47,430 nt of DNA from Candidatus Magnetominusculus sp. LBB02 (GCA_022321325.1 JAKOEO010000005.1:38122-85551), one strand, 5' to 3'. Counted from the first letter of the stretch, positions 1 to 47,430 are shown. The notes: generated by a model from the sequence alone, not told the origin. Numbers and translations are program-made.

Positions 1-857
1 ATAATAATAGATATGCGGGGACTGCCGTTTATGCCGTATATGATGTTAAACATGCCGGGCGGTCGCTCTTCAATATTGGCAGCTATGGCGCAGTCTGCCA
101 GATGGGCTGCAAGGGTCTCTGCGGCAAAGTTGTCTTGCCTGGCGCTGCCAACATTGTGGAAGAGCACTTTAGGGATATGGATTACCGTGCGTTTGTCTTT
201 GAAATATTTAAGCGCAAGGGCGTACCTGTTTTCTATCGCCGCCATTGGATCTGAGACGTAAAGAGACCTCTTTACAACCAAAAGCGGCCCGATATAGTTA
301 AAACTCATCAGCATATCCGGCGAGCAGTCTGGCTTAAAATGGGGGGCAACCCGCCTGCCTTTTAAGAGTGTGTCCTCATCCGAATAAAATAACTCTCCTG
401 CCGCGTTGGCGTTTATTGACGCGGCTATTTCATATAGCGCAAAGGGGCAAAGCGCCGTATTCTTCCCTACTGACACAATGAAATCGCCGTCAAGCATGGC
501 GGCAATCTCGGCAGGCGGCAATGAATTGTCTATCAGCGCAATGTCTGTTTCATGTTCTAAGGCGTCCTTATCAACATCGCAAATGAGGTATAGCCGCCAC
601 CTGCCGTAAGTCTGCTCGCCAAGCGATGCAATAAGCAGGGACGTTTGTTGGATAGTACCGGCGCATACCACCGCGAAACATGGCCCAACCTTGCACACGC
701 GCTCAGATGAGAGTGCATTGGAGTCAGGCTCGTTAGCAAGTATCCACTTACGGTAAGCTATCTTCTCTGAACGGGCTGCCCTTAGAGGGTTGAGCACCCG
801 TTTCAAGAGCCCCGCCACTAAGCGTTTAAACATGTTTAATATGTTCACAAGAGCCAT
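1..857 (-). CDS. GT2-type glycosyltransferase (rhamnan/O-antigen type), C-terminus truncated by the window edge
   Basis: Manual reverse-strand translation from ATG at 857 is open to position 1: MALVNILNMFKRLVAGLLKRVLNPLRAARSEK...GELFYSDEDTLLKGRRVAPHFKPDCSPDMLMSFNYIGPLLVVKRSLY... The FYSDED...PHFKPDCSPDMLMSFNYIG block is typical of large O-antigen GT2 enzymes. Absent from the ORF track because it runs off the edge. Confidence 0.82.
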   Translation of the reverse strand, partial: MALVNILNMFKRLVAGLLKRVLNPLRAARSEKIAYRKWILANEPDSNALSSERVCKVGPCFAVVCAGTIQQTSLLIASLGEQTYGRWRLYLICDVDKDALEHETDIALIDNSLPPAEIAAMLDGDFIVSVGKNTALCPFALYEIAASINANAAGELFYSDEDTLLKGRRVAPHFKPDCSPDMLMSFNYIGPLLVVKRSLYVSDPMAAIENRYALALKYFKDKRTVIHIPKVLFHNVGSARQDNFAAETLAAHLADCAIAANIEERPPGMFNIIYGINGSPRISII

Positions 858-883
858 TATAGATCTTTGATGTATAAAATGTC

Positions 884-912
884 TTGACAAAACGGGCATT
901 CTTTTCTATAAT
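884..912 (+). promoter_or_regulatory. Consensus sigma70-type promoter (TTGACA-17-TATAAT)
   Basis: TTGACA 884-889, 17 bp spacer, TATAAT 907-912, upstream of the GT2 gene at 1025. Confidence 0.8.
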
Positions 913-937
913 CCACCTTCTACTTCGTTAAAGGCAG

Positions 938-1024
938 ATGAATGAGATTATATCAGAAAGACAGCATAAAATGCCGGAATGGGCATGCCCACCTCTCAAA
1001 AGAGATGCGCACGGCAAAAAATAG
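938..1024 (+). CDS. Candidate upstream/leader ORF (28 codons), in frame with and abutting the downstream GT2 gene
   Basis: ATG 938 ... TAG 1022-1024 encodes MNEIISERQHKMPEWACPPLKRDAHGKK*, followed immediately by the ATG at 1025 in the same frame. Confidence 0.4.
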   Translation: MNEIISERQHKMPEWACPPLKRDAHGKK

Positions 1025-1960
1025 ATGACAACGTCGGCGTCAACCCCAGAGATAACCGTCGTAATGCCGGCTTATAACCATGAACTCTTCGTGGGCGAGG
1101 CCATTGAGAGCGTTCTGAATCAAACATTTACGGATTTTGAGTTCATAATAATAAACGACGGCTCGACGGACAAGACCGAGGAAGTCATAAAGCGATACAA
1201 AGACCCGAGGATAAAATACTATTGCCAGGACAACAACGGCTCGCACGCTACAATTAACCGCGGCGTTTCAATGGCGTCTGGCAATTACATTTCTATAATA
1301 AATTCCGACGACGCATATCACGTAAAACGGCTTGAAAGGATGTTGAGTACCGCAAAAGAAGGCGGTTATTGCTTTCAGGTATCGGATTTAACGCTGATTG
1401 ACGGCCAGTCAAACCCCGTCGAGGACCCTGAGCACTATTGGCTCAAATGGCATAACAGATTAAAGGATATATATCGCAATGCCCAATCCCCGTTAAAGGC
1501 AATAATGGGTGGAAATTATACTGTAAGTACCTCAAATTTCTTTTTTAATGCCTCATTGACAAGAGAAATCGGCCAGTTTAATAACCTGAAATATATACTT
1601 GACTACGATTTCGCGGTCAGGGCAATGAAATTTAACGAAAAAGGATGCAATTTCTTGATAGGAGAAAAACTGCTGTCATACCGGATGCACGGCAATAATA
1701 CGATACTCAACGACCCTATCAGCGCTCATATGGAGTGCTATGAACTTATTGCAGATACTATGAAATATATTTACGGCCCTGACATTTACCCGGCCATTGA
1801 CCACCTTAAAGATATGACATGGGCTGTAAAGGCCATATACGACCACAATATTGCGGCTGCCCACATCCCCTCAGGGGCCAAAATGTTCCTCAAGAGATAC
1901 ATCAAAGAGGGTACTATTACACACAAAATGGCAAAGGCCGTGCTCAATCTGATACGCTAA
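1025..1960 (+). CDS. GT2 family glycosyltransferase
   Basis: PEITVVMPAYNHELFVGEAIESVLNQTFTDFEFIIINDGSTD... GT-A fold signature with NSDD motif. Confidence 0.92.
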   Translation: MTTSASTPEITVVMPAYNHELFVGEAIESVLNQTFTDFEFIIINDGSTDKTEEVIKRYKDPRIKYYCQDNNGSHATINRGVSMASGNYISIINSDDAYHVKRLERMLSTAKEGGYCFQVSDLTLIDGQSNPVEDPEHYWLKWHNRLKDIYRNAQSPLKAIMGGNYTVSTSNFFFNASLTREIGQFNNLKYILDYDFAVRAMKFNEKGCNFLIGEKLLSYRMHGNNTILNDPISAHMECYELIADTMKYIYGPDIYPAIDHLKDMTWAVKAIYDHNIAAAHIPSGAKMFLKRYIKEGTITHKMAKAVLNLIR

Positions 1961-1985
1961 ACAAAATTATAAAACACCCCCTGTG

Positions 1986-2015
1986 TTGACAGTCAAACCC
2001 GTCTTCTGTTAATGT
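1986..2015 (+). promoter_or_regulatory. Candidate sigma70-type promoter of the PilZ-motAB operon
   Basis: TTGACA 1986-1991 with a TAATGT-like -10 about 17-18 bp downstream; strong SD AGGAGGAGG before ATG 2045. Confidence 0.5.
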
Positions 2016-2044
2016 ATCTAAGCTGAGAATAAGGAGGAGGGTAT

Positions 2045-2851
2045 ATGCTGGCAAAAGGCGAAGTCATAACATGTAAGTTAATCCCAAAGCCAGAACATTA
2101 TGAGACCTCCGTATTTGCGGTCGAGGACGATGGCATAGTAATAAAGGTCGGGGCTGAGGTAGCGGAGCATTTCAGAAAAGGGCTGCATCTTGTGATTTCC
2201 ACTGAGATGATAGATTATTATACTGAAGTCTCTTTTGTGGACGGTCAATATGTGCACTTGCGGATGCTTGGCACTGAACATCGCGATTTCTTCCGCGTAG
2301 ACGATTGTCTGTCTATAGTTATAAAGAAAATAAATAGTGTGAGCGCTCATAAGAAATCAAAGATTATCTCGGAGTTTGGAAAAGAGATGTCTGACCTCAG
2401 AAGCTATGCTGTGGACATACCTGACGAGAACGTAAGCCCGGTGCTTTGGAAGATGCTGCTTGATATTGATATGAAGCTGGGATTGATTTTAGACAAACTC
2501 TCGCTTGAAAAAGAGGGACTGGCCGATGCCGAGGAGAGGGAGGTCAATATCAGCGCCTCCGGCGTTCGTCTGGCATATCCACACAAGTTTGATGAAGGGG
2601 ATTTGGTCGAGGTGAAGATGCTTCTGCCGTCGTCGCCTCCTGTAGGTCTTATTGTTTATGGGAAGGTTGTCATGGTGGCCTGTATGGAGCAAAGCGACTG
2701 CGAGCTGTCCATTAATTTTATCAACATTGAAGAAGACGTAAGGGATGAGATAATACGATATACGCTGAACAGGCAGAGGGAGATACTTAGAAAACAACGC
2801 GATCATCTCTACAAGGATGTAAGTGTGGACAATGAAAAAAGAAAGCAATAA
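2045..2851 (+). CDS. PilZ domain (c-di-GMP-binding, YcgR-like) protein
   Basis: RDFFR (RxxxR) and NISASG ([D/N]xSxxG) PilZ motifs; directly upstream of motAB. Confidence 0.75.
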   Translation: MLAKGEVITCKLIPKPEHYETSVFAVEDDGIVIKVGAEVAEHFRKGLHLVISTEMIDYYTEVSFVDGQYVHLRMLGTEHRDFFRVDDCLSIVIKKINSVSAHKKSKIISEFGKEMSDLRSYAVDIPDENVSPVLWKMLLDIDMKLGLILDKLSLEKEGLADAEEREVNISASGVRLAYPHKFDEGDLVEVKMLLPSSPPVGLIVYGKVVMVACMEQSDCELSINFINIEEDVRDEIIRYTLNRQREILRKQRDHLYKDVSVDNEKRKQ

Positions 2852-2870
2852 AATAACGGCGGTATAGAAT

Positions 2871-3719
2871 ATGACAGTAATCATAGGCATGGTAATGGTG
2901 ATAGGGGCAATACTTGGGGGCTATTTGATTGAGCATGGCAATGTTGCGCTCCTGCTTAATCCTCCCGAACTTCTGATAATATTCGGGGCGGCAATCGGTT
3001 CTTTGGTTGTTGCAACTCCAATGAAGGTTATTAAGGGATTAATTTCGGGACTCAAATCTATAATGAAAGAGGCCGGTTACACGAAACAGCAATACTTAGA
3101 GATGTTGTCGCTGCTTTTTATTGTGTTTTCCAAGGTGAGAAAGGAGGGACTGATATCCATTGAGCAGGATGTGGAAGATCCAGAGAAAAGCCCAATGTTT
3201 TCAAAGTACCAGAGCGTTATACACAATCATCACGCGCTGCGGTTTATTTGCGATAATTTAAAGGTAATCATAACGACAAATATGCCGCCGCATGAGCTTG
3301 CTGACTTGCTCGACATAGATATCGAGGTCAATGCCCATGAGGAGGCGATGCCGGCTCAGGCGCTTCAGAAGATGGGCGACGCCCTTCCCGGCTTTGGAAT
3401 CGTGGCGGCGGTGCTTGGCGTTGTGTTGACGATGGAGAAGATTGCCGAGCCGCCCACCGTGCTTGGACACTGCATAGGGTCGGCCCTTGTCGGAACGTTT
3501 TTGGGCATATTATTGTGTTATGGATTTGTAGGGCCTATGGCGTCAAACCTTGAGACGAAGGCAAAGGAAGGGGAAATTATGTTTTACGTGATAAAGACGG
3601 CCCTGGTTGCCTTTGTGGGCGGGGCGGCGCCGCAGATAGCGGTAGAATCGGGAAGGAGGGCAATTCCCGGCGGTGACAGGCCGACATTTTCTGAGCTTGA
3701 GCAGGCAGTGAGGAAGTAG
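2871..3719 (+). CDS. motA: Flagellar motor stator protein MotA
   Basis: MTVIIGMVMVIGAILGGYLIEHGN...GALPGFGIVAAVLGVVLTM...ALVGTFLGILLCYGFVGP; adjacent to motB. Confidence 0.95.
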   Translation: MTVIIGMVMVIGAILGGYLIEHGNVALLLNPPELLIIFGAAIGSLVVATPMKVIKGLISGLKSIMKEAGYTKQQYLEMLSLLFIVFSKVRKEGLISIEQDVEDPEKSPMFSKYQSVIHNHHALRFICDNLKVIITTNMPPHELADLLDIDIEVNAHEEAMPAQALQKMGDALPGFGIVAAVLGVVLTMEKIAEPPTVLGHCIGSALVGTFLGILLCYGFVGPMASNLETKAKEGEIMFYVIKTALVAFVGGAAPQIAVESGRRAIPGGDRPTFSELEQAVRK

Positions 3720-4985
3720 ATGAAGGGCCAAAACATCATCATAAAGAGGAAGAAGAAGGGCGGGCATGGCGGCGCTCACGGCGGCTCGTGGAAGGTAGCC
3801 TATGCCGACTTTGTTACTGCCATGATGGCCTTTTTCCTCCTGATGTGGCTCCTGAATATGACCTCAGCCTCCAAGAAGCTCCAGCTTTCGACATACTTTA
3901 AGAATTTGAGCATGTTCTCTGCGATATCAATGTACTTTATAGGCCATGGAAAAGACATCGTGGAATCAAACGTTACCTCATCCCCGCGTGAGGTAAATGA
4001 AACTGTTGAAAACGCGTCTCCTCAAGACGATACTGATGTAGAAAAACTCAAAGAACTGCTTGAAGAGCTGAAGAAACAGATGAAGGCCACTGAAGAGAAG
4101 CTCAAGGCCGCCGCAAACGCAGAGGAGTTGAAGAAGCTTGAGCAGATAAAGGAAAATCTCAAAAAAGAGATGGGAAACGTGGAGGAAAAGATAAAAGACG
4201 CCACATCGCCAAATGGTCCTGCCATAGAGGCTGAAAAATTCAAGGAAAAACTGAAACGCGACATAGGCGAGCTGCTTAAAAAAGAAATTGGGGAAAAAGG
4301 TGCCGGCATAAAAGACCAGGTATTGATAGATGTCATAGAGGGCGGTATAAGAATCCAGATTATTGACAAGACCGGCGAGCCGATGTTTGCCCTTGGAAGC
4401 CCTGAGCTTACGACCAACGCAAAGAGGATTATGAAGGTAATAGCAAAGGATGTTCTTATACTGCGCGATATAAAGATCTCTATTGAGGGCCATACAGACG
4501 CGCTGGGTTATTCGTCCACTAAGTACACAAACTGGGAACTCTCCACCGACAGGGCGTCGGCTGCAAGGAGAGAGTTGGAGCAAAACGGCATTGATCCGGG
4601 GACTTTGTCAAGAGTAGCGGGGTTTGCCTCAACCGAGCCTCTTATAAAAAATAATCCTGACGATCCAAGAAACCGCAGAATAACTCTGATGATATATTCG
4701 ACGAACGCGGCCAATTTACAGTCCGATGTGGTAAAAAAGAATGTGAAGGCCGCACCTGCGAAGGGCGATAATGCCAGCGCACAGGCCGAACTGCTCAGGA
4801 AGATTAAGGCCGCCGCTACAGGCGCCAACGCGGCCAACAGCACTTCTAATGCCCAGGGCGACCAGCTTGAAAAAAGTGTTAAAGCGGCGGTTGGCAATAA
4901 TGAACATGCCAATATAAAAGTCGAGCCAGTGGATCTGCTTAAAGGTAAATCTGCGGGCAGCGGTAACAAGGAGGGAAAGCAATGA
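3720..4985 (+). CDS. motB: Flagellar motor stator protein MotB, with extended periplasmic coiled coil and Ala-rich C-terminal tail
   Basis: GGSWKVAYADFVTAMMAFFLLMWLLN N-terminus; C-terminal OmpA-like domain ISIEGHTDALGY...NWELSTDRASAARRELEQNGI. Confidence 0.95.
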   Translation: MKGQNIIIKRKKKGGHGGAHGGSWKVAYADFVTAMMAFFLLMWLLNMTSASKKLQLSTYFKNLSMFSAISMYFIGHGKDIVESNVTSSPREVNETVENASPQDDTDVEKLKELLEELKKQMKATEEKLKAAANAEELKKLEQIKENLKKEMGNVEEKIKDATSPNGPAIEAEKFKEKLKRDIGELLKKEIGEKGAGIKDQVLIDVIEGGIRIQIIDKTGEPMFALGSPELTTNAKRIMKVIAKDVLILRDIKISIEGHTDALGYSSTKYTNWELSTDRASAARRELEQNGIDPGTLSRVAGFASTEPLIKNNPDDPRNRRITLMIYSTNAANLQSDVVKKNVKAAPAKGDNASAQAELLRKIKAAATGANAANSTSNAQGDQLEKSVKAAVGNNEHANIKVEPVDLLKGKSAGSGNKEGKQ

Positions 4986-5335
4986 AAGGTCTTGCGGAGG
5001 TTTCGCTTCAGGATGGGATAATCATAGCGGTATATACAGGCGAGATGAGCATGGAGATAGTAAAGCAGGCGGCCGAGGATATTGAAGACCTTATTATCAA
5101 AGCCCAGAGCGCAAAAATCCTCTATAATACGTTAGAAATGGAGTCCCCCTCTATGAAACTGGCTATGGAGATGAAGGCGTTTGACGCCAAAATAAGGGAT
5201 AAGATACAAAAAAGCGCTACGTTGGTGCCGGGTGCAGCAACCGCGTTTTTTGCCTCGATAGCATTCATATTGTCGAAAAACCACAAGATATTCCATAAAG
5301 ACCTCGATGCGGCGCTTGCATGGCTTAAGTCCTGA
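4982..5335 (+). CDS. SpoIIAA/STAS-like small protein
   Basis: 4-bp overlap (ATGA) with motB; 117 aa with the alternating strand/helix pattern of SpoIIAA-like proteins; family call tentative. Confidence 0.5.
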   Translation: MKGLAEVSLQDGIIIAVYTGEMSMEIVKQAAEDIEDLIIKAQSAKILYNTLEMESPSMKLAMEMKAFDAKIRDKIQKSATLVPGAATAFFASIAFILSKNHKIFHKDLDAALAWLKS

Positions 5336-5344
5336 GCGTATTGG

Positions 5345-5992
5345 TTATTTCAATCTCTCGATGGCGTCGCAAAGTTCGGTCAGGTCGGTAATCTTAATGC
5401 AGTTGACATCGTTAAATATCTTATTATCGGCGCTTGCTCTGGCAATGAACGGGACCTGATTTACCGCTGCTGCATTATAGTCGCTCATGGCGTCGCCGAC
5501 ATAGACGGCGTTTTCATAACTTATGCTATAAGTGGCGAGGATTTCCTTTACAATTTCGGCCTTCTTTTTTGGAGCGCCGTGGACTGCTTTAAAATACGTC
5601 TCCATATTTCTGCGTCTTATTATCTGTTCTATCTCATCCTGCGGCGTGGCGGTTGAGACGAAACAGGTATAAGTTTGTGCGGCGAAGTTATCCAAAAACT
5701 CCTTTGCCCCTTTCACATATGGCGCCTCCGCAACCTCATCCACAACGAGCGCGGCAAAGTGCCGGCAAAGCTCATTGAATTGAGCATCGGTAAGCGGTCT
5801 TTTTAATATTGTTTTATAAATATAGCGAAACTTATCGAATCTCGATACCCCCGTGTTATTCAGGTGAAATTCAACGACGCTGTCCATAACATCCTTGCCT
5901 TCCTGCTCAAAAACCCTTGCAAATGCCCGCGTCTTTATATCTACCGATTCGACAAGTACGCCGTCAAAATCAAAAATAATCGTATTAATCAT
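5345..5992 (-). CDS. HAD family hydrolase
   Basis: MINTIIFDFDGVLVES...FVSTATP...VYVGDAMSDYNAA. Start taken at internal Met (5992) rather than the ORF-track start at 6037. Confidence 0.88.
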   Translation of the reverse strand: MINTIIFDFDGVLVESVDIKTRAFARVFEQEGKDVMDSVVEFHLNNTGVSRFDKFRYIYKTILKRPLTDAQFNELCRHFAALVVDEVAEAPYVKGAKEFLDNFAAQTYTCFVSTATPQDEIEQIIRRRNMETYFKAVHGAPKKKAEIVKEILATYSISYENAVYVGDAMSDYNAAAVNQVPFIARASADNKIFNDVNCIKITDLTELCDAIERLK

Positions 5993-6644
5993 CAAACACT
6001 CCCACAACGGTGCATGGAGCGCTGTCAAGCGCTTCAATACGCAGCGGCATCACAACCACTTCCCTTAATGAGGCAAGCCCCATTGTCAGGTTCATATCCT
6101 CGATCAGCAAAATTGGGGAGTTCTGCCCGTTCGGATCTAAAAAAGCCTTATGCGAAAGTCGGCCCAGCGTTCGGTCTGCGAAAGGAGAGACAGAAATCCA
6201 GTCAATGCCAACCGCACGCAGCCGCGGGTATCTGCTCCTTAATTGAAAGCCGACATCTGGGTCAATGCCTGGATTTTCCCTAACATACGCCTCAGCATGT
6301 CTGAGTTTGCACCAGTTTGACTGTATGAGCAGGAGGTCTGCCTCAGGCATTATCTCTATAGACATATTCAGCGCTTCTGAAGGGCGCAGGAAAACCTGCA
6401 GGACACAAGGACTCTTAAAAAACCAGTATTGCGGCGGGTACTCAGAGACCCTCATGCCGTTGTCAAAAAAGTGGTTTGGGGCGTCCACATGCGTACCCCA
6501 GTGGTTTTCCATTTGAAATGAAGATACATTTGCAGAGTCCCCTCTGGCAATTGATTTACACCTGTGAATCCCGATAGATCCATAGCCGCCGTAAACGGGA
6601 TTCGATCCCTCTGCCGACATGTGAGACAGGTATTCGTATCTCAT
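5985..6644 (-). CDS. Cyclase family protein (kynurenine formamidase-like)
   Basis: SFQMENHWGTHVDAPNHF matches the cyclase/KynB metal-binding signature (HxGTHxDAPxHF). Confidence 0.85.
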   Translation of the reverse strand: MRYEYLSHMSAEGSNPVYGGYGSIGIHRCKSIARGDSANVSSFQMENHWGTHVDAPNHFFDNGMRVSEYPPQYWFFKSPCVLQVFLRPSEALNMSIEIMPEADLLLIQSNWCKLRHAEAYVRENPGIDPDVGFQLRSRYPRLRAVGIDWISVSPFADRTLGRLSHKAFLDPNGQNSPILLIEDMNLTMGLASLREVVVMPLRIEALDSAPCTVVGVFDD

Positions 6645-6646
6645 TG

Positions 6647-7558
6647 TCAGGACTTGTCTTTGCCCGCCGACATTTGACGCTGTGTTTCATTATACAGGTT
6701 GTGGATGGTCTCAAGGATGCCCTGCCCCAGATCAATGTAGGTGTGTGAAGTCAAACGTCTGCCCGTTTTTGGGGCAAAGGTATATGGGGTTATCTCATAG
6801 TGCAGGTTAGTGTCAGATGGAAGGAATTCAAGTTCGATTTTGTTTTCAAACATCTCCTTAACCATGTAGAGCAAGTCCTTTATTCTCATCCTTTGATTTC
6901 CTGTGATGATTATGTGCTGATTTGCAAACTCCTCATCGAGTATCTCCACGCTTCCACTTGCCGCGTCATGAATATGAATATACTCACGGAGTTCTTCGCC
7001 GTCGCCGTATCTGGTTATCTTTCCTTCTTTCAATGCCTGTGTCAGCATGGTATAGATGATGTTTCTGTTGTCTGCCCGCGGACCATAGAGAGAGCCGAAG
7101 CGAAGTATCGTATAAGGAAGACCAAACAGTTCCCGGTAGTTCTCGATTAACAGCTCACAAGCCTGTTTCGTGCTTCTGTATATAGAGCCTGCCTTGCTGT
7201 ATACATAGAGTGAACTGGCAAAAACAAATCTCTTTACCTTTGCCTTTCTGCAAGCCTCCAGTATAATTGCGTTGCCAAGTATATTGCACCGGACTCCTTC
7301 AAGCGGGTCTTCGCTTGCCTGTCCTATATCTGCTATACCGGCAAAATTATAGACATAATCGCACCCATTGACAACATTCTCAACAGTCTTTTGGTCTAAA
7401 ATATCGCCGACAACCATTTTTTGGCCCGCACTCAGGTATTGGGATTGTCTAATGTCATAGATAATCACCTCGTAACCGGATGCGTCAAGGACATCGGCCA
7501 CATGCGAACCCATGAAACCCGCACCCCCGAATACTGTAACCCTTCCCTGCTTAGACAT
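6647..7558 (-). CDS. NAD-dependent epimerase/dehydratase (SDR family)
   Basis: VTVFGGAGFMGSHVADVL Rossmann motif; YxxxK-type active site region SIYRSTKQACELL. Confidence 0.9.
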   Translation of the reverse strand: MSKQGRVTVFGGAGFMGSHVADVLDASGYEVIIYDIRQSQYLSAGQKMVVGDILDQKTVENVVNGCDYVYNFAGIADIGQASEDPLEGVRCNILGNAIILEACRKAKVKRFVFASSLYVYSKAGSIYRSTKQACELLIENYRELFGLPYTILRFGSLYGPRADNRNIIYTMLTQALKEGKITRYGDGEELREYIHIHDAASGSVEILDEEFANQHIIITGNQRMRIKDLLYMVKEMFENKIELEFLPSDTNLHYEITPYTFAPKTGRRLTSHTYIDLGQGILETIHNLYNETQRQMSAGKDKS

Positions 7559-7734
7559 TTCTTTGAAGGACCTTTGACAATTGCTTATAGTTCTTGCAGG
7601 GCAGTGTTGCGGCTATTGATATCTTTGCATTTTTCAAATTAATGTCACTTATGAATTGAGGCCAAACCATCGTCTATACTATCATAACCTCTTTAGAAAT
7701 ATCTACGTTTGCCCTGGGGTTGTGACATTGGACA

Positions 7735-7763
7735 TTGACAATTCAATTTGCAATTTGATAGAC
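7735..7763 (+). promoter_or_regulatory. Candidate promoter of the actin-like/PBP operon
   Basis: TTGACA 7735-7740, 17 bp spacer, weak -10 ATAGAC 7758-7763; strong SD AGGAGGT before ATG 7848. Confidence 0.35.
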
Positions 7764-7847
7764 TGCCAAGAGGCTGATGACAGGCCGGAGCGCCGGGACC
7801 GTTTGAGCGGCAACGTTGAGAATAATTGAAATACAGGAGGTAGTGGC

Positions 7848-8912
7848 ATGAGTGACAAAAACGATGACGCAAAGGCGGCTGTAAATCAAAAAGGACCTGA
7901 AAAGGCTAAAGAGATTGAGCACTTTGGCGGGCCGATTGGCCTCGATATAGGTACGACGAACATTGTCTCAGCCCGTACCAGAGGCTCAAGCGTTCATATA
8001 ACTAAGCAGTTAAACGCGTTTTTCACAGTCCCTGCGTCAAAGATTACCGGCATGACGCTGCTCAAAAACGATGTCCTGTATTTTTCGCAGGGCGGCAGCT
8101 ATTACATAATCGGCAATGCGGCTGATACGTTTGCCAATACATTTAACACAGACACGAGGCGTCCGGTAGAGAGCGGCCTGTTAAGCGCAAAAGAGGACGA
8201 GGCTCTGAATGTGATTCAGTCTATAATCAAAACGCTTGTCCCGCCTCCAAAGAATCAGGGAGACCTCGTATGCTATAGTATTCCCGGCGACCCCATTGAT
8301 ACCAAGATATCTGTTTTACATCATGACACCATTCTCAAGCGTACGCTTCAGGACATGGGATACACCGCAATTGCAATAAACGAAGGCTTTGCCGTAATAA
8401 TGTCCGAACTTGCCGATGAGAGTTATACCGGCATAGGGATAAGCATGGGCGGCGGGATGTGCAACGTGTGCTTTTCATATCTGTCCGTGCCGGTGTTTTC
8501 ATACAGCATTCAAAAGGGCGGCGACTATGTCGATGCAATGGTAGGGGCGGCTGTAGGCGAATCGCAGACAAGAATTAAACTGATCAAAGAAAAAGAGCTT
8601 AATCTCTTGAAAGACCCTAAGAATAAGATTGAGACTTCGCTGTCAATATATTATGAGGACCTTCTTGAGACTCTGATTCTCAGCATACAACGCGTCGTAA
8701 CTACATCGGAGAGCGTACCGAGGCTGACAAAACCTATATCGGTTGTCCTAAGCGGCGGCACCGCGATGCCTGTCGGCGTACGTGAGAAATTTGAAAAGCT
8801 GCTCAAGGCAAACCGTCTGCCTCTTCAGTTCTCATCGGTGAGAATGGCTGAAGACCCCTTGAATACTACAGCAAAGGGCGCTCTGCAGCTTGCCATCGCA
8901 GAGGAGAAATAG
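7848..8912 (+). CDS. Actin-like ATPase domain protein (MreB/FtsA/MamK superfamily, divergent)
   Basis: GLDIGTTNIVSA (phosphate-1), GIGISMGGGMCNVCF (degenerate phosphate-2), VVLSGGTAMPVG (adenosine motif). Confidence 0.75.
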   Translation: MSDKNDDAKAAVNQKGPEKAKEIEHFGGPIGLDIGTTNIVSARTRGSSVHITKQLNAFFTVPASKITGMTLLKNDVLYFSQGGSYYIIGNAADTFANTFNTDTRRPVESGLLSAKEDEALNVIQSIIKTLVPPPKNQGDLVCYSIPGDPIDTKISVLHHDTILKRTLQDMGYTAIAINEGFAVIMSELADESYTGIGISMGGGMCNVCFSYLSVPVFSYSIQKGGDYVDAMVGAAVGESQTRIKLIKEKELNLLKDPKNKIETSLSIYYEDLLETLILSIQRVVTTSESVPRLTKPISVVLSGGTAMPVGVREKFEKLLKANRLPLQFSSVRMAEDPLNTTAKGALQLAIAEEK

Positions 8913-8919
8913 AGCTTGA

Positions 8920-11145
8920 ATGGCCATTCCCATACTGGTCTTCTCTACCGATAAGACAAGGGGCAAGTTATTCTCAAGGATAATTGAAAGCAATGGCTTT
9001 AATGCGAAGCTTTATAACAACAGCGCCGACCTCGATTATGCTGTCAGGACGCGAAGGCCGCACATAATTGTCTTTGACGCAAGACATTGTCAGCCAAGGG
9101 AGTTTCAGTTAGTAGAGTCGTTTCCCGGCAGATTTCCCGATGCCGAGATTATCCTGATTACCTCTGCCGCGGAGTTACCCTCATTTATCTCCGCGGGTTT
9201 CAAAGGTGAAAACTGCTTCTCAGACCCCATCAATCCAGAAGAGATTTCTCTGAAGGTCAAAGAGATTTATTTTATAAAAAATAAGGCGTTTCTGAGGATT
9301 AAGACATATTTTGTTTTATTAGGCGTCTTGCTTAAGGGCATTTTCTCGGGAGACCGCGACAATCCATACATAGTATTTACGAAGAAGATTATTCTGGCAG
9401 GGGCGGCGGCCTTGTCTGTCATGGTTGGGATAGCTGGAGGTTTTATATTTTATAGTATGTCAGATCTTCCAAAAGTACAGCTTCTGGAGAGCTATGCCCC
9501 GTTTGAGTCATCATTTCTGTATGCCGCAGATGGAACGGAGTTGGCAGAGTTTTATCTGGAGAGGCGTAAGTTCGTGCCGTTTTATAAGATACCAAAACAT
9601 GTAAAACAGGCATTTATCGCCGTTGAGGACGCGCGATTTTATGAACATCACGGGATAGATTTTATCAGGACTTTCGGGGCATTTGTTAATAATCTCAGGG
9701 CTGGAGACACTGTCCAGGGCGGCAGCACCATCACTCAACAGCTTGCCAAGATGCTGTTTTTGACCCCTGAGAAAAGCCTCTCCAGAAAGATAAAAGAGGC
9801 CGCTATCTCAATGCAGATTGAGAGCCGGTACAAGAAAGACGAAATACTGGGCTTTTACCTGAATCAGGCGTATTTCGGCGCTCGCGCCTATGGCATAGAG
9901 GCGGCGTCGCAGACATATTTCGGGAAAAAGACCGAAGACCTGGGCGTTGCCGACGCAGCCATGCTTGCCGCCCTTCCCAAGGCGCCCTCTGTATATTCTC
10001 CATTTACGAACCCTAAGAAGGCGTTGATAAGGAGAAATCTTTCCCTGAAATCTATGCTTGACAGGGGATTCATAGACAGGCAGGCCTATGCGGCGGCTGT
10101 CAAAGAACCTGTGCCTGAGTATGTCAACAGAAAGAAATACACGGCGCCATATTTTGTCGAATACATTCGCAGCGCGATGGAACAAAAATTTGGCGACCGC
10201 CTTTACACCGCCGGCTTTAAGATATACACCACGCTTGACCTTCCGTTACAGAAAAAGGCCGAGAAAGCCACAGCCGATGGGAGGGCGGCGTTTGCTAAGG
10301 CGGGGCTTGGCGATGTTGAGGCCGCCCTAATAGCCGTAGATTTAAAGACCGGGGCTATTAAGGCAATGGTTGGAGGTTCGAACTATCAGAAGTCGCAGTT
10401 TAACAAGGCAACGCAGGCTGCAAGGCAGACAGGTTCTGTGTTTAAGCCGATTGTGTATCTGACAGCGTTTAAAAACGGCTACAGTCCTGACGATATGATT
10501 GACGATATGGAGGTGACGTACTCATCCAGCGATGGCAGGCAGCAGTGGACGCCGCACAATTATACAAGAAAATACTATGGAAGAGTAACCTTAAGGACAG
10601 CGCTGTCGCACTCTTTGAATGCGGCAACCGTAGCACTGGCAAACATAGTCGGTATGGACAAGGTAATTTCAACCGCCAGGACAATAGGCATAACAAGCAA
10701 TATATATCCACATCTGCCTGCCGCCATCGGGGTCTCGGAGATGACGCTGCTTGAATTGACTTACGCCTACACGACCTTTGCAAATGGGAAGTCGTTTATC
10801 CCGATGGTTTACGAAAAGATAACTGACAGATACAATATAAAGGTCGAGGACAATGCCCCTAAGGGCGTTCAAACCATTGACCCTGCCAATATAGCGAAGA
10901 TGCACGATGTGCTTGGCGCAGTTGTCACAGAGGGTACGTCGGTTGCGGCGAAGTCTCTGAACAGGACGGTATATGGCAAGACCGGCACGACAAACGATTA
11001 CAAGGACGCGTGGTTTATTGGTTTTGACGATAACATGACCGTAGGCGTATGGGTAGGCAGGGACAATAACCGCCCGATAGGCGAAGGCATGTCAGGGTCG
11101 CGCGCCGCCCTTCCGATTTGGATTAATTTTATGAAGGAAGACTGA
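8920..11145 (+). CDS. Class A penicillin-binding protein (GT51 + transpeptidase, PBP1A family) with N-terminal receiver-like domain
   Basis: aa ~1-115 CheY-like (ILVFSTDKTRGK...HIIVFDARHC...IILITSAAELPSFISAGFKGENCFSDPINPEEIS), TM segment, GT51 (VEDARFYEHHGID, GGSTITQQLAK, KKDEILGFYLNQAYFGARAYGIEAAS), transpeptidase SxxK (SVFK), SLN and KTGT motifs. Confidence 0.93.
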   Translation: MAIPILVFSTDKTRGKLFSRIIESNGFNAKLYNNSADLDYAVRTRRPHIIVFDARHCQPREFQLVESFPGRFPDAEIILITSAAELPSFISAGFKGENCFSDPINPEEISLKVKEIYFIKNKAFLRIKTYFVLLGVLLKGIFSGDRDNPYIVFTKKIILAGAAALSVMVGIAGGFIFYSMSDLPKVQLLESYAPFESSFLYAADGTELAEFYLERRKFVPFYKIPKHVKQAFIAVEDARFYEHHGIDFIRTFGAFVNNLRAGDTVQGGSTITQQLAKMLFLTPEKSLSRKIKEAAISMQIESRYKKDEILGFYLNQAYFGARAYGIEAASQTYFGKKTEDLGVADAAMLAALPKAPSVYSPFTNPKKALIRRNLSLKSMLDRGFIDRQAYAAAVKEPVPEYVNRKKYTAPYFVEYIRSAMEQKFGDRLYTAGFKIYTTLDLPLQKKAEKATADGRAAFAKAGLGDVEAALIAVDLKTGAIKAMVGGSNYQKSQFNKATQAARQTGSVFKPIVYLTAFKNGYSPDDMIDDMEVTYSSSDGRQQWTPHNYTRKYYGRVTLRTALSHSLNAATVALANIVGMDKVISTARTIGITSNIYPHLPAAIGVSEMTLLELTYAYTTFANGKSFIPMVYEKITDRYNIKVEDNAPKGVQTIDPANIAKMHDVLGAVVTEGTSVAAKSLNRTVYGKTGTTNDYKDAWFIGFDDNMTVGVWVGRDNNRPIGEGMSGSRAALPIWINFMKED

Positions 11146-11147
11146 TG

Positions 11148-11330
11148 TTACAGACGAGTAATAGGGCTAAACATCATCGCTTTGTCCTGGTCAAAATAGA
11201 CAAAATGGTTTATTGAAATGTTTTGTTCCAAATTATGCATAAATATATGGCTTTCCCTGATGTGGTCAACAACAAAGCCTTTACGCCTCAATGCTTTGAC
11301 GATATCGTTTCCAGAGAATGTTTTGCTCAA
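11148..11330 (-). CDS. HicA-like toxin, divergent C-terminus
   Basis: [28 protein letters not shown] resembles the HicA N-terminus with the catalytic His region; 4-bp overlap with the hicB-like gene. Confidence 0.6.
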
Positions 11331-11542
11331 AGCGCCATATCCACTTCTTTCAAAATGACATCGGGTCTTGATTTTATCTGATTCAGTTTTTCAAACCCTT
11401 CTATATAAGTATGTATGGCTTCTTTGGCATTTTCAACGGCCTGTTCTTCGGTATCGCCTTGTGAAAAACAGCCGTCCAATGCAGGGACTGTCACGTTGAA
11501 ACCACCGTCATCGTCAGGCTCAAGGATTATATTGAATTTCAT
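11327..11542 (-). CDS. HicB-like antitoxin
   Basis: [50 protein letters not shown] typical HicB fold; SD GAGGAG upstream. Confidence 0.85.
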
Positions 11543-11639
11543 AATAAAAATCTCCTCTTAATTTATTTTCATATTTGCTGATAGCCGGCATATCGTTAAG
11601 TTGGTGGCTATCAGGGACACATGCAATTGCTGTTCTTCA

Positions 11640-13022
11640 TTACCCAGCTGATTTCAAATTGCAGAGGCCGTCAACACAGGCGTCTGCGTTTTTAATCGCC
11701 CTGCCTATGACGCTGCGGCTGTATATGCCGAATGCCCCGTAAAATAAATCCAGTCTGCTCATGCGCCGCAGTATATAGTCCACCGAGTAGAACCCTCTCA
11801 TCGCCTTGAGCGTCTCAAAGTGCAAATCATTGGCCGTTATTGCCACAGGCTTATACACCACATGGTGGATGTCGTATTTTGACCAATCGGTGTGCAGGAG
11901 CCTGTTTTCGGCTATAAAGTCGTCATAGACCTTCGTGCCCGGCAGCGGCGTTAAAATCATATACTGCACAGAATCTATCCCCAGCGATGTCGCAAACTCC
12001 GTGGTTTTGTGAATCGTCTCCACCGTGTCAGTGTCGCTTCCAAAGACAAACATGCCGTGGATTTTTATCCCGTGCGCCTTAATCTTCTTTATACTTGTGA
12101 TGTTATCCTCAAGCGTCTGCTTCTTTTCGTAAGCCTTGAGCGCCTCAGGGTTGATGGACTCAAAACCAATGCATACGGTTGGCTTGCCAGTCTTAGCAAT
12201 TACCCTCAGCAGCTCCTCGTCTTTTGCAATATCGGGGCGCACCATCGCCGACCATCGCGGCTTCAGGCCAATTTCGGTCATCCCCTGAAGGATTAGCTTT
12301 GTCCTTTTTTTATTAGCGGCAAAGTTATCGTCAACAAAGAATATAGGGGATTGAGATACCTTCACACGCTTTCTAAGCTCTCCCATGACAGACTCAACCG
12401 ACCTGAACCGGTATGCCCGGCCAAACATTGGCGACACAAGGCAAAATCGGCAGTCAAACGCACAACCACGCGATGTGGCAATGGGAAGTATATTGGAGTT
12501 CTTCCACTTATGCACAAGGCCGAAGTTAGGAAGCGGCAGCGTGTCGAGGTCTTTGACAAACTCCCCCTGCGGGTTATGCACTATATCGCCGACAGTGTTT
12601 CTGTAGGTCAGGCCGCCTATGGTCTCAATTGACGGCCTGCCGACCTCAATATAATCTACAAGGGCGGGCAGCGATATATCCCCCTCGCCGCGAATAACAA
12701 AATCCACATGTCCCATCGCCTCCTCAGGCATAAACGTCGTGTGAGCGCCCCCGATTACGACAATAATGCCAAGCTTCCTAAGCCTGTCCGCAATGGCATA
12801 GGCAAAGTGCACGGTCGAGGTGATAGTGGATATGCAGACGATGTCGGATTTCTCTATGAACCGCCAGTCCGGCCTTGCAATGTCCTCGATAAACACCCTG
12901 ACATTATGGCCGCGGTCTGCCAGTATTGTTGACAGCAGCACCGCCCCGACGCGCGGAATAGGAAAACGCCTGAATATGTTGGACTCTGGCGAGCGAATCT
13001 CTATAAACGAAATATTTTTCAT
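11640..13022 (-). CDS. B12-binding domain/radical SAM protein
   Basis: N-terminal cobalamin-binding-like region and CAFDCRFC (CxxxCxxC) radical SAM motif. Confidence 0.9.
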   Translation of the reverse strand: MKNISFIEIRSPESNIFRRFPIPRVGAVLLSTILADRGHNVRVFIEDIARPDWRFIEKSDIVCISTITSTVHFAYAIADRLRKLGIIVVIGGAHTTFMPEEAMGHVDFVIRGEGDISLPALVDYIEVGRPSIETIGGLTYRNTVGDIVHNPQGEFVKDLDTLPLPNFGLVHKWKNSNILPIATSRGCAFDCRFCLVSPMFGRAYRFRSVESVMGELRKRVKVSQSPIFFVDDNFAANKKRTKLILQGMTEIGLKPRWSAMVRPDIAKDEELLRVIAKTGKPTVCIGFESINPEALKAYEKKQTLEDNITSIKKIKAHGIKIHGMFVFGSDTDTVETIHKTTEFATSLGIDSVQYMILTPLPGTKVYDDFIAENRLLHTDWSKYDIHHVVYKPVAITANDLHFETLKAMRGFYSVDYILRRMSRLDLFYGAFGIYSRSVIGRAIKNADACVDGLCNLKSAG

Positions 13023-13205
13023 CTGATAATCTCCATTGCTTCAATTTAATAAACGGCGGCGGCAGACACTGCATATAAGAATACCACTGATTGTTAAACT
13101 TTGTCCATAGACGCTTTAAAGATAGCAGCGAAAGACAGAATGGATGCGCAAGTATAATTGTAAAGCAGCACATAACAATACTTGATTATTATTATTAAAT
13201 ATTAC

Positions 13206-13234
13206 TTGACAAACAGATTATCATGTGTTATACT
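13206..13234 (+). promoter_or_regulatory. Sigma70-type promoter of the dnaJ-hspR-clpB operon
   Basis: TTGACA 13206-13211, 17 bp spacer, TATACT 13229-13234. Confidence 0.7.
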
Positions 13235-13294
13235 TAAGCAGTGAAGATTAGCCGCCGTGTACGGCTTAATAAATGAGAGAACAATGAGGGCGAT

Positions 13295-14311
13295 ATGTCA
13301 GCATCGGAGATGAAAGATCATTACGCAACGCTGGGCGTTGCCAAGGCCGCCAGTCATGACGAGATTAAAAAGGCGTACAGGAAGCTGGCGAGGAAGTGCC
13401 ATCCTGACCTGAATCCGGGAAGCAAGGAATGCGAGGTGAAATCCAGAGAGATAAACGAGGCATATGACATACTGGGAGACGAGAAGAAGCGCAAAGAATA
13501 CGACCAGGCAAGGCTCAATCCCTTTGGCACAGGCGGCAGGACGTTTAGCGCAAGGAATTTTGGGGGCAAGCGGAATGAGGCAGATTATGATTTCGGAGGA
13601 TTTGGAGACATATTCTCGGATGTGTTCAGATTCAACGCCAGAACTGACAGACATACTGCATCCCATGCGGCTGAAAGGGGCGGCGATGTGGCTTCTGAAA
13701 TGACGCTGACACTGAAAGAGGCATATACGGGCGTGACAAAGTCGCTCAACATAAGGCGCGACGAGGTCTGCGGGAGCTGCGGCGGAGGCATACAAAGCTG
13801 GACTTGCAGCGTATGCGGCGGTACAGGCGCTGTTTCCTCATCTAGTACGATGAAAGTCAAAATCCCGGCGGGCGTTGACACCGGCAGCAAGGTAAGGCTG
13901 CGTGGCAAGGGCGGCGTCTCAGGCGGTTTTGCCGGGGATGTAGTCATTGAAATCAAGGTCTTGCCACATCCTTTATTCAAAAGAAAGGACAATGATCTTT
14001 ATATAGATCTGCCGGTAACATTTGCTGAGGCCGCTTTAGGGGCAAAGATAGAGGTGCCGTCGCTTGACGGCGCCGCTGTGATGACCCTTCCCGAGGCAGC
14101 GCAAAGCGGCAAGGTATTCAAACTAAAAGGCAAGGGAATGCCGCTTCCTAAGGGTGGCGGATATGGCGATTTATATGTTGAGGTGCAGGTTGCCGTCCCA
14201 AAGAAGCTGACGAAGAGACAGAGGGATCTGATAAAGGGCCTTGATGAGTTATACGAGGAAAACGTCAGAGATGGCCTTGAGAATCTGTCCAAGGGGGAGA
14301 AAGATGAGTAA
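13295..14311 (+). CDS. DnaJ-family co-chaperone with reduced zinc-finger region
   Basis: J domain with HPD (KCHPDLNPG); only CGSCGGG and CSVCGGTG repeats; DnaJ C-terminal domains. Confidence 0.9.
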   Translation: MSASEMKDHYATLGVAKAASHDEIKKAYRKLARKCHPDLNPGSKECEVKSREINEAYDILGDEKKRKEYDQARLNPFGTGGRTFSARNFGGKRNEADYDFGGFGDIFSDVFRFNARTDRHTASHAAERGGDVASEMTLTLKEAYTGVTKSLNIRRDEVCGSCGGGIQSWTCSVCGGTGAVSSSSTMKVKIPAGVDTGSKVRLRGKGGVSGGFAGDVVIEIKVLPHPLFKRKDNDLYIDLPVTFAEAALGAKIEVPSLDGAAVMTLPEAAQSGKVFKLKGKGMPLPKGGGYGDLYVEVQVAVPKKLTKRQRDLIKGLDELYEENVRDGLENLSKGEKDE

Positions 14312-14660
14312 GAGGGATGATAGCAGCCGTCCGCTTTATGTAATCAGCGTAGTGGCGGAGATGTTTGACCTCCACCCCCAAACGCTGCGGCTCTATGAAC
14401 GGGAGGGGTTTATCGCTCCGGCGAGGCAGAATAACCAGCGCAAGTACTCGGACGAAGACTTAAAGCAGCTTGAGTTTATAGTTGACCTGACAAGAAAGCT
14501 GGGCGTAAACAAGGCCGGGCTTGAGATAATCATGGACATGCGCGGCAGACTTGACGCGATGCGTAAGGAGATGGAGGGGATTATGGATTATCTTGAGGAA
14601 GACACAAAGAGGCATTTCCAGAACAGACTGCAAGAGATATTTTATGGTGATCGCAGATGA
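14304..14660 (+). CDS. hspR: MerR family heat-shock repressor HspR-like
   Basis: [42 protein letters not shown]; overlaps the dnaJ end and precedes clpB. Start at internal ATG 14304. Confidence 0.85.
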
Positions 14661-17275
14661 TGGACAAGCTGACGATAAAAAGCCGCGAGGCCCTCAGAGA
14701 CGCCCAGTCAATTGCCGGTGGCAAGGGCAATCAGGAGCTTCAGCCTGAGCACCTGCTCTTTGCCCTGACAGCGGACAAAGAGGGCACGCCGACGCTGATT
14801 CTTGCAAAGGCGGGCGCAAACACTGATAGATTAAGGGCAGAGCTTGATGAGGCAATAGACAGATTTCCAAAGGTATCGGGGGCGCAGCCCATGGGACACC
14901 TATACCTGTCTACAAAGCTGAGGGATGTCTTTGACGAGGCAGAGGCAAGGGCTGCGCACATGGGCGACGAATATGTCAGCGTTGAACACCTGCTATTGGG
15001 CTTATGTCATAAGGGTGGCAGCGCTTCTGAACTCCTGCTTGCCCACGGCGTCAATAATGATACGCTTCTTGCCGCTATGATGGTATTCAGAGGGACGCAG
15101 CGCGTGACGGACGAAAGCCCTGAAGAGAAATATCAGGCGCTGAAGAAATATGGACGAGACCTCAGCGCCCTTGCCGCCAAAGGGAAGCTTGACCCGGTCA
15201 TAGGCAGAGACGAGGAAATCAGGAGGGTAATACAGGTACTTGCCCGAAGGACAAAGAACAATCCTGTGATAATAGGAGAGCCTGGCGTTGGCAAGACGGC
15301 CATAGCAGAGGGGCTGGCCGGGCGCATAGTGGCAGGGGATGTGCCGCAGACGCTGAAAGACAGAACTGTCGTGGCGCTTGATTTGGGGGCGCTTGTTGCG
15401 GGTGCAAAGTACAGGGGGGAGTTTGAGGACAGGCTCAAGGCGGTAATAAAAGAGGTTGAAGGCTCCTCGGGCAAGATTATCCTGTTTATAGACGAGCTGC
15501 ATACGCTTGTCGGGGCTGGGGCCTCAGAGGGCGCAATGGATGCCGGCAATATGCTTAAGCCGGCCTTGGCGCGTGGCGGGCTTAGGTGTATCGGGGCTAC
15601 GACGCTCGATGAGTACAGGAAATATATAGAGAAGGACTCGGCCTTAGAGAGGCGTTTTCAGCCGGTTTATATCAAAGAGCCTACGGTTGCCGATACTATA
15701 TCAATCCTGAGGGGACTTAAAGAACGCTATGAGATTCACCACGGGATTAAATTTAAGGACTCCGCCCTGATAGCCGCCGCAGTCCTGTCAAACCGCTACA
15801 TTGCGGACAGATTTCTGCCGGACAAGGCAATTGACCTGATAGACGAGGCTGCCTCGAAGCTGCGCATGGAGATGGACAGTATGCCTGCAGAGCTTGATGA
15901 GTTGCACAGACGCGTGCGGCAGCTTGAGATTGAACGCGAGGCGATGAGGCGGGAAGACTCTGATGAGGCGGCCCGGCAGCTTGAGAAATTAGAAAGCGCT
16001 ATCGTTGAACTTATTGACAAGCGCGACGAACTTCACAGCCGCTGGGCAGCGGAGAAAGAAATTCTCTCCACAATCAGAAAGATAAAAGAGCAGATTGAAG
16101 ATGCAAGGACAGAGGCGGATGCAGCAGAACGCGAGGGCAGCCTCACCCGTGCCGCGGAGTTGAAATATGGCCGCCTCATTGAGCTTTCCAAGTCACTGGA
16201 AGAGGAAAACCGCCGACTTCAGAGCTGGCAGTCTAACAGCAGGATGCTCACAGATGTAGTAACCGAGGAAGACATCGCCTGGGTAGTGTCCAAGTGGACG
16301 GGCATTCCCATGCTGAGGATGCTTGAGGCGGAGGTGGACAAACTAATCCACATGGAAGACCGGCTGCGTCTGCGCGTAGTCGGCCAGCCCGACGCGGTGC
16401 AGATGGTATCAAACGCGGTAAGACGGGCAAGGGCGGGGATTCAGGACCCAAACCGCCCAATAGGTTCGTTTATATTCTTAGGGCCAACCGGCGTAGGCAA
16501 GACCGAGCTTGCGAGGGCGCTTTCAGAGTTTCTCTTTGACGATGAGAATGCCTTAAGGCGCATAGACATGTCCGAGTATCAGGAAAAACATTCGGTATCT
16601 CGCCTGATTGGCGCCCCTCCGGGCTATGTAGGCTATGACGAGGGCGGGCAGCTTACGGAGGCAGTAAGGAGGCGGCCATACAGTGTTGTCTTGTTTGATG
16701 AGATAGAAAAGGCGCATCCAGAAGTGTTTAACGTACTGTTGCAGCTGCTTGACGACGGCAGGCTCACTGACGGGCACGGCAGGACAGTGGACTTTAGAAA
16801 CACCGTTGTTATAATGACCTCAAACATAGGAGGTTCATATATCCAGGAGCATTTGCAAAACCCCGATTTACGCCATGATGAGAGCGGCGTCAGGACAAAG
16901 GTCATGGCAGAGCTGCGGGCGATTTTCAGGCCGGAGTTTCTCAACAGGGTGGACGAGATAATAATCTTCAACCCGCTGACTAAAGACCTGATAAAGCGCA
17001 TAGTGGATATTCAGCTTTATAGAATGAGACGGTATCTGAAAGACAAGCACATAGACATAATGCTTTCAGAAAGGGCAAAAGAGGCAATTGCAGAGGCTGG
17101 TTATGACCCCGTCTACGGGGCAAGGCCGTTAAAAAGGGCGCTTCAAACGGAGATACTAAACCCATTGGCGCTGAAGATAATCGAAAAGTCAGTAAACGAA
17201 GGCGATAAGATACAGGTTGACTACGTCTACGGCAAGATGGTATTCTCATTAGTAGAAGTGGCGGGGTTGGAGTAG
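14657..17275 (+). CDS. clpB: ATP-dependent chaperone ClpB
   Basis: 872 aa; two AAA modules ([37 protein letters not shown]), ClpN repeats and middle coiled coil. Confidence 0.97.
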
Positions 17276-17294
17276 AAAAAAAGGGGGGCGGTTC

Positions 17295-17921
17295 ATGGCA
17301 GAAGGGAAATTATTCTATAATCGCTTATATGACAGACTGACGGATGTTTTTTTTCAAACAGACACAGATGGCAGGGTGATGTTTATATCTGATTCCATCG
17401 GGAGATTGACAGGTTTCAGTCTCGATGAGATAAAATTAAGAGGAATGTTTAGGGAATTATTTGCAGACCCAGGCCAGGCGGCGGGGTTTATTGATTCTCT
17501 AAATGAAAAGGAAAGCGCAGAGGATGTTGAGCTGCTTATGAAAACACACAGTGGTGTCCCGCTATGGGTGTCGGTAAGTGCATATTATTTCAGGGACAAT
17601 GGCTCGCCGACTATCGGCGGCACGGCAAGGGACATAACAAAATATAAAGAATGCCGGGATGACTACGAACTGCTTAGACAAAGATGCCAGAAGACGGCAG
17701 GGCTTGCGCATGAATTAAATAACCAGCTGACAGCCGCCTCTCTGAATATACAAATAATATCTCAGAGACTGGACTCATCTTCAAGGTCGGAGGCCATTAC
17801 GCAAAAACTCGAAACTCTGCAGAGAAACATTGACAATGCCGTCTCAATGGCAAAACAGATGTTAGCGATTCCGGTGGCCGACCCCGCAGGGGTAAGTTTC
17901 GCAGGCAGGTATATCGGATGA
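17295..17921 (+). CDS. PAS domain protein with histidine-kinase DHp-like helix but no HATPase domain
   Basis: PAS region DVFFQTDTDGRVMFISDSIGRLTGFSLDEI; H-box-like GLAHELNNQLTAASLNIQIISQRL; stops at 208 aa. Confidence 0.75.
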   Translation: MAEGKLFYNRLYDRLTDVFFQTDTDGRVMFISDSIGRLTGFSLDEIKLRGMFRELFADPGQAAGFIDSLNEKESAEDVELLMKTHSGVPLWVSVSAYYFRDNGSPTIGGTARDITKYKECRDDYELLRQRCQKTAGLAHELNNQLTAASLNIQIISQRLDSSSRSEAITQKLETLQRNIDNAVSMAKQMLAIPVADPAGVSFAGRYIG

Positions 17922-17967
17922 GAAAAATCCAACTAACAAGTTTGTCAGGATAAAGGAGAGTGAAATA

Positions 17968-18624
17968 GTGAAAAAAGTTCTCATCGCAGACGACAACGCC
18001 GAACTAAGAGAGACCATAGCCGAGGTGCTGAAAGAAGCGGGGTATTATACAGAATTTGCAGTTAACGGCAAAGAGGCTGCTGCAAAGGCTGCAGAAACTG
18101 ATTTCGACGTCGTGCTATTAGACATGCTTATGCCGGTTATGAAGGGGGCAGAGGCGCTATCGGAAATAAAAAAGACAAGGCCATCAACCAGGGTAATCGC
18201 AATGACCGCGTTTTCAACAATGGAAAACGCAGTTGAGACAATAAAAAGAGGGGCGTCTGACTATATCTCAAAACCTTTTAAAATTGAGCAGCTGCTTATG
18301 GTGGTGCGCCGCGAGATAGAAGAGCTTGGATTTGAAAGCGATACTGTTAACATTGATCTTGACCGCACTATGAACTGCCTTGCCAACCCGATCAGGCGCA
18401 ATATCATTAAACTCCTTCACCGTAACAAAGAGATGCGTTTTATGGAACTCAACAGGGAACTCGCCATGGATGACCACACAAAGCTAGTCTTTCATTTAAA
18501 AATCCTTAGAGAAGCCGACATTTCCACTCAGGACAAAAACAAGAACTACATGCTGACCCAAGAGGGATTGCGGGTGTTTCAGTGCCTTATGCTTATTGAG
18601 AACTATCTTTCGCCTCGCCAATAA
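17968..18624 (+). CDS. Response regulator with C-terminal ArsR-like winged helix
   Basis: REC domain (VLIADDN, VVLLDMLMP, ISKPF) followed by CLANPIRRNIIKLLHRNKEMRFMELNRELAMDDHTKLVFHLKILREADI; GTG start with SD. Confidence 0.85.
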   Translation: MKKVLIADDNAELRETIAEVLKEAGYYTEFAVNGKEAAAKAAETDFDVVLLDMLMPVMKGAEALSEIKKTRPSTRVIAMTAFSTMENAVETIKRGASDYISKPFKIEQLLMVVRREIEELGFESDTVNIDLDRTMNCLANPIRRNIIKLLHRNKEMRFMELNRELAMDDHTKLVFHLKILREADISTQDKNKNYMLTQEGLRVFQCLMLIENYLSPRQ

Positions 18625-18634
18625 CGCCGCTTCG

Positions 18635-18666
18635 CGCCGCACGTGAATTATTATTCACATGCGGCG
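18635..18666. terminator. Intergenic stem-loop (14-bp arms), possible terminator of the REC-wHTH gene
   Basis: CGCCGCACGTGAAT-TATT-ATTCACATGCGGCG with one C/A mismatch, 11 nt after the stop; no strong T tract. Confidence 0.5.
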
Positions 18667-18773
18667 TTCATTGGACAACAAGATTTATCTTGCATTGTGC
18701 CTTTATTTTCAATTAATGTATAAACAGGATATGGTGATGGAGAGACAAAGAATAGATAGAGTGATTACAAGAA

Positions 18774-18955
18774 AGGGGGCAGTTTATTTTCTTCCTTCCC
18801 TAAAAAAGCGCCTATGTACATTTGTATGGTGGTTTGCCTTAGAAACTTCCTCCCCTGTTTCGATAGGGGCGAGCCGCCACCCGTAAACTGCCCTCTCCCC
18901 CCCAAAAAAACGGAGGTCTGTCTTATCTCGGGAGGTAAGACAGACCTTTTTAATT
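18774..18955 (+). ncRNA. Candidate structured non-coding RNA with its own terminator, upstream of lexA
   Basis: Nested complementary segments: P1 18774-18786/18884-18896 (13 bp, one G.U), P2 18828-18833/18876-18881, P3 18852-18858/18863-18869 with UUCG loop; followed by a perfect intrinsic terminator. Confidence 0.45.
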
Positions 18956-18960
18956 TTTTT
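18914..18960. terminator. Intrinsic terminator, potentially bidirectional
   Basis: Perfect 12-bp stem AGGTCTGTCTTA (18914-18925)/TAAGACAGACCT (18936-18947) followed by a T-rich tract; A7 on the 5' side gives U7 on the other strand. Confidence 0.9.
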
Positions 18961-18971
18961 TTCTGGGGTAC

Positions 18972-19000
18972 TTGACAAAAGGTGAACGTGTGTATACAAT
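18972..19000 (+). promoter_or_regulatory. lexA promoter
   Basis: TTGACA 18972-18977, 17 bp spacer, TACAAT 18995-19000. Confidence 0.8.
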
Positions 19001-19006
19001 AGAGGT

Positions 19007-19657
19007 ATGAAGAGAATAGAGAAGCAGTTAAAAGCCTCTGGCAAGCAGCCAAAAATGACGGAAAAGCAAGCGAAAGTGCTTGAATTTATTAAAGATCACT
19101 TGTCGCTCAAGGGCTATCCTCCCACAATCAGGGAGATTTGTAAGGGATTTGGGTACTCAAGTCCTCTGTCGGCCAAGCAGCATGTGGACACGCTGATACG
19201 CAAGGGTTATCTGAAAAAAGACGCATCCAAGCAGCGCGCCATTGAGGTTACAGGCATAATACGGCCAAACACTGTGAGATTGCCAGTGGTTGGGCGTGTG
19301 AGGGCAGGCGAGCCGACGCTTGCGGTTGAGGATATAGAAGATTATGTCGCGGTTGATAAAGGTTTTTTAAACATCGAGAAAGGCTTTGCCCTACGCGTAA
19401 CAGGGCAGAGTATGATTGAGGCCGGAATCGGCGAGGGCGACATAGTATTTGTGGACTCAGACCGTACCGTCAGAGACGGCGACATAGCAATTGTTCTTGT
19501 GCGGGATGACGAGGCTACGATAAAGAGGTTTTATCATGAAGGCGACACGGTGAAGCTCGTTCCTGAGAACAAGGACATGCAGCCCATAATGCTCAATGCC
19601 GCGGATGTGCGCGTATTAGGGCGCGTAGCCGGTCTGATGAGAAGATTTCAGGGCTGA
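19007..19657 (+). CDS. lexA: LexA repressor (S24 peptidase family)
   Basis: N-terminal wHTH (TEKQAKVLEFIKDHLSLKGYPPTIREIC), cleavage site RVRAGEP, catalytic GQSM Ser and ATIKRF Lys. Confidence 0.97.
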   Translation: MKRIEKQLKASGKQPKMTEKQAKVLEFIKDHLSLKGYPPTIREICKGFGYSSPLSAKQHVDTLIRKGYLKKDASKQRAIEVTGIIRPNTVRLPVVGRVRAGEPTLAVEDIEDYVAVDKGFLNIEKGFALRVTGQSMIEAGIGEGDIVFVDSDRTVRDGDIAIVLVRDDEATIKRFYHEGDTVKLVPENKDMQPIMLNAADVRVLGRVAGLMRRFQG

Positions 19658-19826
19658 CCAAGCGCTGCTCTTCCTTGCATCAGCTTAATCTGCCATCAAT
19701 TAACTTGCGCGTTGTTTGCCGTTAGCTCTATCGCGCTGGATGTACCCGGTCCGCCAGCATCGCTTACTAGTATAAGTAATTCTAAGTTGCAGTCATATGA
19801 GCTATTTTATCATTCCAGCAAAAGCA

Positions 19827-19883
19827 GCAATCCAGTCTTTTATAAGACGTCATAAGGACTGGATTGCCGATAGTATTCGGCAA
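19827..19883. repeat. Compound palindromic (REP/MITE-like) element
   Basis: GCAATCCAGTC (19827-19837)/GACTGGATTGC (19857-19867) plus overlapping TTGCCGA (19864-19870)/TCGGCAA (19877-19883). Confidence 0.6.
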
Positions 19884-19986
19884 TGACAGACGAGAAGATA
19901 TCGTATTACTTTTATGTACGCAACTTGGTATAACGTTTTACTTTGATACCGCGTTTAGGTTATGCTATAGCAGATTCGCGCGTTGA

Positions 19987-21663
19987 ATGAATATGCTTAG
20001 GGAATTATTCATAAGAAAATTCGCAGTGATAGACGAGCTAAGGATGGAACTCCATGAGGGTCTTAATGTATTAACCGGAGAGACCGGTGCGGGGAAATCC
20101 ATAATCGTTGACGCCTTAGGGCTTGTCTTAGGACAGCGCGGGCAGGCTGACTTTATTAAAACCGGCGCGAAGGAGACAACGGTTGAGGCCATATTCGACC
20201 CTGCCCAACACGGGGCGGCTGAAGCGCTGGGAATTGACGTCTCAAATGGGTTGGTCATGCGGCGCGTGGTGTCGTCAGCCGGAAAGAATCGCTCATTTAT
20301 AAATGATTCCTCTGTGGGAATTGCCTCCCTTGCTGAGGTGGGCGCGGCCCTTGTTGATATTCACAGCCAGCATGAAAACCAGAGCCTGATGTCAAAGGCC
20401 AGGCAGATGCGTCTGCTTGATTCATTTGGAAAGATAGAAGACGCCGTAAAGGAATACTCAACGCTGCTTGCCAAATACCGCACGATGCTGGATGACAAAA
20501 CGGCCCTTGAGGAAAACGTCAAAGACAGGGGCAGGCGTATGGAAAACCTCAGATTTCAAATAGATGAGATAGACGCTGCCGCACTGGATATCAAAGAGGC
20601 CGAGGCGCTGTCAAAAGAGCGGGTTGTGCTTGCCAATCTTACTACGCTTAAAGAGCTAAGCGAGAGCGCCTATGAGATACTTTATAAAAGGGACGGGGCA
20701 ATTGAAGACCAGTCGGCGGTTGTCGTGGACAGCCTTGAGAAGCTGGCGAAGATAGACGAAAGCGCCGCGGAGATTGCCGCAATGGCAAAGGAGGCGCAGT
20801 CTTACATAAAAGAGTTGGCTGTGATGCTTCGCCGTTATAAGGACAGCATAGACTTTGTGCCGGGACGGCTTGACTCCATTGAGACGCGCATGGAGACAAT
20901 AAGAAAAATGGAGAGGAAATATGGCGGGACAATTGAGGATGTTTTAAACTTCAGAGACCGCGCCGCCTCAGACCTTGACGCACTGGCATTGGTGAACGAT
21001 AAGCTCGATTTAATCGAAGGGGAAATAACAGCGGCAAAGAGCAGTCTTGAAGCAGCGGCAGAGCAAATTTCAATAAAGAGGGCAGAGACGGCAGTACGCC
21101 TTGAGACAGAGATATCAGAAACTCTGAAAGATTTGGCCCTGCCTAAGGCGCGTTTTGAGATATGCCTTACCGTTAACAGAAACGAGGACGGCTCGGTAAT
21201 ATTATTAAATGACGGGGCGGACTCATTGGAATTTCTATTCACTGCCAATCCCGGGCAACCTCTGAAGCCTCTTCAAAAGATAGCCTCAGGCGGCGAACTC
21301 TCAAGGGTGATGCTTGCCTTAAAGAGCGCCTTTGCAGAGTATGATGATATACCGGTGCTTGTATTTGATGAGGTTGACGCCGGTATTGGGGGCGAGACGG
21401 CAGAACGTGTTGCGGACAAACTCAAAGAATTGTCAAAAAGCCGCCAGGTCTTATGCGTAACGCACCTTCCACAGATTGCATCGAAGGCGGATAACCATCT
21501 GATGATTAGCAAACATGTGGCTGAACATGCAGTAGAAATAACCGTAGAGAACTTGCAGGGGCAGGACAGGCAGGTAGAGCTGGCGCGGATGTTAAGCGGC
21601 AGCATAACTGAAATATCGCTGGAGCACGCCCGTGAACTTCTGAGAAAAGGTGGAAAAGACTGA
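19987..21663 (+). CDS. recN: DNA repair protein RecN
   Basis: LRELFIRKFAVIDELRMELHEGLNVLTGETGAGKSIIVDAL; SGGELSRVMLALKSAF; VFDEVDAGIGGETAERVADKL. Confidence 0.97.
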   Translation: MNMLRELFIRKFAVIDELRMELHEGLNVLTGETGAGKSIIVDALGLVLGQRGQADFIKTGAKETTVEAIFDPAQHGAAEALGIDVSNGLVMRRVVSSAGKNRSFINDSSVGIASLAEVGAALVDIHSQHENQSLMSKARQMRLLDSFGKIEDAVKEYSTLLAKYRTMLDDKTALEENVKDRGRRMENLRFQIDEIDAAALDIKEAEALSKERVVLANLTTLKELSESAYEILYKRDGAIEDQSAVVVDSLEKLAKIDESAAEIAAMAKEAQSYIKELAVMLRRYKDSIDFVPGRLDSIETRMETIRKMERKYGGTIEDVLNFRDRAASDLDALALVNDKLDLIEGEITAAKSSLEAAAEQISIKRAETAVRLETEISETLKDLALPKARFEICLTVNRNEDGSVILLNDGADSLEFLFTANPGQPLKPLQKIASGGELSRVMLALKSAFAEYDDIPVLVFDEVDAGIGGETAERVADKLKELSKSRQVLCVTHLPQIASKADNHLMISKHVAEHAVEITVENLQGQDRQVELARMLSGSITEISLEHARELLRKGGKD

Positions 21664-21875
21664 TGAAAGGAAAGATAACGATAAGCAAGGAACTGTGCAA
21701 GGGGTGTACTTTTTGCGTAACGGCGTGTCCTAAGAAGATACTCCGGCTAAGCAAAGAGTTCAACAGCTCAGGGTACTTTCCCGCAATTGTAGACAATATG
21801 GAGCTGTGCACAGGCTGCGCAATGTGTGCCGAGATGTGCCCTGAAATAGCCATAGAGGTGTGGCGGGAACAATAG
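21663..21875 (+). CDS. 2x[4Fe-4S] ferredoxin, KorD/PorD-like
   Basis: CKGCTFCVTACP and CTGCAMCAEMCP motifs; start overlaps the recN stop (TGATG). Confidence 0.9.
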   Translation: MKGKITISKELCKGCTFCVTACPKKILRLSKEFNSSGYFPAIVDNMELCTGCAMCAEMCPEIAIEVWREQ

Positions 21876-21890
21876 AGTGCGGTTGCAGTT

Positions 21891-22652
21891 TTATCGCACC
21901 AAATAAATAGCCGCCACAATTACGCCGACAGCTATAACAGCACGGCGTAGTATTAACGGCTTTATCCAGCCGGACAGTCGGCCTCCTATAAATCCACCCA
22001 AAAGTGCGCAAACAGCCATAACAATGGCGGCAGACCAGACAACCTTCCCTGTGAATACAAAAAAGGCAGCGGCGGCTATATTAATGCTGAATGATACAGC
22101 CTGCTTCAGTGCATTCAGATGCGTAAATGACTCCTCGATGGAAAGTCCAAGCACTGCAAGGACGATAATACTGACGCCGGCACCAAAATAGCCTCCATAA
22201 ACTGCGGCAGGAATTAGCGGCAATACTTGCCAGGCCTTGGCAATGGCGGCACTCTGGCGGCCCTGGCTGCGTTTCATAACCCATGCACGAGTCCTGTCCT
22301 GAAATGCCAGTAAACCCACGGCCATAAGGATAAGGTAGGGCACAATGCCCCGAAACACACTGTCATTGGTATGCAAAAGCAAAATGCCGCCGCCCACGCC
22401 GCCTAAGAGGCTTACCGGAAGCAGCACATATAACAAAGACCATCGGCCCTTCAGTTCCTTCATCTGAGCAAATGTAGCGCCAAGGTAACCCGGGCACAGG
22501 GCAACAGTGTTAGTTATATTTGCAGTGACAACAGGCACGCCGACGGCAGTCAGCATTGGAAATGTGATAAGCGTTCCTCCTCCTGCAAGGGCATTGACAG
22601 CGCCTCCTAATATTGCCGCCAATCCTACTAAAAGCAAATCAGCCGCGCTCAT
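21891..22652 (-). CDS. TauE/SafE (TSUP) family membrane permease
   Basis: GLAAILGGAVNALAGGGTLITFPMLTAVGVPVVTANITNTVALCPGYLG, multi-TM. Confidence 0.9.
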   Translation of the reverse strand: MSAADLLLVGLAAILGGAVNALAGGGTLITFPMLTAVGVPVVTANITNTVALCPGYLGATFAQMKELKGRWSLLYVLLPVSLLGGVGGGILLLHTNDSVFRGIVPYLILMAVGLLAFQDRTRAWVMKRSQGRQSAAIAKAWQVLPLIPAAVYGGYFGAGVSIIVLAVLGLSIEESFTHLNALKQAVSFSINIAAAAFFVFTGKVVWSAAIVMAVCALLGGFIGGRLSGWIKPLILRRAVIAVGVIVAAIYLVR

Positions 22653-22719
22653 TGTCGAACTCTCATCTCAATATTTCAGGAAGATATAACATGGCCTTGA
22701 TAGCAGCCTGCCTGTTGGC

Positions 22720-25230
22720 TTATATATCAGTTTCTACGGGTTTAACAGACCAGATATCGTCGGCATACTCTTTAATTGTCCTGTCGCTTGAGAAAAAGCC
22801 TATGTTTGCTACGTTTAGTATGGACATCTTAGTCCATGCCGTCTGGTCTTTATAAACTTGCGCGACATGTTCCTGGCACCTGGCATATGACTCAAAGTCA
22901 GCCATCACCATATACTGGTCGCCCTGGCTAAGAAGAGACTCTATGATAGGTTTGAAGATGTTTGCATCGTTTCCAGAGAAAAAGCCATTGCTAATCATGT
23001 CAACGGCCTGCTTAAGCTCGGCGTTTCGTTCATAATACTCATAAGGATTATAGCCGCATTGTTTTAACTCAGCCACTTTGTCCGCCGTCAGACCAAAGAT
23101 GAAGATATTTTCTTCCCCTATGTGTTCTTTTAGCTCGATATTGGCGCCGTCAAGCGTCCCTATGGTCAGGGCACCATTGAGGGCAAACTTCATATTGCCG
23201 GTTCCTGAGGCCTCCGTGCCGGCCGTTGAAATCTGCTCTGACAGCTCAGCCGCCGGAAGTATCATCTCCGAGATTGAGACCGAGTAGTTCTCCATAAAAA
23301 ACACCGTCAGCAAATGATTTGCCTCAGGGTCGTTATTAATCACACTGGCAATGGAGTTAATAAGCTTGATAATCAGTTTTGCCATAAAATATCCTGGGGC
23401 GGCCTTGCCTCCGAATATCACCGTTCTTGGTACAATGTTCTTTAATGCGGCGGCGTTGCCGCTTTTGACGGCGGCCTTTATCCGATTATAGAGAACTACG
23501 GCATGAATGGCGTTAAGCAGTTGACGCTTGTATTCGTGCTTACGCTTAAAATGGCAGTCAAATATAGAGTCGGTATTGAGCGATATCCCCTTTTTTTCTT
23601 TGAGGCAATGTGCCAGCAATCCCTTGTTTTCCTGCTTTATAGTGCGCCACTTTTTCTGAAACTCAATATTGTCGGCAAGCGGTATAAGCTTTTTAAGCTC
23701 GCTTAGCTCGTATACCCACGCATCTCCGATATGCTCGGTTATCAGCTCTGAAAGGGCAGGATTACAGAGCCTGAGCCACCTGCGCTGAGTGATTCCATTG
23801 GTCTTATTGTTGAATTTATTCGGCCAGTATTCATAGAAATCTCTGAACAATTCGTTTTTAATTATTTCTGAATGAAGTGCACTGACGCCGTTTACCGAAT
23901 GACTTCCTACGATTGAAAGGTTGGCCATGCGTACTTTTTTCTCATCGCCCTCCTCAATAATGGACATGCGGCTCAGTTTACCGTTGTCGCCGGGGTATCT
24001 TTCCTCAACTCCTTTGAGGAACCGATAATTAATCTCGTATATAATCTCCAGATGCCGCGGCAGCACGCGCTCAAACAGCGGCACTGACCATCTCTCAAGC
24101 GCCTCCGGCAAAATTGTATGGTTGGTGTAGCCAAATGTCTCAGTGGTAATCTCCCATGCGGTATCCCAGTCCAACCCTTCTATGTCAATAAATATCCTCA
24201 TCAGCTCTGCAATGGCAATTGACGGGTGCGTATCATTTAATTGAATAGCCGCTTTGTCCGAAAACTCCTTGAATGGTATGGGCCGCGGCCTGTTCTTCTT
24301 AAAACGCCTCAAGATGTCCTGAAGAGTGGCCGAGACGAAGAAATACTCCTGCTTCAGGCGCAGCTCCTTGCCTTCAAACACATTGTCGTTGGGATAGAGC
24401 ACCTTTGAGATAGTCTCGGTAAGCACCTTGTCCTCAACAGCCCTTTCATAGTTGCCATGATGGAAATAGCTGAGGTCAAAGTCACGGGAGGACTTAGCCG
24501 CCCACAGGCGCATCGTATTGACCGTATTATTGTGATAGCCGGGAATGGCGGTGTCATATCCCAGGGCAATAACATCCTGAGTCTCTACCCAGTTACAGAT
24601 TAATTTCCCCGTTTTGTCGGTGTATTTGTTGACCCTGCCATAGAATTTCACTACAAAAAGATATTCCGGCCTCTCAATCTCCCACGGGTTGCCAAAGCGA
24701 AGCCAGTTATCAGGTGTCTCTATCTGATGGCCGTTACGTATCTTCTGAAAAAATATGCCGTATTCATAGCGGATTCCATATCCATAGGCCGGTATTCTAA
24801 GCGTTGCAAGCGAATCCAGAAAACATGCGGCAAGCCTTCCCAGTCCGCCATTGCCAAGACCGGGGTCCCACTCAAGTTCTCTGAGGTCTTCAAGCTCAAT
24901 TCCTATATCCTGAAGTTCCCTCTGAACCTCTTGATAAAGCCCCAGATTTACAAGGACATTGCCTAATGACCTGCCGATGAGAAACTCCAGAGACAGGTAA
25001 TAAACCCGCTTTGAGTCCTTATTGTAGTATGTCTGCTGGGTTTTAATCCATTTCTCGACAAGCCTGTCGCGAACGGCAAGGGCAAGGGCCTTGTACTTGT
25101 CCCTCTGTGTGGCGGTGTATTCGTCCTTTGCCAGCGTGTACTTCAGGTGGCGCAGAAACGAGTCCTTAACCGTATCCCCCTCAGCAGTAGTCGTCACCTT
25201 TACAGGCGTACCTCTTTTATTCGCCGCCAT
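22720..25230 (-). CDS. glgP: Glycogen/starch/alpha-glucan phosphorylase
   Basis: SLEFLIGRSLGNVLVNLG, GNGGLGRLAACFLDSLATL, EASGTGNMKFALNGALTIGTLDGANIE (PLP site). Start set to ATG 25230 because the ORF-track start (25248) overlaps the -10 box. Confidence 0.96.
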   Translation of the reverse strand: MAANKRGTPVKVTTTAEGDTVKDSFLRHLKYTLAKDEYTATQRDKYKALALAVRDRLVEKWIKTQQTYYNKDSKRVYYLSLEFLIGRSLGNVLVNLGLYQEVQRELQDIGIELEDLRELEWDPGLGNGGLGRLAACFLDSLATLRIPAYGYGIRYEYGIFFQKIRNGHQIETPDNWLRFGNPWEIERPEYLFVVKFYGRVNKYTDKTGKLICNWVETQDVIALGYDTAIPGYHNNTVNTMRLWAAKSSRDFDLSYFHHGNYERAVEDKVLTETISKVLYPNDNVFEGKELRLKQEYFFVSATLQDILRRFKKNRPRPIPFKEFSDKAAIQLNDTHPSIAIAELMRIFIDIEGLDWDTAWEITTETFGYTNHTILPEALERWSVPLFERVLPRHLEIIYEINYRFLKGVEERYPGDNGKLSRMSIIEEGDEKKVRMANLSIVGSHSVNGVSALHSEIIKNELFRDFYEYWPNKFNNKTNGITQRRWLRLCNPALSELITEHIGDAWVYELSELKKLIPLADNIEFQKKWRTIKQENKGLLAHCLKEKKGISLNTDSIFDCHFKRKHEYKRQLLNAIHAVVLYNRIKAAVKSGNAAALKNIVPRTVIFGGKAAPGYFMAKLIIKLINSIASVINNDPEANHLLTVFFMENYSVSISEMILPAAELSEQISTAGTEASGTGNMKFALNGALTIGTLDGANIELKEHIGEENIFIFGLTADKVAELKQCGYNPYEYYERNAELKQAVDMISNGFFSGNDANIFKPIIESLLSQGDQYMVMADFESYARCQEHVAQVYKDQTAWTKMSILNVANIGFFSSDRTIKEYADDIWSVKPVETDI

Positions 25231-25239
25231 AGCACTAAC

Positions 25240-25268
25240 ATTATACATAACATAATATTATTTGTCAA
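25240..25268 (-). promoter_or_regulatory. Perfect consensus promoter of glgP (TTGACA-17-TATAAT)
   Basis: Reverse strand: TTGACA 25268-25263, spacer 25262-25246, TATAAT 25245-25240. Confidence 0.85.
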
Positions 25269-25500
25269 GTAAATAAATATTTTCATCGGCTATTATCCAA
25301 TACTCAAAATAGTTTACCCAAATCGTTTCTTTATTCCCATTCAGCGGGACTTTATTTATCCATTCATACACATGACTACGGCCTTAAGGAGCTTGCACAG
25401 ATGTTGGATGCAAATTATACTTTCCAGCCGCGAGTGCATAGACAAAACCGTAAGTCTATCAATATAATAGAATTGTCTCTTGGTCTGGTTTTTATAAAGA

Positions 25501-25830
25501 ATGAAGACTATTATATTGTTGACAATATCCAATGTGTTTATGACCTTTGCGTGGTATGGACACTTGAAATTCAAGGACTCCCCGCTGTTTGTGGTGATTG
25601 TTATAAGCTGGGCTATTGCGTTTTTTGAGTATTGTTTTCAGGTTCCGGCCAATCGTTGGGGGCATGAGAGGTTCACAGCAGCAGAGCTCAAGACTATTCA
25701 GGAGATAATCACGCTGGTCGTATTTTGTGTCTTTTCAGTCGTTTATCTGAAGGAAGAGCTGAGGTGGAACTATGTCGTGGGATTTTTATTGATAGCGGCA
25801 GCAGGTTTTTTCATCTTCAAACAATGGTAG
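25501..25830 (+). CDS. DUF486 family small membrane protein
   Basis: NVFMTFAWYGHLKFKD...CFQVPANRWGHERFTAAELKTIQEIITLVVFCVFSVVYLKEELRWNY characteristic of DUF486. Confidence 0.9.
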   Translation: MKTIILLTISNVFMTFAWYGHLKFKDSPLFVVIVISWAIAFFEYCFQVPANRWGHERFTAAELKTIQEIITLVVFCVFSVVYLKEELRWNYVVGFLLIAAAGFFIFKQW

Positions 25831-27473
25831 CGCAATATGGGAAACAGGGCAACCGGCAGATAATAACCAATCTCAGTCGGATAGCTGTAACGTACATTGG
25901 CGGTTGTCACCGCAGTTGTAACAATAGCGCTTATCAATGGACATGCTAAAAACGCTGCAACAATAAACGCCTCCCTGTCCATAAACCTCCGTCTGAATAA
26001 CGCCGCAGCCACATACGCCATCATTATAAGATAAACAGCCGTCCACCAGATATTTCTGAATATAAGCCTATGGCAGCGCTGATATATTATGCTTGCCGCC
26101 ATTAGAGGCGTCCTTATTTCAACCACAGCTACGGACGATGAGTTGTCGTCCGCAGCAGCATGAAACATTAATGCGTTTTTCATTTCAGGCGGATATGGAC
26201 TTAGGTATTCGTTTAACGTCCATGCGATGACCGCCCTGTCAGAAAGCGGCAGGGCGTCTTTTGATTCTCGAATCGTGTTTTGGTAGGCGGCCACGGCGTA
26301 GGCCGAGTAGGGAATAATTTTATTGTATATATATGTGCCTCCGTTGATGTCGGCCTCTTCAAGCCTGATGTTGGTAAGATAATACGCAAACATCACGCCT
26401 ACAAATTTCAGGTATATCAGAGGATGGCCCTTAATCTCTGCCATTGCTATCTCGTTTAAGACCGGATACAAGCCCATCAACGGTGTGGCAGGGTTAGGCG
26501 TGGGCGGCTTTATTGATTTGAGAAGCTCAAACGTAATGGCTAAGTTATATGCGTATGTCGTTCGGAATGTCTCGTTTAGCGCTTGAATATCCCATGAACT
26601 CATCACCGTGCGTCGTTGGTCCTCTGAGACCCTTTTGACTACACTTTCGGCGATTGCCTTATTGACATCGTCGGGGAATGTCTTGTCTGGCTTCATAAAA
26701 GGTATCGTAAGGCTGAACAGATTGTGCGGCCCAAATGGCGATACTGTGAATGAACCCAGAGTATAACGATTATAGCACGCAAGGATGACAAGCATAACGG
26801 CGCAAGGAATCGTAAATGCGGCTGTTGCCTTCCACGGGTAGCGGTTTCTCATCTGATATGCCACAGTTGCAGCCGCTACTAATAAGATGAATATCCCTGC
26901 CGGCCTTATCCAAATCATATAACCCATCAAACAAGAGGCCACCGCCCATGTCAACGCCCTTTTACTGTGAAAGGCGTTGATAAAAAATGAAAAGAACAAC
27001 ATCAGAAAACTTACATAAAGGCTCTCCGACATATAGTTTGACTCATACCAGAGAAAGGTTACAGATGTCGAATATGCCGCAATAGCACTAGCCGCATAGA
27101 GCGCCGCATCAGGATATTTCTTATATATCACATAGACCAGAAAAAGCAGCGAGGCAATGCTCAGGACAGTCTGCGTTATGACTATAGTTAAATTTGAGGG
27201 ATTTCCAAAGAGTTTAAACAACAGAACTATAAACAGTGGATAGCCGGGCGTGCGATGGTCAAAGTACGGCAGGGTGCCGTTTAACATCCAATAAGCCGGT
27301 TTTGCGTATGTCCAACTGTCAGGCGTAAGCGTTACAATAGGATAGTATAGATAAAAAGGCAGCCGCGTCAACAAAAATGGCACTATGACTATCAAAAAGG
27401 CAAGTACGCCCCTGAACCTGTCAAAACGCGTGGAGACAGAGCAATTGCCGAGCGCCTTAAGCATTGCTGTCAC
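25770..27473 (-). CDS. Multi-TM glycosyltransferase-like membrane protein (GT39/ArnT-like)
   Basis: TPDSWTYAKPAYWMLNGTLPYFDHRTPGYPLFIVLLFKLFG resembles the first periplasmic loop of GT39-type enzymes; many TM segments. Confidence 0.75.
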   Translation of the reverse strand: MTAMLKALGNCSVSTRFDRFRGVLAFLIVIVPFLLTRLPFYLYYPIVTLTPDSWTYAKPAYWMLNGTLPYFDHRTPGYPLFIVLLFKLFGNPSNLTIVITQTVLSIASLLFLVYVIYKKYPDAALYAASAIAAYSTSVTFLWYESNYMSESLYVSFLMLFFSFFINAFHSKRALTWAVASCLMGYMIWIRPAGIFILLVAAATVAYQMRNRYPWKATAAFTIPCAVMLVILACYNRYTLGSFTVSPFGPHNLFSLTIPFMKPDKTFPDDVNKAIAESVVKRVSEDQRRTVMSSWDIQALNETFRTTYAYNLAITFELLKSIKPPTPNPATPLMGLYPVLNEIAMAEIKGHPLIYLKFVGVMFAYYLTNIRLEEADINGGTYIYNKIIPYSAYAVAAYQNTIRESKDALPLSDRAVIAWTLNEYLSPYPPEMKNALMFHAAADDNSSSVAVVEIRTPLMAASIIYQRCHRLIFRNIWWTAVYLIMMAYVAAALFRRRFMDREAFIVAAFLACPLISAIVTTAVTTANVRYSYPTEIGYYLPVALFPILRYHCLKMKKPAAAINKNPTT

Positions 27474-27477
27474 AGCG

Positions 27478-28338
27478 TCAACTCGGCGGCGACAAGTAGC
27501 GCGCGGGATTTTCTGTAATGCACTTCATTATTTTGTCTTCGCCAAAGCCAAGCCGTATCAGCCGGGCTGCCGACTCTGTTATGGTAGAGGCGCCGCCCTG
27601 CAGGGTATTATTTGCATCGGTAATGCCTGTGCCCGCCGCTTCCCCAGTTTCTCTGACCGAGTCAGAGACTATGATTATCCTGTCTGCCGGTTTGGCGGCA
27701 AATATCAACTCAATCGCACCGTTATGAAGGTGATAGGGGTCGGCTATAACCTCAACGTAAATATCCCTGTTTGTAAGGCCAAAGCCGACAAGGCCAGGCT
27801 CTCTGTGGTGAAACGCAGAGGCAGCGTTAAACAAGTGAGTAATGCCGCGGGCGCCGGCCTGAAAGCCGGCCTCTGCCTCGGCATATTTCGCGGTTGAGTG
27901 TCCCATGCTAACAACGATTCCCCGTCTTGCAATCAGCCGTATCAGTTCAAGGGCGCCGTCAAGTTCAGGGGCCACTGTGATTATCTTTACAATGTCTTCA
28001 AAGCCTTCGATAAGTTTTGCAAGGGCATACTCAGATGGTTTGATGAATGCGGTACCTTTGAGGGCGCCGCACCTGAAGGCATTTAGAAAAGGCCCCTCCA
28101 GATGTACGCCGATGATAGCCGCCTGGCCGGTTACGCCGCCCTGCTGAAGCGTCATCGCCTCCTTTATAGCCTCCATGTGAAGGCGCATTGTTTGAATATC
28201 GTCCGCATAGACAGTGGGAAGAATTGCGTCAACGCCGGATCTCATCTGTATTTCGGCGATTTTCAGTATCTGTGCGGCTGACGATGTCCTTGTATCGAGG
28301 CCGGCTATCCCGTGTATGTGAATATCAATCTTTTTCAT
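27478..28338 (-). CDS. N-acetylglucosamine-6-phosphate deacetylase-like amidohydrolase
   Basis: DIHIHG, GVHLEGPFLN, MGHSTA, THLFNA motifs of NagA; lacks the usual N-terminal small domain. Confidence 0.8.
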   Translation of the reverse strand: MKKIDIHIHGIAGLDTRTSSAAQILKIAEIQMRSGVDAILPTVYADDIQTMRLHMEAIKEAMTLQQGGVTGQAAIIGVHLEGPFLNAFRCGALKGTAFIKPSEYALAKLIEGFEDIVKIITVAPELDGALELIRLIARRGIVVSMGHSTAKYAEAEAGFQAGARGITHLFNAASAFHHREPGLVGFGLTNRDIYVEVIADPYHLHNGAIELIFAAKPADRIIIVSDSVRETGEAAGTGITDANNTLQGGASTITESAARLIRLGFGEDKIMKCITENPARYLSPPS

Positions 28339-30056
28339 TGTGAAACATCCCCCTTGCGAAGCCCCTTATAGAGCAAAATCCCCGCAGCCAGGCCAACTAC
28401 GGCGAAGACTATGCCCTCTGTCAATCTCTGAAGCAGCGCCATTCCCACGCTAAGCGTAAAGGCATAGACAAAGACCGTGCCCGTCAGCCATTCCCATATA
28501 GGGGAGCGATAGTCGGCCGCCCTGACGTTTGAGGCCGGAAGTTTCTTCTCTATCGCCCGCCAGCCAATGCCTCCGGCGTAGACGCGCTTGTAGAATTCGA
28601 TAAGTTTCCCCTCGTCTGACGGCCTGCTCAGAAGCGTAACCGCGACCCACACCGCCGTTGAGAGGAATATTATAAGAAATAGTTTTTCAAAATACGGCAG
28701 CTGCGGCAAATAGATGAAAATAACGGCAGAGACAACCGTCGAGGTCAGCATGGCGGATATTTCGCTCCACGGATTGACGCGCCACCAGTACCATCTCATC
28801 AGGAATACCAGCCCTGTGCCGCTTCCAAAGGCCACAAGAAACTTAAACGTCCCCACAATGGACTCAGAAAAATAAGTAACAATGGCAGTAAGAACGCTAA
28901 GACCTAAAATTGACAGCCGCGTTGCCACAATATAATGCCTTTCTGTGGCATTAGTGACAATAAAGCGCATGTAAAAGTCTTTTATAAAATATGCCGATGA
29001 TAGATTCAAATATGTTGCGATTGATGACATAAAGGCGGCAAAAAAAGATGCGAACATCAGGCCCCGCAGCCCGTTTGGAAGCAGTTGCACGGCCATAGTG
29101 GGGTAGACGGCCTCGTTGTCATTGGCCTGTGGATAGAGTATCAGCGAGGCCAGGGCGGCCAGTATCCAGGGCCATGACCTCAGGGCGTAGTTTGCGATGT
29201 TGAAAAACAGGGTTGCCCCGATGGCGTCCTTTTCGCTCTTACATGAGGCCATGCGCTGTACCACCACGCCGCCGCCGTCTGAGGAGTATTTTGCCCACCA
29301 GCTAAGCCCCATATATGCGAAAAAGGTAAGGACTGGGATGCCCATAAGGCCGGTCTCAAACGACGGGAAGAAATCCAGATAGTGGCTGCCGCCGCCAATG
29401 GCCGCAACCTTCTCTGTCAAGGCGGCAAGGCCGCCAACTTTTTGTACAGATATGACGGCAAGTATTATGGAGCCAGTCATGGCCAGTATGAACTGAAAGA
29501 AATCTGTTATGATAACGCCCCAGTAACCGGCAGACAGGGAGTAGACGATAGTAACGCTGCTTGAGATAAGTATTGCCGTCCACTTGCCCCACCCCAGTCC
29601 GACATCGAGTATTTTTACCATCGCCAGTATTATCTGCGCCTTGATAATCGTATGGAGGAACATGGAAAAGTATATTGCCTTAAGCCCCCTGAGAAACGAG
29701 GCCGATTTCCCTGAGTAGCGCATCTCTGTCAGCTCTACGTCGGTCATCACTCCCGCGCGTTTCCAGAGTTTTGCAAATACGGTGACAGAGAGCATTCCTG
29801 TCATCAGAAAGCACCACCACTGCCAGTTTTCATAGATACCGTTTGAGCGAATCAGGGCGGTGATATAAAGAGGCGTGTCGGAGGAAAACGTAGTGGCAAC
29901 CATTGACGTACCGGCAAGCCACCAGGGAAGCCGTCTGCCGGAGAGAAAAAACTCCTCGGTTGAGCTTGACGCCCTCTTTGTGAAATAAAGCCCCAGCGCC
30001 AGGGACGCCGCGAAGTAACCCACAATAATTACTATATCTGTCTGCGACAGGTGCAT
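28335..30056 (-). CDS. Sodium:solute symporter family protein
   Basis: VGYFAASLALGLYFTKRASSSTEEFFLSGRRLPWWLAGTSMVATTFSSDTPL is the SSS signature; 4-bp overlap with the NagA-like gene. Start set to internal ATG 30056. Confidence 0.92.
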   Translation of the reverse strand: MHLSQTDIVIIVGYFAASLALGLYFTKRASSSTEEFFLSGRRLPWWLAGTSMVATTFSSDTPLYITALIRSNGIYENWQWWCFLMTGMLSVTVFAKLWKRAGVMTDVELTEMRYSGKSASFLRGLKAIYFSMFLHTIIKAQIILAMVKILDVGLGWGKWTAILISSSVTIVYSLSAGYWGVIITDFFQFILAMTGSIILAVISVQKVGGLAALTEKVAAIGGGSHYLDFFPSFETGLMGIPVLTFFAYMGLSWWAKYSSDGGGVVVQRMASCKSEKDAIGATLFFNIANYALRSWPWILAALASLILYPQANDNEAVYPTMAVQLLPNGLRGLMFASFFAAFMSSIATYLNLSSAYFIKDFYMRFIVTNATERHYIVATRLSILGLSVLTAIVTYFSESIVGTFKFLVAFGSGTGLVFLMRWYWWRVNPWSEISAMLTSTVVSAVIFIYLPQLPYFEKLFLIIFLSTAVWVAVTLLSRPSDEGKLIEFYKRVYAGGIGWRAIEKKLPASNVRAADYRSPIWEWLTGTVFVYAFTLSVGMALLQRLTEGIVFAVVGLAAGILLYKGLRKGDVSQ

Positions 30057-30061
30057 GGGGT

Positions 30062-30070
30062 ATAATACCA
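30062..30070 (-). promoter_or_regulatory. Extended -10 promoter element of the SSS symporter operon
   Basis: Reverse strand TGGTATTAT (30070-30062), 5 nt from ATG 30056. Confidence 0.5.
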
Positions 30071-30287
30071 GCAACCATATACCTAAAGTCTATGTCTGAC
30101 GGATGGCGTACTTACTTTTCCATCCATGAATAACGATGACATCTGTTTCCTGTCCAAACATCAACGCCAACAATGACTACGAGGTCATTTGGCTTAACTG
30201 GCTGATTTTCGTCCATTGCCATTTTCAGGCTGGATCTGATAGACTAAGCAGTAAGAATGGTTGACATGTTTTTAACGATTTCAGGGG

Positions 30288-31640
30288 GTGTCTGCCCGTA
30301 TGCTTGAAATGCACTTTGGAAATATGCTTGAAGAGGTTATCAAGGAAAAGGGCCTTTCTTTAGTTGAAATAGAGGAGATTCGCGATAAGACTGCCGTTGC
30401 GCACAACCAGATATGCGGTAGAAAATGGGATGAGCTTGCCTTTATTGACCTTGTCAGCCAGGATACATCCGCTATCAAGGAAATTGCCGCTAAGATAGTA
30501 GAAAACTCAGACCTCTTTCTCCTTCTGGGCATTGGCGGCTCTGCCATGGGTCCGCGCGCTATTTTGGAGGCGCTCTCTCCCATGCACAACTTCAGACACA
30601 GCCCAAAGATCTTCATCTACGACAACATTGACCCGCGCTCCCTCGAGGCAATCATCGAGGTCATTGACACTCGGAAGACTACCGTTAATGTAGTCTCAAA
30701 ATCGGGGAATACTGCCGAGACCGTCGCATCGTTTATGATCTTCTGGGCGCACATGGTAAAGGCTCTCGGCAGTGACGCGGCAAAGAGATTTATCATCACG
30801 ACTAATCCGGAGGGTGGGATTCTCAGGCAAATCGTCAAAGAAAACGACCTGATGAGTCTGCCCATTCATCCCTCGATTGTCGGGCGATACTCGGTACTAA
30901 GCGCGGCTGGGCTGCTCTTGTCTGAAATTGCCGGAATTAACTCCGACGAGCTGCTTCTAGGCGCTAAGGACATATTAACCAAGTGCTCAAACGCCGAGCT
31001 GTGGGAAAACCCGGCATACATGTTCTCGGTTTTATTATATCTGATGTGCGTTAAGGAAAAGAGGACGGTAAATGTTATGATGCCCTATGCAGACGGCCTG
31101 AAGTCTCTGTCGGAGTGGTTCTGTCAGCTTTGGGCTGAGAGCCTCGGCAAACTTGGCCTGGGCATTACTCCATATCCTGCCGTCGGCACTACCGACCAGC
31201 ATTCACAGCTTCAGCTCTGGATGGAAGGCCCGGAGGACAAGGTTGTCATTTTCATACGCATAGACGACTACGGCTCCAATATTCGCATCCCCGTAGTTTT
31301 CGACAAAATTGAGGAGTTCAAGCTGCTGTCAGGGCAATGCCTCAACGACCTTATCAATGCCGCTGCCAAATCCACCGAGCTGGCACTGTCAAACGCCTCT
31401 AAGCCCAATATGACTATCACCATCCCCGCGCTTGACGCCTACCATGTAGGCCAACTTTTCATGTTCTTTGAGATTTCCACTACGTTTATGGGCTTTCTCT
31501 TTGGGGTAAATCCGTTTAACCAGCCATGGATTGAAGCGGGAAAACACAATACCTTTGGCCTGCTTGGCAAGTCTGGATTCCAGAAACAAAGAGAGGATAT
31601 TGAGCGCATGGCCAAAGACAGCGTCTGCTGGAAGTTATAG
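30288..31640 (+). CDS. pgi: Glucose-6-phosphate isomerase
   Basis: LFLLLGIGGSAMGPRAILEAL, VVSKSGNTAETV, LGLGITPYPAVGTTDQHSQLQL. The true start could be ATG 30300, preceded by GGGGG. Confidence 0.93.
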   Translation: MSARMLEMHFGNMLEEVIKEKGLSLVEIEEIRDKTAVAHNQICGRKWDELAFIDLVSQDTSAIKEIAAKIVENSDLFLLLGIGGSAMGPRAILEALSPMHNFRHSPKIFIYDNIDPRSLEAIIEVIDTRKTTVNVVSKSGNTAETVASFMIFWAHMVKALGSDAAKRFIITTNPEGGILRQIVKENDLMSLPIHPSIVGRYSVLSAAGLLLSEIAGINSDELLLGAKDILTKCSNAELWENPAYMFSVLLYLMCVKEKRTVNVMMPYADGLKSLSEWFCQLWAESLGKLGLGITPYPAVGTTDQHSQLQLWMEGPEDKVVIFIRIDDYGSNIRIPVVFDKIEEFKLLSGQCLNDLINAAAKSTELALSNASKPNMTITIPALDAYHVGQLFMFFEISTTFMGFLFGVNPFNQPWIEAGKHNTFGLLGKSGFQKQREDIERMAKDSVCWKL

Positions 31641-31692
31641 ATTTTGCCGTCGCTAGCTAATAGAGATTAGAAAATATTGTTGGAGGTGCAGA

Positions 31693-33630
31693 TTGCCGTT
31701 AAATATTGTTGAAAAGATTATTCAGTCGCATCTTGTCTCAGGACAGATGACAACCGGCACACCGGTAGGACTAAAGGTTGACGAGGTCTATACGCAGGAC
31801 GCAACCGGGACAATGGCCTGGCTGCAGTTTGAGGCAATCGGCATAGAGCGGGTAAAAGTTCCCGTTGCCGTGTCCTATGTTGACCATAACATGGTTCAGT
31901 CAAACTATATGAATCCAGATGACCACGCCTTTTTACAGAGCGCTGCGAGGCGTTTTGGCGCGTACTTTTCAAGGCCGGGAAACGGTATCTGCCATCAGGT
32001 AAACCTGGAGCGCTTTGCCGCACCGGGCAAAACTGCCCTGGGGACGGACAGCCACACGCCTACAAACGGCGGGGCCGGCATGTTGGCCATTGGCGTTGGC
32101 GGGCTTGACGCCGCTGTGGCAATGGGCGGGGCGCCTTTTGAGCTTAATATGCCTATGGTTACGCTGATAAAACTGTCCGGGCAGCTTCGCCGTCCCTATG
32201 TTACCGCTATGGATGTTATCCTTGAAATCCTGAGGCGTCTTACCGTAAAAGGCGGCGTAGGGCGAATATTTGAATACGGCGGCGAGGGAGTCTCATCCTT
32301 AGACGTGACAGAGCGGGCGACTATAACCAATATGGGGGCGGAGCTTGGGGCTACTACCTCAATTTTCCCAAGCGACGACAGAACGCTCAAATTCCTGAAG
32401 GCACAGGGCAGAGAGGCCGACTGGATAAAATTAAAGGCCGACGAGGGCGCCCAGTATGCAGAGACAATAAACATTGACCTCAGCGCCGTAGAGCCGATGG
32501 CCGCAAGGCCGCACAGCCCCGACAATGTGGCCAAAGTCAGCGAATTGGGCGGGATGACGGTCAGCCAGGTCTGCATTGGCGGCTGTACGAACTCCTCATA
32601 TCAGTCAATGCGCGCCGTGGCGGCTATACTCAAAGGCAGGACAGTGAACGAGCGGGTGAATCTGTTGATAAATCCCGGCTCACGCCAGGTCTATGATATG
32701 ATACTTAGAGACGGCAGCCTTGCAGCACTGGTTGCCGCCGGTGCGCGGGTGCTTGAGGCGTCATGCGGCCCATGTATTGGCATGGGCGGGGCGCCGGGAA
32801 GCGGACAGGTCTCTCTGAGGACATATAACAGGAATTTCGAAGGGCGCTCCGGCACAAAAGACGCCTCCGTGTACCTGGCAAGCCCCATCACATGCGCCGT
32901 GGCTGCCATAACGGGCGAGTTTACAGATGTCTTAACAAGCTCAATTGATATCCCAGCGCTTGAGGAAACTGATAAGTATCCCGTCTGCGACAATATGATA
33001 ATCCCACCGTCAGAAGACAAGGGGCAAATTGTAAAAGGCCCGAACATTAGGGAAGTGCCGGTGAAGCCGCCGCTTGAAGATGAGATAAACGCCGAGGCGC
33101 TGATAGTCTGCGGCGATAACATCACCACTGACGACATAATGCCGGCAGGGGCTAAGGTGCTGCCGTTTCGGTCGAATATACCTGCGATTTCAGACTTTGT
33201 CTTTTCTAACATAGACGGCGGCTTTGTAAAACGCGCCCACGAGGCCAAGCCAAAAGGAGGCGGCATTATTATTGGAGGAGAGAACTACGGGCAAGGCTCA
33301 TCAAGAGAACACGCCGCCCTTGCGCCAATGTATCTTGGGGTGCAGGCGGTTATCGTCAAGTCCTTTGCCCGCATTCACAGGTCTAATCTGATAAATTTCG
33401 GCATATTGCCCCTTACGTTTGAAGACGGCGGCATTGTAGGCAAATTAAAAGTTGGGGACAGATTGATTATAAAAGGGCTGAAAGACGCACTCACAAGCGG
33501 TCAGGCATGCACCGTTGAAAACGCCACAGCCGGTTTTAAGTTTACCTGTGTCTCCAACTTAAATGACCGCGAGCGGGAGTTAATCCTTGCCGGAGGGCTG
33601 CTGCCATATACAAAGGCAAAGACGCCATAG
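31693..33630 (+). CDS. Aconitate hydratase
   Basis: GTDSHTPTNGGAGMLAIGVGGLDAAVAMGG, VCIGGCTNSS, CGPCIGMG Fe-S cysteines, GENYGQGSSREHAAL; TTG start with SD GGAGGTG. Confidence 0.95.
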   Translation: MPLNIVEKIIQSHLVSGQMTTGTPVGLKVDEVYTQDATGTMAWLQFEAIGIERVKVPVAVSYVDHNMVQSNYMNPDDHAFLQSAARRFGAYFSRPGNGICHQVNLERFAAPGKTALGTDSHTPTNGGAGMLAIGVGGLDAAVAMGGAPFELNMPMVTLIKLSGQLRRPYVTAMDVILEILRRLTVKGGVGRIFEYGGEGVSSLDVTERATITNMGAELGATTSIFPSDDRTLKFLKAQGREADWIKLKADEGAQYAETINIDLSAVEPMAARPHSPDNVAKVSELGGMTVSQVCIGGCTNSSYQSMRAVAAILKGRTVNERVNLLINPGSRQVYDMILRDGSLAALVAAGARVLEASCGPCIGMGGAPGSGQVSLRTYNRNFEGRSGTKDASVYLASPITCAVAAITGEFTDVLTSSIDIPALEETDKYPVCDNMIIPPSEDKGQIVKGPNIREVPVKPPLEDEINAEALIVCGDNITTDDIMPAGAKVLPFRSNIPAISDFVFSNIDGGFVKRAHEAKPKGGGIIIGGENYGQGSSREHAALAPMYLGVQAVIVKSFARIHRSNLINFGILPLTFEDGGIVGKLKVGDRLIIKGLKDALTSGQACTVENATAGFKFTCVSNLNDRERELILAGGLLPYTKAKTP

Positions 33631-33638
33631 GGAGCAGG

Positions 33639-34796
33639 CTACACCTGGTTGTGGTATCTGCCGCTGACTTCTTTGAAAGTTATCGTAACGGTTGTCCCAT
33701 TACCTGAGTTTATCTCTGTGCGGCCTTTTAGTTTGCTTGCGACAAGGTCTTTGACGATTTGAAGGCCGCCGTATGTGCCTGTGGCTGATGGGCCGCCATC
33801 AGTAAAGCCGGTGCCGTTGTCGCTTACTATCAGGCTAAACTGTCCGATCTCATCTTTGTTAAATGTAATCGCAATCTTACCCTGTTGGCCGTTTGTGAAG
33901 GCGTGTCTTATTGAGTTGGACAGAAGCTCGTTTAGAATTTGGCCGCATGAGATCATCAGATTTATACCGAGTGAGTCCATATTTGAGACTACATCCAGAA
34001 CGGGCGAAAGTCTTGCTTCAAACAGAGACACAAGTTCGCCGAACAGATAATTTATGAACTCCTCAATATTTACTGATGAGAAGTCTGCACTCTGGTCGAG
34101 CTGTTCATGTATGACAGCCATTACCCTTACCCTGGAGTAACTGCTTTTAAATAAAGCCGCGCACTCTGGATTGGTTACGCTGCTAAAGCTAAGATTAAGC
34201 ATGCTTGCAATGATTTGCAGGTTGTTTCGTACCCTATGGTGAACCTCTTTCAGCAGGATGTCCTTTTCTTTGTTTTTTGCTGTGAGCTGCTTATTCGCAT
34301 TGTCAAGCTCCAGCGTCCTGGCTCTGACCTTGTCTTCCAGTTTGTCATTATATGTGGCAAGGAGCTGGTTAACCTCAATCAGTTGAGCGTTCTTTTCATC
34401 CAGTGATTTCTGAAGCCGGTATATTCCCAGATGGCTTTCCACGCGGGAGAGAACCTCTTCCTTCTGAAACGGTTTAGTGATGTAATCCACCCCGCCGTTT
34501 GTAAAGGCGTTGACCTTGTCAGAGACATTTGTTAGGGCGCTGATAAAAATAACGGGAATGCCGGCAGTAGCAGGGTCGGCCTTCAATTTGCGGCAAGTCT
34601 CAAGGCCGTCCATTCCGGGCATCATCATATCAAGTAGAATAATATCGGGGGTGGCATGGCATACAACTTCCAGCGCCTCATCGCCGGTATATGCCATCAG
34701 CACTTCAAAGCCATGGCGCATCAGAATAGTATTGAGCAGCTTTACATTAAGCGCTTGATCGTCTACTACCAGCACACAGCCCTTAGAGGAGGACAT
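33639..34796 (-). CDS. Receiver-histidine kinase (HisKA_2-type) signalling protein
   Basis: REC (VLVVDDQALN, IILLDMMMPGMDG, ITKPF); DILLKEVHHRVRNNLQIIASML; HATPase tail SDNGTGF. Start at internal ATG 34796 with SD GGAGGG. Confidence 0.9.
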   Translation of the reverse strand: MSSSKGCVLVVDDQALNVKLLNTILMRHGFEVLMAYTGDEALEVVCHATPDIILLDMMMPGMDGLETCRKLKADPATAGIPVIFISALTNVSDKVNAFTNGGVDYITKPFQKEEVLSRVESHLGIYRLQKSLDEKNAQLIEVNQLLATYNDKLEDKVRARTLELDNANKQLTAKNKEKDILLKEVHHRVRNNLQIIASMLNLSFSSVTNPECAALFKSSYSRVRVMAVIHEQLDQSADFSSVNIEEFINYLFGELVSLFEARLSPVLDVVSNMDSLGINLMISCGQILNELLSNSIRHAFTNGQQGKIAITFNKDEIGQFSLIVSDNGTGFTDGGPSATGTYGGLQIVKDLVASKLKGRTEINSGNGTTVTITFKEVSGRYHNQV

Positions 34797-34899
34797 ATGC
34801 CCTCCGAGAAACAGTGGCCAACGGACGCAAGGTGCGCGCTGCGACATGTTCAATCATATATCCCGCCCTGCATTGTGCCCCAGCCTCCATCAAGCAAAC

Positions 34900-34923
34900 G
34901 GACTCCCGAGAGAGCGGGAATCC
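34900..34923. repeat. Short palindromic REP-like element
   Basis: GGACTCCCG-AGAGAG-CGGGAATCC, one mismatch; intergenic. Confidence 0.5.
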
Positions 34924-34972
34924 GCTGCCAAAACAATTCCAAATGCCTTACTCCGCCATGCTATTAGAGAGG

Positions 34973-35305
34973 CTACCTGTAATGCCTGTGGGGGTGGTGG
35001 CGGTGATGGCCTATTGAAACCCAGTACACGGGCGCCGGTACAGGCCAATAAAAGACATCCCATAGTGGCACAGGCGGCGGTGGCGGCGGCCAGAAAGCAA
35101 CATCCACATACGCAGGGGCTGGCGGTGGCGGCGGCCAGTGATATGTCTGCCAGTACGGCGGCGGCGGTGGCGGCGGCGCTACGAAAACTACAGGCGGCGG
35201 AACAACAACAGGCACAGGCCCACCAAATGGCGGTGGAAAGGCCTCCGTGGCTGCCGGTATTATCAGCAAGCACGCTACGGTTAACAACAACATTTTCGCT
35301 CTCAT
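34973..35305 (-). CDS. Secreted proline/tryptophan/histidine-rich protein
   Basis: SD AAGGAGGTG then ATG 35305: MRAKMLLLTVACLLIIPAATEAF signal-like N-terminus, repeated PPPPPxYW/W-rich blocks, GHHRHHPHRHYR tail. Confidence 0.7.
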   Translation of the reverse strand: MRAKMLLLTVACLLIIPAATEAFPPPFGGPVPVVVPPPVVFVAPPPPPPPYWQTYHWPPPPPAPAYVDVAFWPPPPPPVPLWDVFYWPVPAPVYWVSIGHHRHHPHRHYR

Positions 35306-35622
35306 TACTACACCTCCTTGTACTATCATATCCCCACTCACCATCCCAACTACACTAGACTAAAACTAATGCCCATCTATTGTCAAGCAGGAAAAATAGC
35401 ATGTTGCACCAAAATCTCACTCCGCGACAAAATAATTGTCTACACCAGTCTGACGACAAGTCAAGGCAGGTGGAGACGGGGTTTTGGCTGTGAGTAATAA
35501 TCTACTTGTATGATTGCAAATTGGTATAACTATTCCTTAAAAAAATATTCGCCTCCTCATTGCTTATGTTTCCGAATAGGTAATTTACCGGTTATTATCT
35601 AAATAATCCTATATAAAATAGA

Positions 35623-35673
35623 TTATTCTACCGATTGTTTCAATATATTATTTAATTTAGAATAACCAATCGG
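35623..35673 (+). promoter_or_regulatory. Interleaved inverted repeats in the 5' region of the GH13 gene
   Basis: TTATTCTA (35623-35630), CCGATTG (35631-35637), TAGAATAA (35658-35665), CAATCGG (35667-35673): order A-B-A'-B'. Confidence 0.4.
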
Positions 35674-35721
35674 GCTATGCTTTAAACAAGCAGTTATTTC
35701 TAAGAATATAGGAGAGAAAAG

Positions 35722-37557
35722 ATGGCAAAGAAAACTGATGTAGAGGAAAAAACAAACGCTGCTGTGACTCAGCCTGGCATGGGCGCCATCCCTCACGCAA
35801 AAGGGGTAACATTTCGGGTATGGGCGCCCCACGCGGAAAAAGTTTATGTAATCGGAAGTTTTAATGATTGGAACGAAACCTCAACGCCTCTGTTGAGTGA
35901 GGATGGCGGTAAATGGTCAGTTGAAGTACCGGGCGCAAAAGTGGGCGATGAGTACAGATACATAATTCACACCCCTGCCGATTGGAATCTTGCCCCATTA
36001 TCCCGCATAGACCCTTATGCCAGAAAAGTGACGAATTCAGTGGGTAATGGCGTCATATACGACACTAAAGCATTTAGTTGGGGCAGCGATGAGTTTAAAA
36101 TAGCCTCATGGAATGAGCTTGTCATTTACGAAATGCACATCGGCACTTTTAACGTCAAAGAAAAGGGGCATTCCGGCACATTTGACAGCGCCGCCGAAAA
36201 ACTTCCGTACCTTAAAAAACTGGGTATTAATGCCATTGAAGTGATGCCGATAATGGAGTTTCCCGGCGATTTTTCGTGGGGTTACAACCCGTGCCATCCT
36301 TTTGCCGTGCAAAGTCTTTACGGTGGACCGGATGCCTTAAAGAGCTTCATTAAAGCGGCACACGAGCATGACATTGCCGTAATCGTGGATATCGTTTACA
36401 ACCACTTTGGTCCGAGCGACCTTGACCTTTGGCAGTTTGACGGCTGGAGCGAAGATGGCAAAGGCGGGATTTATTTTTACAATGACCGCCGCAGCAGCAC
36501 ACCTTGGGGTGAAACGCGTCCAGATTTTGGACGAGGCGAAGTGCGCCAGTACCTGCGCGATAATGCCGTAATGTGGTTGGAGGATTTCCATGCCGACGGC
36601 ATACGCATGGACTCCATAGTGTATATGAATAGCATTGACGGTATCAGCAATGACATTCCCAATGGCTGGAGCTTGATGCAGTGGATAAATGAGGAAATCA
36701 AAAAACTGTTTCCCGGCAAGATATGTATCGCCGAGGATATGCATAATAATGAATGGGTCACAAAAGACATTGGAGGCGGCGGTGCGGGCTTCGATGCACA
36801 ATGGGATGCCGGATTTGTGCACTTTATTCGACAGGCCGTTATTGTTCTTGACGATGCCTCACGCGACCTCAGCGCTGTCGTCAGGTCTATAGAGCATCGT
36901 TTTGCTTCAGATGCCTTTAAGCGGGTCATCTATACTGAATCGCATGACGAAATTGCCAATGGCAAGGAACGTGTACCAGAAGAGATATGGCCTGGAAAAG
37001 TAGACAGTTGGTTTTCCAAGAAACGCTCTACATTGGGTGGTGCCATTGTGTTGACCGCACCCGGTATTCCGATGATCTTTGAGGGGCAGGAGTTACTTGA
37101 GGACCGCTGGTTTCAGGATAATGTTCCGATTGACTGGTCACGTGCCAAGGACGAACGCGGCATTCTCGCAATGTACCGGGACATGATCGCCCTTAGGCGC
37201 AACATGTCAGGTGTGACACGGGGGTTGTGCGGGCAAAATCTTCATCTCTTTCATTTTGACGATGGGGCCAAACTCATCGCCTTCCACCGATGGGACAAAC
37301 AAGGCCCGACTGACAGTGTCGTTGTGGTAGTGAATATGAGAAATCAAAGCAGGGATGATTATGTCATTGGTTTTCCGCAGGCCGGCTTGTGGAAAACGCG
37401 GTTTAATAGTGACTCAAGCAGCTACGATCAGGATTTTTCCAATCATACATCTGCCGATGTAGATGCTTATGAGGGAGAAATGGACGGTCTGCCCTGCTCT
37501 GGTAAAATAAGCATCGGCCCATACACCGTGGTGATATATTCACAGGATAACAATTGA
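35722..37557 (+). CDS. GH13 alpha-glucan enzyme with CBM48 (branching-enzyme/maltooligosyl-trehalose hydrolase-like)
   Basis: VTFRVWAPHAEKVYVIGSFNDW (CBM48), VIVDIVYNHFGP, DGIRMDSI, IAEDM, YTESHDE. Confidence 0.9.
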   Translation: MAKKTDVEEKTNAAVTQPGMGAIPHAKGVTFRVWAPHAEKVYVIGSFNDWNETSTPLLSEDGGKWSVEVPGAKVGDEYRYIIHTPADWNLAPLSRIDPYARKVTNSVGNGVIYDTKAFSWGSDEFKIASWNELVIYEMHIGTFNVKEKGHSGTFDSAAEKLPYLKKLGINAIEVMPIMEFPGDFSWGYNPCHPFAVQSLYGGPDALKSFIKAAHEHDIAVIVDIVYNHFGPSDLDLWQFDGWSEDGKGGIYFYNDRRSSTPWGETRPDFGRGEVRQYLRDNAVMWLEDFHADGIRMDSIVYMNSIDGISNDIPNGWSLMQWINEEIKKLFPGKICIAEDMHNNEWVTKDIGGGGAGFDAQWDAGFVHFIRQAVIVLDDASRDLSAVVRSIEHRFASDAFKRVIYTESHDEIANGKERVPEEIWPGKVDSWFSKKRSTLGGAIVLTAPGIPMIFEGQELLEDRWFQDNVPIDWSRAKDERGILAMYRDMIALRRNMSGVTRGLCGQNLHLFHFDDGAKLIAFHRWDKQGPTDSVVVVVNMRNQSRDDYVIGFPQAGLWKTRFNSDSSSYDQDFSNHTSADVDAYEGEMDGLPCSGKISIGPYTVVIYSQDNN

Positions 37558-37613
37558 AGCATAGTTGCTAAATAGGCTGTCGGTGTGAAAATCAACCGTG
37601 TGGAGGACTAATT

Positions 37614-37850
37614 ATGAATACGAAGGCAATAGTGATAATGTGGCTTATAGCTGTGGGGTTGGCTTTTACTATCGTACCTTTTAAAGCCTATAACGTTAAT
37701 TTATTTGGCATTGAAATATCTTCAGCTCAGAGGTATGGCTTTGTTTTTAACCTCCCGTTTGAGAATATTTCTTTTTCAATAATCTGTATCGAGGTGGTCT
37801 TGATTAGTATAGTTGCAGCTATTTTGCAATTATCCATTAACCGGAAATAA
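37614..37850 (+). CDS. Small two-TM hypothetical membrane protein
   Basis: 78 aa, SD GGAGGA, two hydrophobic segments. Confidence 0.6.
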   Translation: MNTKAIVIMWLIAVGLAFTIVPFKAYNVNLFGIEISSAQRYGFVFNLPFENISFSIICIEVVLISIVAAILQLSINRK

Positions 37851-38000
37851 GTTGCTATACATTGGCTTCAAAATGCCAATGTGTTTGTACAAACATGTGT
37901 CAACTTTTTATAGCTTACATCAAAGAGGAGAGAAGGCGAATTCTGCTGACTGGCCTTATTTGAGGAAATGATCAAAAAATGAGCAAAGGGCAAAGGATGA

Positions 38001-38495
38001 ACTGAAGATGTTTCATACGACGTGACTGCTCAATTAGGCGGCTGCACGAGTCTCGGTGGTGGAGCGGTTTCTCTGGCCGCGCTAAATATTGGCAGTGGCG
38101 TCGGGGTCTTCCCTCCCGGTTGTTATACAAGCGGCGGCGCAGTGAGTACCGGCGTAGGTACAACAGTTCACCTGCGTGGCTCCGGCGTTTTCATCTTCAG
38201 GCCAACGGGGGCGCTTAATACAGGCGCCAATTCCGCTATTTTGTCCTGGAAAATAGCTCTTGCGCCAGCCAATATTGACGATGCTGGTATTACGATGGTA
38301 GCCGGCGTAACCTTGAAAGGAAGAGCCCTTGCAACTGGGCAGACAGTCACTACAGATACGGATGCAATTACCGTTCCTAGTGGGGCCAACGATTGCTCGG
38401 CACCTACCCCTGTACCGGTAATGATGGGTTTGGGGCAGTTCATATTTGCTTTTTATTCCTCTACATGCTCCACGTCAGGCAGTATTACGGGATAG
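38001..38495 (+). pseudogene. Remnant of an ice-binding-like (DUF3494) protein
   Basis: GSGVFIFRPTGALNTGANSAILS...ITMVAGVTLKGRALATGQTVTTDTDAITVP; in-frame stop at 37998-38000 removes any N-terminus and signal; conserved core appears shortened. Confidence 0.6.
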
Positions 38496-39378
38496 TCCTC
38501 ACCAAACAGTTTATTATAAGCCGATAGCCAGAAACCGCCCTCCGGCATTGGCGAAAGTGCCGAACCCTTGCAGATGATATACCGATTGCCTCTCCAGTTA
38601 ATGCTGGTACTGAAAATCGGGACAAACCAAATCAATCCTATGATTAAATCCTTAAACGGGGCAAGCAGATAGAGAAATGAACTGACGCGGGTGCCAAGTT
38701 TTGCGCCGATATATATATCATGGGAAATTTTAAGCAGACTGGCCACAGCGGCAAACACTACAGAGGCACTTGAAAATGCCGTTACCAGCATAGCAATAAA
38801 GGCCATAAACACGACATTAGTAAACAGCTCGCAGGTATTTAGCGCCCCCAATTTGCCATCTCAGCCCCCAAAGACCTGCCGCTAACGCCGCGTATAATAT
38901 TGCTTACAAGCCCAACCGAAGGGTCGTCCATATGGTGGGAAACCGCCGTCAGATAGTCCCGCTCAACGCGCACATTACTGTCGCTGATAAGAATAAGGTC
39001 ATATTTGGCATGTTTATATGCCGGTATCAGATTGTTGACCTTTGGGTTTAATCCCGCGTTGCAAGGTTCGACGATAATGGAAATATCCTTAGAGCAGTGG
39101 TATTTATCCTGTATCTTCTTTACTACTTTATATGCGGGATCGTTTTTGTCCTGAAGCGTAAAGATTACCTCATATACAGGATAGTCCAGATTGCAGAAGC
39201 TCTCAAGATTGTCATGCAGGCAATCCTCAAGGCCCTTAAGCGGTTTAAGGATTGATATGCCCGGGCGGGGCTTGTTGGTGTCGGCCTCCGGCATTGGGGC
39301 GGTAGTATATGACCTTACGGCAAGCACTTCAAGCAGATACAGGACGGCCACAAATATTATCAACACAGCGATGTACAT
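38453..39378 (-). pseudogene. Internally deleted GT21/HpnI-like ceramide-type glycosyltransferase
   Basis: N-terminal part 38839-39378 (GISILKPLKGLEDCL...ISDSNVRVERDYL...RGVSGRSLGAEMANWGR*) and C-terminal membrane part 38453-38851 in another frame; middle catalytic block (DDY, Q/RxxRW) missing. Confidence 0.7.
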
Positions 39379-39387
39379 TTATACCTC

Positions 39388-40080
39388 CTAATTCCTGAAT
39401 AGCGTCATAGCGACGCCCTTGTTATGCCTGATACATTGTTTTATGGAATCTATGTCGTTGACGCAGTTTAACAGGGTTTTCCATGAGAAGAGATGCTTGG
39501 GCTTGTGAAAGTCACTGTTTGCCAGATGCGGGTATTTCTCAAGGCCGACAACATTGAATATATCGTCTCTGTTGGCAATCTCCCATGCGTCAATATAACG
39601 GGCGTATTTCTCTCTGTTCTTCCAAAGATAAAGCGTATCCCTGTCCATTGTCCTTGTCATATAGTGCGGGTGGCAGGCTACAATTAGGGCGTCCTGGCGC
39701 TTTGCCCTCAGAAATATTTCTTCATAATTCAGACATGCAGGGATAAACTCCTTGATATCGAGAATCAGTATATGAGCAGAGTCATCAATAGAATAATGGT
39801 TTTTTGTTATTTCGATGCCGGAGATAACGAGCATACCGTATTTGTCATAAGCCCTTTTGGCCTCTTCCTTTATATGGCACATATATTGGTTAAAGTTGTC
39901 CGATGTTACGGAGTACTTGAAGCGGTGGGCAAGCTTGCCGAGGGGATTGTCGCCGTTTACCACGTGGTCGGTAATTGCAATTACATCAAAGCCGGCCTGT
40001 CCGAAAATATCTACTGTTTTGCTCAATTGCACTGAGCCGTCGGAGTATGTTGTGTGAATGTGAAAGTCACACAGCAGCAT
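39388..40080 (-). CDS. PHP domain metal-dependent phosphoesterase
   Basis: LLCDFHIHTTYSDGSV...ITDHV...ANSDFHKP PHP motifs. Confidence 0.9.
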   Translation of the reverse strand: MLLCDFHIHTTYSDGSVQLSKTVDIFGQAGFDVIAITDHVVNGDNPLGKLAHRFKYSVTSDNFNQYMCHIKEEAKRAYDKYGMLVISGIEITKNHYSIDDSAHILILDIKEFIPACLNYEEIFLRAKRQDALIVACHPHYMTRTMDRDTLYLWKNREKYARYIDAWEIANRDDIFNVVGLEKYPHLANSDFHKPKHLFSWKTLLNCVNDIDSIKQCIRHNKGVAMTLFRN

Positions 40081-40206
40081 GTCAATGTTGATAACTTCTT
40101 ATCATCTTATAACTATTATAGCTGGGGAATTATTACAGTTTTATGAAGCAACTGTTACAGTTGATGACGGCAGCATTACAATATGGTTAAATCTTCAGAG
40201 GAAGCA

Positions 40207-41454
40207 CTAGAATTTTCTGTTTTTTATGATATAAGAATAATATGTGGCCGCGCTTGTCGGGGTGCGCTCAAGTGTCTCGAAATTTACCTTATACAGCCCG
40301 AATCTGGCGTCGAGGCCATTGAGCCACTCATAGTTGTCAATAAGCGACCAGTAGAAATAACCCCGGATGTCTAAGCCATGTTTTATTTTACAGTGCTCAA
40401 CAAGGTCAATATGTCTTTTGATGAACTGAATCTTTGTGTGGCTGTCCTTTGTGGCTATCCCGTTTTCAGTTATTATCAGAGGGACATTCAGGGTTGACGC
40501 AAATTTCAGCATCTTTTGAAGCCCGCGCGGGTATATCTCCCAGCCCATGTCGGTAAGTCCGTGGCCGTCTATGTCGAGATGTCTCATCTCAACGCCCATC
40601 TTTTTGAACGGGTTGAATCTCATATGTATCCTTGTATAATAATTCACGCCAAAGAAATCGAGTTTTCCTTTTATGGGAACTGAAAATCTCATCTGCTCTT
40701 TAAATGGGAGTTTAAGTCTCAATTGTCCGGTGGCGAAGGCGTCAATCAGGGATTGATTGTAGAAGTGCCTGGCAAAACGGGCAAGGAGATTATCCAGAGG
40801 ATTCCATTTACTCCACGGGGCAAGGGCGGCCATATTATGGGCTACGCTCACTTTTGCGTTTGGACATGCGGCATGGATGATGTCATATGCCGCCGCGTGC
40901 GCCTTTAAGATATTGACAAGGGCCTTTACCCCTAGCTGCGTACTACAGGTTGCCGGCGGGATGCAGCCTTCAAAGTAGCCTGCAATTATCAGCACATATG
41001 GTTCGTTAAAGGTTATCCAGTATTGAACATCCTTCACTACCGCAACAATTTTCTTTACATATGCAAGGAATATGTCTACCGACGCGTCCTCGTGCCAGGG
41101 ATATTTCTTTGCAAACCAGAGCGGATTGGTGAAGTGATGAAGGGTAAGCATAGGCGTAATACCAGACTTAACAAGAGTCTCGATTATTTCTACATAATGG
41201 GCAATCGCCGTCTCATCCCATGTGCGTTCGTGCGGTTGTATTCGCGACCATTCAAGCGAGAATCGGTATGCGTTTACTCCAAGGTCGTTAAGCAGGAGGA
41301 GGTCTTTCCTATACAGCTCATAATGGTTTGTTATTTCAGGTTTTTCGCTAAGTATTGTGTCCCACGAAGACCAATCGGCATGAGGAGACCCCTCAAGCTG
41401 AAAGGCGGATGTGGCAACCCCCCAGAGAAACTTGTCTTCAGTGTATTTGTCCAT
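40207..41454 (-). CDS. GH1 family beta-glucosidase
   Basis: FLWGVATSAFQLEGS, WITFNEPYV (acid/base), LIITENGIA (nucleophile). Confidence 0.95.
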   Translation of the reverse strand: MDKYTEDKFLWGVATSAFQLEGSPHADWSSWDTILSEKPEITNHYELYRKDLLLLNDLGVNAYRFSLEWSRIQPHERTWDETAIAHYVEIIETLVKSGITPMLTLHHFTNPLWFAKKYPWHEDASVDIFLAYVKKIVAVVKDVQYWITFNEPYVLIIAGYFEGCIPPATCSTQLGVKALVNILKAHAAAYDIIHAACPNAKVSVAHNMAALAPWSKWNPLDNLLARFARHFYNQSLIDAFATGQLRLKLPFKEQMRFSVPIKGKLDFFGVNYYTRIHMRFNPFKKMGVEMRHLDIDGHGLTDMGWEIYPRGLQKMLKFASTLNVPLIITENGIATKDSHTKIQFIKRHIDLVEHCKIKHGLDIRGYFYWSLIDNYEWLNGLDARFGLYKVNFETLERTPTSAATYYSYIIKNRKF

Positions 41455-41459
41455 CGTTG

Positions 41460-41465
41460 ATTATA
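41460..41465 (-). promoter_or_regulatory. -10 element of the GH1 gene promoter
   Basis: Reverse strand TATAAT 41465-41460 with TTGTCC about 18 bp upstream; 5 nt from ATG 41454. Confidence 0.55.
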
Positions 41466-41559
41466 CGTAATTGCGCCGCGTTTGGACAAGCCCGACCGCT
41501 CATTGATTATTTGCGGCGTTTTGATGTAGTATTCTCGTGGGTTTACCCGGCTATGAACG

Positions 41560-43353
41560 ATGTGTGACGCATGTAAGAATTCAACCCCGCCGTGGCTTTA
41601 CGCGGCTGTTATAGCGCTTGCCGCAACCGCCTCCTACATCCCCGTTTGGAATAATGATTTCGTCAGTTATGACGACTATAAATACATCTCTGAAAACCCA
41701 TTCATCAAAGGCGGACTTAGTATAGCGTCTGTAAAATGGGCGTTTAGCTCGTTTTATTTTTCTAATTGGCATCCGATTACGTGGCTTTCCTACCTGTCAG
41801 ACGTCTCGTTATATGGATTTAGCGCAAGGGGCTATCACGTTACAAGCCTGTTAATTCACGTACTAAACGCGGTTGTCCTGTTTTTCGCGCTATGTGCGAT
41901 AACCTCTAAAGACAGAACCTTAGAGTGCGCCATTGTGGCGGCGCTATTTGCCGTCCACCCGCTGAACGTTGAGTCGGTCGCATGGGTCTCTGAAAGAAAG
42001 AATTGCCTCTGCGCGTTTTTCTGGTTTATTACGCTGGCTGCCTATGGCCGCTATGTCAATAGACAGACGCTTCTGAGATATTTAACCACATTGTCGGCCT
42101 TTTCCCTGGCGCTGATGTCAAAACCTATGGCGGTAACGCTGCCCTTTACGCTTTTGCTTATTGACTACTGGCCCTGCGGGCGCTTCAAGGCGGGGCAGAC
42201 TGTCATTGGCAAATATCCCATTGCTGGATTAATTGCCGAGAAAATCCCTTTTTTCCTGCTTTCGTTTGTATCGTCAGTGATTACTGTTTATGCACAGAGG
42301 CAGGAGGGGGCGATTATTACTTTTAATCAATTGGCGTTGTCTTTTCGCATTATAAACGCCGTAATGTCGTATGCCGGTTATATAGGGAAAACATTCGTCC
42401 CGTCGCATTTGGCTGTATTTTATCCATATTTAGAGGAGAAATCGTCCATGGTTATCGCAGCCGCCGCAATAATGCTCATTGCGGTAACCGTCCTTGTCTT
42501 TATCAGAAGGAAAACCGCCCCGTATCTTCTTGTGGGATGGCTATGGTATCTGGGGACGCTTGTGCCGTCCATTCAAATCGTGGCGGTGGGGACGGCCTCG
42601 ATGGCGGACAGGTATATGTACATCCCGGAGATTGGGATATTTATTATAATTGCATGGGGCGCTGCACCGCTTCTGAGGCAGCACGGGAAAGTTTTAGTGC
42701 CGGCAGCGGCAATTGTGGCGCTGACGGCCGTCACGTATTTTCAGTCGCGGTATTGGAGAGACTCGGCCACTCTTTATAAACACGCCATCGAGGTTACAGA
42801 GGGCAACTACCTCGCACACAATAACTACGGCCAACTGCTTATGAAACAGGGCAAATTTGACGAGGCAGTTGAACAATTTAAAAAAGGTCTCGATATAATG
42901 CCGACAAACGAAGAGCTTAACTACAACATGTGGCAGGGCCTTGCGGCTAAGGGTACTCCAGATGACAAATATCTTATCAATGCCTCCTCGATATGGTTTA
43001 GCGGCGACGCTGCCGCCCTGTATAAAAAGACAGGCATCAGCTATTTCAATAGCAAAAAGTATAACGACGCCGTGGGGTTTTTCCTTAAATCCCTGATGGT
43101 TAACAAAAAAGACGCAGAGGGCTTCAATTATCTTGGACTGGCCCTGCAGGAAACCGGCCAACTCAAAGAGGCCGCTATGGCATTTAACAAGGCCGTAGAG
43201 CTTAGTCCCTCAACGGCTGTATTTCACTTTAACAAGGCGGCGGCACTGATAAAGACCGGCGACAATAAAACGGCTGCCGCCGCACTAAGACAATCCCTGC
43301 AGCTTGACCCGGAAAACGCCGCCGCCCGGCAAGCGCTCAAAGAAATCGAATAA
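41560..43353 (+). CDS. Multi-TM GT-C-like membrane protein with C-terminal TPR repeats (copy 1)
   Basis: YDDYKYISENPFIKGG...NWHPITWLSYLSDVSLYG; C-terminal TPR units (AHNNYGQLLMKQGKFDEAVEQFKKGL etc.). Confidence 0.85.
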   Translation: MCDACKNSTPPWLYAAVIALAATASYIPVWNNDFVSYDDYKYISENPFIKGGLSIASVKWAFSSFYFSNWHPITWLSYLSDVSLYGFSARGYHVTSLLIHVLNAVVLFFALCAITSKDRTLECAIVAALFAVHPLNVESVAWVSERKNCLCAFFWFITLAAYGRYVNRQTLLRYLTTLSAFSLALMSKPMAVTLPFTLLLIDYWPCGRFKAGQTVIGKYPIAGLIAEKIPFFLLSFVSSVITVYAQRQEGAIITFNQLALSFRIINAVMSYAGYIGKTFVPSHLAVFYPYLEEKSSMVIAAAAIMLIAVTVLVFIRRKTAPYLLVGWLWYLGTLVPSIQIVAVGTASMADRYMYIPEIGIFIIIAWGAAPLLRQHGKVLVPAAAIVALTAVTYFQSRYWRDSATLYKHAIEVTEGNYLAHNNYGQLLMKQGKFDEAVEQFKKGLDIMPTNEELNYNMWQGLAAKGTPDDKYLINASSIWFSGDAAALYKKTGISYFNSKKYNDAVGFFLKSLMVNKKDAEGFNYLGLALQETGQLKEAAMAFNKAVELSPSTAVFHFNKAAALIKTGDNKTAAAALRQSLQLDPENAAARQALKEIE

Positions 43354-43390
43354 GCCAATTCGCCAAATCGTTGCCCCAAACATGCTAAAT

Positions 43391-43399
43391 TGGTATAAT
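43391..43399 (+). promoter_or_regulatory. Extended -10 promoter element of the second TPR gene
   Basis: TGGTATAAT (TGn + TATAAT), 11 nt upstream of ATG 43411. Confidence 0.55.
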
Positions 43400-43410
43400 A
43401 TCCTCACACT

Positions 43411-45153
43411 ATGGACAGGCAGCGCAGACTTATTTATTTAATTATTCTAATGCTCACCGCGGCCACGTTCGTCTGCTATCTCCCGCTGCGATATAACGAA
43501 TTTGTTACATATGACGACTACGACTACATCCTCAAAAACACGCAAATACACAGCGGCCTCAACGTGGAAAATATTAAGTGGGCGCTTACGTCATCATATT
43601 TTTCCTATTGGCACCCGCTTACGTGGATTTCCCACATGATAGACATTGAGCTGTTTGGCCTGAATCCTAAGGGGCATCATATGATTAGCTTGTTCTTTCA
43701 TATAGCCAATACGGTGCTGTTGTTTGCAGCGCTCAGGCTTATGACCGGCAGGCTATGGCAGAGCGCTTTTGTGGCCGCCTTGTTCGCGCTTCACCCGATG
43801 GCTGTTGATTCTGTGGCATGGGCTGCTGAGAGGAAGAATGTACTGTCAACGTTTTTTTGGTTTTTACTCTTTATTTTTTATTACTATTACGCGCGGCGTC
43901 CTGCGTTATGGAGATACCTGGCCGTGTTTGGCACCCTTGCGCTTGGGCTTATGTCAAAGCCTATGCTGGTTACTGTGCCGTTTTTATTGCTGCTTCTGGA
44001 CTACTGGCCCTTGGGGCGATTGAAGGCTGGCAAGCATATTGGCCTGATTATCGAGAAAGTTCCGCTTATGCTGCTTAGCGTCCTATCCCTTTTATTAACC
44101 ACTATCCCCAGGTTGAGAGTTGGGAAGATAATTCCCCATGACTCAGTATCTGTAGGGGCATGGACAGGCAGGGCAGTAAATTCCTATACTGGTTATTTAA
44201 TACATATGATAAGCCCGGCGAAGTTGACCGTGCTGTATCCATTCATATGGGAATGGCCGTGGTGGCAGACTGCGCTATCGGCGGCCTTTTTGTTGTCTGT
44301 TAGTGTGGCCGCCGTGGCTGCGTTTAAGAAATACCCGTATTTGTTTGTGGGCTGGTTCTGGTATTTAGGGACGATGGTGCCGGTTATACAGGTCTTTCTG
44401 GTTAATATATCCCCTATGGCTGACCGCTTTACCTATGTGCCGCTTATTGGGATGTTCATTATAACTGCGTGGGGGATGGGGGATATGTCAAAGAAGACCT
44501 CCAGTGCAAATGCCGTCTATCTGACCGCCGCCTTATCAATACTGGCCGTTTTAGGGGGCTTTACGTGGAGGCAGGTTGGATATTGGAGAGACTCCGGCAC
44601 GCTGTATAGACACGCAATTGACGTAACGCAGGGCAACTACATGGCATATAATAATTACGGCGGCTATCTGGAGTCAAACGGCAAATTGGACGAGGCAATG
44701 GTTCAATTTGAGAAGGGCCTTCAGATCACCCCGGATAATGAAGAGTTAAGCTACAACAAGGGTCATTTGCTCATCCTGATGGGTAAGGGGAAGGAGGCAG
44801 AGGGATATATTCTGCGCTCTGCCCGCATATGGTATAAGGGCGACAGCGCTAACTTTTATAAACGTCTCTCTGCCTCATTACTATCAGAGGGGAAATATGC
44901 CGAGTCCCTCGAATATATAACAAAGCTCCTTCTTATCAACCCAAAGGACACGGACGACCACAAACTATTGTCAGAGGCGTTGACTGGTCTGAAGAGATAT
45001 ACAGAGGCCCTTGCAGCGATAGAAAAGGGGATTAGCCTTTCGCCAAAAGACGCAGATTTATATTACAGAAAGGGTATGATTCTTATGAAAATGGGACAAA
45101 CTGAGGCGGCAGAGGCGGCATTTAGGCAGTCTTCGGCCTTAAAACATCCTTAG
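43411..45153 (+). CDS. Multi-TM GT-C-like membrane protein with C-terminal TPR repeats (copy 2, tandem paralogue)
   Basis: Same architecture and motifs as 41560..43353 (YDDYDYILKNTQIHSGL...YWHPLTWISHMIDIELFG; MAYNNYGGYLESNGKLDEAMVQFEKGL). Confidence 0.87.
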   Translation: MDRQRRLIYLIILMLTAATFVCYLPLRYNEFVTYDDYDYILKNTQIHSGLNVENIKWALTSSYFSYWHPLTWISHMIDIELFGLNPKGHHMISLFFHIANTVLLFAALRLMTGRLWQSAFVAALFALHPMAVDSVAWAAERKNVLSTFFWFLLFIFYYYYARRPALWRYLAVFGTLALGLMSKPMLVTVPFLLLLLDYWPLGRLKAGKHIGLIIEKVPLMLLSVLSLLLTTIPRLRVGKIIPHDSVSVGAWTGRAVNSYTGYLIHMISPAKLTVLYPFIWEWPWWQTALSAAFLLSVSVAAVAAFKKYPYLFVGWFWYLGTMVPVIQVFLVNISPMADRFTYVPLIGMFIITAWGMGDMSKKTSSANAVYLTAALSILAVLGGFTWRQVGYWRDSGTLYRHAIDVTQGNYMAYNNYGGYLESNGKLDEAMVQFEKGLQITPDNEELSYNKGHLLILMGKGKEAEGYILRSARIWYKGDSANFYKRLSASLLSEGKYAESLEYITKLLLINPKDTDDHKLLSEALTGLKRYTEALAAIEKGISLSPKDADLYYRKGMILMKMGQTEAAEAAFRQSSALKHP

Positions 45154-45190
45154 TCAGTTTCATTTTCCCATTAAAATGTTATTATAATAA

Positions 45191-47430
45191 ATGATTACCC
45201 GTGTATTGTTCTTGATAGCTCGGCGCATGTGCGTTGCTGCTGTGATTGTTCTGTCATGTATAGGCATATGTTATGCCGGGCAGGCTTCACATGTTATTTT
45301 AGTCGGCAGCGGAATGGACTTCCCGCCCTATGCCATTGTTGACAAGAATGGCAAACCCAGCGGCTTTTCAGTAGAGTTAATTGAATCCGTTGCCGAGGTG
45401 ATGGGGCTGTCAATTGAGATTGTCCCCGGCGTTTGGGCAAGCGTACTGAAGGATTTCAAGGACGGGCGGCTGGACTTGCTGCCGTTGGTTGCAATGTCGG
45501 CGGAGCGGGCTGATATGGCAACTTATAGCGAACCTCACACGATGGCATATGACAGTTTTTTTGTGCGCCGCGGCAGTCCTAAAATTAAATCGCTGGCCGA
45601 CGCTAAGGGTAAAGACATTATCGTTATGTCCAGTGACGCCGCACATGAAAGATTATTAGCGTCAAAGATTCCTGTTCATATTATTGAGATGCACACAATC
45701 CCGGAGGCTATGCGGCTATTGGCACAAGGACGCCATGACGCCGTACTTGTGCCAAAGCTGCTTGGGGCTTTGGTGTTGAAGGAACTAAAACTACAGAGCG
45801 CTGTTGTCTCAGGCCCTCCTATTGACGACTACCACAGGACTTTTGCATTTGCCGTCCAACGTGGCAATACAGGGCTTGCCGACAAACTTAACCAGGGAAT
45901 TGCCATCGTGCGCGCCACTGGCCGCTATGATGAGCTATATGATAAGTGGTTTAGCGGAATTGAGCCGCGAAATAAGGTGCCAGACTGGAAAACGATAAAA
46001 TGGGCTATAGCCATAATATCATCAGTTCTTGCGATTTCTCTGATATTGGTCTTAATGCTGCGGCGGCAAGTTGTGAAGCGCACCGCAGAGCTGGCCTTCG
46101 CAAATAAACAGCTTACAGATGAGTTAGATGAGCGCAAAAAGATAGAGGACGAGTTGAGGACATATAAAGAGCACCTTGAGAATATGGTCGAAAGCCGCAC
46201 TGCGGAGTTGGCAGAGATAAATGACCGCTTCCACACTGCCTTTGACTCTAGCACCGTTGGTGCGGCAATAACGTCGCCGGAGAAAGGATGGATAGAGGTA
46301 AACAATATATTATGCGAAATGCTTGGATATTCCAGCGAAGAGTTAACAAGCATGACATGGGCCGAAATAACCCATCCAGATGACCTTGAGCCTGATGTTG
46401 TACAGTTTAACCGCGTGCTTGCCGGTGAAATAAACGGTTATAATTTGGAAAAACGCTTTATGCGCAAAGACGGCGCAATTGTCCATATGATGCTGCTTCT
46501 TAATTGCAAGCGCAAGGCAGACGGCAGCGTTGATCACTTTGTAGCCATGCTTGAGGACATCAGCGAACGTAAACGTATGGAGGATGCCCTGCGCGTCGAA
46601 ATCGAACAGGTCAAAAATAAAGAGAGTGAAATAAGGATTTTACAGGAGAGATTAGCCTTAGCGATAGAAGGCAGCGAACTAGGCGCATGGGATTGGAATG
46701 TTCAAACCGGCGATGTAATTATGTCTAAGTACTGGAAAATAATGCTTGGATATGACGTTCATGAGTTGGACAATAATATAAATACTGTGATGATGTTAAT
46801 GCATTATGAAGATAGGGAAAATGTTGGACAGTTATTGGAAAAGCATTTTGCCGGAGAGACGGACAAATTTGTCTCGGAGATAAGATACAGACACAAAGAC
46901 GGCTCATACAGATGGATTATTGCACGAGGAAAAGTATTTGAATGGACTAATGATGGAAAACCTTTAAGAATGATGGGTACTAACTCTGACGTAACACACC
47001 TCAAACAAATGGAAGATGATCTAAGGAGTTTCAATGTTGACCTGCAAGCGATGGTGGCCGCAGAAACAGAAAAAAGAAGACTGCAAGAGCAAATGCTAAT
47101 CCAACAATCAAAGATGGCGGCAATGGGTGAGATGATTGGGCTAATCGGCCACCAATGGAGACAGCCTCTTAACGCCATCGGCATGATAGTTCAGGACATA
47201 AAGGAGGAATACGCCTATGGAGAGCTTAACGAGGCATCTATAAATAATACGATTGAGACAACCATGAATCAAGTAAGCTTTATGTCAAAGACTATAGATG
47301 ATTTTAAGAACTTCTTCAAGCCGTCAAAGGAAATGGTCAGATTCAATGTAAAGGCAGCCATAGAAGAGCTGCTCTCGATGTTTGGGGTGATGTTTAAAAA
47401 AAGCGATGTAGATATTTCTATAAGAGCCGA
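45191..47430 (+). CDS. Sensor histidine kinase: SBP_bac_3 periplasmic domain, TM, PAS domains, DHp; truncated at the window end
   Basis: Manual translation from ATG 45191: ...GSGMDFPPYAIVDKNGKPSGFSVELIESVAEVMGLSIEIVPGVW..., TM, PAS/PAC repeats, GEMIGLIGHQWRQPLNAIGMIV (H-box). Missing from the ORF track because it runs off the edge. Confidence 0.9.
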   Translation, partial: MITRVLFLIARRMCVAAVIVLSCIGICYAGQASHVILVGSGMDFPPYAIVDKNGKPSGFSVELIESVAEVMGLSIEIVPGVWASVLKDFKDGRLDLLPLVAMSAERADMATYSEPHTMAYDSFFVRRGSPKIKSLADAKGKDIIVMSSDAAHERLLASKIPVHIIEMHTIPEAMRLLAQGRHDAVLVPKLLGALVLKELKLQSAVVSGPPIDDYHRTFAFAVQRGNTGLADKLNQGIAIVRATGRYDELYDKWFSGIEPRNKVPDWKTIKWAIAIISSVLAISLILVLMLRRQVVKRTAELAFANKQLTDELDERKKIEDELRTYKEHLENMVESRTAELAEINDRFHTAFDSSTVGAAITSPEKGWIEVNNILCEMLGYSSEELTSMTWAEITHPDDLEPDVVQFNRVLAGEINGYNLEKRFMRKDGAIVHMMLLLNCKRKADGSVDHFVAMLEDISERKRMEDALRVEIEQVKNKESEIRILQERLALAIEGSELGAWDWNVQTGDVIMSKYWKIMLGYDVHELDNNINTVMMLMHYEDRENVGQLLEKHFAGETDKFVSEIRYRHKDGSYRWIIARGKVFEWTNDGKPLRMMGTNSDVTHLKQMEDDLRSFNVDLQAMVAAETEKRRLQEQMLIQQSKMAAMGEMIGLIGHQWRQPLNAIGMIVQDIKEEYAYGELNEASINNTIETTMNQVSFMSKTIDDFKNFFKPSKEMVRFNVKAAIEELLSMFGVMFKKSDVDISIRA

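Follow-up and report, generated by a model that had tools for sequence, protein, structure and literature searches.

A Mad28-lineage actin gene and a penicillin-binding protein gene with a pseudo-receiver domain form a conserved pair in magnetotactic-type Nitrospirota

How filaments of the actin superfamily are connected to peptidoglycan synthases is a central question, and a pair of genes in Candidatus Magnetominusculus sp. LBB02 raises it in a form that could be tested with two proteins in vitro, since the penicillin-binding protein (PBP) encoded by the second gene has a candidate domain for the link built in. The pair lies in a window of 47,430 nucleotides (GCA_022321325.1 JAKOEO010000005.1:38122-85551; contig C98 of a 3.47 Mb genome in 142 contigs), by which we mean the whole stretch of DNA that was analysed. 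The first-pass annotation of this window had placed an actin-like gene (354 aa) 7 bp before a PBP gene (741 aa), coordinates and lengths that proved exact, and had proposed that a receiver-like domain at the PBP N-terminus couples a dedicated filament to wall synthesis. The features of the locus are as follows.

7835..7840, + strand: candidate Shine-Dalgarno sequence AGGAGG of the actin gene (sequence read)
7848..8912, + strand: actin-like gene, PBP-linked paralog of the Mad28 lineage (354 aa; Pfam Volactin E 2e-83, motifs, tree)
8901..8906, + strand: candidate Shine-Dalgarno sequence GAGGAG of the PBP gene, within the actin 3' end (sequence read)
8920..11145, + strand: receiver-PBP1A fusion (REC-PBP), class A penicillin-binding protein (741 aa; TIGR02074 609.6 bits, Pfam Transgly and Transpeptidase)
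8920..9285, + strand: cytoplasmic pseudo-receiver domain, residues 1-122 (AF2, Foldseek, alignments)
9286..9387, + strand: juxtamembrane linker, residues 123-156 (position between receiver and transmembrane helix)
9388..9447, + strand: transmembrane helix, residues 157-176 (hydropathy maximum 2.26)
9532..10056, + strand: GT51 glycosyltransferase domain, residues 205-379 (Pfam PF00912 E 5.6e-66; motifs intact)
10327..11064, + strand: transpeptidase domain, residues 470-715 (Pfam PF00905 E 3.4e-31; SxxK/SxN/KTG intact)

The gene pair and its conservation

The candidate Shine-Dalgarno sequence of the PBP gene lies inside the 3' end of the actin gene, suggesting translational coupling. Further upstream in the window (2045-4985), PilZ, MotA-like and MotB/OmpA-like genes stand in a row; these are ordinary flagellar motor genes. 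The window actin was 91% identical to its counterpart in Candidatus Magnetominusculus xianensis HCH-1, the closest named relative, which identifies the host as a magnetotactic-type member of the Nitrospirota. A true MamK (471 bits) is encoded among magnetosome-type genes on contig C58 of the host genome, which also has an MreB-like match separate from MamK. No magnetosome gene cluster was found within the window, whose genes are unrelated to magnetosomes, and a location of the pair in such a cluster was excluded because the cluster with MamK lies on contig C58.

The PBP scored above the cut-off of the PBP_1a_fam model (TIGR02074; 609.6 bits, cut-off 508.75), and the GT51 motifs (E236D..F..H.G and G267GSTITQQ) and transpeptidase motifs (S506VFK, S565LN and K687TG) could be read in it, together with one strong transmembrane helix at about residues 157-176, so that its initial description as a PBP1A with a transmembrane segment and intact catalytic motifs was borne out. 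The better-assembled genomes of the family hold a second, receiver-free PBP1A, which measures about 600-640 aa and shares 55-60% identity, and its retention indicates that the REC-PBP is an added copy and not the housekeeping enzyme. The main REC-PBP group formed one clade (support 100/99).

The window actin, which we call actin A, was found in 16 of the 20 family genomes sampled, at 17 loci in four genera (two loci in genome G010). A REC-PBP gene directly followed actin A at all 17 loci, at a distance of -1 to 54 bp, and a comparison of eight loci showed different genes flanking the pair, even between members of a single genus. The 17 loci include one with a broken frame in the PBP (L040:7830-10083, genome G001, where the REC-PBP is split into two ORFs) and one with a broken frame in the actin (L041:3101-4258, G003, interrupted by a stop), each attributable to assembly error or decay, as well as one (L052) in which the contig ends within the actin gene. 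Among the family genomes without actin A, G004 is 64% complete, and G011 and G012 are without the fusion. In G013 a REC-PBP gene (L180), one of 18 fusions in Nitrospirota, has no adjoining actin; mad28-type genes lie elsewhere in that genome, and one of them has a stand-alone receiver upstream (L071). This weakens the claim that the two genes are always paired: conservation of the actin beside REC-PBP fusions, which had been offered as a check on the first-pass annotation, held at every actin A locus and failed at the G013 fusion.

That exception would also fit unrelated genes that lie side by side by chance or neutrally, a reading that we nevertheless regard as scarcely credible and have excluded, as 17 loci keep the pair while the flanks differ among the eight compared, the arrangement recurs in another phylum, and homologs of the PBP's N-terminal domain adjoin mad28 genes as well. 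The genomic evidence is strong that actin A and REC-PBP form a functional pair. The arrangement is real and conserved, and apparently has not been described so far; a literature search of open-licence papers returned none that links Mad28 or MamK to PBPs or describes the pair.

The actin as a paralog of Mad28

The window actin matched the Pfam family Volactin (PF25216) with 281 bits (E 2e-83) and the MamK model weakly; identity as MamK was rejected, at 48.7 bits against a cut-off of 400 (NCBIfam NF040964). The fold of an ortholog of the window actin matched MreB and MamK in Foldseek. Two actins of the Volactin/Mad28 type are encoded in the host genome, A in the window and B, which has a longer N-terminus. 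B-type copies adjoin mamK and magnetosome genes in the genera g2 and g3, identifying B as Mad28, the magnetosome-associated actin of deep-branching magnetotactic bacteria, of which multiple divergent copies are known in this group (PMC10653835, PMC12713370, PMC12748827). Mad28 forms filaments, and is diagnosed by Ser in place of Asp in the phosphate-2 motif (xxxSxGxGxx) and by a connect-1 motif without Pro (PMC10653835). The window actin has both signatures (phosphate-2 ISMGGG and connect-1 INEG), and equivalent motifs were present in all aligned relatives, A and B alike. Actin A formed its own clade (97/96) among the Mad28-type lineages, grouping with magnetosome-cluster mad28 and Desulfobacterota relatives in a tree of Mad28-type and gas-vesicle-type actins, the latter of which fall apart from the Mad28 group. 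Judged by motifs and tree, the window actin is a Mad28-lineage paralog that lies outside the magnetosome cluster, and not an unknown, dedicated actin.

The two copies differ at the N-terminus, which in actin A comprises 25-39 residues without the amphipathic or coiled YxxEIExLKxRL helix that nearly all Nitrospirota B copies possess. Deletion of the first amphipathic helix of RS-1 Mad28 abolished filaments in heterologous hosts (PMC12713370), and the lack of this helix in actin A therefore counts against a module based on a filament; we consider that actin A probably forms filaments. It also follows that membrane attachment of actin A, if there is any, may come from elsewhere, for which the PBP is the obvious candidate.

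Other actins of these types were seen in passing. Volactin-family actins stand beside gas-vesicle genes (GvpL/GvpF) at L143:7844-8884 (G258; Volactin 336 bits) and L144:8680-9786 (G273), genomes from two further families within the order, and it is possible that they serve gas vesicles. Genome G011, a family member without a receiver match, has two mad28-type actins in tandem with no receiver (L068:7649-10348), and in the same genome a divergent gas-vesicle-type actin lies near a MinD-like gene (L051:8238-9269). In G013, identical 83-aa mad28 C-termini occur at two contig ends (L194:3-254 and L195:9356-9607), one of which adjoins magnetosome genes, indicating a near-identical duplication of mad28 in that genome.

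The pseudo-receiver domain and its stand-alone relatives

Residues 1-122 of the PBP were predicted to adopt a (beta-alpha)5 receiver fold (AF2; pLDDT 89.2, pTM 0.84), and Foldseek returned 330 PDB matches at E<=1e-3, with nearly all of the 50 listed being receivers at a TM score of about 0.78. The match at the level of sequence was marginal: Pfam Response_reg gave 15.1 bits against a cut-off of 30.2, and PDB profile matches to AdeR and NtrC lay near 1e-3, compared with about 100-138 bits for the ordinary response regulators in the window to their best receiver-containing models. A receiver fold with so marginal a match points to a degenerate receiver. With residue equivalence taken from secondary-structure positions and not from superposition, the acidic pair is missing from all aligned rows, its place being taken by an F8-S9 that does not vary among the fused forms, the Lys position holds Asp or Glu across the aligned rows (D102 in the window protein), and the Thr/Ser position is variable; Asp53 is invariant in the fused forms. 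Phosphorylation is unlikely given the loss of the acidic pair and the Lys, and a working phospho-receiver was excluded because the phosphotransfer residues other than D53 are gone or variable. The fold check that had been named beforehand for the N-terminal ~115 residues thus gave a receiver, and what had been called a receiver-like domain stands as a fold but as a pseudo-receiver in function. Its most conserved residues (F8, S9, R14, G15, F52, D53, C99, P103 and P106) lie together on what was once the active-site face, and this face, formed by strand ends and invariant residues, is the probable contact face.

Relatives of this domain occur without a PBP. At 13 B-type (mad28) loci in the family (L053-L055, L057-L059, L061, L063, L065-L067, L069 and L072), a small stand-alone protein of 140-189 aa is encoded directly downstream of the actin, and over its N-terminal part this protein is homologous to the PBP receiver (HHalign 99.7%, E 3.6e-25, 117 columns), sharing FS..RG, D53 and C99...P103..P106 with the fused form. 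These stand-alone proteins have in addition a conserved C-terminal tail with a GFLxIK-like end. In Candidatus Magnetomonas LBB01 the third magnetosome region combines mad28 and mad29 with a hypothetical gene (PMC9376291), which from the gene order is probably the stand-alone receiver. Apparently this receiver is a magnetosome-associated protein that has not been described so far. A gene for a MinD/ParA-like ATPase (Pfam) usually comes next in the mad28 loci, and the order mad28, receiver, ATPase was also found in two further Nitrospirota families (f12 and f15; L141, L142, L146). In a Desulfobacterota genome (L223), mad28 and the receiver are in the same order with no adjacent MinD gene.

A model of the receiver (E<=1e-6) matched 17 of 396 Nitrospirota genomes, 16 of which also hold a Mad28-type actin; the match in the 17th was weak (3e-7, in a 455-aa frame). 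Mad28-type actins were present in 17 of the 396 genomes when two gas-vesicle types were set aside, and the significance that Fisher's test assigns to this overlap is inflated, as the test ignores shared ancestry. Essentially, the receiver family accompanies Mad28-type actins only in these 396 genomes.

The same three parts recur in a second phylum. In G612, a genome of the Desulfobacterota (the phylum of Desulfamplus), an actin, a receiver and a PBP1A are encoded in a row (L227:4647-8121), with 5 bp between actin and receiver and a PBP1A frame that overlaps the receiver end at an offset; the genes may be split there, an A-rich run may hold a frameshift, or the assembly may be in error. The G612 receiver grouped with the fused receivers (95/94) and its actin with actin A (86/94), while its PBP fell inside the REC-PBP group with weak support (57/85). 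Among 17 genomes searched in the small class of G612, no second case of actin, receiver and PBP1A was found. MreB was detected in G612, and no MamK scored above the cut-off. These groupings suggest one old actin-receiver-PBP unit, on branches whose length urges caution.

The distribution of the domain bears on what it binds. Clustering of the conserved residues at the former active-site face would fit a pocket for a ligand or signal, so that the pseudo-receiver could be a regulatory switch or ligand sensor of the PBP, with the actin merely co-expressed and making no filament contact. We consider this unlikely, since the stand-alone domain also follows mad28 genes where there is no PBP, and its constant partner is thus the actin and not the PBP.

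A further candidate partner is the MinD-like ATPase. In CpaE/TadZ proteins a degenerate receiver fold is used for positioning, and the CpaE receivers 4dad and 4dn6 were among the structural matches of the PBP domain in Foldseek. Most mad28 loci have a MinD-like gene behind the stand-alone receiver, so the true partner of the receiver could be this ATPase (Mad29), which would then position the fused PBP. The PBP-linked locus, however, keeps the actin and has no MinD-like neighbour, and at some loci (L223) mad28 and a receiver adjoin with no MinD gene next to them, and we judge this reading to be very improbable.

In both the fused and the stand-alone forms, the partner that is kept is the actin, and the economical reading is that the domain binds Mad28-type filaments. 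The stand-alone receivers behind mad28 and the row of actin, receiver and PBP1A in the second phylum support an adaptor role strongly, if indirectly, and the comparison of sequences and gene orders argues with moderate force that the pseudo-receiver is an actin-binding adaptor. An AF2 prediction on the actin-plus-receiver read-through of one locus (L047, with TGA as a residue), in which a tether of 3 residues joined the two parts and 4 paired rows were available, a set-up ill suited to judging contact, gave a pTM of 0.64 and no confident interface.

A candidate cytoskeleton-to-wall module and known systems

We think it somewhat probable that the pair is a two-gene cytoskeleton-to-wall module, in which the partner domain of a Mad28-type actin was fused to a duplicated PBP1A and ties a filament to a wall synthase. 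The product of the first gene, an actin of the Mad28 lineage, would probably polymerise into filaments. The second gene would derive from a duplicated PBP1A that gained the Mad28-partner pseudo-receiver at its cytoplasmic N-terminus, and this domain would dock on the filament, or on actin subunits, with no phosphorylation involved. The transmembrane helix of the PBP would anchor the filament to the membrane, and its glycosyltransferase and transpeptidase activities would be kept along the filament path. The predicted outcome is peptidoglycan synthesis biased locally along a line selected by curvature, or else a track linked to the wall. Known Mad28 localises by membrane curvature (PMC12713370), which makes a curvature-guided output the likely one. 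Filament formation by actin A, binding of actin to receiver, localised synthesis and the link to curvature are steps that we infer, and for the cellular purpose of the module, curvature-guided wall synthesis or wall anchoring, the evidence is weak.

Anchoring could also be the main function, with the PBP tying the actin filament, and thereby magnetosome chains, to the wall and localised synthesis being secondary. Mad28 positions magnetosome chains at the curved membrane (PMC12713370, PMC12748827), its deletion in RS-1 leaves the chains mislocalised (PMC12748827), and the PBP-linked actin has lost the Mad28 N-terminal helix, so the PBP may supply membrane attachment. Retention of all the glycosyltransferase and transpeptidase motifs speaks against a mainly anchoring role, as does the distribution of MamK, which is not detectable in G612, where the module is present, and is present in G011 and G012, which have no fusion; we find this alternative improbable.

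If the module reading is right, the pseudo-receiver is a candidate direct binding partner for Mad28, and magnetosome-type actins are suggested to act in the control of cell wall or shape, possibly even in cells without magnetosomes. Tentatively, and with some doubt, we go further and propose that a peptidoglycan synthase with its own filament-binding domain, derived from a Mad28 partner, would represent a third coupling of actin to the wall, a curvature-guided track that is independent of MreB, older than a single phylum and able to serve cells that lack magnetosomes.

The nearest known system is Mad28 itself: the window actin has the same lineage and the diagnostic Ser in phosphate-2, and Mad28-type copies are about 47-57% identical to it. 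The window copy differs in its position outside the magnetosome cluster, its separate clade and its lack of the N-terminal helix, and in being tied to a PBP and not to mad29 and magnetosome genes. The hypothetical protein of Ca. Magnetomonas (PMC9376291), probably a stand-alone receiver by gene order, is soluble and small, with a conserved C-terminal tail and no PBP. Haloarchaeal Volactin (PMC10869688) belongs to the same Pfam family as the window actin (PF25216) and has a role in cell shape; it is archaeal, its cells have no peptidoglycan, and the passages searched in that paper mention no receiver partner.

CpaE/TadZ (PDB 4dad, 4dn6) resemble the mad28 locus in that a receiver and a MinD-like ATPase are encoded together. 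They fuse the receiver to the ATPase, whereas here the receiver is joined to a PBP and an actin gene lies alongside, and the MinD-like gene is separate and occurs at mad28 loci only; membership of the PBP domain in CpaE/TadZ was excluded on the ground of this fusion. The GpsB system (PMC6335420) likewise involves cytosolic docking on the cytoplasmic N-terminus of PBPs, but there short mini-domains are bound by a separate adaptor. In REC-PBP a whole folded domain takes that place.

To our knowledge, the known links between filament and synthase, those of MreB/RodZ and FtsA/ZipA, run through separate proteins. The MreB/RodZ elongasome and the FtsA/ZipA divisome likewise use filaments of the actin superfamily to steer the peptidoglycan synthases PBP1A/PBP1B. 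They differ from the pair described here, in which the synthase itself carries the candidate adaptor and the actin belongs to the Mad28 lineage, not to MreB.
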